A DNA stretch of 64,000 nucleotides from Oligoflexia bacterium (GTDB taxonomy: Bacteria > Bdellovibrionota > UBA1018), in assembly GCA_014376785.1 (NCBI GenBank), contig JACMQW010000082.1:1-64000 (forward strand), read 5' to 3'. Positions within the stretch are counted from its first letter, which is position 1; every line of letters begins with the position of its first letter. Position numbers and translations under genes: made by a program. The notes under the pieces are model-generated. The model made no database searches. It saw only the letters and a list, made by a program, of their open reading frames with translations, and was not told the origin of the DNA. Shown one piece after another: positions 1 to 64,000 of the stretch.

Positions 1-1
1 G

Positions 2-385
2 AATGACGGTGGCCACGGACCTCGAGGAGTCGAATACGTGATGACCTTCGGAAATGGCACGCGCGGGTACGAAACCGAAATCCTTTACTCTGGCCCGGGA
101 TGCCTGGGGGACGAAGAGTCTCGAAGCAAAAAAGAATTCAGCTATTCAAGCATCGCTTCCGGTGCGAATCACGAAAAAGTGGAGATCGCTTTTGACCTTG
201 ATAAGAACTCGACTTGGCAGCTCGTTCGCGCAACTTTCGAGTGGAACTTCGACGCCTCGGAATCCGCGACGGTCGAACTCATTGCAGGCACCACGTTGGA
301 AAAGGGTGAGTACAAATCCCTTTCATCTGAAGCTTTTTCTCAGAATTCGATGTCCCGAGTAATGAAAAAGACGTCTTCTCGTTAA
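2..385 (+). CDS. C-terminal part of an unknown protein, cut by the left window edge
   Basis: The frame is open from the first bases of the window to a TAA at 383-385, so the gene probably begins upstream. A start at GTG 38 or ATG 41 cannot be excluded, because a GAGGAG stands at 24-29, 8 or 11 nt before them. About 115-127 residues are visible, polar and rich in Ser, Glu and Lys, with alternating strand-like segments and no hydrophobic stretch or motif I recognise. It converges with the sialidase-like gene 45 nt downstream. No function can be assigned. Confidence 0.5.
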   Translation, partial: NDGGHGPRGVEYVMTFGNGTRGYETEILYSGPGCLGDEESRSKKEFSYSSIASGANHEKVEIAFDLDKNSTWQLVRATFEWNFDASESATVELIAGTTLEKGEYKSLSSEAFSQNSMSRVMKKTSSR

Positions 386-430
386 GCTATTCGCCCACAG
401 CGAACTCAGGCTTTCGTCAACTGTGATAGC

Positions 431-1711
431 CTAAAAATTTAACCGTACGAGATAAATACCGGTCCCGCGCGAAGAAAGTTGGCCAGTAATCCAGCTGTCG
501 TCCTTCTGCAGAATCGGGGAGCTGTAGTTTGCGACCAAAAATTCATCCGCTCCCGTTTGTACGATGGAGGGGAATGCGTTATCGCCGGCGGATGGGAAAT
601 CAAATAACCAAACCATCTGCCGAGTGGCACGGTCGAGTCGATAGAGCGCGGTTCTCTTCAAAGTGAAAGAATAATAAACGAGGTTTACCCATTTCCGGAT
701 GACCACGGGTAAAAAAGCAAATCCCCGATCGAATGCGCCCGCGAGATTTCTCCGAGCAATCACATAAAGATCTCCTCGGTGACGGAACATGCGAGGAGAA
801 TCAAACCGAGCGGGATCGCTCCGTTTTGGGAACTCCCAAGCGTCGATGCCGTGATGACCCGAACTCACGACATGGGAACCCCATCCACTCGAGTCGCCGT
901 CTTCATTGCGCGTAATCGCCCAGAGCGTTCCATCATCCGAGAAATCAAACCCGACTTCCGAAACTCCGCCGCGGTAAACAACGGGAATTTTCTCATTCGC
1001 GGGTCGCCAGACCATGCCGTCTTTCGAAACATTAAAGTGCACTTCGATATTCGACATGCCCGCACTGTAATGATCTCCACTGTACGAAGTCATGTAGAGC
1101 TGATTTTGGAAAACCTTCATCTCCCAAGGCACTTCGCCCGGGGGCCCGAAAGCGGAGAGATCACTCCACGAACCTTTTTCGTCCCGAATGGTGCGAAGCA
1201 TGCGCCGAGGCGCGAAAGTGAACGGGTTTGCTTCCCCCTGGAAGAAAGAAAAAATCAGTTTTCCCCTGAATGACACAAGCGACGGTTCGCGCACGTCACT
1301 GCCGAGAGAGATGATTTTTTCCTCGTCCCATGTTTTCCCCTCATTCGGCGAAGACATGATGAACATTTTCGTTTGGTCAGACGCGAAGTGAGTCGGCGCA
1401 CTCCTCCATGCGGTGAAGAGTCGACCTTGATGCTTTGCGATCGTGACGCAATTATTTGATTTTTCGAGGTGGAAAGTCGGAGGGAGATTTTGAGCGGGGA
1501 TGATCCATTGGGGCTCAGATAGGAGCGGGATGCGATCATCCGTTTTCGGAATAGCGACCTTCAAAAGGGAGGGTTCTTGCTGCCCAGGTTCCGTCGCCGG
1601 AGTTGGCTGCGACGTGAACAGAACCAACGCCGTAAAAAGGAGAACACCGCGCAAGCGAGTGAGAGATCGCCTTCGGCCGTGAGTTTCCTTTACTTCGCAT
1701 ATCCACCGCAC
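431..1711 (-). CDS. Secreted sialidase-fold (BNR/Asp-box) beta-propeller protein
   Basis: A 426-residue protein with an N-terminal signal sequence: an Arg-rich n-region, then a hydrophobic stretch at about residues 23-34. Degenerate Asp-box motifs are visible (SPNEGKTW, SKDGMVW), as are repeated beta-rich units with RxxGxLY-like turns, typical of six-bladed sialidase/exo-alpha-sialidase folds. The canonical sialidase Arg triad cannot be assigned by eye, so enzymatic activity is uncertain; it may be a carbohydrate-binding or uncharacterised propeller. The start is GTG at 1711, 9 nt after the stop of the M1 aminopeptidase gene, so it is probably the last gene of that operon. The product is predicted periplasmic or extracellular. 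Confidence 0.65.
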   Translation of the reverse strand: MRWICEVKETHGRRRSLTRLRGVLLFTALVLFTSQPTPATEPGQQEPSLLKVAIPKTDDRIPLLSEPQWIIPAQNLPPTFHLEKSNNCVTIAKHQGRLFTAWRSAPTHFASDQTKMFIMSSPNEGKTWDEEKIISLGSDVREPSLVSFRGKLIFSFFQGEANPFTFAPRRMLRTIRDEKGSWSDLSAFGPPGEVPWEMKVFQNQLYMTSYSGDHYSAGMSNIEVHFNVSKDGMVWRPANEKIPVVYRGGVSEVGFDFSDDGTLWAITRNEDGDSSGWGSHVVSSGHHGIDAWEFPKRSDPARFDSPRMFRHRGDLYVIARRNLAGAFDRGFAFLPVVIRKWVNLVYYSFTLKRTALYRLDRATRQMVWLFDFPSAGDNAFPSIVQTGADEFLVANYSSPILQKDDSWITGQLSSRGTGIYLVRLNF

Positions 1712-1720
1712 CGAGCGCGC

Positions 1721-4471
1721 CTATTTCCAAAGCGGGTAAGGCTCGCCAGCGCGAATCGCCGCACACCATCCTTCACCAAACGCGAGCTTTTCAAGCAAGG
1801 TAGAAAGGGAGTGAGGAATCTTCCGGTGATCAGCAACCCATGCGAGCGTTTCTAAACTCAGTGCCTTCGTACAATCAGCAGGGTAGAGTGATTGCGCAAA
1901 GGAGCGGAAGTAAGAGTCATCCGATTTCGCGGCTACCGCCTCAAGCGAAGCGAAGTACCGAGCGTGCCATCCTGCCGTGCGATCGGTCCGGCGGTAATCT
2001 AGGTAACCGCCCATCGCTTTCCGAAGTCTCGCATTCGGGAGGGTGGCATCTGTTTTTTCCATGGCGAATAAAGCAGGGAAGTCGAGGCCACCCGCAGCTT
2101 CCGGAAGCGCGAGGGCGGAGCGGATTTCGAGCGCTCGCGCCGCGCCTTCGCTGGAAGTGTCCTCTTTCGCTGCCGCTTCCCATACCGTATTTTCGAGCGG
2201 CGAAACGCGAGCGACTGCGGACAGAATATCCCACCGCAAATCCGTATCCAGTTTCAAACCAGAAATTTTCACTTCTTTTCGATAAACGCGATTTGCCCAC
2301 TCCGCCGATTTCGTGTCGAGCGTGCGCAGGGCGAGGTGGAACCACACGCGCTGAAGATCTGATCCCGCAGCCGAACCGATCGATTTTTTCACGGCAAGTG
2401 TGTGAAGGTCGCTTAAAAATTTCGACCTCGCTTCACCGTCGAGAATTCGCGCCACCGAAACACGCTTCGGGTGGGCCAGCATGTCAGACAAGTCTTCCAG
2501 TAAGGTTTGGTTGTTCTCGGTCTTTAGCCAGTCCAGCGCGGCTGTTCCGAATGCATCCACTTTCCAAGTCCCGGCTTTCACCATTTCCCAAAGCGTGAAA
2601 ACGAGCAGATGGCGCGTAAGGGGATCCGTGATTTTCGCAACCGAACTCTGGGCGGTCGCGAGAGACTTCGCATCGAGTTCCGTCATGAAATAGCCGAAAT
2701 CTTCATCGTTTGGAAAAACAAGGTCTGGGCACTTCTTCCCGATCGCCTCGCTGACCGAAGTTTTCTCGGTTTCGAAAGCGACTTTGATTCCGTCACTTTT
2801 CTTCGCCAGCCGTCCTGAGCCGTCACGGTAATAAAGACCGACCTGCAGGCGGTGGGGACGCAAGAGATTCGTCGATCCGTCTTTGTGAGGCGCGCCTTCG
2901 AAAGATTGGCGCAGATCGAGTTGGGAAACTTTCCCATCCTCTCCACAGGCGAGGTCGACCGCGATGCGGTTATACCCATAACTTTGCAACCAAGCATGCG
3001 TCCAAGCCGTCAGCGATCGCTCAGACGACTGGGCCATGATGTTCATAAAGTCAGCCAGAGAGGTATTGCGATTCGCAAACCGGCTAAAATAACGGTGAAG
3101 CCCTTCTTGAAAATCGTCATCACCGAGAAGGTAATGAAGTTGCTTCAGCGCCGCCGCGCCTTTGCCGTAAGTGATGCCATCGAAATTCGCAGTCGCTTGA
3201 TTTGTGTCGGACACGGAGACTTCGATCGGATGGGTGGTTGGAAGTTGGTCTTCCCCATACGCCCAGCGTTTCATACCGGCAAAAAAGGCTTGGGGGGCAC
3301 CCGGGAAAAGTTTCGTCCGCTCCAGCGCCACGGACGCCATGTAGGTCGCAAAACTTTCGTTCAGCCAGAGCCCATTCCACCAGCGCATCGTGACCAAATC
3401 ACCAAACCACATGTGTGCCATCTCATGAAGGATGGTGTCGGCCCGGTTGCGTCGGTCTTCTGCGGTGGCGGGACCTCGGAAAATAAAGTGCTCGTTAAAG
3501 GTGACCGCGCCGATATTTTCCATCGCTCCAGCGTTGTGGTCGGGAACCAGTAACTGGTCGTATTTTGCGAAAGGGTACGGGTACCCAAAAAAATCTGCGT
3601 AGAATTCAAGCCCTTTGCCCGTGATGTTGAACCACTCGGCAGCGTCCACGAACTTTGCCATCGACTGACGTGCGTAGAGAGCCAGTGGGATTCCTTCGTG
3701 ATCTCCCTTCCACTGCTTCCATGGGCCGGCTGCCGCAGCTAGGAGGTACGTACTCATCTGCGGAGTGGGAGCGAATTGCCACGAAAGGTGCCCGTCTACT
3801 TTCGTTTTATCGCGAAGGGGCATGTTTGCGATGACCGTCCATTCAGAAGGGGCTTCGATTGTCACCTCAAACGAGGCTTTCAAATCCGGTTGATCGAAGC
3901 ATGGAAAAATCAAATTGGCGTAATAGGGTTCAAGATCGGAGTGGATGTAAACTTTTCCGTCTTCGGGATCTTTGAAGCGGTAAAGTCCATTTCCGCTTTT
4001 AGAAAACGGATGATTGTAGGCGATCTCTAATTTATTTTGGCCGATGACTAAATCGCCTTTCGGGATGTCCACCCATTCGCCATTTGCGCGATCTGCGATC
4101 TTCTTCTCATCCCAGACCTTTCCGTTCAGCAGGAGTGACGTGATCTTTCCGCCCGTGAAGTCGAGGCGCAGGCTTTTTGTCATCGAGAATGCATTTTCGC
4201 GTAAATCGAAAATCAGTTTTGCTCGGCCCTGAAAGTCCTCGGAATGTTCGTCGAGAGAGAGCCAGAGTTGGTAAGTGATTTTGTGAATCTGCCGGGCGCG
4301 AAACATGGCGGCTTCTCGGGTCAGTGCCGAACTTTTGCCCGCCTGGGATTCAGCAGTCACGCTTTTCGGATCCTTCGTAGTCGGTGTGCTCGAGCAACTG
4401 CTGCCAAGGGCTGCGATGAGAAGGAATGAGATTACCGGAAAGCGGACGCGGCGGGAGAGTGGGATCAGCAT
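1721..4471 (-). CDS. M1-family zinc aminopeptidase, lipoprotein
   Basis: A 916-residue gluzincin aminopeptidase that removes N-terminal residues from peptides. The exopeptidase motif GAMEN is at 314-318, the zinc motif HEMAH at 349-353 and the third ligand Glu in NESF at 372. The N-terminus is a lipoprotein-like signal: a basic start, the hydrophobic stretch FPVISFLLIAALG and Cys26, although SSC before the Cys is not a perfect lipobox. It is therefore probably membrane-anchored in the envelope, unlike cytoplasmic PepN. I chose ATG 4471 rather than a start 150 nt further upstream because the longer form runs Arg-rich residues into the neighbouring gene and hides the signal. The upstream deaminase gene ends 14 nt away, so the two are probably co-transcribed. 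Confidence 0.85.
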   Translation of the reverse strand: MLIPLSRRVRFPVISFLLIAALGSSCSSTPTTKDPKSVTAESQAGKSSALTREAAMFRARQIHKITYQLWLSLDEHSEDFQGRAKLIFDLRENAFSMTKSLRLDFTGGKITSLLLNGKVWDEKKIADRANGEWVDIPKGDLVIGQNKLEIAYNHPFSKSGNGLYRFKDPEDGKVYIHSDLEPYYANLIFPCFDQPDLKASFEVTIEAPSEWTVIANMPLRDKTKVDGHLSWQFAPTPQMSTYLLAAAAGPWKQWKGDHEGIPLALYARQSMAKFVDAAEWFNITGKGLEFYADFFGYPYPFAKYDQLLVPDHNAGAMENIGAVTFNEHFIFRGPATAEDRRNRADTILHEMAHMWFGDLVTMRWWNGLWLNESFATYMASVALERTKLFPGAPQAFFAGMKRWAYGEDQLPTTHPIEVSVSDTNQATANFDGITYGKGAAALKQLHYLLGDDDFQEGLHRYFSRFANRNTSLADFMNIMAQSSERSLTAWTHAWLQSYGYNRIAVDLACGEDGKVSQLDLRQSFEGAPHKDGSTNLLRPHRLQVGLYYRDGSGRLAKKSDGIKVAFETEKTSVSEAIGKKCPDLVFPNDEDFGYFMTELDAKSLATAQSSVAKITDPLTRHLLVFTLWEMVKAGTWKVDAFGTAALDWLKTENNQTLLEDLSDMLAHPKRVSVARILDGEARSKFLSDLHTLAVKKSIGSAAGSDLQRVWFHLALRTLDTKSAEWANRVYRKEVKISGLKLDTDLRWDILSAVARVSPLENTVWEAAAKEDTSSEGAARALEIRSALALPEAAGGLDFPALFAMEKTDATLPNARLRKAMGGYLDYRRTDRTAGWHARYFASLEAVAAKSDDSYFRSFAQSLYPADCTKALSLETLAWVADHRKIPHSLSTLLEKLAFGEGWCAAIRAGEPYPLWK

Positions 4472-4485
4472 TTTATTTCTTTCGT

Positions 4486-4926
4486 TTATTCGTCTAGTTT
4501 TTCGACGTCGATTCCGACGGAATTCAAAAGGACAATCGAGTCGCGAATTCGGTAATCTTCGCCGTAGATGACTTTTTTCACGTTTCCGAGATTGATCAGT
4601 CTTTTTGCGCAGCCCACGCAAGGCAAGTGGGTGACGAACGCGATTTTCTCCACCGAGCGAGGCGCATCACAATTAATGACCGCGTTTTCTTCGCTGTGAA
4701 GGCAACCACAGTTTCCTGCTTCATCTCGGTCGCAGTCGTTGGGAAGGCCCGAAGCGTTCCCATTGTAGCCGACGGCGAGGACCTTTCGGAAGTCAGTAGA
4801 GGTGATGACGGTTCCGACGGCGAGCCGTCGACAAGTGGACCTTTGCGCCAGCACGCGGGCCAGATCGAGATAGATTTGCTTGAAGCTCGGTCGCTTCTTT
4901 TCCGTCAGAGGAGCGGAAACACTCAT
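4486..4926 (-). CDS. dCMP deaminase-family cytidine deaminase
   Basis: A 146-residue zinc-dependent deaminase, probably converting dCMP to dUMP for dTMP synthesis. The zinc site is readable: HSEENA supplies the His ligand and the proton-shuttle Glu (Ser replaces the usual Ala of HAE), and PCVGC supplies the two Cys ligands. The preceding region, with CRRLAVG and GYNGNASGLP followed by a Cys-rich loop, matches the dCMP/ComEB branch rather than CDA or TadA. Its ATG overlaps the stop of orn by 4 nt (ATGA), indicating translational coupling. ComEB of Gram-positives belongs to the same family, but nothing here suggests a competence role. Confidence 0.85.
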   Translation of the reverse strand: MSVSAPLTEKKRPSFKQIYLDLARVLAQRSTCRRLAVGTVITSTDFRKVLAVGYNGNASGLPNDCDRDEAGNCGCLHSEENAVINCDAPRSVEKIAFVTHLPCVGCAKRLINLGNVKKVIYGEDYRIRDSIVLLNSVGIDVEKLDE

Positions 4927-5459
4927 CCGATTTTACCTGCCGGGTGAATAAAGCTCAGGTAGTGCCGGAGTTCAGCGATCGATTCGGTGATATCCCCGAG
5001 CGCGCGGTGGGCGTTCTTTTTGTCGAATTTAATCCCGTATTTTTCTCGGTAAATTTCTTTGAATGAACTCACATCGACTAGGCGATAATGGAGTTTTTTC
5101 GCAAAGACCGGCAAATAGCGATCGATGAAGCGTTTATCGTTGCCCACCGAATTGCCGACGAGAACAATTCGATCTTCGGAACGGAAGTATTTTTTCGCGA
5201 GTTCGACCAGGTCATTTTCGACGGCCGAGATGGGTTTTCCAGTCGGTACGGCCGCCGTGAGACCAGATTTTCCGTGATGCTCTTTGCACCAATCATTCAT
5301 TCCATCTATGATTTCCTGGGGTTGGAAGACAACGCTTTCGTATTCAGCCACAACGTTCAACTCGAGGTCTGTGATCATGACAGCGACTTCGAGAATGCGG
5401 TCGCTCACGTCATCCAGGCCCGTCATCTCCAGGTCGATCCAAAATAGGTGCTTTTTCAT
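4923..5459 (-). CDS. orn: Oligoribonuclease
   Basis: A DEDDh 3'-5' exonuclease that degrades 2-5 nt RNA, including the c-di-GMP product pGpG, to mononucleotides. The 178-residue protein starts MKKHLFWIDLEMTGLD, the Orn ExoI signature (Asp and Glu ligands). It continues with GNSVGNDKRFIDRYLP (ExoII) and HRALGDITESI (ExoIII with the general-base His and the Asp ligand). I placed the start at ATG 5459 because the protein then has the family's usual length; the frame stays open 46 codons further upstream to 5597 with a Pro/Arg-rich stretch of no evident meaning. First gene of the four-gene minus-strand operon. Confidence 0.93.
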   Translation of the reverse strand: MKKHLFWIDLEMTGLDDVSDRILEVAVMITDLELNVVAEYESVVFQPQEIIDGMNDWCKEHHGKSGLTAAVPTGKPISAVENDLVELAKKYFRSEDRIVLVGNSVGNDKRFIDRYLPVFAKKLHYRLVDVSSFKEIYREKYGIKFDKKNAHRALGDITESIAELRHYLSFIHPAGKIG

Positions 5460-5641
5460 TTGGAAACCAGGGTACTCGCCAGGCGCGGGAGGGGCAAGCT
5501 CGCGGGGGGGAACGTCTCGTTTTAACTCGCCTTCGAACGACTCGTCTCGGCATGGATAGCCCTTTTCAAAATCAGGAATCAGCACGCTGCGGCACATTCA
5601 GTGGGCTTTCATGACTTGCAGATTAGCGAGCGACTTCTGAC

Positions 5642-5671
5642 TTGATTCCCAGGCCTAAAGCCGGGTATTAA
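5642..5671 (+). promoter_or_regulatory. Candidate sigma70-type promoter for fusA
   Basis: TTGATT (5642-5647) and TATTAA (5666-5671) are separated by 18 nt and lie 37 nt upstream of the fusA ATG, in the intergenic region between divergent orn and fusA. An AAGGA Shine-Dalgarno follows near 5694. The call rests on sequence resemblance only. Confidence 0.4.
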
Positions 5672-5708
5672 GCCTTTTCCCCTAAAACGCAAAAAGGAAC
5701 CTAATTAG

Positions 5709-7811
5709 ATGTCTAATATCCACGGCATGGACAGAATTCGTAACATCGGGATTTCCGCCCACATCGATTCCGGAAAGACGACTCTTTCCGAGCGCATCTT
5801 GTTTTACACCAACAAGATTCACGCGATTCACGAAGTGAAAGGAAAGGACGGCGTCGGCGCTGTCATGGACTCGATGGACCTAGAGCGCGAAAAAGGGATC
5901 ACCATCCAATCCGCTGCTACTTACTGCGAATGGAAAGGCTTCAACGTTAACTTGATCGACACTCCCGGACACGTGGATTTCACCGTGGAAGTGGAACGCT
6001 CCCTTCGCGTGCTCGATGGCGCAGTCCTTGTGCTTTGCTCGGTTGCTGGGGTGCAATCCCAGTCGATCACTGTCGATCGCCAGATGAAGCGCTATAAAGT
6101 TCCCCGCATTTGCTTCATCAACAAAATGGACCGCGCCGGTGCAAACCCTTTCCGTGGCCGCCAAATGTTGAATGAAAAACTCTCTCACAACGCCCACTTC
6201 ATCACCTACCCAATCGGCGCTGAAGACCATTTCAAAGGGATCGTTGACCTCGTCCAGATGGTCGCTTTCTACTTTGACGGCGAAAACGGCGAAGAAGTTC
6301 GCGAAGAAGCCATCCCAGCGGACATTCTGGCCGATTGCCAGAAATACCGCGAAGAGCTGATTGCAGCTGTCGGCGAGTTCGATGAGACCGTCGGCATGAA
6401 GTACCTCGAAGGCCAGGACGTCACCGTTCCTGAGCTCCGCGAAGCGATTCGTAAAGCGACGCTTTCCCTCGAGTTCACTCCGGTCATGATGGGTTCTGCC
6501 TATAAGAACAAAGGTGTGCAGATCCTCCTCGACGCAGTCACTTATTACCTTCCAGACCCAAGCCAGCGCGAGAACTTCGCGCTGGATCAAAACAACAACG
6601 AAGAAAAAATCATTCTTGAGAGTGATCCAACGAAGACCCTCGTGGCCCTCGCGTTTAAACTCGATGACGGTCGTTACGGTCAGCTCACCTACATGCGCAT
6701 CTACCAGGGTACGGTTCGCAAAGGGGACACGATCTATAACAACGTGAACGACAAAAAATTAAAAGTGCCACGCATCGTGCAGATGCACTCCGACCAGATG
6801 AACGACATCGAGATCGCGAAAGCGGGAGACATCGTTGCGTTCTTCGGTGTGGACTGCGCATCGGGTGACACTTTCGGAGACGGTAAATCGAAATTGACGA
6901 TGACGTCGATGTTCGTTCCGAACGCCGTGATTTCGCTTTCGGTTGCTCCGAAAGATAAAACCGGTCAGACGAACTTCTCGAAAGCTTTGAACAAGTTCAC
7001 CAAAGAAGATCCGACCTTCCGCGTGCATCGGGATGAAGAATCTGCCGAAACCATCATTTCTGGGATGGGCGAACTCCACCTCGAAATTTACTGTGAGCGG
7101 ATCAAACGCGAATACAATTGCGAAGTGATCGTCGGTAAACCTCAGGTCGCTTTCCGTGAGACGATTACGAAAGCTGCGAAGTTCAACTACACCCACAAGA
7201 AGCAGTCCGGTGGTAAAGGACAGTTCGGTCGTGTGGCGGGAGTGCTCGAACCCTTGCCGGCAGACGCAGCCGTGAACTACGAATTCGTCGATGATATCGG
7301 CGGGGGGGTGATTCCTCGTAACTTTATCCCAGCCTGCGACAAAGGTTTCCAAGAAGCGATTAAAGAAGGCCGCTTGATCGGATTCCCAATCGTCGGCGTT
7401 CGCGTCACGATTAACGACGGCGCTTACCACGATGTCGATTCCGACGAACTTTCCTTCAAAACGGCAGCCCTTATGGGATTCCGCGAAGCTTATGAAGCAG
7501 CGGGTCCGGTCGTGCTCGAACCGATGATGAAGCTTGAAACTCAGGCTCCTGAAGAGTTCCAGGGTTCCGTCATGGGACAAATCAACCAGCGCCGTGGAAT
7601 GATTCTGAATTCTGCGACGAACGAAGGCTACGCGATCATCGAAGCCGAAGTTCCGCTCACTGAGATGTTCGGATATTCAACTGACCTTCGTTCGGCGACC
7701 CAAGGTAAGGGAGAATTCACGATGGAATTCTTGAAGTACTCGGCTGTGCCGCGGAACGTTCAAGAAGAGATGGTGAAAAAGTACCAAGAGAAGAAGAACG
7801 CTGCAAAGTAA
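5709..7811 (+). CDS. fusA: Elongation factor G, spd/mitochondrial EFG1-like type
   Basis: A 700-residue translational GTPase that drives ribosomal translocation. G1 is AHIDSGKTT at 17-25, G3 is DTPGH at 84-88 and G4 is NKMD at 138-141; domains II-V follow, ending near [13 protein letters not shown]. The N-terminus ([43 protein letters not shown]) resembles mitochondrial EF-G1 and the EFG1 of spirochetes, planctomycetes and deltaproteobacteria. Classical EF-G of the str operon has AHIDAGKTT and QPQSETVWRQ at these places. It stands alone, without rpsL, rpsG or tuf, with its own promoter and a strong terminator, which also fits the spd type. Confidence 0.95.
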
Positions 7812-7831
7812 TCGCAGTCCCCACCTATTTG

Positions 7832-7866
7832 AAAGGCCTCGAGAGTCTCTCTCGGGGCCTTTTTTC
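7832..7866 (+). terminator. Rho-independent terminator of fusA
   Basis: AAAGGCCTCGAGAG and CTCTCGGGGCCTTT form a long GC-rich stem with a short loop, followed by a T run, starting 20 nt after the fusA stop. Confidence 0.85.
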
Positions 7867-7902
7867 ATTTAAGTCCTTGAATATTAAGCCTTTATCTTCG
7901 TC

Positions 7903-7931
7903 TTGCAATCAGCACTAATGCACTGCATAAT
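7903..7931 (+). promoter_or_regulatory. Candidate sigma70-type promoter of the Ig-like lipoprotein gene
   Basis: TTGCAA (7903-7908) and CATAAT (7926-7931) have the ideal 17-nt spacing in an A+T-rich patch between the fusA terminator and the next start. A GAAGG Shine-Dalgarno lies 7 nt before the ATG at 7972. Confidence 0.5.
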
Positions 7932-7971
7932 TATTAATAATTGTTTACAATAAAAGACTGAAGGTCCCTTT

Positions 7972-9000
7972 ATGGTGTCTGGAGCAAAAAAGGCGAGTGG
8001 GCGAGAAGTTGGGAAGCCGGCGCGGTCGGAAAGGTCGCAGCGGGGCTTAGTTCCGGCGCTGTTCGGAGTTGCGCCATGGATCCTCTTATTCGGACTCGCT
8101 GGCTGTTCCATGAACGGGAAAACCACCAGTCCCTCTCTCAGTATCGACTTAACTGAATTTCGTTCGAGCCTCACTGAAAACAACCTCCTCGGGAGCGGTT
8201 CGGTTGCGGGTGTTCTCGGTCTTTCTGGGTTGGCGCCAGCGAGTGCTTTAGATTTTCCCTGTTACGGAATCAATGTAACGGGACCGGGGATCGCGGACAC
8301 CTCTCCCCATCCGGATGGTGATGCTCAGAACTTGTTTGATTCCGCAATCGCAAGAAACACGACTTGTGGATACCGGGGAATATTATCTGCGCCGATCCGC
8401 CTTTCTTCGCGCATCGCCGAAGCAAATCTGCCGGTCTCGCCGGGGCGAGTGCGACTTGTCCAATTCGTCGGCGTGAGCGATTCGACCGTCTGTGCCTCTG
8501 GACTGTTGGGCGGCGGAGCTTCGTCCACTAACGGAAATCATACTTACTACGAGCTCGGCCGCGCAGTATTGCGGGACTTTTATTCCGACGTTTCCGTTGC
8601 GATCACGACGAATTGGCCGACCAATGTTCTGGCCAGGGAAACGCGTGCCGTGGATTGTGGAGATTCCGGAATTCCCACTTCGCCTACTGCGACTCTGAAC
8701 TCACTCACTATCGGTCCTACCGGCACATCGAACTACTCAGTTTCGGCAACCGGTGCGAGTGCTGCTCACTCGGTGACGCTCACGGTGACCGGACATTTTT
8801 CCGATGGAAGCTCAGCGAACGTCACGAATTTAGTCACCTGGAGTCCGAACGTAACAACTAATTTTTCCATTACGACAGCTGGTGTGCTGACTGGTTTGGT
8901 TTACAGCGGCGGTTCGGCAACGGCACTTTACGCGAGCTACACAGTGCCTGGTGGAAGCAGCATCAGTTCTACACCGGTCAACGTGACCGTCACGCTTTAG
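7972..9000 (+). CDS. Lipoprotein with a C-terminal bacterial Ig-like (Big2-type) domain
   Basis: 342 residues. An unusually long basic n-region (about 30 residues, Lys/Arg-rich) precedes the hydrophobic segment and a clear lipobox LAGC at 42-45, so the mature protein is lipid-anchored. The middle part (about 50-235) is unrecognised and holds several Cys (FPCYG, TTCGYRG, STVCASG, VDCGDSG) that could form disulfides. The last 100 residues are Ser/Thr/Gly/Val-rich beta strands with SVTLTVTGHFSDGSSANVT and VTWS, typical of Big2 domains in surface proteins. It is probably a surface or outer-membrane adhesin-like lipoprotein. It has its own promoter and is followed by the convergent secG. Confidence 0.7.
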   Translation: MVSGAKKASGREVGKPARSERSQRGLVPALFGVAPWILLFGLAGCSMNGKTTSPSLSIDLTEFRSSLTENNLLGSGSVAGVLGLSGLAPASALDFPCYGINVTGPGIADTSPHPDGDAQNLFDSAIARNTTCGYRGILSAPIRLSSRIAEANLPVSPGRVRLVQFVGVSDSTVCASGLLGGGASSTNGNHTYYELGRAVLRDFYSDVSVAITTNWPTNVLARETRAVDCGDSGIPTSPTATLNSLTIGPTGTSNYSVSATGASAAHSVTLTVTGHFSDGSSANVTNLVTWSPNVTTNFSITTAGVLTGLVYSGGSATALYASYTVPGGSSISSTPVNVTVTL

Positions 9001-9020
9001 TCATTCGATGATGCGGAAAT

Positions 9021-9410
9021 CTACTCGACTTGTTTCTTAGCCGACTCATGGGCCGCTTCTTTTGCGGCGGCTTTGTTTTCTGCTTTCGCAGCCTCGGCAG
9101 TCGGGGCGACTGGAGCGGTCTGACCCGCTTCTTGAGGGAGGCTCGTCTTAGCGCTCGGCGCTCCGTCGAAAACCGAACGTTTCTCTCGGCCGCCCATCAC
9201 AGTGAGGCCGAGAGAGGTGAACATAAAAATCGCTGCGAGCGCGAAAGTCGTCTTCGTAAAGAAGTTCGCACCGCCGGAGCTTCCGAAAACCGTGTTACTG
9301 GATCCGCCCAGAGTCGCACTGATGTCTGCGCCTTTTCCAGATTGCATCAAAACGACGATGATGATGAGCACGCAAGTAACGATGTGGACGGTAGTGACGA
9401 AAGTTCCCAT
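9021..9410 (-). CDS. secG: Preprotein translocase subunit SecG
   Basis: A 129-residue inner-membrane protein. SecG assists SecYE and SecA in protein export. Two hydrophobic helices (about residues 5-22 and 52-72) flank the conserved cytoplasmic loop with LMQSGKGADISATLGG and FGSSGGANFFTKTT, the SecG signature. After the second helix comes an Ala/Lys/Glu-rich tail of about 50 residues, low-complexity and probably disordered. It lies 170 nt downstream of tpiA on the same strand; gap-pgk-tpiA-secG is a common arrangement in bacteria. Confidence 0.93.
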   Translation of the reverse strand: MGTFVTTVHIVTCVLIIIVVLMQSGKGADISATLGGSSNTVFGSSGGANFFTKTTFALAAIFMFTSLGLTVMGGREKRSVFDGAPSAKTSLPQEAGQTAPVAPTAEAAKAENKAAAKEAAHESAKKQVE

Positions 9411-9580
9411 AGTTCCACAGTTTTAACGAAAACTAGGAGGCGCTGCAACCCGCGAGTTTGAGCAACGCGATAAACCTGAGCTTAACGCAGTGCTAGAATC
9501 TCCATCCAAGGAAGTCGACTGACGCGAGGAGGCTTCTCCCGCACTGCGGTTCACTGAACGCTTCACCAACCCAGCTAGAT

Positions 9581-10378
9581 TTAGAGCAGAGATCCCGCGC
9601 CTTCGAGCAGAGCGAGGAAGCTCTCCGGTTTTAAACTCGCCCCACCGACTAAGCCTCCGTCGACATTCGGCTGTTTCAGGAGGTCGCGAACATTCTCGGG
9701 AGTCATGCTTCCCCCGTAGAGAATCTTCGTTCTCACTGCCGCTTCCCGGCCGTATCGATCAGCGAGAATGCTTCGAGAAAAAGCATGCGCTTCTTCGGCT
9801 TGCTCAGGGGTTGCGGTTAAGCCCGTGCCGATCGCCCAAACCGGTTCGTAGGCGAGGATGAGTCTCTGGTTCCATTCGGCCGGCAGTCCCGTCTTCAGTT
9901 GGTTTTCAAGAACCGAGTTCGTCTCTCCCGCCTCTCGTTCCGAACGGCTTTCTCCGAAACAAAGCACAGCGGTGAACCCTTGGCGAAGGTGGCTCTCCGC
10001 TTTCTTTTTTACCGTCTCATTCGTTTCGCCGAAATACTGTCTCCGTTCGGAGTGACCGACTAAGGTCCAGCCCACGCCGATTTCTTTCAGCATCGGGCCA
10101 GAAATTTCGCCGGTAAAAGCACCTTTTTCTTCGAAGTGGACGTTTTGGGCTCCCACCGTGACGGCCGTTTCCTGGAACGCATCTCGCGCCGATTCAAGCG
10201 AAACGGAGGGGGGGAATACATGCGCGCTCAAACGCCCGCTTTGGATCGCTGCCCGAGTTTTCTCTGAAAGCGCGGTTTTCCACTGAGAAACAGCGGCGGC
10301 CGCAAACGACCTCGTTTCTTTCGGGCCGTGATTCATCTTCCAATTGCCTGCGATCAGAACGCCTCGACTCGCTTCCAT
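9581..10378 (-). CDS. tpiA: Triosephosphate isomerase
   Basis: 265 residues; interconverts dihydroxyacetone phosphate and glyceraldehyde 3-phosphate. Signatures are GNWKMNHG near residue 11 (catalytic Lys), GHSERRQYFGE (catalytic His), AYEPVWAIGTG (catalytic Glu and flexible-loop start), YGGSMTPEN and GGLVGGASL (phosphate-binding loops). Its ATG overlaps the pgk stop by one base (TAATG), so the two are translationally coupled. Confidence 0.96.
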   Translation of the reverse strand: MEASRGVLIAGNWKMNHGPKETRSFAAAAVSQWKTALSEKTRAAIQSGRLSAHVFPPSVSLESARDAFQETAVTVGAQNVHFEEKGAFTGEISGPMLKEIGVGWTLVGHSERRQYFGETNETVKKKAESHLRQGFTAVLCFGESRSEREAGETNSVLENQLKTGLPAEWNQRLILAYEPVWAIGTGLTATPEQAEEAHAFSRSILADRYGREAAVRTKILYGGSMTPENVRDLLKQPNVDGGLVGGASLKPESFLALLEGAGSLL

Positions 10379-11586
10379 TAGATCCGTTCGCGGGTGATGG
10401 CCATCGTGGTTTCGCGTTTGTACATTTCGCGCAAAATTTCGATTCCGGGTAAGGTTCCGTTTTCGATGAATTCGAGTACCGCTCCACCTCCGGTAGAGAG
10501 GTGATCGAATCCATCAGCGTAACCCGATAGTTTCACCGCTGAGACCGTGTCGCCACCGCCCACGATCTTCACTGCCGAAATTTCAGAAACCGCTTTCGCC
10601 AAGGCAAAAGTTCCCACTGCGTATTCGGGTTTTTCAAACCATCCGAGGGGTCCGTTCCAAAAAATCGTTTTTCCGTTCGCTAAGAATTTCGAGAATTCTT
10701 CGACGGTCTTCGGACCGACGTCGAATCCGAGATTCGTGTCGACGGGCAGTACGATTGGGATTTCTTTCTTTTTTGCTTCGGCGAGAATTTTTCGAGCGGC
10801 TTCGACGTCGTCGAGCTTTGGTTGCTTCGCATCTTTTGGAATCGGTGTGTTTGTCACCGCCCAAAACGCATGCGCCATTGCGCCACCGATGCAAATTCCG
10901 TCGACTTCCCGGAGAAGCGCTTCGACGGTTTTAATTTTGTCCGTTACTTTCGATCCGCCGAGTACGGCGTAGAAAGGTTTTGCCGGATTTTTCACCAGAG
11001 GTTCTAGAAATTTCAGCTCTTTCTCAATGAGAAAGCCCATGGCTTTTACTTGCATGATGGAAGGCACGCCGTACGTCGAAGCGTGTTTCCGGTGAGCAGT
11101 CCCGAAAGCGTCCGTAACATAAACTTCGCAGAGCGACGCGAGTTGGGTCGCGAACTCGTGGTTGTTTTCTTCTTCACCAGGATGAAAACGTAGATTTTCC
11201 AGTAGGATCACGGAACCCGCCTTCTGGGTTTTCACCAGAAGTTCGATTCCTTCACCGACGCAGTCGTCAGTGAGCATCACGTCGAGTCCAAGCAAGCCAG
11301 AGAGGTGAGCGGCAACGGGCTCCAGGGAAAACTTTGCCGTCTTCTTCCCTTCGGGCCGACCGAGGTGGGAAGCAATGACGACGCGGGCCTTTTTTTCCAG
11401 GCAATACTTAATGGTGGGAAGTGCTTCGACGATCCGGGAATCATCCGTCACTTTTCCATTTTCAAGCGGAACGTTAAAATCGAGGCGCAAGAAAATCGAT
11501 TTTCCTGCCAACTCTAAATCCCGAATGCTCCGCGGGGCCGTGTTTTTAGATGGATTCGCTGAATAATTCTTCGATGGGCCTGCCAC
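10378..11586 (-). CDS. pgk: Phosphoglycerate kinase
   Basis: 402 residues; transfers phosphate from 1,3-bisphosphoglycerate to ADP. The conserved start RLDFNVPL, the substrate loops ASHLGRPEG and LLENLRFHPGEE, and the C-terminal GGGDTVSAVK and STGGGAVLEFIENGTLPG are all present. The start is GTG at 11586, directly after the gap stop (TAAGTG), with a GAAAGG Shine-Dalgarno inside the end of gap. This adds about 16 polar residues before the usual family N-terminus. Confidence 0.96.
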   Translation of the reverse strand: MAGPSKNYSANPSKNTAPRSIRDLELAGKSIFLRLDFNVPLENGKVTDDSRIVEALPTIKYCLEKKARVVIASHLGRPEGKKTAKFSLEPVAAHLSGLLGLDVMLTDDCVGEGIELLVKTQKAGSVILLENLRFHPGEEENNHEFATQLASLCEVYVTDAFGTAHRKHASTYGVPSIMQVKAMGFLIEKELKFLEPLVKNPAKPFYAVLGGSKVTDKIKTVEALLREVDGICIGGAMAHAFWAVTNTPIPKDAKQPKLDDVEAARKILAEAKKKEIPIVLPVDTNLGFDVGPKTVEEFSKFLANGKTIFWNGPLGWFEKPEYAVGTFALAKAVSEISAVKIVGGGDTVSAVKLSGYADGFDHLSTGGGAVLEFIENGTLPGIEILREMYKRETTMAITRERI

Positions 11587-12639
11587 TTAAATGCCTTTCG
11601 CCGCGACGAAAGCGGTGAGGTCGAGCATCCGTGCGGAAAATCCGGTTTCGTTGTCGTACCAAGAGATGACTTTAATAAAGTTGCCTTCCATCACGGTGGT
11701 GAGCTCAGCATCGATGGTCGAGGAAATTTCGGATCCATTGTAATCGATCGAAACGAGCGGAGCGTGTTCGACGGCGAGAATGCCTTTTAGAGGTCCGTTA
11801 GCCGCCGCTTCCAGTGCTTCGTTAATGGCTTCTTTCGTCGTGGATTTAGACAACTCTGCGGTGAAATCCACCATCGAAACGTTTGCGGTAGGGACTCGGA
11901 TAGAGAGACCATCGAGTTTGCCTTTTAAGTGCGGAAGCACGAGGCCCACGGCTTTTGCGGCTCCCGTCGTCGTCGGAATCATGGAAAGGGCGGCAGCGCG
12001 GGCGCGGCGTAAGTCTTTGTGCGCGAGATCTTGAAGGCGTTGATCGCTTGTGTAGGAGTGCACGGTGAGCATCGTTCCTCTTTTCACGCCGAAATTTTCG
12101 TCGATCACTTTCACGAGTGGGGCCAAGCAGTTCGTCGTGCACGATGCATTCGAAATCACGGTGTGTTTCGATGGCTCGTAGGCTTTTTCATTCACGCCCA
12201 TGCAGATCGTAATGTCGGCATCTTTCGATGGCGCGGAAATTAAAACGCGCTTCACTGAACCTTTCAGATGGAGGGCAGCTTTTGCTTTATCCGTGAAAAT
12301 CCCGGTGCACTCATGGACGATCTCGACCCCGGCGCCAGACCAGTCGATCGCAGTGGGATCTTTCTCCGAATAGACGCGGATTTTTTTTATCCCTTTTTTC
12401 GTTTCGACCATGAGCATGTTGCCCTCGAGCTTCACGGTGTAGGGCAACGTTCCGTGAACGGAGTCGTATTTGAAAAGGTGAGCAGCGATTTCGGGAGCAT
12501 CCAGATTATTAATCGCGACCAGTTCGATGTCGTCCCGTTCGAGTACCAGGCGGGCTACTTTGCGTCCGATGCGGCCGAAGCCGTTAATTCCAATTTTAGT
12601 CACCGTGTTGGACGCATGATTCGAAGCGGTCTGGGCCAT
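11587..12639 (-). CDS. gap: Glyceraldehyde-3-phosphate dehydrogenase
   Basis: 350 residues; NAD-dependent oxidation and phosphorylation of glyceraldehyde 3-phosphate. The Rossmann start KIGINGFGRIGRKVAR is at about 15-30 and the catalytic Cys is C167 in SNASCTTNCLAP. The C-terminus has SWYDNETGFSARMLDL. An AGGAG Shine-Dalgarno lies 9-10 nt upstream of the ATG. First gene of the gap-pgk-tpiA operon, which is compact with no gaps between genes. Confidence 0.96.
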   Translation of the reverse strand: MAQTASNHASNTVTKIGINGFGRIGRKVARLVLERDDIELVAINNLDAPEIAAHLFKYDSVHGTLPYTVKLEGNMLMVETKKGIKKIRVYSEKDPTAIDWSGAGVEIVHECTGIFTDKAKAALHLKGSVKRVLISAPSKDADITICMGVNEKAYEPSKHTVISNASCTTNCLAPLVKVIDENFGVKRGTMLTVHSYTSDQRLQDLAHKDLRRARAAALSMIPTTTGAAKAVGLVLPHLKGKLDGLSIRVPTANVSMVDFTAELSKSTTKEAINEALEAAANGPLKGILAVEHAPLVSIDYNGSEISSTIDAELTTVMEGNFIKVISWYDNETGFSARMLDLTAFVAAKGI

Positions 12640-12704
12640 GGGAGAGTCTCCTGGTGGGGTAAGTTTTGAACCTTTCTTCTACTCCCGAATGCCCCTCGGC
12701 ATCA

Positions 12705-12732
12705 ATCCTAGACTGCGGTGAATGGCCTCCAA
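12705..12732 (-). promoter_or_regulatory. Candidate promoter of the gap-pgk-tpiA operon
   Basis: On the minus strand TTGGAG (12727-12732) and TAGGAT (12705-12710) are spaced by 16 nt and lie 66 nt upstream of the gap ATG, in the 119-nt gap after the M42-type peptidase gene. Confidence 0.35.
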
Positions 12733-12758
12733 ATCGACGGAGGTTGACGTATTTTTAC

Positions 12759-13925
12759 TTACGGGGCGCTCTTCAAGAGCGATGCATACTTCCGCAAATT
12801 CGCTTTGAACTCTTTGATTGCGCCGCTGTAAGGGGTGGCCCAAGGAAGCTTGGGTTTCATGACCGCCTGCGTAAGTAGGCACATCCCTTCGATGTCTGAG
12901 AGGGAAACGAACTCAGGCGCGGGGCCATTTGTTTCGGCCGCATCCGGGCCTCCCTCGAAGCTTTGGTTATGATAATTTCCCAAAGGAACTGAAATGGCGA
13001 TGGTCGGGATGTCGTAAGAAGTGGCCGCAGATCCCTCACAGGTCCCGCCGTCCATGATGCGGCGTTGGTGTTTTCCGGGGAGAACTTTAGCCGCAAGTTC
13101 GGAGAAAACAGTAGTGGCTCCGGAGTGAAAGATATTTTTTTTGTCGCCGAGACGAACGACCGGTCCCTTACCGATGTCCGCACCAGGAAGCGTGCGAGAC
13201 GTTTCAAGCGATACGCAGAGGAGGGGGCGCTTTGCTGATTTGAACCAGCCGAGCTCCAAATGAGCGAGTGTTCCGATGAAACCGACTTCTTCGGCACGAG
13301 TGAGCAGTCCGATGAAAGGTGATTTCTTTTTCTTCAGTGCGATCGCGGTTTCAACAATCGCGAAAACTCCGATGAGATCGTCTGCGCATTTCGTGTAGAG
13401 TAAATCGCCTTCACTCCAATGGGTTTTTCGAAATCCGAACCCTCCGGAAATTTCCTTCGCTTTCACTTGGCGACGAAGGTCTTTTACGCGAATGATTCCG
13501 GACTTGATTGCCCGTCCTGAAGGAAGAAGCTCGGCTTCTTCCACTCGTCCTTCTCCGACAAAGCCTTCCTCATCCGCTAACCAGACTTTTCCGCCCAGCA
13601 GGTGCGCCGTCGGACTACCGCCATGCCATTCGAAAGTCAGTCGCTCATCATCGAGCCATTCGACACCGTGAAAACCCGGGTGGTCCATGTGGGCGATGAA
13701 GAGTCGGACGGGTTCCGTAGATTTCACGCGGATGAGTTTTAAGTATTCCGCTTTCGACTTCACGCCCACCACGATGTTTTTCGCTGGATCTAAGAAATAA
13801 GAGATTTTTTCTTTTTTTAGAATGGTCTCAATCGCGGCGATGACCCTGCCTTCCCGAAACGGAGCGGTGGGTTGTTCGAGGATTGCGGAGAGCCTGGCAC
13901 GTGATTTTTCATTCTGGAAGAGCAT
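12759..13925 (-). CDS. M42-type zinc aminopeptidase (M20/M42 clan)
   Basis: 388 residues, predicted cytoplasmic. The co-catalytic zinc ligands of the M42 glutamyl-aminopeptidase/FrvX fold can be read in order: His-Asp in AHMDHPGF, bridging Asp in CADDLIGVFA, catalytic Glu and ligand Glu in TRAEEVGFIG, Glu in SLETSRTLPGAD, and the final His in PLGNYHNQ. The segment between the first two (about residues 100-165) would hold the inserted beta domain. The likely role is trimming peptides, but sequence alone gives no specificity. It is divergent from polX (61 nt) and upstream of gap on the same strand. Confidence 0.82.
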   Translation of the reverse strand: MLFQNEKSRARLSAILEQPTAPFREGRVIAAIETILKKEKISYFLDPAKNIVVGVKSKAEYLKLIRVKSTEPVRLFIAHMDHPGFHGVEWLDDERLTFEWHGGSPTAHLLGGKVWLADEEGFVGEGRVEEAELLPSGRAIKSGIIRVKDLRRQVKAKEISGGFGFRKTHWSEGDLLYTKCADDLIGVFAIVETAIALKKKKSPFIGLLTRAEEVGFIGTLAHLELGWFKSAKRPLLCVSLETSRTLPGADIGKGPVVRLGDKKNIFHSGATTVFSELAAKVLPGKHQRRIMDGGTCEGSAATSYDIPTIAISVPLGNYHNQSFEGGPDAAETNGPAPEFVSLSDIEGMCLLTQAVMKPKLPWATPYSGAIKEFKANLRKYASLLKSAP

Positions 13926-13986
13926 CCCAAAAGGCTACTCCGGGATCGGGCTGGAAACAACGGGTCCCTACTGGCAGGATAAACGC

Positions 13987-15729
13987 ATGTCTGGAAGTCT
14001 TGCGGAATCGTTAGTGAGCCTATTGTCTGAGATGAAAACGCTGCTGGAATTGAACGGAGAGAATCCGTTTAAAATTCGCGCATTCGCAAAGGCAGCCGAC
14101 GCAATCGTTGCGGCCGGGGACGCTGAAGATTGGCAACTTCGAGCGGAGGAAGGGCGGTTGACGGAAATTCCCGGAATCGGAAAAGGAATCTCCCAAGTTC
14201 TAGTCGATTTTATGATCGGGAAGCAGACGGATGCTCGTGACGAGCTGGAGCGAAGTCTACCCTTAGGTTTGACTGAGTTGGTTAAAGTTCCGGGCCTCGG
14301 ATCTAAAAAAGCGATCCAGGTGATCGAGGAACTCGACATTCACTCTCTAGCTGAACTCGAATATGCGTGCATAGAAAACCGGCTTTTAAAGTTGAAGGGC
14401 TTTGGCGTGAAGGCCCAAGACCGAATTTTGGAAGGCGTGCGATTCCTGCTCCAAACTTCCGGTCACTTGAAATTATCCGACGCCCTTTCACTTTCGGAAT
14501 CCTTAATCGCTGTGCTTCGGCTTCTTGCGGAAGATGTGATGAGCAAGGAAAAATCGGGGGGGCCGGGCGCCCTTCCGCGGGTATCGGAAACGGGGGCGCT
14601 TCGGAGGCGTCTGGAAACGCTCTCTGAGCTCGACTACTTGGTCGAGATCCCGGAGAAAGCAGAACCTCACGAATTTGAATCCCATTTCCGCAGTCGTTGG
14701 AGCGAAGAATTAGGGAAGCTGAATGAAAAAACAGCAGAAAAAATACCACTGCCAGTCCGACTCTCTTTCGCGCGAGAATCGCGGTTTGGAACTCTTCTAG
14801 CCCAGTCGACAGCGACCCAGGAATCTTGGGCCGCGCTTGAAAAACTCGCCTTTAAGAAAGACAGCTCCGAACCTCAGCCATCCCAGATCGTTGCATCTAC
14901 GGAAGAATTGTTTTTTGAAAAACTTTCGCTTCCTTGGATTTCACCCGAGATGCGGGAGACCGGCGAAGAAGTGGGGATTGCAAAAGCCGGTAAGCTGGGT
15001 TCGATCTTAGGATGGAACGATCTCCAGGGTTGTTTTCATAATCACACCACTCGCTCCGATGGGGTTGCGACGTTAGAAGAGATGGTTCTCGCGGCGAAAG
15101 CCCGCGGAATGAAGTACATCGGGATTTCCGACCATTCTAAGTCCGCGTTCTATGCTCAGGGACTTTTAGAGGATGCGCTCACGGCGCAACAAAACGAGAT
15201 TCGTGTCCTTCAGGATAAGCATCCCGAGATCAAAATTTTCTTTGGAATCGAAAGCGACATTCTTGCGGATGGGTCTCTGGACTATGAGGATGCGGTCCTG
15301 AAAAAGTTTGATTTCGTCATCGCGTCTGTTCATTCGCGTTTTCAGATGGACCGAACCACCATGACGGAACGGATCCTCCAAGCGGTCAGGAACCCGCGCA
15401 CTACGATGCTCGGTCATCTGACGGGTCGGATTTTACTGGGCAGAAAAGGATATGATTTAGAAATCGAACGAATCATTCGGGAATGTGGCAGTCGCGGCGT
15501 CGGAATTGAAATTAACGGAAACCCGGCAAGGTTGGATATCGATTGGAGATGGGGACCGGAACTGCGGCGGGAGAATGTGATGGTGTCGGTTAACCCGGAT
15601 GCGCACGATACGTCGGGGTTGGACGATATAAAATACGGCGTTTGTGTGGCAAGGAAAGCCCTTCTTCCTCGCGAGCAAGTTCTCAACACTCGGAATACGA
15701 CGGATGTGGAAAAATGGTTAGCCCGCTGA
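13987..15729 (+). CDS. polX: PolX-family protein: HhH and PHP domains with a degenerate polymerase palm
   Basis: 580 residues, the normal length of bacterial PolX (family X polymerase plus 3'-5' exonuclease in base excision repair). Helix-hairpin-helix motifs are IPGIGKGI (61-68), VPGLGSKKA (101-109) and LKGFGVKA (136-143). The PHP nuclease site is intact: HNHTTRSDG (351-359), SDHS (381-384), E422, H449, H477 and NPDAHD (536-541). The palm motif GSxRRxxxxxGDxD reads GALRRRLETLSELD (203-216), so the first Asp is Glu. The third Asp is missing (VRLS near 257) and the nucleotide-binding YFTGSKxHN is replaced (272-281). The start ATG 13987 has an AGGA ahead of it; the frame is open upstream but without homology. 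Confidence 0.85.
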   Translation: MSGSLAESLVSLLSEMKTLLELNGENPFKIRAFAKAADAIVAAGDAEDWQLRAEEGRLTEIPGIGKGISQVLVDFMIGKQTDARDELERSLPLGLTELVKVPGLGSKKAIQVIEELDIHSLAELEYACIENRLLKLKGFGVKAQDRILEGVRFLLQTSGHLKLSDALSLSESLIAVLRLLAEDVMSKEKSGGPGALPRVSETGALRRRLETLSELDYLVEIPEKAEPHEFESHFRSRWSEELGKLNEKTAEKIPLPVRLSFARESRFGTLLAQSTATQESWAALEKLAFKKDSSEPQPSQIVASTEELFFEKLSLPWISPEMRETGEEVGIAKAGKLGSILGWNDLQGCFHNHTTRSDGVATLEEMVLAAKARGMKYIGISDHSKSAFYAQGLLEDALTAQQNEIRVLQDKHPEIKIFFGIESDILADGSLDYEDAVLKKFDFVIASVHSRFQMDRTTMTERILQAVRNPRTTMLGHLTGRILLGRKGYDLEIERIIRECGSRGVGIEINGNPARLDIDWRWGPELRRENVMVSVNPDAHDTSGLDDIKYGVCVARKALLPREQVLNTRNTTDVEKWLAR

Positions 15730-16478
15730 AAAGCGCCGCGGCACAGTTGCTTCGGATACAGTCGTTTCGAATGGCTGAGGTGATTCGGATCCTGAAAGGG
15801 GATTATCCGGAAGCGCATTGCTACCTGGATTTCGCATCGCCTTTTCAGTTGTTAGTGGCCACTATTTTATCCGCCCAATGCACGGATGAGCGCGTGAACC
15901 TAACCACCCCGGCACTTTTCGCGCAGTTCCCCGATGCGCGCACCATGAAGGATGCATCCAAAGGAGAAATCGAAAAGCTCATCCAATCGACAGGGTTTTA
16001 TAAAAACAAAGCTCGAGCGATTCACGAAACTTCGCAGGTGCTCTTCGAGAAATATAGGGGCGAAGTGCCGCGCGATCTCGACGCGTTGGTTGCTCTGCGC
16101 GGAGTGGGTCGCAAAACGGCGAATGTGATTTTAGGCAATGCCTATGGAATTCCGGGATTCGTCGTCGATACGCATGTGGGCCGCATTACTCGGAGGCTAG
16201 GATTCACCAAGGCGAAAGATCCGGTGAAGGTCGAATATGAAGTTCGGAGGTTTGTGCCGGAGTCGGATTGGGTGCAGTTTTCACTTTGGCTGATTGCTCA
16301 CGGGCGGACGGTGTGTACGGCTCGCGTTGCTCGGTGTGAGGAGTGTGCACTGTCGAAACTTTGTCCGAAAGTGGGGATTTCGGCCCACGAGAGCAAGTCG
16401 GTCAGTGATCATGCAATCAGTGATAAAGGAATTGGACGAGCCCGAAGCTCAGTGCGCAAACGGCGAGTCCTGAAATAA
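15714..16478 (+). CDS. nth: Endonuclease III
   Basis: 254 residues; bifunctional DNA glycosylase/AP lyase that removes oxidised pyrimidines. It has the HhH LRGVGRKTAN with catalytic Lys134, the Asp152 in VDTHVGR, and a [4Fe-4S] site Cys201-x6-Cys208-x2-Cys211-x5-Cys217. The start overlaps the polX stop by 16 nt; ATG 15771 is an alternative. A tail of about 35 residues after the cluster, Ser/Arg/Lys-rich, is longer than in E. coli Nth. The end of this tail is overlapped antisense by a small membrane-peptide ORF. The pairing with polX suggests a base-excision repair operon. Confidence 0.93.
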   Translation: MVSPLKSAAAQLLRIQSFRMAEVIRILKGDYPEAHCYLDFASPFQLLVATILSAQCTDERVNLTTPALFAQFPDARTMKDASKGEIEKLIQSTGFYKNKARAIHETSQVLFEKYRGEVPRDLDALVALRGVGRKTANVILGNAYGIPGFVVDTHVGRITRRLGFTKAKDPVKVEYEVRRFVPESDWVQFSLWLIAHGRTVCTARVARCEECALSKLCPKVGISAHESKSVSDHAISDKGIGRARSSVRKRRVLK

Positions 16479-16500
16479 TTCCGTAGTTTAAGTAACGCAT
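16417..16500 (-). CDS. Candidate 27-residue membrane peptide, antisense to the nth tail
   Basis: ATG 16500 is preceded by an excellent Shine-Dalgarno (GAGGAG, 5-nt spacer of A). The 27 codons encode MRYLNYG, then a hydrophobic segment of about 18 residues (IISGLAVCALSFGLVQF), then LYH and a TGA: a classic single-span small protein. It overlaps the last 62 nt of nth on the other strand. There is no homology evidence; support is the ribosome site and the composition only. Confidence 0.45.
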   Translation of the reverse strand: MRYLNYGIISGLAVCALSFGLVQFLYH

Positions 16501-17058
16501 TTTTTCTCCTCGTGAATTGATGGAAGTCAGTGCATGCAAGCCATCGTCGCCAGAAGCAGACCCAGTAATGAGCCAGTTAGGGTGATGCTGAAGAAGCACG
16601 GACTTGAACGGCCAGGATGTGCCATCCATTCCGTTTTGATAGGAACTGCAGATTTCGGACCGAGGGATTTGGAATCTCTATGGGCCATAGTAGGACGCAA
16701 GCTAGAGGTAATGTCGCTATGTGTCAATACTCAAATTCTTTGTTTTCTCCCTCAAATTGAATAGTAACCCTTTCACCGTTTTCCATTGCTCGTTGCGACC
16801 GAAAAAATGTCCTCTACTCCGCAGAAGGCGTTTGGTCAAAAGAGCCGCTCGACGATGACTTTCCTAAACAAGCGATCCTCATTGGTAATTGAAGCCAGGT
16901 TCCTGATAACTCTCGGGCAGCCTCTGGTAAAAGACGCCCAAAGTCGCTTGGACCCGCTTAAACGGAGGGTAAAGGGTAAAGGGTAGAGGGATTCGCATCG
17001 ATTTGCGCTCATCTTTGAGCGCTTGGGTTATTTCGTCGGTTAGGATAACTAGTTCCGT
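16501..17058. other. Intergenic region between nth and bolA with no confident gene
   Basis: This 558-nt stretch holds the Shine-Dalgarno of the antisense 27-residue ORF. It also holds a second, weaker minus-strand candidate of 32 codons (16527-16625) that ends in a hydrophobic segment but has no clear ribosome site. An A+T-rich patch around 16715-16765 could contain the bolA promoter, and a G-quadruplex-type repeat lies at 16967-16990. I recognise no RNA gene. Confidence 0.5.
16967..16990 (+). repeat. Perfect G-quadruplex motif / 7-bp tandem repeat
   Basis: Four GGG runs are separated by three 4-nt loops (TAAA, TAAA, TAGA), a textbook G3N4 quadruplex pattern built from a GGGTAAA heptamer repeat. 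It lies about 69 nt upstream of the bolA-like start, so it could sit in the mRNA leader or promoter. Confidence 0.7.
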
Positions 17059-17316
17059 ATGAGCCCAGATCAAGTAAAAGCGCGCATCCAGGAAAAACTG
17101 GGCGCAGGGACCGAAGCGGAAATCATCGACCTGACCGGAACGATGGACCATTACCAGGCGATCGTGATTTCTCCCTCTTTCGATGGGAAGATCATGATCG
17201 AACAGCACCGGATGGTGATGGGTACCCTTCAGCCGGAGATAGACTCCGGTGAAGTGCATGCCCTCACGATGCGGACCTTCAGCCCGACCCAATACAAAAA
17301 ATACATCGGAGGTTAA
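17059..17316 (+). CDS. BolA/IbaG-family protein
   Basis: 85 residues, the usual size. BolA-type proteins bind a shared [2Fe-2S] cluster with CGFS glutaredoxins. The class-II KH-like fold is suggested by the N-terminal helix SPDQVKARIQEKL, the strand with HYQAIVISPSF, the conserved helix EQHRMVMGTL and the ending VHALTMRTFSP, which matches IbaG/YrbA rather than long BolA. The gene is followed after 5 nt by grxD, which strongly supports the pairing. Confidence 0.88.
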   Translation: MSPDQVKARIQEKLGAGTEAEIIDLTGTMDHYQAIVISPSFDGKIMIEQHRMVMGTLQPEIDSGEVHALTMRTFSPTQYKKYIGG

Positions 17317-17321
17317 TCACC

Positions 17322-17633
17322 ATGGCCCATCCCCTCGTTTCTAAAGTCGAAGAAAAAGTGAAGTCCAGTCCTGTCGTTATTTTCATGAAGGGCACTCCTC
17401 AGTTTCCTCAGTGCGGTTTCTCTTCCCGGACCGTTCAAGTCCTGAAAGCTGCAGGAGCTGAAGGAATTGTCGGAGTGGACGTCCTCGCGGATGACCCTCT
17501 TTGGGAAGCGCTTGAAGATTTCACGAAGTGGCCAACCGTTCCGCAAGTTTTCATCAACGGCACCTTTGTTGGTGGATGTGACATCGTAACTGAGATGTAC
17601 GAGCGCGGCGAACTTCAGGAAATGCTGAAGTAA
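17322..17633 (+). CDS. grxD: Monothiol glutaredoxin, CGFS type
   Basis: 103 residues; a Grx4-type iron-sulfur carrier. It has the active-site CGFS with Cys31 preceded by MKGTPQFPQ, the TVPQVFINGTFVGGCDI segment with the cis-Pro and glutathione-binding GG-CD, and a GELQEML ending. A GGAGG Shine-Dalgarno lies at the end of the bolA-like gene. Together they form a two-gene Fe-S trafficking operon with its own terminator. Confidence 0.94.
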   Translation: MAHPLVSKVEEKVKSSPVVIFMKGTPQFPQCGFSSRTVQVLKAAGAEGIVGVDVLADDPLWEALEDFTKWPTVPQVFINGTFVGGCDIVTEMYERGELQEMLK

Positions 17634-17659
17634 ACCTCCGTCTTCCCTTTGAAATTTAG

Positions 17660-17691
17660 AACGCCGAGCGATTCGTTTCGCCCGGCGTTTT
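17660..17691 (+). terminator. Rho-independent terminator of bolA-grxD
   Basis: AACGCCG-A-GCGA and TCGC-C-CGGCGTT form a stem around a short TTCG-like loop, followed by TTTTCT, 26 nt after the grxD stop. Confidence 0.75.
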
Positions 17692-17708
17692 CTATTCTGA
17701 GAGTAAAT

Positions 17709-19265
17709 TCAGGATTGATTCTGGGCGACGACTTTTAAATCGCGCTGGAAAATTTCCTCAAACAGCGCCTTCTTTTGCTCCACGCGAAGAAGCTCTAAAT
17801 CTCCGCTGCCGCGTTTTGCGCGGACGCGGATTTCTACTTTAGACGCCGAAACATGCACGCTCTGGATCGAGACTTGCGCACGGTGGTTTCGGTCGAGCGC
17901 ATCTGCCACTCGGAGGAGGGCGAGCAATTTTAAAAATGCCGCTTTTCTCTCTTTTTCTTTTTGGTTTTTGGTTGAGCTTTTACCCGCGTTCTTCGTGAAA
18001 ACGCCATCGATGATCGGCTTTCCGACTCGGTGGTAGAGGCAGAGGTGGGCGATGAATTCTGATTCCCACTTTTCGAGGGGGGCGAAGTCCGCGTATTTCG
18101 CGAAATAATAGGAATGGGCATCGTGATCAGTCGGAGTGACCACTTCCCCCACGTCATGGAAGTAGGCGGCCGCAATGAGGTAAGGTTTCCATGCCTCGGG
18201 TAATCGATGAACACTTTTCAGACGATCAAAGAGGAGACCTGCGAAGTGGACCACGGTGTCCGTGTGGAGCATCTCGGGATGCACTTTTGCGACTTGAACT
18301 CTCGCCGCAGTGAGATGCTGAGCGAGGGGAGACCGGACGTGTGATTGGATCGCTTCTTTTTGTTCGACCAGGACGCCGTCGCGAAGCGAGTACTCGGTGG
18401 TGAGGATTTTTTTAGCACCCGTTGCGTTCATGCACTCTTCGAGGAGAATGCCCCCGGCTAGGATCATGTCGACGCGTTTCGACTCCATTCCCGGAAGTCC
18501 GAGCAAGTCCGTCGTCGTCATAGACTGCATTTCGCGAACGAGTTTTTTCAAATCTTCTCGAGCGATTGTTTTTGAAGGTTTGCCCTTCTTAATGAGTTTC
18601 GCAAGCGCCCTCGCGGTGCCTGAGGAAGCCAGCAGGGTTGTCACTTTCGGCCAACGGTCGGCCAGGATTTTCGTGAAAAGAGCACTGCGGATGTAGCTCC
18701 GGAGGTGGGCTACCGGATCCTCGTCGGTTTTCAGAAGGGGTTTCGGGGGGGAAGACCTGAGAAAGACTTGTTGAAGCCTTGCAGTGCCCAAAGAGAAACT
18801 ATGGGCGTGGAGAATCGTTTGGCCGCGACAGAGTGAAATCTCGGTGCTGCCGCCGCCAATGTCGATCAAACCGAAGCGTTCTTTGGGGAGCTTCTCGTTC
18901 CGAAGAATTCCGAGAGCGATCAATTTCGCTTCTTCAGTTCCGGAAATGACCCTTACTTCGATCCCCGTTTTCAGGCTAATCGACTTCAGTAGTCGATTCC
19001 CATCGGAAGCCTCGCGCAGTGCAGCAGTGCCAAAGGCAATAACGCGATCGACTCGGAAGTCTTCTGCGGTTTTCTTGAAGCTCACGAAAGCGTGCAGTGT
19101 TCTGCGGACGGCTTCCGAGTTCAGCTTGCCTTCCGTGAATACACCCTGGCCTAGCCTGACCATCAGCTTTTCGCGATGGAGGAGTTTAGACTGCTTCTGT
19201 GTACCGACCTGATGAACGTCGAATCGGACCGAGTTCGTTCCGAGATCGATGATGGCGATCCGCAT
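17709..19265 (-). CDS. ppx: Ppx/GppA phosphatase with C-terminal HD domain
   Basis: 518 residues. It has the ASKHA ATPase-fold motifs IDLGTNSVRFDV (phosphate 1), FGTAALREA, GTEEAKLIALG and IDIGGGSTEI (phosphate 2) in the first 300 residues. A C-terminal helical HD domain carries YFHDVGEVV and HDAHSYYF. Such proteins hydrolyse inorganic polyphosphate and/or pppGpp; motifs do not separate Ppx from GppA. The ATG is preceded by a perfect hairpin rather than a good Shine-Dalgarno. It lies downstream of a small basic ORF and converges on grxD. Confidence 0.88.
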   Translation of the reverse strand: MRIAIIDLGTNSVRFDVHQVGTQKQSKLLHREKLMVRLGQGVFTEGKLNSEAVRRTLHAFVSFKKTAEDFRVDRVIAFGTAALREASDGNRLLKSISLKTGIEVRVISGTEEAKLIALGILRNEKLPKERFGLIDIGGGSTEISLCRGQTILHAHSFSLGTARLQQVFLRSSPPKPLLKTDEDPVAHLRSYIRSALFTKILADRWPKVTTLLASSGTARALAKLIKKGKPSKTIAREDLKKLVREMQSMTTTDLLGLPGMESKRVDMILAGGILLEECMNATGAKKILTTEYSLRDGVLVEQKEAIQSHVRSPLAQHLTAARVQVAKVHPEMLHTDTVVHFAGLLFDRLKSVHRLPEAWKPYLIAAAYFHDVGEVVTPTDHDAHSYYFAKYADFAPLEKWESEFIAHLCLYHRVGKPIIDGVFTKNAGKSSTKNQKEKERKAAFLKLLALLRVADALDRNHRAQVSIQSVHVSASKVEIRVRAKRGSGDLELLRVEQKKALFEEIFQRDLKVVAQNQS

Positions 19266-19270
19266 GGATT

Positions 19271-19286
19271 ATGCGCGAAAGCGCAT
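19271..19286. other. Perfect hairpin in front of the ppx start
   Basis: ATGCGC-GAAA-GCGCAT is a 6-bp stem with a tetraloop. On the coding strand the loop is TTTC. It ends 5 nt before the ppx ATG and contains the stop of the small upstream ORF, so it would cover the ribosome-binding region. The role is unknown. Confidence 0.4.
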
Positions 19287-19435
19287 TAGTTCATTGGGTT
19301 TGCTTTTTTCTTCAGCGCTTTTAAGCTGCGTCCAGTGGCGATCTTGTGATCCCAGCGCTGCTTGTCGGATTCGGAGTAGGCGCGATCGGAATCGCGGCGT
19401 GCTTTTCTGTGTTTCGTCGAAAGTCTTTTTCCCAT
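19286..19435 (-). CDS. Small basic protein, hypothetical
   Basis: 49 codons beginning MGKRLSTKHRKARRDSDR and ending KALKKKANPMN, very rich in Lys and Arg with no hydrophobic stretch, resembling small nucleic-acid-binding proteins. It ends 20 nt before ppx on the same strand. There is no good Shine-Dalgarno and the frame is open further upstream, so the start and even the reality of the gene are uncertain. Confidence 0.35.
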   Translation of the reverse strand: MGKRLSTKHRKARRDSDRAYSESDKQRWDHKIATGRSLKALKKKANPMN

Positions 19436-19583
19436 AGGTGAGGGTGTACAGAACCCCGAGGCTCGGTTCAACTCTCTTTTTCGCCAATCTTGTGACGCTA
19501 GTGTCCAACTTTTTCGCCCATTTATCTAAAAACCAAAACTGCCTCTTGTTCCCCCGTCGCCCGCCGCCCAAACTAGAACTTGC

Positions 19584-21377
19584 ATGCAGAAGCCCCCTAA
19601 AAATTGTCGAAAATTTCATTGGTCACGAGTCTCCCGATCGATTGCCCTCGTCGGTCTCCTGATTACTCGAGCTCCTACATTAGCGGATGACTCCGCCCCG
19701 ATGGCGGGATCGCCTCCCCAAGTGACCCTTCGCGAAGCGATCGAAGGGAATATGCTGGGCATTCAGCGAGAGCCTGAAGAAATGCGCGTCCGCACCCGAA
19801 ATTCAGCCCGGAAATACGTTTCCTGGAAAAGGGGAGTGCTCACCACCGTTGAATTCGATGCGTGGAAGAAAGAATGCGAGTCCAAACCTGAAAGCGATGA
19901 TTTTTGTCCGCTTCTTCTGGGCAAGGACCCGAATGATTTCGTCGAATCCGAGGACGAAGTAAAGGAAGAGCCCGGCACCGAAGTTCCTCTGACAACAACC
20001 GCGAAGGAGATGGTCGCGGCTTGGAAGTCAGCCAATTTCTCCGCGCTTAAAAAGGCAACTCCGAGCATCGTTTATCGATCTCTTCGGGGATTTAAAGAAT
20101 GGGAGCCCCTCGATTCGGTCGCAAAAAAACTCATCAGTGAAAGCAAGAGCTCGAACTGCGAAAATCCGGCCATGGCCACGGCGCTTGCCCAAAAAGCGGA
20201 AATGTTTCTTCCGGAGAAAAAATACCGTGAAATCGCCTTCAAACTCTACGAACGCGTCGTCGAATGTTCCACCACGGAGCATTCCTCCCGGGCTCGCTTC
20301 CGATACTCGCTTCTGAAAATCGAAGACGGCGATTGCAAAACAGCCGATCCATTACTAGAGAAGCTTTATCAGGAGAATAACCTCGAATACATCGGTCGTT
20401 CGCTTTATTGGCGTGCACGCTGCGCGGAAATGCGAGGAGACCGATTGCGGGCTGCCCTCTACAAGCAACGGCTCTTGAAAGAGAGCCCTCTCAGTTACCA
20501 TTCGATTATTTTGAACCGAGTCGAAGTTGCGAAACTTTCTCGGATGGTCGGAACGCTCGAGCCCACCATTATTTTTAGGTCCCACCTGCAACCGAAATTG
20601 AATCAGTGGGTTCGCGCGATCGAAGGCCTCGTTGCGGTAAATGCCGACGAAATCGCTCGTCGGGTCATTTTTAAAACAGTGGAAGTGCTTCAGAAGACCG
20701 AGCCTGAGCTACGCTTATACGTCGGTTCTCTTTCTTACCGGGTGGGTGATCCGATCTCCCAGTTCCGGCTGCTAACGACGGTTTTTCGGGATGAGCCTCG
20801 GTTTATTTCCCAGACTACTTTGAAGCTTTTCTATCCGATGAAAAATTTCCCAATCATTCGAAAGTACGCGACCGACACCGATCCGTATTTTGTTGCGGCG
20901 TTGATTCGTCAGGAGTCAGGTTTTAATCCGTGGGCCCGCTCGCGCGTCGGCGCGATGGGACTGATGCAACTGATGCCGGGAACTGCTCGTCAAATGGAAC
21001 GCGGAGTTTCGAAGAGGTCCCTGCTTCTTCCAGAACCGAACATTCGCCTAGGCACTCGCTACATTGCGAAATTGGTGAACCGTTATAATCGCGATGCGGA
21101 GCTTGCCCTCGCAGCTTACAATGCGGGCGCAGACCGGGTGGATGATTGGATTGCTCGGTATCCAACCACAGACCGGATGCTGTTTTTAGACCTCATTCCC
21201 TATAAGGAAACTCGCGATTACGTTGCACTGATCGGGCGGAACTATTATTGGTACCATACGCTCTACGGTGATTCCCCGGCGACGCCCATGCACACGGGAG
21301 CTAAAGGGTTAGGACGTTCGCTTGCGTCGGGCGATGAATTGGCGCGCAAACCTCTGTTTTTCACGCTTTACCGTTAA
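19584..21377 (+). CDS. slt: Soluble lytic murein transglycosylase (Slt-type)
   Basis: 597 residues. The signal sequence has hydrophobic IALVGLLI and a probable cleavage after TLA near residue 34, so it is periplasmic. A helical superhelix-like region (about 150-420) precedes the C-terminal lysozyme-like domain. The catalytic Glu is E444 in LIRQESGFNPWARS, followed by GAMGLMQLMPGTA and LALAAYNAGADRV. The enzyme cleaves the MurNAc-GlcNAc bond of peptidoglycan with 1,6-anhydro product. The acidic 100-140 segment is probably a linker. Confidence 0.92.
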   Translation: MQKPPKNCRKFHWSRVSRSIALVGLLITRAPTLADDSAPMAGSPPQVTLREAIEGNMLGIQREPEEMRVRTRNSARKYVSWKRGVLTTVEFDAWKKECESKPESDDFCPLLLGKDPNDFVESEDEVKEEPGTEVPLTTTAKEMVAAWKSANFSALKKATPSIVYRSLRGFKEWEPLDSVAKKLISESKSSNCENPAMATALAQKAEMFLPEKKYREIAFKLYERVVECSTTEHSSRARFRYSLLKIEDGDCKTADPLLEKLYQENNLEYIGRSLYWRARCAEMRGDRLRAALYKQRLLKESPLSYHSIILNRVEVAKLSRMVGTLEPTIIFRSHLQPKLNQWVRAIEGLVAVNADEIARRVIFKTVEVLQKTEPELRLYVGSLSYRVGDPISQFRLLTTVFRDEPRFISQTTLKLFYPMKNFPIIRKYATDTDPYFVAALIRQESGFNPWARSRVGAMGLMQLMPGTARQMERGVSKRSLLLPEPNIRLGTRYIAKLVNRYNRDAELALAAYNAGADRVDDWIARYPTTDRMLFLDLIPYKETRDYVALIGRNYYWYHTLYGDSPATPMHTGAKGLGRSLASGDELARKPLFFTLYR

Positions 21378-21445
21378 TAAGAATTTCTGAAGATTTTGTT
21401 GAAGAGACTCAGAACGTAGTCCCACCGCTGACTTAGGAGATTTTC

Positions 21446-23221
21446 ATGTCGTCGACCGTTCTTCATCGACTTTCGGATTGGGCGAAAGCCACGCCCACTG
21501 CACCCGCTCAGCGGTATAAAAAAGATCAACAGTGGAAGACGCTCACCGCCCGCGATTATTGCGACCGCGTGTTCCACCTCGCTCTTTATCTAGAATCGTG
21601 TGGAGTGAAGCCGGGAGATATCGGCGCCATCCTTTCCTACAATTGTAAGGAATGGGTTCACATGGAACTTGCGACGCTGCTCATCCGCGGCCAGAGCGCA
21701 GGGCTTTATCCAAATTCGACGAATAAGGACATTCTCTACATTCTGAATCACACCGAGGCCTCTTTCTTAGCGGTTCAAAATAAAACATACTTCGACAAGA
21801 TCGCATCCGAGGGGAAAGGTCTCCCGGCTAACATCCGTTTCATCATCGTTTTTGATGGAGACACGAGCTTCAGTCCGAAAGCGATTTCCTATCGCAAGGC
21901 GATCGAAGAGGGCGCGAAGCTGGCCCAAGGGCGAAAGATAGAAGACTACCTGGCGAAGCTCGATCCTTTCGCGGGCGCTTTTCTCATCTACACCTCCGGC
22001 ACGACGGGGAATCCAAAGGGTGCGATTCTTTCCCACGATAATCTCACATTCACCTGCGATCAGATTGCGAAACGCTGGAAGCTTCCCTTTGGCGGAAGTT
22101 CGCTTTTTTCTTTTCTTCCGCTCTGCCACATCGCGGAGAAACTCCATTCGATTAGCGTGGGCATCGGTCAGCGTTACTTGGTGAATTACTGTTCGAAGTT
22201 CGAGAACGTGATGGTCGAATTGGCGGAAGCGGAACCGAACCTGCTCCTTTGTGTCCCGCGTGTTTGGGAGAAGATGGTCGAAGGTGTGGTTTCGAAAGTA
22301 GACAAAGGGAAAGGCGCAAAGAAGCAACTCGCTCTTTGGGCGCTGGGACTCGGAAAGAAAGTGAACAATGCGCGGCTGAATCACTTGCCGGTGAGCGTGG
22401 TCGAAAATCTCACCTATCCACTCGCAAAAAAGCTCGTCTTAGCGAAAGTTCGAAAAGCTCTCGGTTTAGGGAAGGCCCATCTGATTGCTTCCGGTGCCGC
22501 GCCTCTGCCGGCTCACGTATCGAAGTGGTTCCGCGGAATCGGGCTCGAGATATTCGAGTGTTATGGCCTAACGGAAACCACCGGAATGGTTTCGATTACC
22601 CTTCCTGGGGTTGACTGTGCGGGAACGGTCGGAAAGCCGCTTGAAGGTACGGAATTCAAGCTCGGCGAGGACGGGGAAATCATGACCAAAGGGCGGCATG
22701 TTTTCTTAGGTTATCGAAACGATGAAAAAAATACGAAAGAAGCGCTCGAAGACGGGTGGCTTCACACGGGTGATCTCGGGGAGTGGACGAGCGCCGGACT
22801 CCTTCGCATCGTCGGCAGGAAGAAAGACATCATGAAGACGTCGGGAGGGAAAATGATCGCTCCCGCTCCGATCGAAGATAAGCTCCGCGAATCGAACGTG
22901 ATTTCGCAGGTTTGTCTCGTCGGAGATAACCGCAAATACGTCTCTGCAATTTTAACGTTATCTGAGTCGGCATTGCTGGATCTCCGGGCAACGCCGGGTG
23001 CGATGGTCGATGGGGTAGTGGTCGATGAGGCCATGCTTGCGCAGGTCCAATCTCAGTTTGATCTCGTGAATAAGGGGCTAGCAAGCTTCGAGCAAGTGAA
23101 GCGTTTCAAAGTCATTGATCGTGAATTTTCGATCGAAGATGGAGAGATGACCCCGACGATGAAGATGAAGCGCAATGTGATTGAGCAACGCTTTCGCCCG
23201 CTGATTGATCAGATGTATTGA
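21446..23221 (+). CDS. Long-chain fatty acid-CoA ligase (AMP-forming)
   Basis: 591 residues of the ANL superfamily; activates fatty acids as acyl-AMP and then acyl-CoA. The P-loop-like motif is IYTSGTTGNPKGA. Further signatures are FLPLCHIAEKL, the A5 motif ECYGLTETTG, GWLHTGDLGEW and GRKKDIMKTSGGKM (hinge and A8). The overall form resembles the FAA/FadD15 branch rather than E. coli FadD. An AGGAG Shine-Dalgarno precedes the ATG. Confidence 0.92.
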   Translation: MSSTVLHRLSDWAKATPTAPAQRYKKDQQWKTLTARDYCDRVFHLALYLESCGVKPGDIGAILSYNCKEWVHMELATLLIRGQSAGLYPNSTNKDILYILNHTEASFLAVQNKTYFDKIASEGKGLPANIRFIIVFDGDTSFSPKAISYRKAIEEGAKLAQGRKIEDYLAKLDPFAGAFLIYTSGTTGNPKGAILSHDNLTFTCDQIAKRWKLPFGGSSLFSFLPLCHIAEKLHSISVGIGQRYLVNYCSKFENVMVELAEAEPNLLLCVPRVWEKMVEGVVSKVDKGKGAKKQLALWALGLGKKVNNARLNHLPVSVVENLTYPLAKKLVLAKVRKALGLGKAHLIASGAAPLPAHVSKWFRGIGLEIFECYGLTETTGMVSITLPGVDCAGTVGKPLEGTEFKLGEDGEIMTKGRHVFLGYRNDEKNTKEALEDGWLHTGDLGEWTSAGLLRIVGRKKDIMKTSGGKMIAPAPIEDKLRESNVISQVCLVGDNRKYVSAILTLSESALLDLRATPGAMVDGVVVDEAMLAQVQSQFDLVNKGLASFEQVKRFKVIDREFSIEDGEMTPTMKMKRNVIEQRFRPLIDQMY

Positions 23222-23292
23222 TCGATTGCACCGATTCATCGATCTGATCGATTTCATTGAATCACCCGTAAGATCGGATTCGCCTCGGGGGC

Positions 23293-23829
23293 TCATCCCA
23301 CGGGGGTGAGATCGTGTCTTTTTACTTCGCCATGCTCATACCAAGTCGCGCCTGTAAATGCTTTGCCGGCGAGAATGTACGGGATAAACGTACGGTCGCC
23401 GGCCCAGAGGTTTAGCACTAAGATCTCAGTGGTTTTTACCCAGTGCAGAGAACCCTCGGCGTTTTTTTCGGGTACGCTCAGAGCAGCCGACTCGTCGACG
23501 CGCGCGCGGTAGAGCATGCACGACCAGTCTTCAGATTTGCGTGGCTTGAAGTTCGGGAACTGCAGAAATCCCGCGAATTTGAAAACTTCAGGAGCGAGTC
23601 GAAGGGTGGACTCTTCTTCCAATTCTCGAACCGCCGCTTCAAGGTAAGATTCGTCTGCTTCGCATTTACCACCCAAGCCGTTCCACTTGCCCGCATGGAA
23701 ATCTCCCGGGCGATCCGCCGAGTCCCGATGAATCATTAATACGCGTTCGATCCCGTCGGAAAAATGACAAAAAACATAGATCAATACGGCCGGGATATTT
23801 TTTCTGAGACCGGTTTCAAATGCGCTCAT
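23293..23829 (-). CDS. NUDIX hydrolase (MutT-like)
   Basis: 178 residues. The Nudix box runs from GGKCEADESYLEAAV to RELEEES, matching GX5EX7REUXEEX, preceded by KWNGLGG as in 8-oxo-dGTP/NTP pyrophosphatases. The substrate cannot be fixed by reading; nucleotide sanitation is the usual role of this branch. Divergent from the secreted protein at 23874 (44 nt) and convergent with the acyl-CoA ligase. Confidence 0.87.
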   Translation of the reverse strand: MSAFETGLRKNIPAVLIYVFCHFSDGIERVLMIHRDSADRPGDFHAGKWNGLGGKCEADESYLEAAVRELEEESTLRLAPEVFKFAGFLQFPNFKPRKSEDWSCMLYRARVDESAALSVPEKNAEGSLHWVKTTEILVLNLWAGDRTFIPYILAGKAFTGATWYEHGEVKRHDLTPVG

Positions 23830-23873
23830 CTTCCTTGCTGTACCACGGTCGGGTTCGACGTTAAAATAGAGGG

Positions 23874-24635
23874 ATGCTCAGGCTCACTCATTCGTCCCTC
23901 TTTTTTGCTTTTATGTTCTCGCTTTACTCGGTGAGTGCGAGCGCTGCGGATGCTCCTCAGGCGATCGGAACTCAGGAGGGTCGCTACTCTTGCCCTGAGA
24001 CATTCGGTTCGCCGGCTCGCATGAGTCTATTACAGGCAAAAACTCGCTCGAAATGCCTTCTGGAGCTGCAACTTGGAGAGGTGACCGAGAAACTCGTCTC
24101 TGCCCATATAGACCGACAAAATATGATTTCAGTCTGGGGCGTCCCGAAGCGCATGAAGTTGCTCCCTAGCGATGCGAAACGAGTCTACCGACATTACTCT
24201 GCGAAAGCCCTTCCAGAGATTTTACACGAGAAGGTTCTTAAAAGTGGAGTCCGTCCGTACATCGATCCCACTCCGCATGAGCGGAGAGAATATCTAGACC
24301 TAACGGGAGTGATGTTCACCACGCCGGAGTTTCCGCCCGAGGAACTTTGGATGGGAGTGAGCGCGAAAACCGATTGGGTGGAGTTTACGTTGACTTCCGA
24401 CATCCCGGTTTGGGAATGCTCAAAAGGGAATTTACTCATTCCCGCCCAAGAAGATTTTCCGGATTGGATGAGAACAGCGTATTCATCCTTCGTAATGACG
24501 GGGAAGCTTCCGATTGGCTATTCCGCGGATAAATTCCTTCAACTAAAGCAATCGGGTGGAATGCATGAACGCGCAGGCTTCCCGATCCAAATTCTCCGTC
24601 ATCAGAAAGACGGAGTGATTCAACGCGAACTTTAG
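23874..24635 (+). CDS. Secreted protein of unknown function
   Basis: 253 residues with a signal peptide (hydrophobic FFAFMFSLYSVSASA, likely cleavage before ADAP). The mature part has four Cys spread along it (RYSCPE, SKCLLE and WECSKG are clear), several Trp, and a DPTPHERREYLDLTGV segment. I recognise no family. It overlaps the convergent gene by 4 nt at the 3' end. Confidence 0.6.
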   Translation: MLRLTHSSLFFAFMFSLYSVSASAADAPQAIGTQEGRYSCPETFGSPARMSLLQAKTRSKCLLELQLGEVTEKLVSAHIDRQNMISVWGVPKRMKLLPSDAKRVYRHYSAKALPEILHEKVLKSGVRPYIDPTPHERREYLDLTGVMFTTPEFPPEELWMGVSAKTDWVEFTLTSDIPVWECSKGNLLIPAQEDFPDWMRTAYSSFVMTGKLPIGYSADKFLQLKQSGGMHERAGFPIQILRHQKDGVIQREL

Positions 24636-25183
24636 AACCCGGAGAGTGTTTGGCGGAAATCTTGAATTTCTTTTAAGAGCCGAGATCGCACTTTCGGAGT
24701 GCAGGTGATCTGGTTCATCGTTAAGCCAAGTGTGATTCCGTGGATCGCGGTCGCGTATGCGCGACTCTTCCCATGCACATCGCGTTTACTGAGCAATGCC
24801 ATGATGGGGCGGTATGTATCCTTATCGGGATCTAAGCCGCAGCTCTTTGCGGCTCCGGATGCGAAACCCACAGCGGCCATGGTTCGTTCCGCTGCCGCGT
24901 CGATGAGCGGTTTTAACTTTTCATCCGCAGACTCAGGCGCAAAATGCTTCAAATCGTCACCGACCATTTCGGTCATGTGATCGCGCGCGGTTTGAGTGAC
25001 TTTTTTCAATACGACGGGGGCACAGCAAAAAGCGTCGTCCCACGGAGTTTTAAAATGAGGCGGAAAAAGAGGCTCTGCAGCCGTTGCTGGTCTCGCAGCG
25101 GTTGCGAAAGCGAAGAGGGCAAAAAAGAGAACCGCCGCGAAACCCACCGACGCGAGCGGGATGGATACTTTAAACAGCATCAT
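24632..25183 (-). CDS. Secreted protein of unknown function, coupled to prfC
   Basis: 183 residues with a signal sequence (hydrophobic to about residue 30, ending ATAARPATAAE). The mature part is helical in character and carries a CC pair (DAFCCAPVV), two more Cys (KSCGLD, ITCTP), and Ala-rich helices such as AAAERTMAAVGFASG. No family recognised. The start overlaps the prfC stop by 4 nt (ATGA), so it is probably translated with prfC although the products act in different compartments. Confidence 0.6.
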   Translation of the reverse strand: MMLFKVSIPLASVGFAAVLFFALFAFATAARPATAAEPLFPPHFKTPWDDAFCCAPVVLKKVTQTARDHMTEMVGDDLKHFAPESADEKLKPLIDAAAERTMAAVGFASGAAKSCGLDPDKDTYRPIMALLSKRDVHGKSRAYATAIHGITLGLTMNQITCTPKVRSRLLKEIQDFRQTLSGF

Positions 25184-26859
25184 TTCTTCTTCCCGGTCCC
25201 ACGAACTTCCGGAGCGGTCGTCACAAATTGTAATGTCTTATGATTTTCTACCGCCCAGCGAAGCGACCAATCCGATTTGAAGAGGATGACGGGTTGTCCG
25301 TCCCGGTCCTCCATGCAACGAGTGTCTTCGCGGCGATCGAATTCTTCAGCTTTCAGATCAGGTCCCACTACCCAGCGAGCATGGATGAAGTTGTGCTTTT
25401 CGATTTTCGTGTCGACGCCGTACTCGCCCAGGAGCCGATGCTGCAACACTTCAAACTGAAGCGCCCCGACTGCACCGAGGACGGGATCTTTATCACCCAT
25501 CCCGCGTTGGCGGTAGATCTGGACAACTCCCTCTTCAGAGAGTTGTTCTAGGCCTTTTTGAAGCTGCTTTCGCTTCATCGGATCTTTAATCACCACTCCT
25601 GCGAAATGCTCCGGACTAAAGCGCGGAACACCTTGGTATTCGAATGCCTTGAAGCCGTTTCCAGTGGAACAGAAAGTGTCTCCGATTCGAAGTTCGCCGG
25701 TCGTGTCGAGCATGCCAACGATGTCGCCGGGCCATGCTTCGTCGATGATCACGCGTTCTTGAGCAAAGAAGTTCAAGGGCTTTGAGAGTTTTACTTTTTT
25801 CTCGAGGCGGGCATGGGTGACTTCCATGTTGCGCTCGAATTTTCCTGAGCAGATGCGCATGAAGGCGACGCGGTCGCGGTGCATCGGGTCCATGTTCGCT
25901 TGAATCTTAAAAATAAATCCAGAGAACTGATCGGACGTCGGAGAGATGGTTTTTTTCCCTTCGTCCCCGGCAACTTCGCGAGCCACCGGTCTCGGTGCGA
26001 GTTCGATAAAGCGCTGAAGAAAGCGCTCCACTCCGAAATTATTCATCGCTGAACCAAAGAAAACCGGAGTGAGCTTTCCTGCGAGGACTTGGGCGTGATC
26101 GAAAGGATCACCCGCGAATTCGAGGAGTTCGATCTCTTCCTTAAATTGGTCGTAGAGAACCTTTGCTTCGTCGAGGTCGTCGCGGGGGCCGCTCAGCGAT
26201 TTTAAAAGTTCAGGATCGGACGCACTGGAAAATTTCTTCGCTTCTAACCGACCGGACTGATTTGCGATTCCACCGGTGTTGAAGACCATGAATTCGTTCG
26301 ACAAGCGGTCGTACACACCGCGGAAGCGGTCTCCCGATCCGATTGGCCAAGCCATCGGACAAGAGCGGATGCCGAGTACTTTTTCAAGTTCATCCAGCAG
26401 ATCGAGGGGTTCGCGAGACGGACGATCAAACTTATTAATGAAGGTGAAGATCGGGAGCCCCCGCATTCGGCAGACTTCGAAAAGTTTTCGCGTTTGGGGT
26501 TCGACGCCTTTGGCCGCATCGATGAGCATGACGGCTGCGTCGGCAGCGGTGAGGGTGCGGTAGGTGTCTTCGGAGAAGTCTTTGTGCCCGGGAGTGTCGA
26601 GCAGGTTAATCTGGTCGCCCCCATAGTCGAACTGGAGGACGGAAGTAGAGATCGAAATCCCTCTTTGCTTTTCAAGCTCCATCCAGTCGGAAGTCGTATT
26701 CTTTTGGTTCTTCTTCGCTTTCACGGCGCCGGCTAAGTGGATGGCTCCGCCGTAAAGCAGCAGTTTCTCGGTGAGCGTCGTTTTACCGGCGTCTGGGTGG
26801 GAAATGATCGCAAACGTCCGGCGGCGATCGACTTCTTTTTCAATATTCGGGATAGACAT
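25180..26859 (-). CDS. prfC: Peptide chain release factor 3
   Basis: 559 residues; a translational GTPase that recycles RF1/RF2 from the ribosome after termination. G1 is ISHPDAGKTTLTEK, G3 DTPGHKDFSEDTYR and G4 NKFDR. The N-terminal QRGISISTSVLQFDY and the RF3-specific CPMAWPIGSG support RF3 over EF-G. The C-terminus ends in a Lys-rich tail. It starts at ATG 26859 and is divergent from the small secreted protein at 27010. Confidence 0.95.
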   Translation of the reverse strand: MSIPNIEKEVDRRRTFAIISHPDAGKTTLTEKLLLYGGAIHLAGAVKAKKNQKNTTSDWMELEKQRGISISTSVLQFDYGGDQINLLDTPGHKDFSEDTYRTLTAADAAVMLIDAAKGVEPQTRKLFEVCRMRGLPIFTFINKFDRPSREPLDLLDELEKVLGIRSCPMAWPIGSGDRFRGVYDRLSNEFMVFNTGGIANQSGRLEAKKFSSASDPELLKSLSGPRDDLDEAKVLYDQFKEEIELLEFAGDPFDHAQVLAGKLTPVFFGSAMNNFGVERFLQRFIELAPRPVAREVAGDEGKKTISPTSDQFSGFIFKIQANMDPMHRDRVAFMRICSGKFERNMEVTHARLEKKVKLSKPLNFFAQERVIIDEAWPGDIVGMLDTTGELRIGDTFCSTGNGFKAFEYQGVPRFSPEHFAGVVIKDPMKRKQLQKGLEQLSEEGVVQIYRQRGMGDKDPVLGAVGALQFEVLQHRLLGEYGVDTKIEKHNFIHARWVVGPDLKAEEFDRREDTRCMEDRDGQPVILFKSDWSLRWAVENHKTLQFVTTAPEVRGTGKKK

Positions 26860-26919
26860 GAGAGTCGCACCTTAACGGAAACGCCCTGGCCCTGCATAGA
26901 AAAAGGCGAGGGAAAGTTA

Positions 26920-26946
26920 TTGACGCATAGCGATCAGAGCGATAAT
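26920..26946 (+). promoter_or_regulatory. Candidate promoter of the small secreted protein gene
   Basis: TTGACG (26920-26925) and GATAAT (26941-26946) are good boxes but only 15 nt apart. They lie in the 150-nt gap between divergent prfC and the gene at 27010. Confidence 0.3.
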
Positions 26947-27009
26947 CAACCGCGGAACCCTGAATCTTCTTCCCCACCAACGTTTTACCGCTACTGCGGC
27001 CGAGGTTTT

Positions 27010-27447
27010 ATGAACACTCTTTTAACTGCTCTCGTTGCTTTCAGTTCCCTATCCGCCGTTGCAAACAGCGGTGGGATCCAGTGTGTCCAGCCTGCGAACG
27101 CCCACTTTGTGAATAACAATGGAGCCACTTTCACTCTGACTCCTTCTACCGCCGGCCATTACAAAGCGAAAATCGTGCAGTCGGCGAACCGCTGGGATTC
27201 TTCGGTTAAATCCGAAATCTCGCTCGAAAACTTAGTTTGCACCTTCTCGACTTCTTCAGCGGTCGTGTTTTCTTGCTCTGAAGATGTGAGAGATGTCGAT
27301 ACCGAGACTTCCACTTTGACTTCCCATAACGCCGTGAACGTCCAAACCGGTGAAAGCGTTTCCATCACCGCGCGCTCGATCACTGCAAAAGGGCAGCTCG
27401 ATACGACCGTCGTCGAATTTGCGCTCAGCGCTTGCCAGTCGAAATAA
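27010..27447 (+). CDS. Small secreted protein of unknown function
   Basis: 145 residues beginning MNTLLTALVAFSSLSAVANSGG, a signal peptide. The mature domain is beta-rich with four Cys (IQCVQP, LVCTFS, FSCSED, SACQSK) likely to form two disulfides, and Ser/Thr-rich. I chose ATG 27010 because it has GAGG just upstream and yields the signal peptide; the frame is open 91 codons further up into prfC antisense without meaning. A strong terminator follows. Confidence 0.65.
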   Translation: MNTLLTALVAFSSLSAVANSGGIQCVQPANAHFVNNNGATFTLTPSTAGHYKAKIVQSANRWDSSVKSEISLENLVCTFSTSSAVVFSCSEDVRDVDTETSTLTSHNAVNVQTGESVSITARSITAKGQLDTTVVEFALSACQSK

Positions 27448-27471
27448 GACATTCTGACCATTCTGGAAAGT

Positions 27472-27509
27472 CGGGCGGTTTCCTCAGGGAGACCGCCCGC
27501 TTTCTTTTT
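27472..27509 (+). terminator. Rho-independent terminator
   Basis: CGGGCGGT and ACCGCCCG form an 8-bp GC stem, followed by a T-rich run CTTTCTTTTT, 24 nt downstream of the small secreted protein gene. Confidence 0.8.
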
Positions 27510-27550
27510 GAGATACCGCGATTCGATGAAACTTCCGAATCTCGGGCAGG

Positions 27551-30358
27551 CTAAATTCCCATGGCTTCGATTTTCATGAGGATCTCGTCCCGGGTTCCGC
27601 CCTTTACGGGAATCGGTTCGAGCGCGGCTGTGACATGCTTCTGGGAAGGCGCACTCCAACCGTGAAATCGCGGATCGAAGACCACCACGGCGCCCCGGTC
27701 TTCGACGCTACGAATGAGTCGTCCGACTCGTTGCTTTAGCCAGATCATTCGCAGCGGGAAGTCGTAATCAAACAGCCCAAACCGTGTGCGCGCTTTTCGG
27801 GCTTCCGCCAAAGGACCGCGGGTCATCGATTCGTTCATCTTCTCAACGATCACGCATGCCAGTTGCCGACCCGGAATGTCGATTCCTTCGCCATAACGCT
27901 CGCTGCCGATCAAGACCGCGCGTTCGGTGTTTCGAAACGCATCGATCGCGCGTCGGTCACTCACAGAATCGAAAACCTGGATGCCTTGTTTTTCCAGCCG
28001 CTCACGCAGAATTTCAGCCGCATATTTCAACCGGTGATTTGCGGTCATCAGAAGCATCGTCCGTCCACCCAGAATTTGGGCGACGTTTTCGGTAAAGCCG
28101 ATGATGGCGTCTAAGTGTGCAGGGGTTCCCGGGGCGGAAACATCGGAAGGGAAAAAAGCTGTCGCTTGTTTTGCGAGCGGGTAGGGGGAGGGCAGCGAGA
28201 CAAACGGTCTCGTGAGTTCCAGTCCGATTCGGTCGGTGATAAAGGTTGGATTTGCTCCGCTAGAAAGCGTGGCGGAAGTGAGCGTAATGGAGCGTGCCTC
28301 TTCGAAAAATTCCGTCGAGAGACTCTTCACTTCGACGGGCGAAATTCTTAGCCGCCATACATTCTCCCGAGGATTCCAATAGAGGAGGCGGAGCGAGTTT
28401 AAATTGGAGTCAGAATCCTGCGTGGCCAAGACGAGAGCTTCTTCGTATTCCTTCATGGAATTTGCGTGCAATTGGAGGACGTCCGCGGCGGGGTCAGTGC
28501 GAAGGGGGCCCGTTTTAACCGCCTCCACTGCTGTCGCTAATCGTTCGGCGCAGGCACTCACGGCGGCTGAGAGGTGAAGCAGGCCCCTGAAGAGCGGATC
28601 TTTCCCGTGTTTTGAAAGGTCTAGAAAATCCTCATAACCTCCGGTGTCTCGCCCGCCTTTTTTCGTTAGGGCTGCGGGAATGAGAATCGTCAATTCCCTC
28701 ATTCGTGTCTGGATCGGTTTCAAATAATCTTCGAGGGTTTCTTCGCCCGCAAGCCCCTTTGGAAGGCTGATCGAGGTGAGCAATCGGCGGATTCGACTCC
28801 CATCGGTTACTTTTTTCGAGCGTGATGTGGCCGTCAATCGCTCCAGATCATAAGCCAAATCGAGTTCGGTGAGGGAAAGGGTGAACGCTTCAGTCAGTTG
28901 GTCTTCGAGGTGGTGCGCTTCATCGAACACGATGTCTCTGATTTTAGGCAAGTGCTCTGGCCAATGGAATACGAGCGCATGGTTTGCGATCACAACTTCG
29001 CTCTGATGCGCGATACGAGCGGAATCGAAATAATGGCAGGCTTTGTAGAAGGTGCAAGGCGGACCTTTGGTTGTCGTGTAGTGCGCTTTCACACGTTCAA
29101 TAAATCCATTCATCGCACTGAACCGGATGCGGAGGTACATTGAGACCCGGTCTAGCTCCGCTACTCGAATCTTTCCCGTGCTGGATGCTTTCGCGAGCGA
29201 CACGATAAAAGCCGCGCAGTAGCGCTCCTCGATCGCCGCTTCATTTTCACCCTCGGGCAAAAGAAGGCATTCTTGATGGAGTTTACGAAGGCAGAGGTAG
29301 TTTTCCTGACCTTTCACAGTCGTTGCGGAAAGCACGGCACTTCCGGAGGTCTCTCCTAAAAGCTTAGAAACGAGGGGAATGTCTTTTTCAAGAAGTTGGT
29401 CTTGGAGGGCTTTGGAGTGGGTGGAGATGATCAGTGGACTGCCGGTCTGCTTCGCGGCCATCACTCCGGGGACGAGGTAGGCGACCGATTTTCCGGTTCC
29501 CGTGGGCGCTTCGATCGCAACCCGCTCACCGGTTTCGAGAGCGGAGCGAATTCGTTCGGACATTTGAAACTGGCTATCTCGGTAAGAGAACGCAGCCGTG
29601 TCTGGTTTTCGCTCTCCGTGTAAAACGGACTTTAAATCCGTTAAGGGAATTTCGATTTTTTCGGGATTGGTTTTCTCATCGTCTTTTTTCTCGAAATCCC
29701 GAAGGTCGCCGAGGAAAGGGCGATCCATCAAGAGGTCGATCAGGGTTTGTTTCTTCTCAAAATTCTCGCCGCTTTCCGCGAAGTACCACGACCACCACCA
29801 TTCCAAAAGAAAGTGGTCCACGATGGTGCTCATCCAGGGGCGCTCTCGCTCCTTCCATTCATGAGCGAAGACCAGAATTTTTAAGAGATCGACGCAATCT
29901 TTATCCGCCCGGTGCGCGTTCTCGAAATCGACTCCTGCCCATTTCCGCAGGTTTTCCATGGAGTGAGAATGAGCATCGGGAAGAAGAAGCGCGAGCGGAT
30001 CGATCGAGTTGTGAACGGTAAAAATGAGGCCTGAGACGAGCGGAGACAGTTTGGCGTCGAGAAAACCCTGCTCGAGCTGAGAATTATGGGCAACAATCGG
30101 GGCGTCGCCTAAGAATTCTGCGAAGGCAGTTGCTACGTCTTCAAATGAAGGAGCGCGGCTAACCATCTCGTCCGTGATTCCGGTCAGTTCGCTAATAAGA
30201 GCCGGTATGGGGGAAAGGGGACGAACGAGCGTGTGGTAGCGGCCCACTTCTTCGAACCCGACCACTCGAATCGCGCCGATCTCGATGATTTCACAGCTTG
30301 CGGGATCGAGTCCGGTCGTTTCGAAATCGAGCAGAATATAGGTCGGTGGAGTGCTCAT
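27551..30358 (-). CDS. dinG: DinG-family helicase with N-terminal DnaQ-like exonuclease domain
   Basis: 935 residues. Residues 1-170 are a DEDDh exonuclease: ExoI is LDFETTGLD and ExoIII HRADKDCVDL, but at ExoII the expected HNxxFD reads HNSQLEQGFLD, so Glu stands where Asp is normal. The rest is an XPD-like superfamily 2 helicase: Walker A APTGTGKS, DEAHH in motif II, and Cys residues in CLRKLHQEC and PCTFYKAC that may ligate an FeS cluster. Domain VI has QRVGRLIRS. Such epsilon-DinG proteins are mostly known from Firmicutes. ATG 30358 is preferred over a TTG six codons earlier. Confidence 0.87.
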   Translation of the reverse strand: MSTPPTYILLDFETTGLDPASCEIIEIGAIRVVGFEEVGRYHTLVRPLSPIPALISELTGITDEMVSRAPSFEDVATAFAEFLGDAPIVAHNSQLEQGFLDAKLSPLVSGLIFTVHNSIDPLALLLPDAHSHSMENLRKWAGVDFENAHRADKDCVDLLKILVFAHEWKERERPWMSTIVDHFLLEWWWSWYFAESGENFEKKQTLIDLLMDRPFLGDLRDFEKKDDEKTNPEKIEIPLTDLKSVLHGERKPDTAAFSYRDSQFQMSERIRSALETGERVAIEAPTGTGKSVAYLVPGVMAAKQTGSPLIISTHSKALQDQLLEKDIPLVSKLLGETSGSAVLSATTVKGQENYLCLRKLHQECLLLPEGENEAAIEERYCAAFIVSLAKASSTGKIRVAELDRVSMYLRIRFSAMNGFIERVKAHYTTTKGPPCTFYKACHYFDSARIAHQSEVVIANHALVFHWPEHLPKIRDIVFDEAHHLEDQLTEAFTLSLTELDLAYDLERLTATSRSKKVTDGSRIRRLLTSISLPKGLAGEETLEDYLKPIQTRMRELTILIPAALTKKGGRDTGGYEDFLDLSKHGKDPLFRGLLHLSAAVSACAERLATAVEAVKTGPLRTDPAADVLQLHANSMKEYEEALVLATQDSDSNLNSLRLLYWNPRENVWRLRISPVEVKSLSTEFFEEARSITLTSATLSSGANPTFITDRIGLELTRPFVSLPSPYPLAKQATAFFPSDVSAPGTPAHLDAIIGFTENVAQILGGRTMLLMTANHRLKYAAEILRERLEKQGIQVFDSVSDRRAIDAFRNTERAVLIGSERYGEGIDIPGRQLACVIVEKMNESMTRGPLAEARKARTRFGLFDYDFPLRMIWLKQRVGRLIRSVEDRGAVVVFDPRFHGWSAPSQKHVTAALEPIPVKGGTRDEILMKIEAMGI

Positions 30359-30463
30359 AGGCGGCGGGTGTCTCAAAAACCCTAGTGAAAAGAAAGACTT
30401 ATGCGGCGCGTTTAATTGTTAATCGAATTAGTCAACTATAAGGGTTCTCCGACAAGTATTTAG

Positions 30464-30931
30464 ATGGAAAAAGAGCTGAAATCTAAAATGGGGACTGTCG
30501 CCGTCATTCTGACCGGAGACTCAGGTGCAGAATGGGTGGAAACCTTTTCCGACGAGCGCGAGATCACGGCGCTGGAAATGGCTATTTTGTCGGGAAATCC
30601 TTATCCCTTGCAGAAGGTTTACGAGTTTCGTGAGAATGCGGCGAAAGAAGACGAAGATTTTGGCGATTACGTCGAAGACCTTCTTTGCAAAAAAATCGTC
30701 CGTCCGGAAGTTCAGTCGCACGGCGTTGCATGGCTCCGTTCAAAATTAAAAATCGAACAATTCCGTCAGGAAGAAAAAGATGCCGCCGAAGTCATCGCTC
30801 ACTTCGCGCTCGCGAAAATGACCGAAGATCCTGATTTGGAAGACTTTATTCTGGCCGCACCCGGGGTCCAAGTCAGAATCAGAATTTTCAAAGTCCGCTT
30901 AACGCCCGGTACGAGCGCGTCTGCAGCATAA
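30464..30931 (+). CDS. Hypothetical cytoplasmic protein
   Basis: 155 residues, acidic and mostly helical. It has no signal or membrane segment and only one Cys (LLCKKIV). It contains MAILSGNPYPLQKVYEFRE and a central stretch of acidic residues, then a basic tail. I do not recognise a family. It is divergent from dinG, with an A+T-rich gap of about 105 nt that may hold both promoters. The ATG lacks an obvious Shine-Dalgarno. Confidence 0.5.
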   Translation: MEKELKSKMGTVAVILTGDSGAEWVETFSDEREITALEMAILSGNPYPLQKVYEFRENAAKEDEDFGDYVEDLLCKKIVRPEVQSHGVAWLRSKLKIEQFRQEEKDAAEVIAHFALAKMTEDPDLEDFILAAPGVQVRIRIFKVRLTPGTSASAA

Positions 30932-31067
30932 ACGCCGTCTCGCCCAGGCGGCTGCATCCCTAACCGAATCCTGACATTCAAGTCGGGCTTTCGGGTTGCT
31001 TTAGCGAATCCTCGCACGTATCCCCAAACCGTCTCGTAGTTGAGGGACTTAAATAAGGGGGCTTCTC

Positions 31068-31763
31068 GTGCTATCGATTTTGATTTCGATCGTGTTCTCA
31101 TCCTTCCTGTTCGATTCTTCCAGTTCGTATGCATTTACGACGAACGCTAAAATGCCCGTCTGCATGCGCGGAACTCAAGAAATTCAAATTGATAATGCCC
31201 GTGTCATCGACATGAAGCAGAAAACTGCGAACCAATATCACGATCGTGGATTTGTTGAGGGCCGTGTTGCCATCCCTCCAACCGTTCAAGGCGATCATGT
31301 CCATTTCTCACTCGCGATCGGACCTGCTAAAAAAGACACCGTCGAGATCATCTACAATTTCGACACCGACTTCGGCGAATTGGCTCAAGGAATTCGCATG
31401 GGCGATACCGTCGTGGTTTGCGGAGATTACATCACTTCTAATGCTCCTGCAGGCGGATACCGCGCTTCTCCAGACGGAGCGCTCATTCACTGGACTCATT
31501 GGAATCCAGCGACTCGCGCAGGCAGCATGAACCATGAGCATGGGTTCATCATGACTGGCTCGACGCTTTCCGGATTTGATCGCGCACCGGAAGGATCCTG
31601 GGATGGAACAGTGCTTCAGCCTCGCGGTGGAGTGAACCGACCAGAAAATGGGAATCACTCGGGCAACCGTGGTAAACGCAATGGTCCTCCGCAGCGGAAG
31701 AAACGCCACTACAACGGCGGCGGATCGATTTGCGGATCCCTGTCTGAGTGCGGCGGCTTCTAA
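31068..31763 (+). CDS. Secreted DUF3465-like protein with basic Gly/Asn-rich tail
   Basis: 231 residues. The start is GTG 31068 with AAGGGGG 8 nt upstream, giving a signal peptide ending near SSYAFTT. The central region (about 40-150) has strands around GRVAIPPTVQGDHVHFSLAI, DTVEIIYNFDTDFGEL, GDTVVVCGDYI and the signature LIHWTHWNP, which resemble DUF3465 (an OB-like fold). The last 50 residues are rich in Gly, Asn, Arg and Lys, end in a CxxxxxC pair, and are probably disordered. Function unknown; predicted periplasmic or exported. Confidence 0.6.
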   Translation: MLSILISIVFSSFLFDSSSSYAFTTNAKMPVCMRGTQEIQIDNARVIDMKQKTANQYHDRGFVEGRVAIPPTVQGDHVHFSLAIGPAKKDTVEIIYNFDTDFGELAQGIRMGDTVVVCGDYITSNAPAGGYRASPDGALIHWTHWNPATRAGSMNHEHGFIMTGSTLSGFDRAPEGSWDGTVLQPRGGVNRPENGNHSGNRGKRNGPPQRKKRHYNGGGSICGSLSECGGF

Positions 31764-31812
31764 CTAAAGGTTTGCCCACGAGTTTCGAATCGTGGCATGA
31801 ACGAGGGAATTC

Positions 31813-33033
31813 ATGAAGAACCCTGCTCATTTGCCCGAAGTGCTCCGAACGCGAGAACCGCTGAAGAGCTTGGCCGAAATCGAAGCCCTTGCGGCTGAAC
31901 TTTCTCGCCACGCGATCATTTCTTTCGATACCGAGTTCATTCGAGAAAATACGTTCTACCCATCGGTCGAATTGATTCAGGTCGGAACTCGTACGGATTC
32001 GTGGTTAATCGATGCTCAAGCCTTTCGAGGCAAGAATATTTCCGCCCTGCGCCCGCTGCTCGATATTTTTGAGAATCCAAAGATTCTGAAAATTCTTCAT
32101 GCGGCGCAGGGCGATCAAGAATGCCTTTACACCAGCTATAAGATCGTCGCGAAGCCCTCCTTTGACACTGCTGTTGGTGCCGCACTCTGCGGATACGGAG
32201 ATGGCATCGGACTCGGCAATTTGATGAAAGCTCTTCTCAACGTGAACCTTAAAAAGGGACACGCGCGCACCAACTGGGCCGCAAGGCCTCTCCCCGCGCA
32301 GTTGATTGAGTATGCGCACGCCGATGTCGAGCACCTCGTGGAAGCAGCGGAATTTTTGCTCGAGAAGTTGGATGAAACCGGTCGGCGTGCTTGGTCGCTT
32401 GAACTTTCTGCGAAGTGGGAAGATCCGGCACTTTACGAACCCGATGCCGAAGGCATGACGACGAAGCTTGCGAAGAGCGGACGGATGGACGCACGAACTT
32501 ACGGGACCTTGGTCGAACTCATGCGGTGGAGAGAAGACCGCGTCCGTTCTTTGAACCTTCCACGGCGCTGGGTGGCCGACGACCAAGTGCTGCTGGATCT
32601 TGCGAACGTGAAGCCAAAAGACATCGAACACCTCTCCGCTTTTCGGGGCCTGAATAAAGGCGAGATGAAGGCGAGCGGTGAAAAAATCTTAGAGGCGATT
32701 CGTCGGGGTGCGGATGCGAAAGACGGCCGCGCTCCGGATTCTCCGCGAATCGATCACCCGAGTTCAGATGAAAGCCAAGCTTTGGACTTGATGAAGACCT
32801 ACCTCGGCATTTTAGCCGACCGCGAGCGCATCGCCATGAAGCACCTCCTGACGACCGGACAACTCCTTCCTTTGCTTCGCGAAAAAGTTTCTGATCCGAA
32901 AGAATGGGTCGAGAAAAAACTGATGTCCGCCGAAGCCGCACGCCTGGTGGGGGGGGAACTTCACGCGATGTTAGAAGGAAAACGTGCGTTGTCGATTGAG
33001 GGTCGAAAAATTAAAATTGTTCCGATTGAATAG
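31813..33033 (+). CDS. rnd: Ribonuclease D
   Basis: 406 residues; a DEDDy 3'-5' exoribonuclease acting in tRNA 3' maturation. ExoI is ISFDTEFIRE, ExoII ILHAAQGDQECLY and ExoIII YAHADVEHLVEA (in the family the Tyr is the general base). One or two HRDC domains follow, with LNLPRRWVADDQVLLDLA at about 250. The GARTNWAARPL-like stretch is typical of RNase D. A GAGGG Shine-Dalgarno precedes the ATG. Confidence 0.93.
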   Translation: MKNPAHLPEVLRTREPLKSLAEIEALAAELSRHAIISFDTEFIRENTFYPSVELIQVGTRTDSWLIDAQAFRGKNISALRPLLDIFENPKILKILHAAQGDQECLYTSYKIVAKPSFDTAVGAALCGYGDGIGLGNLMKALLNVNLKKGHARTNWAARPLPAQLIEYAHADVEHLVEAAEFLLEKLDETGRRAWSLELSAKWEDPALYEPDAEGMTTKLAKSGRMDARTYGTLVELMRWREDRVRSLNLPRRWVADDQVLLDLANVKPKDIEHLSAFRGLNKGEMKASGEKILEAIRRGADAKDGRAPDSPRIDHPSSDESQALDLMKTYLGILADRERIAMKHLLTTGQLLPLLREKVSDPKEWVEKKLMSAEAARLVGGELHAMLEGKRALSIEGRKIKIVPIE

Positions 33034-33122
33034 CTATAGCAATAAATTTGTAAGTCATGGTCCCCCAACCGTCCGCTTAACGATATGAGCACCTCTTTTT
33101 TAGGGCTATTTCAGGAGTAATC

Positions 33123-34448
33123 ATGACCGAAGCAAAAAAAATCTGCTCGAGCGAAGGAGCTGCGCTCTCTCCCGAATTTCGAAAACGTCGTTCGAAAAAT
33201 TGGCTGGTTCTCGGCTTCACCTATTCGGCGATGTACATGGGACGCTACAACCTGTCATTCGCGAATATGGCGCTATCTGACACCTTCGGCTGGGATAAGA
33301 CCCAAATCGGCGCGATCATCACCGCCGCCCTTTCGATCTACGGTTTTTCCGCTATTTTTAACGGACCGATTGCGGACCGGATCGGGGGCCGTCGTGCGAT
33401 GCTCATCGGCGCGAGTGGAACGGTGGTCTTCAATCTTTTATTTGGTCTCGGCGCCTACTTGGGTTTCCTGGGCACCGGGCCCTACCTTCTCGCGTACTTC
33501 GCGGTGACTTGGTCCTTAAATTCTTACTTCCAATCCTTCAGTGCACTCTCTCTGATTAAAGTAAACGCAGCTTGGTTCCATGTGCGGGAGCGCGGAGTTT
33601 TTTCCGCCATTTTTGGTTCCATGATCCAAGGTGGCCGGGCGTTGATTTATTTCATCGGGCCCCTGCTCGTTGCATTTCTTCCATGGCAATGGGTCTTCTT
33701 CGTACCGTCTGTGATCGTGAGCATCATGGCGTACTTGACCTACCGCTGTGTGGAGAACGCTCCGGAGGACTGTGGGTTTGAAACCTATGATGTTCAAGAC
33801 GCGTCGAGTGGAGACACCGATAAAGTCGATTTGAAATATGTTTTGAAAAAAGTTTTGGGAAATCCAGTAGCCCTCACGATTGCGGCGGCAGAGTTTTGCA
33901 CTGGATTTGTTCGGCACGGATTCGAACAATGGTTTCCGCGCTACATGCTCGAGTACCAGAAGCTCGAACTGAGATCGCCGATTTTTCAAAAGGGTGCTGG
34001 CGCAGTCGTACTCGCCGGCATCGCCGGTGCATTTTTCGCGGGAACCCTTTCTGATTATGTTTTCAAGGGACGTCGCCCGCCGATGGCTTTCGTTGGTTAC
34101 TTTCTGATGGTGGGCTCTCTCTTCGTCATCTACAAAGCGCCGTCGATTAATTTCGTTATCCTAGCGTTCGTGGTGAACTCATTTGCGATCTCGATCGTCC
34201 ACTCGATGCTCTCTGGGACGTCTTCCATGGACTTCGGCGGAAAGAAAGCAGCGGCGACCGCGGCGGGCATGTTTGATGGAATGCAATACGTCGGCGGCTC
34301 CGCCGTCGGACTCGGAATGGGTTGGATGCTCGAGAAGTACGGCTGGGAGAGCTGGGGACTGAGCATGATTGGATTTGCGGTAATGGGAGCGCTACTAATG
34401 CTCCTGCTCTGGAATGCGCGCCCGAAGGTGAAAAGCTCGGCCGTTTAA
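33123..34448 (+). CDS. MFS organophosphate:phosphate antiporter (GlpT/UhpT family)
   Basis: 441 residues with about 12 hydrophobic segments. YSAMYMGRYNLSFA near residues 36-49 is the OPA family N-terminal signature, and ADRIGGRRAML is the MFS loop 2-3 motif. FFVPSVIVSIMAYLTY and the APEDCGF linker are also as in GlpT/PgtP-like carriers. It probably exchanges a sugar or glycerol phosphate for phosphate across the inner membrane; the substrate is not decidable. AGGAG lies before the ATG. The end overlaps the convergent acetyltransferase by 4 nt. Confidence 0.87.
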   Translation: MTEAKKICSSEGAALSPEFRKRRSKNWLVLGFTYSAMYMGRYNLSFANMALSDTFGWDKTQIGAIITAALSIYGFSAIFNGPIADRIGGRRAMLIGASGTVVFNLLFGLGAYLGFLGTGPYLLAYFAVTWSLNSYFQSFSALSLIKVNAAWFHVRERGVFSAIFGSMIQGGRALIYFIGPLLVAFLPWQWVFFVPSVIVSIMAYLTYRCVENAPEDCGFETYDVQDASSGDTDKVDLKYVLKKVLGNPVALTIAAAEFCTGFVRHGFEQWFPRYMLEYQKLELRSPIFQKGAGAVVLAGIAGAFFAGTLSDYVFKGRRPPMAFVGYFLMVGSLFVIYKAPSINFVILAFVVNSFAISIVHSMLSGTSSMDFGGKKAAATAAGMFDGMQYVGGSAVGLGMGWMLEKYGWESWGLSMIGFAVMGALLMLLLWNARPKVKSSAV

Positions 34449-35050
34449 ATGTGACCCTCGGACTGGGGTGGAATCTTCCAGCCCCCCTCTTCACGTTTTC
34501 TATTTCTCCATTGGGTTCTTGTGATGGCGTGGCAGCTCAGGTCCATGATTTCGCCGCGGATTTTTACCATCGCATGGTTCACGCCTTCGAACTGCAGTCC
34601 CAGTCGATTCAGGATTTCGGTAGAGGAAGCGTTGTGGGGCATACAGCGGCCTTGGATCCGCTCGAACTGAGGAAAGGATTCAAATGCCCAGTCGATCACT
34701 AATTTTAATGCTTCGGCCGGATTCGGGCTGACCCAGTGGTCGGAGTGAAAGACAAAGCCAATTTGGGCGCGTATCGGTCCCAGCTCTAAGAAAGTAACGG
34801 AACCGATGATTTCGGGAGCGCCTTTTTCCTTCACGCCCCACGCGAGAAAAATATTTCCCGCTTCAAATGAAATTTGATTTTTCAAAGTCTGGATGTAGCT
34901 CAGCGATTCTTGGATATCGCGGTGAGCGTTCCAGATTGCCGTGTTTGCGACCTTCTGGTTGCTTGCGTATCGGTAAACCCCACTAGCATCGCTTTCTCGG
35001 AGCTCTTCAAGAACTAAGGTCTTCGTTTCTAAGCGTGGAAAAGAACTCAT
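34445..35050 (-). CDS. GNAT acetyltransferase (RimJ/RimL type)
   Basis: 201 residues. The start RLETKTLVLEEL is typical of RimJ/RimL-like acetyltransferases, with motif A at about 95-150 (IIGSVTFLEL, QIGFVFHSDHW) and C-terminal RIQGRCMPHNASSTEILNRLGLQFEG, where acetyl-CoA binds. It may acetylate protein N-termini or small amines. ATG 35050 is chosen because GAGG lies 8-11 nt upstream, whereas ATG 35062 has none. A 22-bp direct repeat lies 53 nt upstream. Confidence 0.85.
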   Translation of the reverse strand: MSSFPRLETKTLVLEELRESDASGVYRYASNQKVANTAIWNAHRDIQESLSYIQTLKNQISFEAGNIFLAWGVKEKGAPEIIGSVTFLELGPIRAQIGFVFHSDHWVSPNPAEALKLVIDWAFESFPQFERIQGRCMPHNASSTEILNRLGLQFEGVNHAMVKIRGEIMDLSCHAITRTQWRNRKREEGGWKIPPQSEGHI

Positions 35051-35102
35051 GCATGACCTCATTTAGGAGGGGAGTGATCCTCTCACACTAGAGGATTTCG
35101 TA

Positions 35103-35146
35103 TAAAGAACGCGTAAGGTTTTACTAAAGAACGCGTAAGGTTTTAC
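35103..35146. repeat. Perfect tandem duplication of 22 bp
   Basis: The unit TAAAGAACGCGTAAGGTTTT plus AC occurs twice head-to-tail without mismatch (35103-35124, 35125-35146). It lies between the end of the DedA-like gene and the start of the acetyltransferase gene. Confidence 0.9.
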
Positions 35147-35152
35147 CCTGAT

Positions 35153-35740
35153 TTAAACGGTAGTGTTTTTCTCTTCTTCGGTGAGCGGCGTACGCACATC
35201 CACTATTTCTTCTTCCAATGCCTCGATCGTGAAACCCAGATGTTTTTTCATCCAACCCGGGCCTTGGGTGCCGATGTAAGAATAGAGCAGGTACTTCGGG
35301 AATCGTCCGATCCAAACGGCGAAAAAGAGTTCGACGAGGTTCATTCGCGCCAGTCCTGCGATCAAAATCGCGGGTTGCTGGGGGAGGGGACCAATCGCGA
35401 TAAAGGCGATTCCCCAAAATCCGTAATGCTCGATCCACCCGGACATGCGAATCCAATTTTTTGTTTCGAAAAAGTGCTCACCCAAAAAGTAGACCGCGAC
35501 TCTTTCACCGAAATGGTGGGCAAAAATCGCGAGTGCGACCGCCCCGAAAGCGCAGCAGGTGCTGATCAGCACTGCATTCCAAAACCAGGTCTTCGGTCGC
35601 ATCAGGCTTGCGAGGAGAACTAGGCCATCCGTCGGGATAACAATAATGAAGAGATCGATGAACGTGACGAAGCAGATCAGGGGGATGAACCAGGCGCGGT
35701 CTGCATAGCGCTGAATCCTCCGAATCGTTTTTTTCATCAT
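35153..35740 (-). CDS. DedA/YqaA-like membrane protein (VTT domain)
   Basis: 195 residues with four or five hydrophobic segments (about 18-45, 53-75, 105-130, 135-155). It contains the conserved VTT features: an early acidic and Pro-containing reentrant segment (FIDLFIIVIPTDGLV), GFWGIAFIAIGPLPQQPAILIAGLARM, and an Arg in WIGRFPKYLLYSYIG. DedA-family proteins take part in lipid-carrier or phospholipid flipping. The charged C-terminal tail (EALEEEIVD) is cytoplasmic. Confidence is high for the fold, low for the substrate. Confidence 0.75.
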   Translation of the reverse strand: MMKKTIRRIQRYADRAWFIPLICFVTFIDLFIIVIPTDGLVLLASLMRPKTWFWNAVLISTCCAFGAVALAIFAHHFGERVAVYFLGEHFFETKNWIRMSGWIEHYGFWGIAFIAIGPLPQQPAILIAGLARMNLVELFFAVWIGRFPKYLLYSYIGTQGPGWMKKHLGFTIEALEEEIVDVRTPLTEEEKNTTV

Positions 35741-35778
35741 GGGTTTACACCGATCGATCGAAGTTTACGGGTCGTAAT

Positions 35779-36291
35779 TTAAGCAGCCGTCCCGTGACAC
35801 TTTTTAAACTTCTTCCCATTTCCGCAGTGGCAAGGATCGTTTCGTCCGAGTTTCGGTTCTGCTCGAACGTAAGGCCCGTTTTGGAGGCCTTGGGCATCCA
35901 AAAATTTCCAATCGCCGTTCTCTTTTTCAAAAGTAGCTTTTTCGTAATGGTTTTGGAGTTCTCCGTCGAAGACATATTTTGCGTGAAAAACGATCGTTCC
36001 CGTAGAATCAGTAGCTTCTCCTGCTTCTTTCTGGAGGATGACGAGGCCTTCCCATTTCGAGTCCTTCGACCAGTTCGTGATCTCTTCTCGGTTTACTTCC
36101 CCACGAGTCTTAGAGTGGTGGGAAGATAGGATGAAGTCGATATTGCCCACGACGAATGCAGAGTAACGGGCGCGTAAAAGATCTTCGGCGGTGACGGGTT
36201 TAGATTTTCCGTTCAGAATCGGTTCGCAGCAATTCGCGTAAGGTTTTCCCGATAGGCAGGGGCAAGTATCTTTCAACGTCAAGTTCGCCAT
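35779..36291 (-). CDS. YchJ-like protein with N- and C-terminal SEC-C motifs
   Basis: 170 residues. The N-terminal [13 protein letters not shown] is the YchJ zinc motif. The middle resembles the NTF2-like YchJ domain ([44 protein letters not shown]). The C-terminal [19 protein letters not shown] is a canonical SEC-C zinc finger as in SecA. Biochemical role unknown. Divergent from cyaY. Confidence 0.9.
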
Positions 36292-36344
36292 AAGTTCCTC
36301 TTTTGTCCCTTCAGTCTAACGCGAAATTATGGGACTAAGGAAGC

Positions 36345-36692
36345 ATGAGCATAAAAGGTTTTCGAGATGAGGCCCATTACCGCGAGACCATGGCGGTCAC
36401 TTTAGGTCGGATTGAGAAAGCCTTCTACGATGTCGACCCGGACGTTGCGGAGTGCAATGTGCAGTTCGGAGCGCTCACTATTCTTTTTCCAGACGGCAGC
36501 CGTTGCATCCTCTCCTCGCAGCCGTCCGTAGGCCAGCTTTGGATGGCAATCGCGTCGAAGGGAATCGCCTACCATTTCGATTACGACCCGGCCTTGGCCG
36601 AATGGAGAGATGATAAAGGGGACGGGGTGGAGCCCTTGGCTTTTTTGAAGAAGTTTATGGCCGAAAGCGCTGGCCTGAAAATTCAGTTTTAA
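36345..36692 (+). CDS. cyaY: Frataxin-like protein CyaY
   Basis: 115 residues; binds iron and modulates Fe-S cluster assembly on IscS. The fold can be followed: helix 1 (HYRETMAVTLGRIEKAF), acidic ridge (DVDPDVAEC), strands GALTILFPDGSRCILSSQ, the conserved QLWMAIASKGIAYHFDYD (GYHFD in CyaY) and EWRDDKGDGVEPLAFLKKF. It is followed after 72 nt by a glutaredoxin gene on the same strand. Confidence 0.9.
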   Translation: MSIKGFRDEAHYRETMAVTLGRIEKAFYDVDPDVAECNVQFGALTILFPDGSRCILSSQPSVGQLWMAIASKGIAYHFDYDPALAEWRDDKGDGVEPLAFLKKFMAESAGLKIQF

Positions 36693-36764
36693 CCCTAAAC
36701 CTCAGCCTTGTTTACCCGTCCGCTTTCAGGGAAAATAAAATCCGAAACCTTACAGGAGAGTCTT

Positions 36765-37022
36765 ATGTCACCTCAAGTTACTGTTTATACGATGGATCAC
36801 TGTCCCTACTGCGAAAGAGCGAAAAGCCTGCTGAAACAACGAGGTGTGGCCTACTCGGAAGTAAAGCTCCCGATGGACGACGACGCAGCTTGGGCAAATC
36901 TCGAAAAAAAGACCGGGATGAAAACGATGCCGCAAATTCTGAACGGTGAGAAAGTGATCGGTGGCTACAACGACCTCGCCGCCATTGATCAAAAAGACCA
37001 ACTCGCCAGCTTGAAGGCGTAA
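36765..37022 (+). CDS. grxC: Glutaredoxin, dithiol CPYC type
   Basis: 85 residues starting MSPQVTVYTMDHCPYCERAK, with the CPYC redox site at 13-16, TMPQILNGEKVIGGYNDL (cis-Pro loop and glutathione-binding site), the normal length of GrxC. It reduces disulfides with glutathione. A perfect AGGAG Shine-Dalgarno (ACAGGAGAG) fixes the start at ATG 36765. Confidence 0.95.
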   Translation: MSPQVTVYTMDHCPYCERAKSLLKQRGVAYSEVKLPMDDDAAWANLEKKTGMKTMPQILNGEKVIGGYNDLAAIDQKDQLASLKA

Positions 37023-37115
37023 CGCAAAGCAAAAATTAAAACTTTCTAAAAATGACTTTGCTGGAGGTCGTGACTTAGGTTAGGAAATAACCTTCCAAGG
37101 CAATTTCAAGTAGAC

Positions 37116-37191
37116 GTCTCCATCGTCTAGAGGCCTAGGACACTCCCCTTTCACGGGAGTAACCCGGGTTCGAATCCCGGTGGAGACGCCA
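37116..37191 (+). tRNA. tRNA-Glu (anticodon UUC), CCA encoded
   Basis: 76 nt. The acceptor stem GTCTCCA pairs with TGGAGAC, the anticodon arm is ACTCCCCTTTCACGGGAGT with TTC in the loop, and the T arm is CCGGGTTCGAATCCCGG. The discriminator is G and CCA is encoded at 37189-37191. The only tRNA in the window. Confidence 0.97.
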
Positions 37192-37193
37192 TT

Positions 37194-37230
37194 AAAAAAG
37201 CTCCTGGGCCACACGCTCAGGGGCTTTTTT
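37194..37230 (+). terminator. Rho-independent terminator of tRNA-Glu
   Basis: AAAAAAGCTCCTG pairs with CAGGGGCTTTTTT around a short loop, immediately after the tRNA CCA end. The A and T tracts could also act for the other strand. Confidence 0.85.
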
Positions 37231-37233
37231 AAT

Positions 37234-37251
37234 GATCACAATCGCGTGATC
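37234..37251. promoter_or_regulatory. Inverted repeat GATCAC-N6-GTGATC upstream of the GST gene
   Basis: Perfect 6-bp arms lie 59 nt upstream of the glutathione S-transferase start and just after the tRNA terminator. It resembles an operator half-site pair; no regulator is identified. Confidence 0.3.
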
Positions 37252-37309
37252 GAACGAGTGAATGGATCCGGCGGGTGGATATTTTATTCCATTGAGATAA
37301 AATCGACGG

Positions 37310-37973
37310 ATGTCGCTCACTCTCTATTTTCATCCGCTGGCTTCGTATTGTTGGAAACCGTTGATTGCACTTTACGAAAACGACACGAACTTCACTCCCA
37401 TCATCGTCAATCTCGGAGATGAGACGTCTCGGATCGATTTTCTAAAAATTTGGCCGATGGGCGAGTTCCCGGTCCTTCGTGACGAAGGACGCTCCCGAAC
37501 TATTCCGGGATCATCTGCGATCGTCGAATACCTCCGGGTTTATTCGAAGGGTGGAGTCCCGATGATTCCCGAGGATTCCCGAGGATTTAGATTTGGCACT
37601 CGAAGTGCGTCGAATGGACGGATTCATGGACAGTTACATCCAAACACCGATGCAAAAGATCGTCGGAGATTGTTTAAGGTCAGACGGAGAGAAAGATCCC
37701 ACCGGAGTGACAGAAGCTCGCCAGACTCTGCAAACGGCTTACGACATCTTGGAAAAAAGCGGGGTAGGCAAGACATGGGCGGCGGGTGACCATTTTTCGA
37801 TGGCGGATTGCTCTGCCGCTCCCGCTCTGTTCTATGCGAATAAAGTCGCGCCCTTCAACAACACTCATCCAAATTTGGCTCGCTACCTTGAGAGGCTCAC
37901 GCAGCGGCCCTCGTTTGCGCGAGTGCTAGAAGAAGCGAAGCCTTACTTCCACTTCTTCCCTTATAAAAACTAA
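37310..37973 (+). pseudogene. Glutathione S-transferase gene broken by a 10-bp tandem duplication
   Basis: The first frame encodes the thioredoxin-like domain: SLTLYFHPLASYCWKPLIAL, MGEFPVLRDEG (cis-Pro) and SSAIVEYL (glutathione-binding Ser). Within GGVPMIPED the unit ATTCCCGAGG occurs twice (37565-37574 and 37575-37584) and shifts the frame. The second frame carries the helical C-terminal domain: LALEVRRMDGFMDSYIQTPM, AAGDHFSMADCSAAPALFYA and a normal ending. Deleting one copy joins them as PEDLDLALEVRRMD and gives an intact protein of about 217 residues. It could be a recent mutation, a reversible slippage site or an assembly error. Confidence 0.85.
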
Positions 37974-38103
37974 TGGACTATCGACACCACTTTTTTGAGA
38001 ACTGTCGCACCAAGCGATTACTCTGAAGCTGATTCAGCGGCAAAACGACTGAGAAGACGATTGTCGTGTATCCGCAGGTCGTCTCGAAGCCATAACAGGG
38101 ATT

Positions 38104-38472
38104 TCACCTTTTCAGTCTCAGCCGAATCGGACCGCGAAACTTGGACGGCTCGATGACTTGCCCCTTTTGTAGGATTTCGATTTTACCTTGATGAACAAGC
38201 CTGCGTGCAGCTTGCCGAACAAGTTCCATTTTTTCTGCATCCTGTTTAAAAGCGGGCGGAAGGACTTCGGACGGACAAATCGTCGCGGAATGGGCGCGCT
38301 GGGCGAGTAGGTTCAAAATTTCAGTTTCATGGCCTTCTCTAAGTGTGTTTTTGTCCCGACGGCATTTTTCGCCGCAGTACCTAACTTCATTCCAGTTCTT
38401 TTCCCATTTCTTTCGCCACGTCATCTCGCGGCCGCATAAGAGGCAGTTTTTGGACTCCGGGATGCTTTTCAT
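38104..38472 (-). CDS. DUF2256-DUF3253 fusion protein
   Basis: 122 residues. Residues 5-45 match the zinc-ribbon-like DUF2256: CLLCGREMTWRKKWEKNW then VRYCGEKCRR. Residues 50-120 match DUF3253, a winged-helix-like domain: ILNLLAQRAHSATICPSEV, ARRLVHQGKIEILQKGQ and FRGPIRLRL. Both parts are normally separate small proteins, sometimes neighbours; here they are one chain. It may bind nucleic acid through the zinc ribbon and winged helix, but no function is established. Confidence 0.8.
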   Translation of the reverse strand: MKSIPESKNCLLCGREMTWRKKWEKNWNEVRYCGEKCRRDKNTLREGHETEILNLLAQRAHSATICPSEVLPPAFKQDAEKMELVRQAARRLVHQGKIEILQKGQVIEPSKFRGPIRLRLKR

Positions 38473-38549
38473 CGTATTTCAGTAAGCCCGAAATTCGCGT
38501 CGTTTAATAGGTGAACAAATCGAGAATCGTTTGTCAGTACTCTGTCTAT

Positions 38550-39440
38550 TCATGGTCGAAGCAGCGTCTCACGAAGCACGCTGTGCTTACCGATGAGATA
38601 ATTTCTCTTTTCTGGATTTCGACCCAAACTACGCAGCCGGTACCAGGGCACATTCGGGTAAAGGTGATGAGTCAGGTGGCGATCTGAGTTGTACGGGTAG
38701 ATGAAAAATCGCGTGATTTTGCCAGTTTCAAGATCGGAGGTGAATTCATCGATTTTCCCCGAACGTGCGCGGTGTTCTCCATAGCCCTGCAGTTTCAGAA
38801 AGAAGAAAAGGAAGGTCACCTGCGGTAAAATCCAATACCAAAGGAAGATGCGACCTCCATGGGGCATCGTGAGTAAGATTCCTACCCCTATGGCGACTAC
38901 TGCGATGGAGGTCCATTCGCCTTTCGAAATCTGGGGCAACCGTCTCTCCTGGATCTCGCGCGCCAAATAGAGTTGGTAAGAAAAGAAAAACTGGAAAAAG
39001 TGGTAACCGCACAAATCCAAGAAAATAATTTTCAGTAATTTTTCGAGGGGGAGAGGTTCAAATCGATATCCTTGGTCTTCGTAAAAGGAGACCTCAGGAT
39101 CGAGTTTTGGGTCCTTTAAGTGCCGATGGTGCTGAAAATGGAAATAACGGTACTGGGACACGAGCCCGAAAAAAGGCACTCCGCAGAAGATGTTGGTTGC
39201 GATGTCGTTCAAACGTTTTTTCGGAACGAGTTGGTAGTGAGCTCCTTCGTGAAAGAGAATTTGGAGGTGATTCTGTAGGGCCGCTACAAAAGGTAAACAA
39301 GCGAAACGAAAGGTCCATGAATCCGAAGTCTCTCCCACGAGTGCAAGCGTGAGCATTCCGAAATAGGGACTAATCAACGCCGCAAGCGAGACCCACACGT
39401 TCTGATTTCGTCTCAGAAGCTGAGGATGGAGGGGTTGCAT
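38550..39440 (-). CDS. Membrane fatty acid desaturase family protein
   Basis: 296 residues with several hydrophobic segments. The three His boxes of the di-iron desaturase family are present: HEGAH, HFQHHRH and HLTHHLYP. It would introduce a double bond (or hydroxyl) into an acyl or related lipid substrate in the inner membrane. ATG 39440 is preferred to ATG 39449 because AAGGA then lies at a normal distance. The 5' end overlaps the upstream unknown gene by about 70 nt in another frame, implying coupling. Confidence 0.85.
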   Translation of the reverse strand: MQPLHPQLLRRNQNVWVSLAALISPYFGMLTLALVGETSDSWTFRFACLPFVAALQNHLQILFHEGAHYQLVPKKRLNDIATNIFCGVPFFGLVSQYRYFHFQHHRHLKDPKLDPEVSFYEDQGYRFEPLPLEKLLKIIFLDLCGYHFFQFFFSYQLYLAREIQERRLPQISKGEWTSIAVVAIGVGILLTMPHGGRIFLWYWILPQVTFLFFFLKLQGYGEHRARSGKIDEFTSDLETGKITRFFIYPYNSDRHLTHHLYPNVPWYRLRSLGRNPEKRNYLIGKHSVLRETLLRP

Positions 39441-40077
39441 GAGAATCATCCTTCTTTTTAAAGTCGTAAAAAAATCGATCGTCGTTCGAACTCATCCAGT
39501 CGCCTGTTTCAGCATGAAACTTCTGACGATTGATTCTGTAATCGGGCCGCCCCTCGATCTGCTTCGTCACGAAGGCCACTTCTTCCCAGATGATTTTGTT
39601 ATTCGGATAGGCGCCGTAGCAGCCATTTGCTAACTTCACGAAGTGCTGGCATTTGTGATCTTCCGGAGATTCGACGAAGGTCGTGTTCAAATATCCGGGA
39701 TCGGGATGGCAGAAGTCGACGGTGAATAGGTATTCGCATTTCTCCCAGTGCCCATCCCGCATGAAGACGCGACCGTTCAACTCTTTTAAGAAATCGTATT
39801 CAATCACGGCAATGTGATAGCCGAGCTGGTCCCAGGTTTGGAGGTTTTCGAGTGGGACCTCTTCTGCGTCCTTCCTCCAAACAAAGGCGGAAAGCGGCAG
39901 TCGATAGAAGACGGCTCCCGTTGAAAGAAAGGCGTGCAGTCCAAGCGCTCGGCCTTTGATGCTTGAAATCGCGAAAAGATGGCATTCCTCGATCTCGCCG
40001 TGGTGGGCTTCGAGGTTGTAGAGGTATTCCCTCTTTAGGAAGCATTTGAGGGGCCGAATATTGTGATTGAGCAGCAT
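39370..40077 (-). CDS. Unknown protein encoded with the desaturase
   Basis: 235 residues, cytoplasmic, rich in aromatic residues, His and Cys. Examples are KCFLKREYLYNLEAHHGEIEE, YLFTVDFCHPDPGYL, HKCQHFVKLANGCYGAYPNN and DDRFFYDFKK. I recognise no family. The composition suggests a compact alpha/beta domain, possibly metal-binding, but no defined motif supports this. GGAG lies 9 nt before the ATG. It overlaps the desaturase gene and is divergent from a LysR regulator, so the three probably form one regulated unit. Confidence 0.65.
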   Translation of the reverse strand: MLLNHNIRPLKCFLKREYLYNLEAHHGEIEECHLFAISSIKGRALGLHAFLSTGAVFYRLPLSAFVWRKDAEEVPLENLQTWDQLGYHIAVIEYDFLKELNGRVFMRDGHWEKCEYLFTVDFCHPDPGYLNTTFVESPEDHKCQHFVKLANGCYGAYPNNKIIWEEVAFVTKQIEGRPDYRINRQKFHAETGDWMSSNDDRFFYDFKKKDDSHATPPSSASETKSERVGLACGVD

Positions 40078-40129
40078 TTACTTCTTCTCCGTGCCGCGAA
40101 CTTAGACCTCCCATCTCGACTTCGATAAT

Positions 40130-40149
40130 TCATAGATTTCATGTTATGA
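40130..40149. promoter_or_regulatory. Candidate LysR operator between divergent genes
   Basis: TCATA (40130-40134) and TATGA (40145-40149) are inverted with a 10-nt spacer, a T-N11-A type dyad. It lies 53 nt from the start of the unknown/desaturase operon and 9 nt from the LysR gene start, where LysR-type proteins usually bind. Confidence 0.4.
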
Positions 40150-40158
40150 GCATTTTTA

Positions 40159-41022
40159 ATGAGTTTACTAGGACCCGGCTTGGAAGCATTTATAGCAATC
40201 GCAAAGTTGAAGACCGTTCATGCCGCCGCTAAAGAGCTGAGAATCTCTCAAACGGGCGTGACCCAGCGAATTCGTTCACTCGAGAAGCAATTGCAGGCGA
40301 CCTTATTCACGCGGTCCAGACGAGGAATGCTCCTCAGTACCGAGGGGGACGCGCTCTACCGATACTGCCTCTCCGCACGCGAACTTGAAGGAGCCGCGCT
40401 CGCCCAAATACAAGGTGCGGGGAAACAAGCCATTGTAGAAGTTTGCATCACGGGGCCAACTTCGGCTCTCCGGACGAGGGTCTTGCCGGTGTGTGCTCGG
40501 GTGTCTCAGGCAAATCCGAAGACCCTCTTTCGATTCAAATTCTCAGATAGTGAATTCTGGATAGAAGACCTTCGCACAGGGGTCGCCCAGATTGCGCTGG
40601 TGCCACCTGAATTTGTTGGGAAGGAATTGCAAAGCAAGCTCTTAAAGCCCGAAGAGTATGTGATGGTCGGTCCGAAGAGCTGGAAGAAAAGGTCCTTCAC
40701 GGAAGTGGTGCAATCGGAAAGAATCATCGATTTCGAACCGTCGGATCGAACTTCATTTCGTTACCTGGAGCACTTTGGCTTGCTTGAACAGGCTAGACCG
40801 GAGCGGCATTTCGCAAACAATACGGAAGCCGTTGCCAGCCTGATCGAATCGGGGATGGGTTATGGAGTTTTAACCCACGAGTTTGCTCAGAGATTTCTCG
40901 AGCGCTGCGAAATCGTTCTCTTGAACCAAGGGCGAGTGTACGCTCAACCCCTCGCACTTGCATGGTACCCGAGGCCCGAGACGAAAGGGTATTGGACCGA
41001 GATCATCCGATCGATTCGATAA
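40159..41022 (+). CDS. LysR-type transcriptional regulator, ArgP/LysG-like
   Basis: 287 residues. The N-terminal winged helix-turn-helix is seen in LEAFIAIAKLKTVHAAAKEL followed by RISQTGVTQRIRSLEKQL. The effector domain (about 90-287) has ERIIDFEPSDRTSFRYL and VASLIESGMGYGVLTHEFAQRF, reminiscent of the ArgP/LysG branch, though this subgroup call is tentative. It is divergent from the unknown-desaturase operon, which it probably controls. The ATG lacks a clear Shine-Dalgarno. Confidence 0.85.
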   Translation: MSLLGPGLEAFIAIAKLKTVHAAAKELRISQTGVTQRIRSLEKQLQATLFTRSRRGMLLSTEGDALYRYCLSARELEGAALAQIQGAGKQAIVEVCITGPTSALRTRVLPVCARVSQANPKTLFRFKFSDSEFWIEDLRTGVAQIALVPPEFVGKELQSKLLKPEEYVMVGPKSWKKRSFTEVVQSERIIDFEPSDRTSFRYLEHFGLLEQARPERHFANNTEAVASLIESGMGYGVLTHEFAQRFLERCEIVLLNQGRVYAQPLALAWYPRPETKGYWTEIIRSIR

Positions 41023-41089
41023 ATCAGAGTTTAGCTATTTTCAGTGAGCAAAGTGTTCGCTCACATCTCCCCATCCCATGCCGACAGAG

Positions 41090-41119
41090 TTAACAAATAT
41101 TTATTCCTATATAGATATA
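41090..41119 (+). promoter_or_regulatory. Candidate promoter of the sensor-kinase operon
   Basis: TTAACA (41090-41095) and GATATA (41114-41119) are 18 nt apart in the most A+T-rich patch of this gap, about 100 nt before the kinase start. An inverted repeat TGAGC-N9-GCTCA lies just upstream at 41045-41063. Confidence 0.3.
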
Positions 41120-41164
41120 ACTGGATCGACAATTTTTTGCCCCCGCGTAAGCCTGGAGGTGTAA

Positions 41165-41257
41165 ATGGAAACGATTTACGGTTCCGCTGCAATACTGCGG
41201 GTTTTATTACGGGGAAAAAATGGTCACCTCCGCATTTGGATTGAGTCATTCCGATAG
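41165..41257 (+). CDS. Candidate 30-codon leader ORF ahead of the sensor kinase
   Basis: ATG 41165 has a strong GGAGGT 4 nt upstream, better than the kinase's own site. The 30-residue frame (METIYGSAAILRVLLRGK...) overlaps the kinase start in another frame and ends 37 nt inside it. It may couple translation. No homology evidence. Confidence 0.3.
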   Translation: METIYGSAAILRVLLRGKNGHLRIWIESFR

Positions 41258-43211
41258 ATTTCTCAACAAAGATCAGGAAAACGATTTTCTGCGCTCCGAA
41301 AATATTCGCTTGAGAGAAAAACTGCAGGAAACTTCCTCACTTCTTCAAGTTCATCCTCTCTTTTTCGCGAACGTGTCACTCGACGGAGAAATTCAAAACG
41401 TGAGCAGCACGAGCATGATCATGCTGGGGTGTGAGTTTGATCGAGCAATCGGAAACCTTGTTTGGGATATTAAAAATTTTTCGAAATTTTCTGAAACTAG
41501 AAAATGGCTGATGAACGCCGTAAAGTTAGCAGCGAGCGGTCATGCATCCCGTGAGAAAGTTCTCGTAGAGCCCGCACTGAATTCAGATGAAAGCTCTCAC
41601 CTCGTTTCGTTGCACGTGCACCCGATTCGGAAAAGAAAATTAGGAATCACAAAAATTTCGATCACTGCCATAGATTTGAGCGATTCGCATGGTCTTTCAG
41701 ACTCCTCCAAAATGGAGCAGGAGAGACTTGCGCGGGTGATTGATGTAGCGCAGTTAGGCTACTACGAATGGGATCTTAAGACGAATGCCGCTGTTTTAAG
41801 CGATCAGCTGAAAAATAAATGGACCCTTGAAAAAACTCTCGATGTTTCTGCTCTTTTTTTGAAAATTCATCCGGACGACCGCAGTGCCGTGATTTCTCGG
41901 ATGGAGTCAGCGATTCGGCAGCACCGGTCTTATCATTCAGAATTCCGAGTCATTCTCTCTGATGAAAAAGAGTCCTGGATCGAGGCGGCCGGCGTCGCAT
42001 TCTATTCGGAAAGGGGTGAGCCTCTCTGTTTTTTTGGAACCACTCTGGATATCACGGACCGTAAATTGAGAGAAATGAGAATTGAAAAGAACGAGGAGTC
42101 TTTGAAAAAGGCTTTGGGAGTTTCGAGAGTGGGTTTTTTTGATTGGGATCTGCACCGAGACCAGACGGAGTTCAGCGAAAGGATGCGTCTAGATTGGGAT
42201 CTTCCGGAACAAGCCACGATGTCGCAAGCCCTGGAACGAATCCATCCAGAAGATCTGGTTCGTGTCCGCGAGTGCGTCCGCTATGCGTTGGAACATCACG
42301 TTTGTTATTCAATGGAATACCGGGTGTATCACCGCGACGGGAAAGAAATTTGGATCGAGGCGCAAGGGGAAGCTCAGTATGATTCTTTCGGGAATGCGCT
42401 GCGCATGTTGGGAACCTCGGTGGATGTCACAGAAAGGAAATGTCTCGAGCTGGGAAAGCAGGCGATCATTAATGATCTCACTGAGACCAAATCCAAGCTC
42501 GAGCAATCTGAAAAAAAATTCAGTTTGGAAAGAATCCTTCGTGAGCGATTTGTTGTGTCGCTTTCCCATGATTTAAGGACTCCGCTAACGGCGGCCCGGT
42601 ACGGCGTGTCGATGCTGACGAGTGGAAAGGAAAGCCCTGAACGAAGGGAGAAAGCGCTTCGCATCATTCGAGAGAATATTTTACGAGCCGATCGCATGAT
42701 CGAAGATCTTCTGGACGCGAATCGAATTAAAGCGGGTGAGAAGATCCCGATGCTCCTAGAGCCTTGTCATTTGAATAAAGTCGTTGCGGAGGTTCTGGCT
42801 GTTCTAAATTTCATTCATGGAAATCGATTTTCCCTGAAATGCTTAGATGAGATCCACGGTCAGGTTAGCTGTGAAGGCTTCCGCAGAATTTTAGAGAACC
42901 TCTGTAACAACGCGGTTAAATACGGAGGGAAGGAGCGTCCGATTCTCATTGAGCTCTCGAAGTCGAATGAAGAGATTATTCTTTGTGTTCATAACGAAGG
43001 AAATCCTATCCCTGTTTCGGATCAGTCCACATTGTTCGATGCTTTTCGTCGGCTTCCAGGAATTGACCAGCAAGAACAGAAGGGTTGGGGGATTGGTTTG
43101 ACGATCACTAAAGGTTTTGCTGAAGCGATGAATGGGACTGTGAAAATGACTAGTTCACCGGAAACAGGAACGGACTTCACCGTGCATCTGCCTTTAGTAG
43201 AGGTTACTTGA
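41220..43211 (+). CDS. Soluble PAS-domain sensor histidine kinase
   Basis: 663 residues with no membrane segment. A first PAS-like region (about 45-150) is followed by two similar PAS_3-type repeats (about 168-285 and 300-408), each with WDL, IHPDD or IHPED, WIEA and GTxxDxTxRK. After a short coiled coil come HisKA with His450 in SLSHDLRTPLTA and HATPase_c with the N box Asn564 (LENLCNNAVKYGG) and G box GWGIGLT. It senses an unknown cytoplasmic signal. The lone receiver is encoded 111 nt downstream, presumably its partner. Confidence 0.9.
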   Translation: MVTSAFGLSHSDRFLNKDQENDFLRSENIRLREKLQETSSLLQVHPLFFANVSLDGEIQNVSSTSMIMLGCEFDRAIGNLVWDIKNFSKFSETRKWLMNAVKLAASGHASREKVLVEPALNSDESSHLVSLHVHPIRKRKLGITKISITAIDLSDSHGLSDSSKMEQERLARVIDVAQLGYYEWDLKTNAAVLSDQLKNKWTLEKTLDVSALFLKIHPDDRSAVISRMESAIRQHRSYHSEFRVILSDEKESWIEAAGVAFYSERGEPLCFFGTTLDITDRKLREMRIEKNEESLKKALGVSRVGFFDWDLHRDQTEFSERMRLDWDLPEQATMSQALERIHPEDLVRVRECVRYALEHHVCYSMEYRVYHRDGKEIWIEAQGEAQYDSFGNALRMLGTSVDVTERKCLELGKQAIINDLTETKSKLEQSEKKFSLERILRERFVVSLSHDLRTPLTAARYGVSMLTSGKESPERREKALRIIRENILRADRMIEDLLDANRIKAGEKIPMLLEPCHLNKVVAEVLAVLNFIHGNRFSLKCLDEIHGQVSCEGFRRILENLCNNAVKYGGKERPILIELSKSNEEIILCVHNEGNPIPVSDQSTLFDAFRRLPGIDQQEQKGWGIGLTITKGFAEAMNGTVKMTSSPETGTDFTVHLPLVEVT

Positions 43212-43322
43212 GCATTGCCGTCAAAGGTTTGGCATCTGAGCTTTCAATAAATATCGCGTTCCGTCGAAGCTTGTAGTGGTAAACTGGTATTGACACTCTC
43301 AATGACAGTCGGGGAAATTTCC

Positions 43323-43709
43323 GTGCAACACCTTTTAATCGTAGAAGATTCGATTGAATTCCAAAAAATTATTTCAAGGGTACTAAACGACTACGAACTC
43401 ACTTCCGCCTTAAGCGCTGAAGAGGCATGGACCCAATTGGGCACTGCAAAGTTCGCCCTTGTTCTGTTGGATATCTCACTGCCGGGTAAAGACGGCTATT
43501 CTCTTTTGGCAGATATGCAGGCGTCCGAACTTTTTAGAAATATCCCGGTGATTTGTTTAACGGGAAAAGTCGCGACTTCCGACCGAGTAAATGCATTTCG
43601 GCTCGGCGCAGATGATTTCATCGAAAAGCCTTTCGATCATCAGGAACTGAAAGTGCGGGTTGCCGCGAAACTAGCGAAGTCGCTTTCGCGGACTGCTCAT
43701 GACGGATGA
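43323..43709 (+). CDS. Single-domain response regulator (CheY-like receiver)
   Basis: 128 residues from GTG 43323, chosen because GGGGA lies at good distance and the sequence then opens QHLLIVEDS as in receivers. ATG 43302 without a ribosome site is the alternative. It has acidic residues in VEDS, the phosphorylated Asp in LLDISLPGKDG, Thr in CLTGK and Lys in EKPFD. No output domain, so it probably shuttles phosphate between the two kinases. The stop overlaps the hybrid kinase start by 11 nt. Confidence 0.9.
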   Translation: MQHLLIVEDSIEFQKIISRVLNDYELTSALSAEEAWTQLGTAKFALVLLDISLPGKDGYSLLADMQASELFRNIPVICLTGKVATSDRVNAFRLGADDFIEKPFDHQELKVRVAAKLAKSLSRTAHDG

Positions 43710-46044
43710 TTTAGCGATTTTTTTCGAGGTGTCGCAGCACCTCCTCTGCATAGCGGGAGCAGATGGTTTTCTGAAGCGAGTGAATCCATCCTTTGAAAGA
43801 GTCTTGGGATTTTCAGCGACAGAACTCCTAGCTCGGCCCTATATGGATTTCGTTCTCCCCGAGGATCGGGCAGGAACGCTTGCACACGCCGAAGGGGTTC
43901 CCAGCGAACGTGGAAACTCCGAATTTGAAAACAGATACGTTTGTAAAGACGGCTCTATTCGCCATTTATCTTGGCGGACGACCACCGTGGATGATCGCAT
44001 TCTTTGCATCGCACACGACGTGACAGACGAGAGAGAAAAAGAAAAAAAGACGAAGCAGCTGAATGACGAAGCACTTCGTGAAGCAAAAGAAAGTTTCAGG
44101 CACCTTGCCGAAGCCATGCCCCAAATGGTCTGGAAAACGGACGCAGCTGGGAATCAACTGTACTCGAACGCAAGGTGGAACGAATACACCGGGTCCAATC
44201 AGAGCGATGAGCAGGATTCGAAATTATGGGAGAACGTCGTCCACCCCGATGATTTCCAAAATTCAATCACGAATTGGACGAGGTCGCTGATATCCGGAGA
44301 CAGCTTCGAAATGCAATATAGGCTGCGTAGGGCGATCGATGGCATCTATCGCTGGCACCTTGCGCGCGCGGTTCCCATAAAGGATAGCAATGGCACCATC
44401 GTTAAATGGTTCGGAACTTTAACCGACATTGATGAGCAGAAACGTTCCGAAGAGGAACTGAGAATAAGTTTAGAAGAATTACGTCGTTCTTCACTGGAAA
44501 AGGTCGAGATACTCAAGCGCGAGAAAGCGGCGCTTGAATCTTCCGATTTAAAATCGGAATTCGTCGCTACGATGAGCCACGAAATTCGGACTCCTTTGAG
44601 TGCCATCATTGGAATGACTCAGGTGTTATTAAAGGGTGAATTAGACGAAGAGCAGGCCGACATCGCAAAGACGATTCTCTTTTCTGCCGAATCGCTTTCA
44701 GGAATCGTGAATGAAATTCTTGATTTCTCTAAAATTGAGTCGGGAAAGATGCCATTAGAAAAAGTTGATTTCGATTTGAAGACTATTCTTTTCGGGGTGG
44801 TTAATGCATCACGATTTGGCGCTGCGGAAAAAGGCATCAAGCTCCAAGTGACCATTCAACCGGAATTAGATACGTGGGTGAGTGGGGATCTCGTGAAGAT
44901 CCGGCAAGTCCTTCATAATTTATTGAGTAACGCGGTGAAATTTACTTCGCAGGGTGAAGTCTGTGTTTCTTTGGAAGCACGAGGCCATTCCGAATCTCTC
45001 CAGTCCCGTATTCGATTTTTGGTAACTGATACGGGAATCGGAATCGCAACCGAGGAGGTTTCTCGCCTTTTCGAACCGTTTGTTCAGGCGGATGCGTCGA
45101 TTGCTCGCCGCTTCGGGGGAACGGGCTTAGGACTTTCAATTTGTAAGCGGCTCATTGAGTTGATGGGCGGCGAAATCGGAGTCGAAAGTATACCAGGCAA
45201 AGGATCTCAGTTCTGGTTTGAACTCTCTCTTTCGAAAAGAACAGAAATCACCCAGCATTTTAACTTCGATAGGCCTTCAGAGGGCTCTATCACGGGCAGA
45301 ATCCTCGTCGCTGAAGACCACCCGATGAACCAGAAAGTGATTCGGTATCTCTTAAGAAACCTCGGACTTCAGATTGATCTGGTGGCTTCGGGGCGGGAAG
45401 CGGTACTTGCAAATGCGCTGCACCGCTACGACCTCATTCTCATGGACTGTCACATGCCGGACATGGACGGGTATGAAGCGACTCGTGCCATCCGTGCCCA
45501 ACCTGGAGATTGCGCGCGCGTTCCGATTTACGCGCTCACCGCAGACGTCCTCCAAAATACTCCCCAGCGGTGCCGTGAGGTCGGAATGAATGGGTATTTT
45601 CAAAAGCCCATCCAAAGCGAAAGACTTTACTCTGTGATCGCTCAGTGCTGCACGAGACCCACGCGCGATCTGATGGAAAATCAGGCTGCGGTATCACCGT
45701 TAGGAAAAGTACCGCCCGATTTCGACCCGGCGGCCCTTCGGGTTTTGGAAAATCTGAATGCCGAGGGTCAGCCTGATATCGTCAGGGAGCTCGTGAATGG
45801 ATTTCACCGCGACACTCCTGCTCATCTCGCGCGGATTTTGGATGCGATAGAACGCCAAGACCGTTTTGCATTGGAACAAGAGGCGCACTCTTTGAAGTCA
45901 GTTTCGGCAGTGCTCGGCGCGATGAATGTTTCAAGGCTTTGTGGACTGCTTGAATTAGAAGCGCAGAGAGAAAGTTCGGTTTGTGCAAAAATGGTCCTTT
46001 CCGAGCTTCATGATTCGTATATTCGTTACTTGGATGAGACCTGA
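43699..46044 (+). CDS. Hybrid histidine kinase PAS-PAS-HisKA-HATPase-REC-HPt
   Basis: 781 residues, no membrane segment. PAS domains are at about 5-112 and 132-247. HisKA has His294 in MSHEIRTPLSA, HATPase_c has the N box at Asn411 and the G2 box GGTGLGLS. The receiver (about 534-645) has phospho-Asp583 in LMDCHMPDMDGYEA and Lys in FQKP. A C-terminal HPt has His730 in EAHSLKS. All modules for an internal His-Asp-His relay are present; the final response regulator is not obvious, unless it is the upstream receiver. Confidence 0.93.
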   Translation: MTDDLAIFFEVSQHLLCIAGADGFLKRVNPSFERVLGFSATELLARPYMDFVLPEDRAGTLAHAEGVPSERGNSEFENRYVCKDGSIRHLSWRTTTVDDRILCIAHDVTDEREKEKKTKQLNDEALREAKESFRHLAEAMPQMVWKTDAAGNQLYSNARWNEYTGSNQSDEQDSKLWENVVHPDDFQNSITNWTRSLISGDSFEMQYRLRRAIDGIYRWHLARAVPIKDSNGTIVKWFGTLTDIDEQKRSEEELRISLEELRRSSLEKVEILKREKAALESSDLKSEFVATMSHEIRTPLSAIIGMTQVLLKGELDEEQADIAKTILFSAESLSGIVNEILDFSKIESGKMPLEKVDFDLKTILFGVVNASRFGAAEKGIKLQVTIQPELDTWVSGDLVKIRQVLHNLLSNAVKFTSQGEVCVSLEARGHSESLQSRIRFLVTDTGIGIATEEVSRLFEPFVQADASIARRFGGTGLGLSICKRLIELMGGEIGVESIPGKGSQFWFELSLSKRTEITQHFNFDRPSEGSITGRILVAEDHPMNQKVIRYLLRNLGLQIDLVASGREAVLANALHRYDLILMDCHMPDMDGYEATRAIRAQPGDCARVPIYALTADVLQNTPQRCREVGMNGYFQKPIQSERLYSVIAQCCTRPTRDLMENQAAVSPLGKVPPDFDPAALRVLENLNAEGQPDIVRELVNGFHRDTPAHLARILDAIERQDRFALEQEAHSLKSVSAVLGAMNVSRLCGLLELEAQRESSVCAKMVLSELHDSYIRYLDET

Positions 46045-46146
46045 TTTCCAGGAATGGACCTGAGCCTGGTAACGGCTTATGCTTCCCTGATGAATGCAAA
46101 TGAAACCCGATCTACGAGTTCAACGGTAAGCTCTCCCGGCACGTCC

Positions 46147-47109
46147 ATGATGAAGTACGTGGCGCACACGCCAGGTGGACCTGAAAGTCTTAAAATCGCC
46201 ACCGGACCGAAGCCTGCCCGTGCGGACGGGGAAATGATAATCGAAGTTTTCGCCGCCGGAGTGAACCGTCCGGATATCTCTCAGAGGCAGGGGACTTATC
46301 CGCCTCCTCCGGGCGCTTCCCCGGTGCTAGGGCTTGAAGTTGCTGGATTGGTCCATGCGGTGGGGCCCGATTCTCGTTTTCGAATCGGCGACCGAGTCTG
46401 CGCGCTCGCTCCGGGCGGAGGTTATGCCGAGTATTGCGTGGTGCCTGAAGGGAGCTGCTTGCCCATTCCAGAGGGACTGACTTTTGAGGAAGCAGCCGGA
46501 ATCCCCGAAAATTATTTCACGGTATGGGCGAATGTTTTTCAGATTGGGGAATTGAAAGCGGGGGAAAAATTCCTCGTTCATGGAGGAAGTAGCGGGATCG
46601 GGACGACCGCGATCCAGCTTGCGCGTGCTTTCGGTGCTGAGGTTTATACGACTGCTGGATCTGCGGAGAAATGCGCAAAATGCGTGGAAATCGGCGCGGA
46701 TCAAGCGTTGAATTATCGTGAAAAAGATTTTGAGAACGAATGGAAAGATTTGAATCTCATCCTGGATATGGTGGGTGGTAAATACACGAGGAAAAATATC
46801 CATTGCCTCGGGATGCGAGGTCGATTGGTTCAAATTGCAGCGCTTCAGGGAGGCGAAGTGACCTTCGATATCTTTAAGATCATGCAAAAACGCATTACTT
46901 TAACCGGTTCGACCCTTCGGCCAAGATCCGTCGCTGAGAAAGCGCAAATCGCTCAAGAACTCTCTGCGAAAGTATGGCCCCTTTTTCGAGAAAAAAAGTT
47001 AAAGGTCCTTATCGACCGAATCTATCCGATCGAAGAAGCCGCCGAAGCTCACAAACGGATGGAGAGCAGTCAGCACATCGGAAAAATCATTCTCCAAGTA
47101 AAAAAATAG
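46147..47109 (+). CDS. NADPH:quinone oxidoreductase-like MDR protein (PIG3 type)
   Basis: 320 residues of the medium-chain dehydrogenase/reductase superfamily without structural-zinc Cys. The GroES-like start is MMKYVAHTPGGPESL. AAGVNRPDISQRQGTYPPPPGASPVLGLEVAG is diagnostic of the PIG3/TP53I3 subgroup. The Rossmann NADPH motif LVHGGSSGIGTTAIQLA follows. The frame is open to ATG 46054, giving 31 extra Ser/Thr-rich residues, and no candidate start has a clear Shine-Dalgarno; I follow the family N-terminus. It lies just downstream of the hybrid kinase. Confidence 0.85.
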   Translation: MMKYVAHTPGGPESLKIATGPKPARADGEMIIEVFAAGVNRPDISQRQGTYPPPPGASPVLGLEVAGLVHAVGPDSRFRIGDRVCALAPGGGYAEYCVVPEGSCLPIPEGLTFEEAAGIPENYFTVWANVFQIGELKAGEKFLVHGGSSGIGTTAIQLARAFGAEVYTTAGSAEKCAKCVEIGADQALNYREKDFENEWKDLNLILDMVGGKYTRKNIHCLGMRGRLVQIAALQGGEVTFDIFKIMQKRITLTGSTLRPRSVAEKAQIAQELSAKVWPLFREKKLKVLIDRIYPIEEAAEAHKRMESSQHIGKIILQVKK

Positions 47110-47209
47110 CGGTGTCATCCTATTGGCGATTGCCATCGAAAGTTCGATGGATGCTGTTTTGATGAAATGATTTTTACCTTCCGGGTGAGAACCGCTATCA
47201 TGAGAGAGG

Positions 47210-48058
47210 ATGTTTAAAGCAAAGGACGGAACACTTTTCAGTTTATTTGCTCTCGGGGTCGCGGTCGACCAACTCACGAAATTTCTGGGAGAGCGCATCC
47301 AGGGGCGTCTAGGTCCATTCTCCGTCGAAATGCATCACAATCCTGGGATTTTTCTTCAGTGGCTTGCGACGGAATCAAGCCTCCTCCGCGTCGTTTCAGT
47401 TGCTTGTTTCTACGGTTTCATCCTTTTTATCTATTTTTCTTTGTTGTCGGCACTTTCCCTCCGTCACCAGCAGACGAAAGTCGCCCTCACGCTCTTTCTT
47501 TCTTCGATTACCGGAAACGCGGTCGATCGTATCGGGAATGGGGAAGTGCGAGATTTCTTGGTGCTTCGAATCGCTGACCGTCTTTTTTATGCAAATGTCG
47601 CGGATATCCTGATGTGGGTTTCCCTCGCCTTACTCGTGGCTTCAGCTTGGATTTACCGGCGGGATTTTTTTCCGGAAAAAAATTCGCGAATAAAGCACGT
47701 CCTCAGCAGAAGTTATCAGTATGCTTGGTCAGCAAAAGTAGCATTGGCTTCATTCTGTTCGTTTGTGACTTTAATGCTTTTTTCGGTGACCTACTTTCAT
47801 GCGGCCGAAGATTTTAGATTCATCGCATGGGGTTTGGTGATTGGGATCTTTTTTAGTGCTTTCACAGCATTTGCGGCGATTCGCTTTTCGCATCGGAGCG
47901 CAGGCGCGCTGTACGCTTTTGAAAAATACGTCGAAAAATTATTAGAGGGTAAAACAAACGAGCCATTTTCCCTGCGTGAAAACGACGAGCATCGGCAACT
48001 CGTACCACTCGCAAAAAAACTCAGAGCACACTTCATTCAAAAGGGAATTCAACGATGA
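47210..48058 (+). CDS. lspA: Signal peptidase II with extra C-terminal transmembrane and HAMP-like module
   Basis: 282 residues, over 100 longer than usual. LspA removes signal peptides from prolipoproteins. The first 150 residues are a complete LspA: VDQLTKF (D20), HNPGIF (N44), TGNAVDR (catalytic D106) and ANVAD (catalytic D132), with four membrane spans. Then come two more hydrophobic segments (about 174-198 and 203-224) and a cytoplasmic stretch (226-275: RSAGALYAFEKYVEKLL, LRENDEHRQLVPLAKKL) that looks like a HAMP domain. The stop overlaps the next start by 4 nt (ATGA). Confidence 0.85.
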   Translation: MFKAKDGTLFSLFALGVAVDQLTKFLGERIQGRLGPFSVEMHHNPGIFLQWLATESSLLRVVSVACFYGFILFIYFSLLSALSLRHQQTKVALTLFLSSITGNAVDRIGNGEVRDFLVLRIADRLFYANVADILMWVSLALLVASAWIYRRDFFPEKNSRIKHVLSRSYQYAWSAKVALASFCSFVTLMLFSVTYFHAAEDFRFIAWGLVIGIFFSAFTAFAAIRFSHRSAGALYAFEKYVEKLLEGKTNEPFSLRENDEHRQLVPLAKKLRAHFIQKGIQR

Positions 48059-49209
48059 AAATTTGGCAACGGTTTCGAGTCGCGATTATTGGGCTCTTTG
48101 GTATCACCGCGATCTTCGCGGTTTTCCAAAACTGTGGGACCGGTACAGTGGGGACTGGCGCGAGTGGGAAAGCCTCATTGGATAATGGATACACCACTGG
48201 TACCACGGGCCTTTACCTTTCTCTCAGTGCATCGAGCTATGTCTTCGCAGCTTCGAGCTCGACCCAGAACCAAACCTTTACGCTCTCGAATCCATCCAGA
48301 GAATTAGCCCGCACTCTTTCCGTTTCGCTCTCATCAAGCACTTCCGCATTCACCCTCACCGGTGACACCTGCACGAATGCCAGCCTTCCTGCGGGTGGGG
48401 CGTGTGCATTCCAAATCTCGTACGTGAATTCCAGCGCTCAGACGGTGAACGGCTCGATTTCCATCTACTACGCAAACGCGGCGAATCTCGTGCAGCCCCC
48501 CATTGCGATCTCGCTCACGGGATCTGGTAGGACCGTCATCACGACCAACACGACCACGACCGCCTCGTCGAATGGCTCTCCGGGGAGCTACGTGGCTAGT
48601 ACGGGGTTCACCCTGGGAACCGGCTCATTGAATAAATTCAGTTCGACCGCGACCTATCAAAAATCCGCGCTTTCCTGCGGAAACATCACGAAGCGCGACG
48701 TCTGTGCATCATCCACTCCCGCAAGCTTTGATGGAGCAAACTGTCATGTCGGAGCGCCTCCGTGGGGAACCGGCTTTATTTACGGTGGTAATTTCTACTA
48801 TCCACCTCACGCGGGAACTCCCTGCGCTTCGAACCACTCGTTCGATGGAAGGAACTGCGTTTTCGCAAGCGCGTTTGGAAATTCACCTTTTATCTACAAT
48901 AATCATTTCTATTTCACTCCGACGACGCGGGTGATTCCCGGCTTTTACAGCGGAATTTGCCCATTAGGATCCATTTTCGACGGCGCGAACTGCTACGCGG
49001 GAAACGTTCCTACGGGCACCGGTCAGGTCTCCACGGCTCGTTTTACCTACGATGCGAAGGCGGGCGTCACTCCCTGTGAAAGTAGCAACGGCGACTATTT
49101 CGACGGAAGTCGTTGTGTTTATTCGAATATTCCAACGGGTTGGAGCGGGTTTGTCTACCAAAGTAAGTTCTACTTTTACGCTCAAGCTTCCCGAGCCTGT
49201 GTGCCTTAA
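48055..49209 (+). CDS. Secreted/anchored protein with Ig-like domain and four FDGxxC repeats
   Basis: 384 residues. An N-terminal hydrophobic segment (9-24) ends in FQNC (Cys27), a non-canonical lipobox-like site. Residues 55-155 resemble a choice-of-anchor/ASPM-SPD-2-Hydin Ig-like domain (TFTLSNPSRELARTLSV, TGDTC, PAGGAC). After a Ser/Thr linker, four repeats of about 40 residues occupy 205-384. Each has FDGxxC (225, 263, 308, 349), another Cys, a PxGxG turn and an aromatic strand such as FIYGGNFYY. Conserved Cys spacing suggests disulfides outside the cytoplasm. Coupled to lspA by a 4-nt overlap. Confidence 0.8.
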   Translation: MKIWQRFRVAIIGLFGITAIFAVFQNCGTGTVGTGASGKASLDNGYTTGTTGLYLSLSASSYVFAASSSTQNQTFTLSNPSRELARTLSVSLSSSTSAFTLTGDTCTNASLPAGGACAFQISYVNSSAQTVNGSISIYYANAANLVQPPIAISLTGSGRTVITTNTTTTASSNGSPGSYVASTGFTLGTGSLNKFSSTATYQKSALSCGNITKRDVCASSTPASFDGANCHVGAPPWGTGFIYGGNFYYPPHAGTPCASNHSFDGRNCVFASAFGNSPFIYNNHFYFTPTTRVIPGFYSGICPLGSIFDGANCYAGNVPTGTGQVSTARFTYDAKAGVTPCESSNGDYFDGSRCVYSNIPTGWSGFVYQSKFYFYAQASRACVP

Positions 49210-49246
49210 TAGGGACGAAGTCGAGGGAGTGTGCTAGCCTGAGGAC

Positions 49247-49360
49247 ATGAACCTTTGCTTTTTCTGTAAGCGCGAACATTCGGTGGCCGTGTGTGAAACC
49301 TGCAAGCGACACGTTTGCATCCAATGCCAAGATAACCACAACTGTTACCGCCGAGATTAA
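49247..49360 (+). CDS. 37-residue Cys-rich zinc-finger-like protein
   Basis: ATG 49247 with GAGG just upstream. The short protein has Cys at 4, 7, 16, 19, 24, 27 and 33 and His at 11, 22 and 31, in the pattern CxxC-x8-CxxC-x4-CxxC-x5-C. This resembles a B-box/AN1-like treble-clef binding two zinc ions. No signal peptide. It is too short for routine gene calling. The next gene starts 1 nt after its stop, so both are likely co-translated. Confidence 0.6.
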   Translation: MNLCFFCKREHSVAVCETCKRHVCIQCQDNHNCYRRD

Positions 49361-49361
49361 T

Positions 49362-49682
49362 ATGTCATCCCATTCTCACCCTTCTTCCGCACAGCAAGCC
49401 GTTCCCGCTCAGCCCGAAAATTCCTTTCGCGTGACTTTAGAGACCTTAAGTTCGAAACCGCGGATCGACCAGGTGCTTCTCGAAGCACTTCGGGGGCAAA
49501 GCCGGAACCCCAATTTGAAGCGCATTTCGCGGACCGAATTCAAGGAACTCTTCAAGAAAAAGAAAATCCTGATCAAGGGCCAGCCGGCCACTCCTTCTTC
49601 CTCACTGGCGAGTGGAGTGACTCACGTCGACATCCTAGGTTATTCGGAAAATCCGAGCCCGGATGATCCGACTCTCCGCTAG
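49362..49682 (+). CDS. Small protein with S4-like RNA-binding domain
   Basis: 106 residues. After a Ser/Pro/Gln-rich N-terminus of about 25, the segment RIDQVLLEAL, then ISRTEFKELFKKKKILIKGQ and a TPSSSLASGVTHVDI ending fits the S4 fold pattern (R-D-x-x-L, S-R-x-x-x-x-x-L-I-x-x-x-x-V-x-V-x-G, pS..v..Gd.i.v). A role in RNA binding is inferred. It follows the 37-residue Cys-rich ORF and overlaps the convergent methyltransferase gene by 4 nt. Confidence 0.65.
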   Translation: MSSHSHPSSAQQAVPAQPENSFRVTLETLSSKPRIDQVLLEALRGQSRNPNLKRISRTEFKELFKKKKILIKGQPATPSSSLASGVTHVDILGYSENPSPDDPTLR

Positions 49683-50596
49683 AGTCGGCCTTTTTCCCGC
49701 AGCACCCGAACCAACATCGGTTCTACTGGGAAATCGCTTAAGAGCGACCCAAGCCACTCGCTCGCTGCAGGATTTGGGAAATCCACTTTCTCAGCTAAAA
49801 TGAGCTCATTCTTCATCGAGTGCTCCCAGCCCGTGAGCTCGGTGACGGTGACTTTATAGCCGAGGCTTTCGAGCACGAGCGCGCGGATCACGTTGGTTAG
49901 GTGGCTGCCGAATTCACGAGAGTGGAGCGGGTGCCGCCAGAGCTGCCAAACGCCTGTCGAGTTTGCGGCCGCACCGTTTTCTTCTTCTGATTGGAAATCG
50001 TCCCCCGAATTTCGCGGACGAACGGCTTTCAAGAGCCGTGAGACCTCGGCTTGGCAGCAAGGCACCAGCGCAATCGCCGCCGCATTTTTTTCGAGCGCAA
50101 GGAGGATGGCTTCGTCGGTGGCAGTGTCGCAGGCGTGGAGGGCAACGAGGAGGTCAACCTCACCTGGATCGGCGTCACGAATGGACGCATCGATGAATTC
50201 CATCCGATCAAACCCGGTTTCTTTCGCAAGACCGCGAGCACGGGCGACCAGTTCCGGTCGAGATTCAATATTGCTTATTTTTCCGCGTCTGAGCGGGCCC
50301 ACCCAAAGATCATAAAGCAGAAAGCCTAAGTAACTCTTTCCCGATCCCACATCGACGAGGCGAGGTTCGGTTTTTTTAGCATAGAGTTTTTCAAGCACCG
50401 GCAAGAGGAGGCGAGTGAAATGGTAAATTTGTTTCAACTTTCGACGCGCGTCTTGGTTCAACTTGCCATCCCGTGTGAGCAGGTGGAGTTCTTTTAAGAG
50501 AGTCGGATTCTGTTCTGTCCAGAGAGTTTCGACGTCGCTCTTCACCAGTTTCTTTGCCCGTTCCGCGGCATCGTCTTTCAAGGATGGGTCGTTCAT
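49679..50596 (-). CDS. SAM-dependent methyltransferase (Methyltransf_32/METTL25-like)
   Basis: 305 residues, class I fold. SAM motif I is VDVGSGKSYLGFLL (81-94), ISNIESRPELVARA holds the acidic residue of motif II, and motif IV is LVALHACDTATDEAI. The PCCQ at 179-182 is characteristic of the methyltransferase branch related to METTL25 and glutathione S-transferase C-terminal-like proteins. Targets in bacteria are unknown. The start overlaps the ATP-grasp stop by 4 nt; third gene of a compact operon. Confidence 0.82.
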   Translation of the reverse strand: MNDPSLKDDAAERAKKLVKSDVETLWTEQNPTLLKELHLLTRDGKLNQDARRKLKQIYHFTRLLLPVLEKLYAKKTEPRLVDVGSGKSYLGFLLYDLWVGPLRRGKISNIESRPELVARARGLAKETGFDRMEFIDASIRDADPGEVDLLVALHACDTATDEAILLALEKNAAAIALVPCCQAEVSRLLKAVRPRNSGDDFQSEEENGAAANSTGVWQLWRHPLHSREFGSHLTNVIRALVLESLGYKVTVTELTGWEHSMKNELILAEKVDFPNPAASEWLGSLLSDFPVEPMLVRVLREKGRL

Positions 50597-51630
50597 TTCT
50601 TTTTTCTCCGAGTTCCGGTCCGGGGGGTATCCCCAGGTTCCGGAGCAAACGCGAGGTTAATGATTTTTTGGATGACTTCATCGTAACTCATGCCGGATTT
50701 AATGGCGCTCAAAGCAAAGTCCCCGTCTTTTTCGATCGACGGGTTCGGATTTGCTTCGATGCAGAATATTTCGCCCGCCGGGGTGATTCGTAAATCAATT
50801 CTCCCGTAGCCGCAAAGGCCTAAGACGCGGTAAACTTTTTTACAAATTTCTTCCAGCCGTTCAATCATGTCTTCTGACAGGTTTGCGGTGGCGGTTCGAA
50901 TGCCCCATTTTTTTCGGTAGTCATCATCCCACTTCGCTTTGAAGCTCGCGAACTTTGGCTCGCCTTCGGGAACTTCCCTAAAATAAAGTTCGCGGGGAGG
51001 GAGTGCGCTCAGTCGTTCATTTCCGAGAATGCCGACGTAGATTTCCCGTCCGTCGATGAATTCTTCGATAATGACATCCGTTTCGAATCGTTCGTGAAGG
51101 TAGCGCACACGCTCTAAGGCGTCTTTCTTCGTTTCCGCAAAGGAGAGTTGAGAGATTCCTTCGGAGGCTTCTAAGTTCAGCGGTTTGATAAAGACCGGAT
51201 ATTTTAAATCCGCGAGCGACTGCATGGGAGAGGCTTTCCGGCTGATGAGGAAATGCGGGATTTGGATGCGGTGGTAGGAGAGGATTTTTTTCGCGAGGCC
51301 TTTATCTTTCGAAATATTCAGCGCATTCGAAGTGGCGCCGGTATACGGAATTCCGAGCAATTCAATCAATGAGACGAGGTGGGGCTCGAATCGACGATCC
51401 CCTCCGAAAGCTTCCGAGAGATTAAAGATTAAATCGGGTTTTTCTCGCTTCAGTTCTCTCAGCAGTAAATCTAAGTCATCATGAATTCCGAGGGGTATCA
51501 CGTCATGACCGAGACGGTTTAGTGTCGCCAGGATATGGGCCTCACTGGCCCAGTCGTCGGTTTTTAGGTATTCCGCGTATTGCTCGGGTTTGAGTGGGAT
51601 CGAGAGGTCAAAGAGCAGCACAATCTTCAT
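50593..51630 (-). CDS. ATP-grasp ligase, D-Ala-D-Ala ligase-like
   Basis: 345 residues. It has an N-terminal pre-ATP-grasp domain (MKIVLLFDLSIPL, NLSEAFGGDRR, LLGIPYTGATSNAL), then the ATP-grasp fold with FIKPLNLEASEGIS, IIEEFIDGREIYVGILG, and the magnesium-binding GRIDLRITPAGEIFCIEANPNPS. The order is that of Ddl, but no murein genes are near. It sits 9 nt after a metallopeptidase gene and overlaps a methyltransferase gene. It probably ligates a carboxylate to an amine in a non-murein substrate. The C-terminus has a basic tail. Confidence 0.85.
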   Translation of the reverse strand: MKIVLLFDLSIPLKPEQYAEYLKTDDWASEAHILATLNRLGHDVIPLGIHDDLDLLLRELKREKPDLIFNLSEAFGGDRRFEPHLVSLIELLGIPYTGATSNALNISKDKGLAKKILSYHRIQIPHFLISRKASPMQSLADLKYPVFIKPLNLEASEGISQLSFAETKKDALERVRYLHERFETDVIIEEFIDGREIYVGILGNERLSALPPRELYFREVPEGEPKFASFKAKWDDDYRKKWGIRTATANLSEDMIERLEEICKKVYRVLGLCGYGRIDLRITPAGEIFCIEANPNPSIEKDGDFALSAIKSGMSYDEVIQKIINLAFAPEPGDTPRTGTRRKKK

Positions 51631-51639
51631 GATGTTCCC

Positions 51640-52662
51640 CTAGACGTTTCGTTTAAATTTTCCGGTGAAAAGGTAATGGGTCACTAAAGTCGCTAAGTAC
51701 GCCGACAACTGCAGGTGAGTGTCCGCGTGCGTGCGCCCCATTCTTAATTCCAACTTGTCGCTTCTTGCGTGGAGTTTCCTCACCAAGGACTCAATTGGAA
51801 ATTTTCGCTCGCCCGTCCAATAAGCCACGGAGTCGATGAGTTCTTTTCTCTGTTTTAAAAGAAACTTCGCTGCGGAATAGTCGCGCTTCGAGAGTTCGGC
51901 ATCACCATTGAAAATTTTTTGGAGATCGTCGTCGAAAAATTCAGGGTAGTCGGCTGCGTTTTCGCGTTTGCGCTTCGCGTAGTACTTTCCGAGCGTCGAT
52001 TTCATTTTTCTTGCTTGGAAGGGGAGCGCCCCTTTTTCTCGGATGGGCTCCCGCGCGGCCACTTCACTCGCCAGTTCGTCGACGTAACTCAGCTTTTTCA
52101 GCGCCCCGCTCCAGCTTCGGTAAGTTTTTTTCCAATCGCCCGCTGGATCGAGCCAGACGGCGAAAGTCTCGGCGAAATCTTCGTCTGGATGGGCTTGGGC
52201 GTACCAATTATCCAGGTGTTGAACGAAGCCTTTTGAGTAGGGTTTTGGATGGTAGGTTTCCGGAGCGTATTCGGCTTCGGGCGGTCCGAAGACGTCTCTC
52301 CACTTACGGCGCTTGGAGAAGCGGTAGCCATGATCAAAGCAATGACCCGCTTCATGGCGTAAAAGTCGCTGACAGCTCTCGGGCGTGCCTCCTTCAACGT
52401 CGAACATGAGGGCATGTTCAAGTTCTTTTAAGCGAGGGTGGGCAAGATAGAACGGAATAGAAATGGCAAGCATCCCTTCGGGACTAAACCATTCGTCGCC
52501 CAGGTAGATATCAGGCCGATAGATGAGTTTTTTCTCGGCCAATTCGGCTGCGAGTTGTTGCGAGCGGTCATGGAGGTCGCAATCCTCGATCTTCAAATCG
52601 AGGTCACAGATTCGAAGCTTTAAAAGATCGTCGTCTTTTAATGTGGTCCAAGATTGCGCCAT
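51640..52662 (-). CDS. Putative zinc metallopeptidase (Peptidase_Mx-like), cytoplasmic
   Basis: 340 residues. The zinc motif HEAGH is at 103-107 and a downstream HPDEDFAETFAVWL (Glu165) likely gives the third ligand, as in gluzincin-type putative zinc-binding peptidases (PF15887-like). The C-terminal half is charged and helical, with an HxDTHLQL segment near 310. There is no signal peptide. First gene of an operon with an ATP-grasp ligase and a methyltransferase. Divergent from msrB by 36 nt. Confidence 0.75.
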   Translation of the reverse strand: MAQSWTTLKDDDLLKLRICDLDLKIEDCDLHDRSQQLAAELAEKKLIYRPDIYLGDEWFSPEGMLAISIPFYLAHPRLKELEHALMFDVEGGTPESCQRLLRHEAGHCFDHGYRFSKRRKWRDVFGPPEAEYAPETYHPKPYSKGFVQHLDNWYAQAHPDEDFAETFAVWLDPAGDWKKTYRSWSGALKKLSYVDELASEVAAREPIREKGALPFQARKMKSTLGKYYAKRKRENAADYPEFFDDDLQKIFNGDAELSKRDYSAAKFLLKQRKELIDSVAYWTGERKFPIESLVRKLHARSDKLELRMGRTHADTHLQLSAYLATLVTHYLFTGKFKRNV

Positions 52663-52698
52663 GACGCTATTCTAGGCTGAAACCGAAAGGAAGCAAAC

Positions 52699-53109
52699 AT
52701 GAGCGATGTAAAGCGGACCGAGGGAGAGTGGCGTGAGATTCTGACGCCCGAAGAATACCGTGTTCTCCGTGAAAAAGGGACTGAGCGGGCTTTCACTGGG
52801 GAATACTGGAATACTTATGAACCGGGTACCTACAGCTGCCGAGCTTGCGGGGCAGAGCTTTTTCGAGCGGACCATAAGTTTGAATCTCACTGCGGTTGGC
52901 CGAGTTTCTATGACTCGATCGACCGGTCTCGTATTCATGAGACCGTGGACAACACGCATGGCATGCGACGAGTCGAGGTGACTTGCGCCGCTTGCGGGGG
53001 GCACTTGGGGCACATTTTTCCCGATGGTCCGAAACCGACCGGTGATCGTTACTGCATCAACTCGGTTAGCCTGCGATTTCAACCGCTGGCTAAGGCGCCG
53101 GGCGAGTGA
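52699..53109 (+). CDS. msrB: Peptide-methionine (R)-S-oxide reductase MsrB
   Basis: 136 residues; reduces Met-R-sulfoxide in proteins. The fold motifs are TEREFTGEY-like (TERAFTGEYWNTYEPG), zinc Cys pairs CRACG and CAACGGHLGH, SHCGWPSFYDSI, and the catalytic Cys in RYCINSVSLRF. No signal peptide, so cytoplasmic. The next gene starts at the stop (TGATG). Confidence 0.96.
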   Translation: MSDVKRTEGEWREILTPEEYRVLREKGTERAFTGEYWNTYEPGTYSCRACGAELFRADHKFESHCGWPSFYDSIDRSRIHETVDNTHGMRRVEVTCAACGGHLGHIFPDGPKPTGDRYCINSVSLRFQPLAKAPGE

Positions 53110-53738
53110 TGAGTCTTCAAACCCTCTTTCCAACGCAAATCTACCGCTCCCTTCTGCCTCTCGCATTTCGGAAACGTTGGATTCCGAGCCTCGTGAAGGA
53201 AACGAAACTCTTCCGAGATCTGGATGACGAAGGGCGAGCCTGGAGCCGCGAACACTATTATGGCGGATACACCTCTTATTCGTCGATCACTGACTTAGCT
53301 TTTCGTTCTTCGGGCTTTGCTGACTTAAAGCAGTGGATCGATCGGGAAGTGAAAAAGTACGCGAGTTCCCTCGAGCTTGATCTTGGAGCAGGACGTTTAG
53401 AAATGAGTGCACTTTGGCTGAACACCATGGGGCAGGGGTGCCATCACTCCTTCCATCTTCACCCGCTTTCCACCATTAGCGGTACCTTCTACCTTCAGGT
53501 GCCCAAAGGATCCGGAGAGTTTAAGATCGAAGATCCACGCCTGTCTTCTTTCATGGCCTCTCCCCCGCGGAAGAAAACCGCAAAACTCGCAAACCTTCGT
53601 TTTTTCTCGTTCATTCCGAGGGTGGGGGAAATGGTGTTGTTTGAAAGTTGGTTGAAACATGAAGTGACCGCGAATCAGTCGACCTCAGAACGAATCAGTG
53701 TGAGTTTTAATTATGACTGGATTCCCGCACGTGCCTAA
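53109..53738 (+). CDS. Putative 2OG-Fe(II) oxygenase (TIGR02466-like)
   Basis: 209 residues. The N-terminus SLQTLFPTQIYR, the HSFHLHPLSTISGTFYLQVP segment with SGEFKIEDPR, and PRVGEMVLFESWLKHEVTANQSTSERISVSFNYDW reproduce the TIGR02466 family layout, in which the His residues and the Arg of ERIS would bind iron and 2-oxoglutarate. The canonical HxD is not obvious, so activity is uncertain. ATG 53109 overlaps the msrB stop; a GTG at 53106 is the alternative. The 3' end overlaps or abuts ung. Confidence 0.8.
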   Translation: MSLQTLFPTQIYRSLLPLAFRKRWIPSLVKETKLFRDLDDEGRAWSREHYYGGYTSYSSITDLAFRSSGFADLKQWIDREVKKYASSLELDLGAGRLEMSALWLNTMGQGCHHSFHLHPLSTISGTFYLQVPKGSGEFKIEDPRLSSFMASPPRKKTAKLANLRFFSFIPRVGEMVLFESWLKHEVTANQSTSERISVSFNYDWIPARA

Positions 53739-53745
53739 AACTGAA

Positions 53746-54441
53746 ATGGCGCATTTCCCAGAAAACCTTCCGCCCGCCTGGCGCGCTAGACTATCGGGTG
53801 AGGCGAAAAAAGATTATTTTAAATCGCTGAGCAAGTTTCTCAAAGCGGAACAAAGTACGGGCGCAGTCGTTTTTCCGGAAAAGAAAAATATTTTACGCGC
53901 GGTCCAGTCTGTTGATTTGCCCGATGTTCGCGTCGTGATCTTAGGTCAGGATCCTTATCACGGGATGGATCAGGCAATCGGACTCTCTTTCGCTGTCCCC
54001 AATAACCATTTTCCGAAACCTCCGAGCCTTCAGAATATTTTCAAAGAAATTCGTTCCGACCTCGGAGTGACCATTCCTGCGGGTGTTTCGGATCTCTCCG
54101 GCTGGGTCGCCCAAGGCGTGTTGCTTCTGAACTCAGTGCTCACGGTTCGAGAAGGGGAGGCCTTTTCTCACCGCGGAAAGGGGTGGGAGATTTTCACCGA
54201 TGAAGTGATTCGGTCGCTCGCGGAGCGCAAGGAGCCGATTGTGTTCATGCTCTGGGGTGCGGCGGCCCGAAAGAAACGGGACTTTTTCAAAGGAACGCCA
54301 CACGTGGCGCTAGAATCTCCCCATCCATCTCCACTGAGCGCTCACCGTGGATTTCTCGGAAACAAGCACTTCTCAAAGGCGAATGAGCTCCTCCGGAAAT
54401 TTGATCAACCCGAAATTCGGTGGGAAAGAGTCTCGATCTAG
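53746..54441 (+). CDS. ung: Uracil-DNA glycosylase (family 1)
   Basis: 231 residues; removes uracil from DNA. Motif A GQDPYHGMDQAIGLSF has the catalytic Asp, followed by the conserved GWVAQGVLLLNSVLTV. The Leu-intercalation loop is ESPHPSPLSAHRGFLG with its catalytic His. ATG 53746 gives the normal length; ATG 53713, within the oxygenase gene, is possible. It ends in a short gap before the convergent psd. Confidence 0.95.
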   Translation: MAHFPENLPPAWRARLSGEAKKDYFKSLSKFLKAEQSTGAVVFPEKKNILRAVQSVDLPDVRVVILGQDPYHGMDQAIGLSFAVPNNHFPKPPSLQNIFKEIRSDLGVTIPAGVSDLSGWVAQGVLLLNSVLTVREGEAFSHRGKGWEIFTDEVIRSLAERKEPIVFMLWGAAARKKRDFFKGTPHVALESPHPSPLSAHRGFLGNKHFSKANELLRKFDQPEIRWERVSI

Positions 54442-54463
54442 TTTGTCCAATGGTCTGATTGGT

Positions 54464-55390
54464 CTAAACCGCAGTTGCGATCCCTTCACCAATTCGGATC
54501 AAAGTCTCCCGACCACTAGCAGATTTTTCCAAAAGATCCGCATCGAAGGCAAATTTTCTGGGTTCTCCGATCACGATGACGGTAGACCCTCCGAAAAGGA
54601 AATAACCCTTTTCATCGCCTCGCTGGAACGTTTGCCCCGAATGGGTTTGGACGATTTTTCCGACACAAATCGCGCCGACTTCGACGTAGGCTATTTTTCC
54701 GAAATTTTCCGTTTGGAGAATAGTCACTTCCCGTTCGTTTCTAAAAAGAAGGTCTCCTCGGGCAGCAAGCGCGATCGGATTTACCGAGTGGAGGGGGCCA
54801 CTCAATTTGCGACTCGAGAGAATTTTTCCCGCATCGGGAAAATGGAACCGATGGTAATCAACGGGGCAAAGTCGGGAAATAAATCCGGGCCCTCCGATAA
54901 AGGGTTTCATCTCGGGAAAATCACCGAGGAGTGCAGGTCCGTTTAAGGTCGCGCCTTTAATCGGAAGTTTCGTATTCTCCTGGACGCTGGGCAAGAAAAG
55001 ATACCTCCCTTCGGAAGGAGCGGCGAGGCGATGAGCCGATGGTTCAAAAGGACGGGCTCCTGGTTTTAACTTCCGAATAAAAAATTCATTAAAGCTATGG
55101 AAAGGGCCACTTTCATAATCGGACATCGGAATCTCGAAACGCTTAATAAAGTCAGGAATGCTTTTCGCACTTCGTTCGGTGTTTTGGTAAGCGCCATAGA
55201 GTTTCGAAAACCAGGGCCTGCAAAGAACCGTGCTTTCCAAGGCAGCTCCGAAAGGGTTCTCGTAGAGAAACCGAACGCCTCCTTCGCCAAAAATATTTTC
55301 CGTGATGATCTGATTCTTATGACGATCAAAAACGAGCAGGTCTTTGGACATGAGATGAGCTTCGCGTTTCAGAGGCCGGACTTCAATCAA
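54464..55390 (-). CDS. psd: Phosphatidylserine decarboxylase proenzyme
   Basis: 308 residues; makes phosphatidylethanolamine at the inner membrane. The self-cleavage site is FGGSTVIV (Ser becomes pyruvoyl). Also present are the conserved FNEFFIRKLKPGARP, CPVDYHRFHFPDAG and VEVGAICVGKIVQTH segments. GGST rather than LGST and the N-terminal layout suggest the type II/eukaryote-like branch. The start overlaps the comM stop by 8 nt; an internal ATG 13 codons in (55351) is possible. Confidence 0.93.
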   Translation of the reverse strand: MIEVRPLKREAHLMSKDLLVFDRHKNQIITENIFGEGGVRFLYENPFGAALESTVLCRPWFSKLYGAYQNTERSAKSIPDFIKRFEIPMSDYESGPFHSFNEFFIRKLKPGARPFEPSAHRLAAPSEGRYLFLPSVQENTKLPIKGATLNGPALLGDFPEMKPFIGGPGFISRLCPVDYHRFHFPDAGKILSSRKLSGPLHSVNPIALAARGDLLFRNEREVTILQTENFGKIAYVEVGAICVGKIVQTHSGQTFQRGDEKGYFLFGGSTVIVIGEPRKFAFDADLLEKSASGRETLIRIGEGIATAV

Positions 55391-56948
55391 AAGGTAGCCT
55401 TAAAAGCCTCGCTTCTCTGAAATCATCCAGACCAGGCGCCTCGCGGCCATGCAGCGCAGCGAGGGTGAGGGATAACCGGAGTGTTTTATGGCGATCCCGG
55501 AAACTCGTAAAGCGAATGGCGTCGAGCTTCTTTCGGAGATCCGGAGAACGGGTGAGGAGTTCTTCAAGATCGCCAGCTGTCATTTTCCCAGGCATCGTTC
55601 CATGGTTTTTTTTCAACCTAGCTCGGGTTTCCCAAACCCGAGATTTTGCTTCCGAAAAAGCTCGGGAAGGGATGGAAGGGTCGGGAGGTGAGCGGAGCGT
55701 AAAGACGAGGTCCAGTCGATCCAAGATCGGCCCGCTCAGCCGAGAGAAGTAGCGCGCTCGGTCCGCGGGAAGGCAGCGACACGCAGGGAGTCCGCTGTCC
55801 ATGGGTGATCCGGGCACTCCTCCACAGGGACAGAGGTTTCCATTGCCGGCAAAAATAAAATCACAGGGCAACTCATAAGCCCCTTCCACTCGAGTGATCG
55901 TGATTTTCTTTCGCTCCAGTGGCTCTCGAAGCGCCTCGCGTGCATCTCGGTGCCATTCTGGAAATTCGTCTGCCAGAAGAACCCCTCCGTGGGCGAGTGA
56001 AAATTCTCCCGGACGAAGTCGCCCCGCCGAGAAGGATCCAATGAGGGCCGCGGGTTTTGCTTGAGGGCTTACCCTTCGAAAAGAAATCGCATCGCTCTTT
56101 CCGGTCATCTCCGAAATGAAAGCGCGGATTCGGAGTGTTTCCGGCTCCAGCTCGGGTTGGAGCGCCAGGAACCATTCGAGCGCTAACGATTTACCAATGC
56201 CTTTCGGCCCAAGGAGGAGGAAATGGTGGGCACCCGCCGCAGCGATTTCGAGGAGTCTAGCCAGCGCCGGGGGAAGCGGAAGAAGTTTAGAGTCGCTCGT
56301 GGCACTGTGCTCGGGGAGATCGGTTGCAACCGTTAGATGCGGATATTTCCTCGGATCATTTGGTTGATCGGCCGATTCCCATTCGTTGGGCAAAAGCGCA
56401 TTACTCATTTCGGCAAGGTTACTCAGAGCGCGAACTTTCGGCAGGACCGTATCCGGAAAAAGTTTCCTACCTGCGTGATAGAAAATTTCAGAGTCCTCCT
56501 CAGCGATAAAAATAACATCTGCTTTTGCCAAAAGCGCCGCCGCTAATGCCCTTGCGGGCGACCCCACTCCTTTTAATCGACCACTTAAACCAAGCTCTGC
56601 CCAAGCGAATAGCCGATCTGCGACGGGAGGTCGCTTCTTCCCTTCGATTCGGTCCGTTTCTAAAATCACGGCAATCGCCATTGCGAGGTCGAGGCCTGTC
56701 CCATTTTTTCGTTCGCTTGCGGGCGAGAGATTCAGAACAATTTTTCGTTTCGGAAATTCCAACCCACTGGATTCGATCGCGGACCGAATTCGGTCTTTCG
56801 CTTCTGAAACTTCGGGTCCAGGCAGACCGATCATTTGAAAGTGGGGGATTTGAAAGCTCGAAGAAATCTCGACTTCTTGGAAGCGCGGATCAATCACGCC
56901 ATTTAAGAGGGTAAAAATTCGGGGAGAGTCGGTTTCAGAAGGTCGCAT
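55383..56948 (-). CDS. comM: ComM/YifB AAA+ ATPase (Mg-chelatase-like)
   Basis: 521 residues. N-terminal Lon-like domain (GLPGPEVSEAKDRIRSAIESSG, LNLSPASERKNGTGLDLAMAIAV), then an AAA+ core with Walker A GPKGIGKS (unusual Lys and Ile in place of PxGT) and Walker B LLADEF, and the CxC region (LCPCGG, CRCLPADRARYFSRLSGPILDRLDL). ComM helicases promote branch migration of donor DNA during natural transformation. The gene overlaps psd and lies 42 nt from a J-domain gene on the same strand. Confidence 0.9.
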   Translation of the reverse strand: MRPSETDSPRIFTLLNGVIDPRFQEVEISSSFQIPHFQMIGLPGPEVSEAKDRIRSAIESSGLEFPKRKIVLNLSPASERKNGTGLDLAMAIAVILETDRIEGKKRPPVADRLFAWAELGLSGRLKGVGSPARALAAALLAKADVIFIAEEDSEIFYHAGRKLFPDTVLPKVRALSNLAEMSNALLPNEWESADQPNDPRKYPHLTVATDLPEHSATSDSKLLPLPPALARLLEIAAAGAHHFLLLGPKGIGKSLALEWFLALQPELEPETLRIRAFISEMTGKSDAISFRRVSPQAKPAALIGSFSAGRLRPGEFSLAHGGVLLADEFPEWHRDAREALREPLERKKITITRVEGAYELPCDFIFAGNGNLCPCGGVPGSPMDSGLPACRCLPADRARYFSRLSGPILDRLDLVFTLRSPPDPSIPSRAFSEAKSRVWETRARLKKNHGTMPGKMTAGDLEELLTRSPDLRKKLDAIRFTSFRDRHKTLRLSLTLAALHGREAPGLDDFREARLLRLPFD

Positions 56949-56990
56949 GCCGAGTGGGAATGCGAACGACGTACCGAATGCGAGCGAGGT

Positions 56991-57479
56991 TTAGCTGCGT
57001 TTCTTCAAGCGACCTAGTAATTCCGTACGAGCGCGATTGATCGCCTCGGCGATCTCCGTTGCTTCCTGCCACTCCCGCGAGCCCGGACGCCCGATACGAT
57101 CTGGATGGTACTGCTTCATTTTTTCTTTGTAGGCTTTTTGAATTTCGGACTCCGAAGCCAGAGTGGAGACTCCGAGAACTTCATGGGCAGCGCCGTCTTT
57201 CACGATTCCGACCAGTCGAAGGGGAGATTTTTTTGTCTGTTCGGGCGGGAGGGGATCTCCCGGGGTGTGTCGCTTGAAACTCAAATTACGGTCCGCTTCT
57301 CGCACTTTGAATTTACTTTTAGTCGCCTCATGAGACCTGGCTCGAAGCCAAAGTAGAATAAATCCCAAGCTCATTCCTGCTTGGATCAATCCGAAATGCG
57401 ACTGGATGAAGTTCAGTAGCGACTCGCTCACTGAAAAGATTATGCGCGACTTGGGAGAGGTTGGGAACCTGATTTGCAA
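56991..57479 (-). CDS. Membrane-anchored J-domain protein
   Basis: 162 residues. A hydrophobic segment (about 28-45) anchors it, and a C-terminal J domain (about 100-155) carries the HPD motif in KMKQYHPDRIG, so it would stimulate a DnaK-type ATPase at the membrane. The start is TTG 57479, preceded by a good GGGAGG 5 nt away; an ATG at 57374 would remove the N-terminus and lacks a normal ribosome site. The 5' end overlaps the divergent ComEC-like gene by 74 nt, which makes one of the two starts doubtful. Confidence 0.8.
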   Translation of the reverse strand: MQIRFPTSPKSRIIFSVSESLLNFIQSHFGLIQAGMSLGFILLWLRARSHEATKSKFKVREADRNLSFKRHTPGDPLPPEQTKKSPLRLVGIVKDGAAHEVLGVSTLASESEIQKAYKEKMKQYHPDRIGRPGSREWQEATEIAEAINRARTELLGRLKKRS

Positions 57480-58590
57480 TGAGCCTCCCGTGCTTTCTCT
57501 TCAAACTGCCTCTTTCACCTCTCTGTTCTTTGAAGCACGGTTAAGCCCTGCGCCTGCGTGCCGTGCTTGGACGGAAGCGCAGGGTTGTTTTACGGGAGTC
57601 GAGTGGCATTCAGCGATTGAAGCCATGCCGCTGATCCGGAAGTTTTTTGAAGAGGCGCGCCTTGCCGCTTCCGAGGTACTCGGGGTCGAGGGGATTGATC
57701 GTCTCGGGATCTTTCGAAAACTCATGCTGCATGAATCGACCGGTGGACTTTCAAGATCGTGGCTGCGAGATCTTGGGTTTGTTCATCTCGATGCAGCATC
57801 GGGAATCCATTTGTATTGCCTCTGGACCGCCGTGGACAAAACATTGATGCGGTTTTCATCGCAGTTGAAGTTCTCGCTCAGCGCGATTCGGCTCTCAAGA
57901 GGAGTCATTCCCTTTTTCTTCTTTGTGTTTTTGTGGGGATTCACTGGGTTTAGACCGGGACTGCTCCGACCTTTTCTGTTGGTGCTTTTTCGGCTCTGTA
58001 GTTCGCGCCTGGGCATTCGGTTTCGCTGGGCAGTGCCGTTGGTTTCAGCGCTTCTCGTTGACGCGCTCTTCGGATTTTTTCACGCTTACGGAAGCGAGTT
58101 TGAGTTTGATCGCTGGGCTCCCGGCGAATTGCACTATGCCCTGTCTTGGTGGGGAGGTGTTTTCGGTTTTGAGTGGGCCCGAGCGCGGGGATGGAGCGGA
58201 GCGCGAGCCCACCTCTGTCTTGGAATTTCTTCCTGGTTTTCGATTTTGCCCCTGGACCTTTGGATCGGTCATTTTGCGCCCTGGACCCCGGTTCTCAGTT
58301 TTATCACCGTGGAATTTCTCGTCCGGGGGGGGTTTCTTCTTCTCTTTCTGGGCGTACTCCTCTCTGGATTCTTCCCGAATAATGCCTGGGCCACGCATTC
58401 CCTAGAATGGATGAGCCTGGGTTGGAATGCGGCTTTCGGGAGCATCGGTGGAATATTGAGCGAGTGGGGAGGCGATCGAAACTTGGATGAAACTCTTGGA
58501 GTATTTCTGAGCGCATTTTGCGCCATCCTGATCGTTTTGGCCTGGATGGGTCGAACTCGACACAGTCCAGATGAGGCGATGAACGTTTGA
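57406..58590 (+). CDS. Reduced ComEC/Rec2-like membrane protein
   Basis: 394 residues with about eight hydrophobic segments. Around residues 107-140 the sequence LMLHESTGG, LRDLGFVHLDAASGIHLYCLW fits the ComEC signature (lfr..GlaHLLavSGlHv). FFFFVFLWGFTGFRPGLLRPFLLVL then corresponds to the spSavRA.lM helix, and ALSWWGGVFGF to the LSFLAV region. The N-terminal OB-fold part and the C-terminal metallo-beta-lactamase domain of full ComEC (about 750 residues) are absent. ComEC translocates single-stranded DNA in transformation. Start uncertain (57406 or 57442). Confidence 0.65.
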   Translation: MKFSSDSLTEKIMRDLGEVGNLICNEPPVLSLQTASFTSLFFEARLSPAPACRAWTEAQGCFTGVEWHSAIEAMPLIRKFFEEARLAASEVLGVEGIDRLGIFRKLMLHESTGGLSRSWLRDLGFVHLDAASGIHLYCLWTAVDKTLMRFSSQLKFSLSAIRLSRGVIPFFFFVFLWGFTGFRPGLLRPFLLVLFRLCSSRLGIRFRWAVPLVSALLVDALFGFFHAYGSEFEFDRWAPGELHYALSWWGGVFGFEWARARGWSGARAHLCLGISSWFSILPLDLWIGHFAPWTPVLSFITVEFLVRGGFLLLFLGVLLSGFFPNNAWATHSLEWMSLGWNAAFGSIGGILSEWGGDRNLDETLGVFLSAFCAILIVLAWMGRTRHSPDEAMNV

Positions 58591-58650
58591 CGGCAAATCG
58601 ATTTGCGCTTTAAAGCTCCAGGCAGGTAAAATAGAAGGCTAGGGAGTTTC

Positions 58651-59493
58651 ATGCGGGGAATATCGGAAAACAGAGCGGGCCGTGAAGCCATCCGTTCGAG
58701 TCTCACGCCAAAACTATTGGCACTTTTGAGCACTTGCGCCCTTTTTTCCTGCGCGCCTGCATCGGACGAAGATTCCTACTCCGACGCGTGCGTGCTTCCG
58801 TCGGACCAAACCCAGACGCTCACGGGGAGGTGGTACCGACTTCCCGTTTTCATTTCTTTTCGCGATGGTCATTTTAACTCTTACGAGCTCGGGCTAGCCA
58901 TGGACGCGGCGGACAACTGGAACCGGTTTTTCGGCGCCACTCAAGGTGTCGCAGTTTTTGATTACGGCACCCGGGCATCGCCAAGGCTCGATCAAAAAAC
59001 GACCAGCCCACCGGCTGGAGGGATTTGTTCCGAAGCCACCCCGGACGTCTCGAGGCCAGGCGGTTACCGAACTTCTCTCACGATCTTCAAACGGACGACG
59101 TGGATTTACGCGACTTCGGCCATTGCGATCACGAGCACGTGCACGACAGCGGCCAGTCCTGTGAAGGCGTTGACCAACGCCATGATGGAATTGAATTATC
59201 AGACTTATTTCACGTCTGGAAAACCGGTTCCGGACCTCACTTCGATTTTCACTCACGAGCTCGGGCATCTGATCGGCCTAGATCATAGCTGCGCCGGAAG
59301 CTACGATGCCTCTTCCCCGACCCATCCACCCGTTTGCTCAAATTCAGGACTCGACTCGAGTTATTTCAGCGCGGTGATGTATCCTTCATTCGCGTTCAAA
59401 AGTGATGGAGTGACCGGAATCCCCAGAAAATCACTGAATGGAAATGATCAAGGGCGAACGAGCTGCCTGTATGGTCCGAATGCCCTTAAATAG
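58651..59493 (+). CDS. Metzincin-type zinc metalloprotease, lipoprotein
   Basis: 280 residues. GGGAG precedes the ATG. The signal has a long polar start and a lipobox LFSC with Cys34. The metzincin site HELGHLIGLDH is at 202-212, with Met243 of the Met-turn in AVMYPS. Five further Cys pairs such as SCAGSY, PVCSNSG and SCLYGP are probably disulfide-linked. It is an M10/M12-like secreted protease fixed to the envelope; substrates unknown. Confidence 0.85.
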   Translation: MRGISENRAGREAIRSSLTPKLLALLSTCALFSCAPASDEDSYSDACVLPSDQTQTLTGRWYRLPVFISFRDGHFNSYELGLAMDAADNWNRFFGATQGVAVFDYGTRASPRLDQKTTSPPAGGICSEATPDVSRPGGYRTSLTIFKRTTWIYATSAIAITSTCTTAASPVKALTNAMMELNYQTYFTSGKPVPDLTSIFTHELGHLIGLDHSCAGSYDASSPTHPPVCSNSGLDSSYFSAVMYPSFAFKSDGVTGIPRKSLNGNDQGRTSCLYGPNALK

Positions 59494-59566
59494 TATGATG
59501 GATTGTGGAAGATCATGATCTTTCAAGTCTGTAGCTTTAAACCGGTAGCTTTCGAAAAGAGAGAAA

Positions 59567-59980
59567 ATGACTATCTTGAGTAGAGTAGTGGTGGGTTTTG
59601 CAGTGGCAACGGTTTTTGTAGGTTCTGCATTTTCCGTAGAACCGGCCGCAATAAAAAAGCCTGGAAACGGGCAGTATTTTCGATGGGCGGCGGGATATCC
59701 CGGCATCATTACAAGAACCAAAGGTTGCTCTTCGCCGCTGTTATGTATCGGAACTTATGAGGTTTACGTAGAAGGATATAACGGTCCCGCGGTGATCAAA
59801 ACGGGACAAGCTTTCTGCAATGCGGTTTACGAAAATAAATGTCCAACTGCACAAACCTGCGCCGAAGATGAGGCAATTACTCATCAAAAGGCGGCTTACG
59901 TTGGCGATCCACGGGGCGATGTGAACATGCCTGATATGTATCAACGTGGATCAAAGCGCGAATCAGGAGACGCAAACTAA
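59567..59980 (+). CDS. Small secreted protein, hypothetical
   Basis: 137 residues. The signal peptide is VVVGFAVATVFVGSAFSVEP. The mature part has six Cys (GCSSPLLC, AFCNAVYENKC, QTCAED), probably three disulfides, and ends in a hydrophilic tail. Family unknown. GAGAG lies before the ATG. The stop is followed directly by the next start, so it forms a two-gene unit with the following gene. Confidence 0.6.
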   Translation: MTILSRVVVGFAVATVFVGSAFSVEPAAIKKPGNGQYFRWAAGYPGIITRTKGCSSPLLCIGTYEVYVEGYNGPAVIKTGQAFCNAVYENKCPTAQTCAEDEAITHQKAAYVGDPRGDVNMPDMYQRGSKRESGDAN

Positions 59981-60256
59981 ATGAAAAAGTCTAATTTTTT
60001 AAGAGCGGCTCTTTTGACACTTTTCTTACTTGCTACAAATGCGAAAGCAATCGGAATACAAAATGTCAGTGGTACGGTCGATTCTTTCGATAAATCTAAT
60101 ATCGTTTTAAAGCAAGAACACGGCCCAAGCCTTAAAGTCCCAAGATCTCTTTTATCTGATGAGAATGAAAAAAATCTCAAACCTGGGCAAAAGCTCCAGT
60201 TAAATATCGACCTACGGACAATCGAAAAATTAAATCCGAAGTCTAAAAATAAATAA
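59981..60256 (+). CDS. Small secreted protein, hypothetical
   Basis: 91 residues with a signal peptide (LRAALLTLFLLATNAKA, cleavage near AKA-IG). The mature domain is about 65 residues, Lys-rich, with VSGTVDSFDKSNIVLKQ, a pattern seen in small OB-like or beta-barrel periplasmic domains, and ends KLNPKSKNK. Start directly after the previous stop. CAGGAG lies 12 nt upstream. Base use is richer in A+T than the neighbours. Confidence 0.6.
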   Translation: MKKSNFLRAALLTLFLLATNAKAIGIQNVSGTVDSFDKSNIVLKQEHGPSLKVPRSLLSDENEKNLKPGQKLQLNIDLRTIEKLNPKSKNK

Positions 60257-60332
60257 GGAAACGTCTGTTTTGGAGCTTCAAAATCAAGAGCGGAAATTTT
60301 CTATGAGGGATTAGGGTGCCAAAGCGCCGCTA

Positions 60333-61799
60333 TTAGATTACGCCCTTTTTACGAAGCAATTCCATCGCCGCTTTTGACGCGTAGACCGAAGGCACGAAGT
60401 TTACGAAACCTGACAGGTGCTTCATCAACGTATTTTGTCGGTCGACGAGTAGTGAAGGATGGCCTTCTTTGTCGACGACCTTCACCGATTCGCTCTCCGC
60501 GATGGCCGCTTTAGCACTCATGGACCCGCCCGCTTTGCGGTTCAGGTATTTTTTACTTTTCGTAAACGTGACGTCTTTTTCCGGATGGTCCACCAAAATC
60601 CATTCCCGGCCGGTTCCATTTTTTGCGATGACGGCTTCGATTTCTCGGAGCTTGGTGTTCATCTGCTTCACGAGCTTTTCTTTTTCTTCCGGCGAGTCGC
60701 TGATGATTCGGTGACTGAAGGCCGGGTGGCGGATCGTTTTCGGTGCCTGACGGTACATCAGCATCTCGACGAGTTCTTCGGTCTTTGCGTCACCCCGGAG
60801 TAGGTGTTTGAAGCGGGTGTCTTGGAGGCGTTGCATGAAGTACATGTCGTTCCACCAAAAGAATCGCTCATCCTTTTCCTCGACCATCGAAAGGAGGTCG
60901 TGAAATTGGTACATCAGATCGTGTTCGAGCAGCACCTTCGTGACTTGGGTCGACATCGCGTCGAACTTCGCGGATGCCGGATTTTTAATGACCTGTGAAT
61001 ACCAGCTAAATCGCGCAATCAGAAAGTCTTCGACCGCGTGCTCGGCGTTCTCGCGAACTCCGAATGCTTTTTGGCCACCGGGCGCATCGAAGGCGACCAA
61101 GTTTGCCATGATGTAATGCCGATCGAACTGGCCGTACTTCATCCCGGTGTAGTGGGAATCGCGGAGCAGGTAGTCCATGCGGTCTGCATCCAGGTCGGAA
61201 TGCATGAGTTGATTTGCAATCAGGTAGGGAGACTCGCCTTTGATGATTTTAGAGATCATCAATTCATCTAATCCGTAATCTTCCAGGATCGCGGTGATTC
61301 CACCCTCATACCGGGTATTCTTGATAATAAACGCGCCGAGGTGCTCGTGGTTATTCGAGAGCTCTTTTGCTACTTTCGTTTTTCCGCCGCTCGCTTTCCG
61401 TTCCGCGCGCACATTTCCATGGCGCATGTAAGCGTGCTCGACCGAGTGAGAGAAAGGAAACGTTCCGAGGTCGTGAAGGAGTGCCGCGATGCGAAGGCTC
61501 TTATGAAGAAGGGCGGCCTCGCTGCGTGATTTCGGATTAAAGAGCTCATCGTCAGAAACGCCGATGCCAAGCGAGCGAATCATCTGATCCATCGAGTGCA
61601 TCACGCCGATCACGTGCGCAAAGCGGTTATGCTCAGCGCCGGGGAAAACGTAGTTTGCGAAACCCAATTGTTTAATCCAGCGCAGTCGCTGAAAAAAAGG
61701 AGAATTGATGATTTTCTCTTCCCATTCCGTGACGGGAATAAATCCGTACATCACGTCGAAAATCACGGCCTGCTTATGGCGATGGGTTTTGTTTGCCAT
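60333..61799 (-). CDS. HD-domain phosphohydrolase (dNTPase/SAMHD1-like family)
   Basis: 488 residues. RLRWIKQLGFANYVFPGAEHNRFAHVIG, LLHDLGTFPFSH (HD motif with metal-binding His and Asp) and HSDLDADRMDYLLRD reproduce the deoxynucleoside triphosphohydrolase-like family that includes SAMHD1 and YwfO. The final 100 residues are charged. The reaction (dNTP to nucleoside plus triphosphate) is inferred from the family. The ATG overlaps the thrS stop by one base (TAATG). Confidence 0.88.
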   Translation of the reverse strand: MANKTHRHKQAVIFDVMYGFIPVTEWEEKIINSPFFQRLRWIKQLGFANYVFPGAEHNRFAHVIGVMHSMDQMIRSLGIGVSDDELFNPKSRSEAALLHKSLRIAALLHDLGTFPFSHSVEHAYMRHGNVRAERKASGGKTKVAKELSNNHEHLGAFIIKNTRYEGGITAILEDYGLDELMISKIIKGESPYLIANQLMHSDLDADRMDYLLRDSHYTGMKYGQFDRHYIMANLVAFDAPGGQKAFGVRENAEHAVEDFLIARFSWYSQVIKNPASAKFDAMSTQVTKVLLEHDLMYQFHDLLSMVEEKDERFFWWNDMYFMQRLQDTRFKHLLRGDAKTEELVEMLMYRQAPKTIRHPAFSHRIISDSPEEKEKLVKQMNTKLREIEAVIAKNGTGREWILVDHPEKDVTFTKSKKYLNRKAGGSMSAKAAIAESESVKVVDKEGHPSLLVDRQNTLMKHLSGFVNFVPSVYASKAAMELLRKKGVI

Positions 61800-63595
61800 T
61801 ACGTTTCCACGCTCAGAGCCACTTTCATCGGCTCCGCGTTCAGTTCGCGAAAGAGCGTGACGATCTCGTCTTTCGACATGAGTTTCATGTTCGTTTCGCC
61901 ATACTTTCGAACCGCAAACCCGCCAGATGCGATGTCGCGGTCTCCGGCCACCAAGGAGAAAGGAATTTTCGTGATCTGCGCTTCCCTGGTTTTAAGTCCC
62001 ATCGATTCGTTCCGATCATCGATGTCGACCCGAAGTCCCATCAGTCGGAGTTCTTTCGTAAAAGCGGCGACGTACTCCTTGTTCTGGTCGGCGACTGGCA
62101 CGAGCCGCGCTTGAATCGGAGCGAGCCAGAAAGGAAACGCACCCGCCACGTGTTCGATAAGGATTCCGATGAATCGCTCCAGAGATCCGAAAACTGCGCG
62201 GTGAACCATGACCGGAGTTGGCGATGAATTATCCGATCCCGTGTATTCGAGGTTGAATCGTTTCGGCATGTTAAAGTCGAGCTGGATGGTACCGAGTTGG
62301 TGTTTGCGCTTGAGCGCATCGGAAACTCGGAAATCGATTTTGGGGCCGTAGAAGGCGCCGTCTCCGGCATTGATCACATAAGGCATGTTCAAGCCGTCTA
62401 GTACTTTTTTCAGGCCGTTTTCAGCCGTGTCCCAGAGTTCATCAGATCCCACGCGTTTTTCCGGACGAGTGGAGAGGTTAATTTCGACGTCCGTGAAGTT
62501 GAAGAACGCGTACGTCTTCAAAACCATCTCGATCACTTTCTTAATCTCGAGCTCGATTTGTTCGGGGGTGCAGAAGATGTGGGCATCGTCCTGACAGAAG
62601 GTTCGCACGCGAGTGAGCCCGGCCGTCGCACCGGATTTTTCGTAGCGGTGAAGCCGGCCGAAATCCGCGAAACGAATCGGCAGATCGCGGTAAGAGCGCT
62701 TCGACGACGCATAAATGAATGTATGCGCTGGACAGTTCATCGGCTTCACTGCGAATTCGCGTTCGTCGATGTTGGTGAAATACATGCTGTCTTTATAGTT
62801 GTCGTAATGGCCGGAAGTCTTCCAAAGCGAAACGTCCATGATTTGGGGAGTGATCACTTCCTCATAACCGTAGGGAACGTAGAGGTCGCGCATGTATTGA
62901 ACGAGGCGATTATAAATGGCCGTTCCTTTCGGGTGGAAGAACGGGGAGGCGGGTGCCTCTGGAATAAACGAGAAGAGATCGAGTTCTTTCCCGAGTTTCC
63001 GGTGGTCGCGTTTTTTCGCTTCCTCCAGCATGGTCAGGTATTCATCTAACTGCGCTTTTTTCTCAAACAGCACGCCGTAAATCCGAGTCAGCATCGGATT
63101 GGTCTCTTTACCCCGCCAGTAGGCGCCGGCAATGGACATGAGTTTATAGCCATTTCCGATGTCGCCCGCGCGCATGATGTGCGGGCCTTTGCAGAGGTCG
63201 GTGAAATCGCCTTCGGTGAAGGTTGTGACCACCGATTCCCCTGCGGCCTGGAGGGCTTTGATGATTTCGACTTTGTAGGTCTGGCCTTCGGACTCAAACT
63301 TCGAAATCGCGTCCCCGATGGAGAGTTCTGCTTTCACGAGAGTGGCATTCGCCTTCGTGATTTTCTTCATCTCCGCTTCAATTTTTTCTAGATCCTCGTT
63401 CACGAGCTTCACGCCCGGAATGTCCATGTCGTAGTAAAACCCATTCTCAATCGTCGGGCCGATGCCGAACTTCGCCGCGGGGTAGAGGTTTTTCACGGCG
63501 TGGGCCATCACGTGTGCGGCCGAGTGGCGCATGCGTTCGACCTTGGAGGTGATTTCGGGTTCCTGAAAATCGTGCAGAGCGGTGTTTTCGTTCAT
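61799..63595 (-). CDS. thrS: Threonyl-tRNA synthetase lacking the TGS domain
   Basis: 598 residues; charges tRNA-Thr. The editing domain is intact (HSAAHVMAHAV, GPTIENGFYYD, CKGPH), followed by the class II core (MNCPAH zinc Cys, TRVRTFCQDDAHIFC, VMVHRAVFGSLERF) and anticodon-binding domain. About 25 residues precede the editing domain, so the usual 60-residue TGS domain is missing. I use ATG 63595; a TTG at 63604 lacks a ribosome site. Confidence 0.96.
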   Translation of the reverse strand: MNENTALHDFQEPEITSKVERMRHSAAHVMAHAVKNLYPAAKFGIGPTIENGFYYDMDIPGVKLVNEDLEKIEAEMKKITKANATLVKAELSIGDAISKFESEGQTYKVEIIKALQAAGESVVTTFTEGDFTDLCKGPHIMRAGDIGNGYKLMSIAGAYWRGKETNPMLTRIYGVLFEKKAQLDEYLTMLEEAKKRDHRKLGKELDLFSFIPEAPASPFFHPKGTAIYNRLVQYMRDLYVPYGYEEVITPQIMDVSLWKTSGHYDNYKDSMYFTNIDEREFAVKPMNCPAHTFIYASSKRSYRDLPIRFADFGRLHRYEKSGATAGLTRVRTFCQDDAHIFCTPEQIELEIKKVIEMVLKTYAFFNFTDVEINLSTRPEKRVGSDELWDTAENGLKKVLDGLNMPYVINAGDGAFYGPKIDFRVSDALKRKHQLGTIQLDFNMPKRFNLEYTGSDNSSPTPVMVHRAVFGSLERFIGILIEHVAGAFPFWLAPIQARLVPVADQNKEYVAAFTKELRLMGLRVDIDDRNESMGLKTREAQITKIPFSLVAGDRDIASGGFAVRKYGETNMKLMSKDEIVTLFRELNAEPMKVALSVET

Positions 63596-63713
63596 CACTC
63601 CCAAACTTAATGGAGTCGGCGTTTTTTTTCCAGCAAGCAGGGGACTTAGGCGAGGAATTTGCTCATGGACCTTGTCTTATTTGAATTTCGGATTGTTCTT
63701 GGAGGGTCGAGTC

Positions 63714-64000
63714 ATGAGTTTGCAGCGGTTATTCGGAGTGTTTTTCCTGGTTTGTTTGAGTGGGTGCTTAGAGTCGCAAGTGGCTCGGAAATCGGGTGCG
63801 GCAACTCTCGCGTCGAGGGCCGGCCTAAAAGCAGAATGGATTCAGTCTCCTCTGGTTTCGGAAGGCGAAAATCCCGCGCTTTACCCTTATGCGAAACGGG
63901 TGATGGAGGGGGCGCCGGTTCAGTGGAGAGTGCTATCTCTCACTAATCAATCGTCTGAACGATTGACGCTTTATTTCGGGGCTTGGGAAAACGACGAACT
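63714..64000 (+). CDS. Lipoprotein of unknown family, cut by the right window edge
   Basis: ATG 63714 with GGAGGG 7 nt upstream. The protein starts MSLQRLFGVFFLVCLSGCLE: short basic n-region, hydrophobic segment and lipobox LSGC (Cys18), so a lipoprotein. The visible 95 residues include a polar linker and VQWRVLSLTNQSSERLTLYFG, beta-rich. The rest lies beyond the window. No family recognised. Confidence 0.75.
   Translation, partial: MSLQRLFGVFFLVCLSGCLESQVARKSGAATLASRAGLKAEWIQSPLVSEGENPALYPYAKRVMEGAPVQWRVLSLTNQSSERLTLYFGAWENDE

Follow-up and report, generated by a model that had tools for sequence, protein, structure and literature searches.

A signal peptidase II paralogue fused to a degenerate HAMP-like module in Bdellovibrionota, with a possible lipobox preference of its own

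The window, by which we mean the whole 64,000-nucleotide stretch analysed here, encodes at 47210..48058 a protein of 282 aa that we class as a putative signal peptidase II (LspA) paralogue with a tail of two transmembrane helices (2TM) and a HAMP-like segment, hereafter LspA-HAMP (+ strand, as are all features given below in the form start..end). A ribosome-binding site rated good, GAGAGAGG, lies ahead of the start codon. Directly 5' of the gene is a weak promoter-like site (47173..47201, 9/12 matches), and a weak terminator-like stem-loop (47133..47150), of a kind whose count was not above that in shuffles, lies 3' of the upstream quinone-oxidoreductase gene. The TGA of LspA-HAMP overlaps the ATG of the next gene (48055..49209), which encodes a translationally coupled exported protein of 384 aa; the ATGA coupling read in the initial annotation is thus present. 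Two genes upstream of LspA-HAMP, positions 43699-46044 encode a large hybrid histidine kinase (PAS-PAS-HisKA-HATPase-REC-Hpt), and we found no evidence of a link between them.

LspA cleaves diacylglyceryl-cysteine prolipoproteins and is sensitive to globomycin. The LspA (Peptidase_A8) domain of the fusion spans residues 13-146 (47246..47647) and matches the Pfam profile PF01252 with 55 bits against a cut-off of 25 (57.5 bits in the genome search). The score with the TIGR00077 lspA equivalog profile, 39 bits, is under the cut-off of 73.95, and we therefore regard the protein as a paralogue and not as the housekeeping LspA. Fourteen residues are known to be highly conserved in LspA (PMC6952399), and the window protein retains 12 of them: D20, K24, N44, G46, N103, D106, R107, V113, D115, N129, A131, and D132. 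The two changed sites, Gly102 and Phe132 in S. aureus, are Ser99 and Ala128 in the window and Gly and Phe in most homologues. The four residues first singled out as active-site motifs (D20, N44, D106, and D132) are all conserved, but D106 lies outside the catalytic pair, which by homology to the S. aureus enzyme is D115 (codon 47552..47554; S. aureus D118) and D132 (codon 47603..47605; S. aureus D136) (PMC6952399). Both are invariant in homologues, and the catalytic residues do not vary across 26 diverse members of the family. The LspA fold is present in the AF2 model of the monomer (pLDDT 89.7, pTM 0.79), which Foldseek matches to the solved LspA structures 5dir, 6ryo, and 6ryp (E about 1e-5); the four helices and beta-cradle are recovered with TM-scores on the target of 0.64-0.69 for 5dir and 6ryo.

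Changes specific to the fusions are found both near the catalytic motifs and in the extracellular loop, which is flexible. The canonical loop motif NxGAAFG becomes N-x-G-A-M/I-L-G-L-F-S-D, and the position of S. aureus Trp57, a residue that reaches over the substrate pocket (PMC6952399), is mostly occupied by Leu. The loop over the pocket is where a change in specificity would be expected, and it differs systematically in the fusions. We infer that LspA-HAMP is a second, specialised signal peptidase II with peptidase activity.

The C-terminal module covers residues 159-282 (47684..48055). Its helices in the AF2 model (167-196, 202-226, 228-245, and 264-277) have the layout of two transmembrane segments, TM5 (167-196) and TM6 (202-226), at 47708..47887, with positive charges on the cytoplasmic side, followed by a HAMP-like cytoplasmic helix-linker-helix (227-277; 47888..48040). 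The loop between TM5 and TM6 is very short in the model of the window copy and leaves no room for a periplasmic sensor domain. The cytoplasmic part carries a conserved SHR.AGP...F / LR..DE...L motif; tails across the phylum keep SHR.AGP and the LR..DE pair, and also the linker. Its second helix is degenerate, the usual N-x-M being lost.

HAMP domains are parallel four-helix dimers that relay signals. The initial annotation had described an LspA fused to an extra membrane pair and a HAMP-like module, and had made the latter depend on similarity in profile searches. Direct searches of the window tail gave no Pfam match to HAMP (PF00672) and were likewise negative with NCBIfam and the PDB, and HAMP was absent among the Pfam matches listed for 27 LspA tails. 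The comparison of profile with profile overturns this refutation. The LspA-HAMP family profile detects many stand-alone 2TM proteins of 150-200 aa that have both transmembrane helices, the start motif INxxFQ, and SHRxAGP...LR..D in common with the LspA tails, and hhalign aligns them to the tail profile over 129 columns with 99.7% probability (E 5.7e-27). One stand-alone protein (L020) exceeds the Pfam HAMP cut-off (27.5 vs 25 bits) and three more reach ~21 bits; the stand-alone relatives align with the TM2-HAMP region found in sensors of the WalK/MtrB/CpxA type, the WalK stretch being matched by all seven proteins tested. Because the profiles link the tail to stand-alone proteins whose C-termini match HAMP, we read it as descended from a small 2TM-HAMP protein that became joined to LspA and has since diverged. 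Judged by these alignments, its resemblance to HAMP is real and demonstrable only indirectly, via intermediates, and together with the AF2 helices they bear out the fusion as first described. Many genomes of the window's class encode stand-alone 2TM-HAMP proteins of 150-200 aa that lack an output domain (for example, G000:C29:34348-34758 and G000:C81:6740-7108). At L015, L024, L029, and L032, one lies directly 3' of a small exported, Cys-containing, coiled-coil-like protein, with which it forms a conserved pair.

A search for relatives with the single window protein returned none, and a search with an alignment of 17 sequences returned 112. In a survey of 369 Bdellovibrionota genomes, with only six candidates per genome scored, the fusion was present in 197 (E<=1e-30). 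It is near-universal in families f10-f20 and occurs in 11 of the 58 genomes of the window's class, in one of them split over two contigs. The named relatives that carry it belong to Bdellovibrionota and include Bdellovibrio bacteriovorus (NZ_CP102930.1) and Bdellovibrio sp. qaytius (CP025734.1). The window genome has a canonical LspA on another contig (C67), and such a copy accompanies the fusion in all 20 fusion-bearing genomes tested. In the tree, from which one canonical row (L013, genome G033) was ignored because it was the wrong open reading frame, the 17 canonical copies form a single clade with 100/100 support and the fusions branch outside it. These comparisons show the fusion, wherever we checked, as an extra LspA paralogue standing beside the ordinary one across Bdellovibrionota. 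One genome (G025) has two divergent copies of LspA-HAMP (G025:C1:812582 and G025:C6:9497). A metagenome-assembled genome titled Streptomyces griseus (L226; CALQIT020000013.1) has a Bdellovibrionota-type LspA-HAMP locus, the protein being 66% identical to that of Bdellovibrio, and its label is probably wrong.

The initial annotation described the coupled 384-aa protein as a secreted repeat protein and a possible dedicated substrate. It is exported and has four ~45-residue Cys repeats (C...FDGxxC; 48676..49206), with FDGANC, FDGRNC, FDGANC, and FDGSRC at residues 225, 263, 308, and 349. There is more to it than that, since its signal peptide ends in an atypical lipobox, F-Q-N-Cys27 (48124..48135). 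The canonical pattern [LV][ASTVI][GAS]C is absent from this protein: the Cys position fits and positions -3 to -1 do not. Its lipobox-like F-Q-N-Cys makes the protein a probable lipoprotein and a plausible candidate for a substrate of LspA-HAMP. The FQNC pattern has 12 matches in the window genome; among the 11 that we read, only that of the 384-aa protein lies in an N-terminal signal. Residues 61-140 have some similarity to choice-of-anchor D (1.4e-6, below the curated cut-off), and the protein has no paralogue in the window genome.

The genes near LspA-HAMP elsewhere do not give the conserved synteny with the repeat protein that had been anticipated, in that they are not one family; the recurring element is an aromatic-x-N/H/Q box in an exported protein encoded close by. 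In three genomes of one genus (G043, G050, and G052), the downstream gene has FQNC and encodes an NHL/propeller-like protein, according to a Pfam run on the G052 copy, and in G049 a downstream pectate-lyase-like protein has FQN-GTC. In family f9, the adjoining genes have SFNHC, GYTHC, GYNQC, AFNQC, TYNHC, and SYNHC, an adjacency that rests on few loci, and the exported gene adjacent at L285 has YQQC. The clustering of boxes in f9 has a binomial p of 2e-5, which is not an independent test because the pattern was noticed post hoc at the same loci. At three f9 loci (L193, L199, and L200), LspA-HAMP lies 3' of a cluster encoding one protein with a twin-arginine signal and exported proteins with [FY][NT][HQ]C, at least one exported protein of the cluster having CxxCH. 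A different exported family without Cys, A2, is found near LspA-HAMP in G001, G002, G025, and G031, exactly the genomes with strong matches to it among the 58 of the class. Its members (L096:7829-8644, L094:8261-9097, L093:11572-12342, and L103:4997-5719) have [YF][FL]N-[GT] where the h-region ends, with an invariant Asn. For the [FY]xN-GT neighbours we considered an AatD-like glycine acylation and set it aside; AatD substrates use signal peptidase I. The neighbour families thus differ between lineages while the aromatic-x-polar box recurs, and several loci link LspA-HAMP to exported genes whose boxes are atypical. At the Bdellovibrio-type loci (L195-L198 and L203-L206), the fusion adjoins genes for wall enzymes (an SLT transglycosylase and a D-Ala-D-Ala carboxypeptidase of the S13 type) and not for atypical-box lipoproteins. 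A DEDDh-like exonuclease and MotAB-like genes are nearby in several of these genomes.

We counted FQNC preceded by two hydrophobic-type codons in the 369 genomes against a reversed control. The 129 fusion-positive genomes of f10-f20 had 1082 matches vs 150 in the control, and the 37 fusion-negative genomes of f21-f29 had 42 vs 25. Within the window's class, fusion-positive genomes had 1.64 matches on average and fusion-negative ones 0.60 (one-sided p = 0.0012), and f9 had no excess (97 vs 109). A degenerate polar-box DNA pattern separated families and gave no difference between fusion-positive and fusion-negative genomes within f9. In slices of real genes, the contrast between polar and canonical boxes was not significant (Fisher p = 0.09). 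Two of the 14 lipoproteins predicted in 200 kb of a Bdellovibrio-type genome (G196) have FQNC, and a gene-based sample of 800 kb from fusion-negative genomes of the class has no FQNC lipoproteins. Since the 15 genomes of f10-f20 scored as fusion-negative, some of them incomplete, are also in excess (72 vs 17), FQNC boxes characterise the clade in which nearly all genomes have the fusion, an enrichment confounded by phylogeny and not proven to depend on the fusion. The plain pattern had looked enriched everywhere in the 58 genomes of the class, and a class-wide FQNC code was dropped because nearly all the matches inspected were internal, out of frame, or not in signal peptides.

These comparisons show that the predicted protein joins an LspA domain, complete in its catalytic set, to two transmembrane helices and a degenerate HAMP module. 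That this second LspA also has a lipobox preference of its own is, in our judgement, an evenly balanced proposition. Its LspA part would remove the signal peptides of a subset of prolipoproteins with [FY]-[NQT]-[NHQ]-Cys, in which position -3 is aromatic and position -1 has a polar amide or imidazole, instead of the usual L-[AST]-[GAS]-Cys. At the window locus, Lgt would first lipidate Cys27 of the 384-aa protein, which LspA-HAMP would then cut at FQN|C. We infer both the altered preference and the substrate status of the neighbour, and canonical LspA might itself accept atypical boxes. The tail's role is probably dimerisation or gating: more speculatively than for the peptidase part, it may dimerise the enzyme or gate its activity through TM5 and TM6 by rotation of the HAMP helices. 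Since no output domain follows the HAMP-like module, the LspA active site itself would be the output. In its fullest form, which we put forward tentatively and with some doubt, the proposal is a second branch of lipoprotein maturation in Bdellovibrionota, with a HAMP-gated LspA of changed specificity, a separate class of [FY]-x-[NHQ]-Cys lipoproteins, and possibly, in some lineages, Cys-less [FY]-x-N-[GT] exported proteins too.

It is possible, if unlikely, that LspA-HAMP is instead a condition-regulated backup that processes ordinary substrates and whose HAMP module switches its activity according to the state of the membrane or envelope, the neighbouring lipoproteins being coincidental or merely co-regulated. 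The match of the tail's relatives to sensor TM2-HAMP regions fits this, as do the Bdellovibrio loci, where wall enzymes stand in place of a linked substrate; against it are the return of atypical boxes at the locus in independent lineages and loop residues systematically unlike those of canonical LspA. We find it distinctly improbable that the tail is a structural module for dimerisation or partner docking, without signalling, which would make the enzyme a scaffolded LspA: the degenerate HAMP without direct Pfam match or output domain and the short TM5-TM6 loop without a sensor domain would suit such a role, but the phylum-wide conservation of SHR.AGP, LR..DE, and the linker goes beyond what is expected of a passive anchor. 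Ser99 and Ala128 could indicate that the window copy is catalytically inactive or serves a non-peptidase function, such as signal-peptide sensing, yet the family retains every polar residue of the catalytic site and we give this reading very little credence. An assembly or frameshift artefact joining two genes, against which the initial annotation had cautioned, is practically excluded, even if both halves exist as stand-alone versions, because about 200 homologues have the same collinear fusion, including those of B. bacteriovorus kdesi and Bdellovibrio sp. qaytius, whose chromosomes are complete.

Our preferred reading of a second, specialised LspA can be set beside known systems. LspA-HAMP has the fold, the catalytic dyad, and 12 of the 14 strictly conserved residues of LspA (PF01252, MEROPS A8; 5dir, 6ryo), from which it differs by the 2TM-HAMP tail, the extracellular loop consensus, and its status as an additional paralogue wherever checked. 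Like the HAMP (PF00672) of sensor kinases and chemoreceptors, its tail follows a transmembrane pair, starts with G-P, has a helix-linker-helix layout, and opens its second helix with D-E; in contrast to them, LspA tails lack a direct Pfam match, a kinase or MCP output, and the N-x-M element. Another predatory bacterium, Myxococcus xanthus, likewise has several copies, LspA1-4, with LspA3/4 being part of the myxovirescin cluster; the account of these copies mentions no HAMP tail (PMC8689077), and we noted no antibiotic cluster near LspA-HAMP loci. The AatD route also processes lipoproteins non-canonically, but with different enzymes, its glycine-acylated lipoproteins being made by signal peptidase I and an Lnt-like enzyme without LspA (PMC8689077). 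LspA and HAMP are each already known, and we regard the fusion as an LspA variant. Our searches of open-access papers turned up none that describes an LspA-HAMP fusion, an FQNC lipobox, or LspA paralogues in Bdellovibrio.

LspA, a target of antibiotics, is regarded as one housekeeping enzyme that reads one lipobox code. A phylum made up largely of predators keeps a second LspA, whose tail is of a signalling type, and seems to have a second lipobox code in use. If this is true, standard lipoprotein predictors would miss the proteins of the second code, possibly including surface factors of predation. LspA-HAMP also provides a testable case for the control of a membrane-embedded peptidase by HAMP. 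The second LspA and the unusual-looking cut sites of the secreted proteins often encoded beside it suggest that a particular group of surface proteins is matured along a route of its own.
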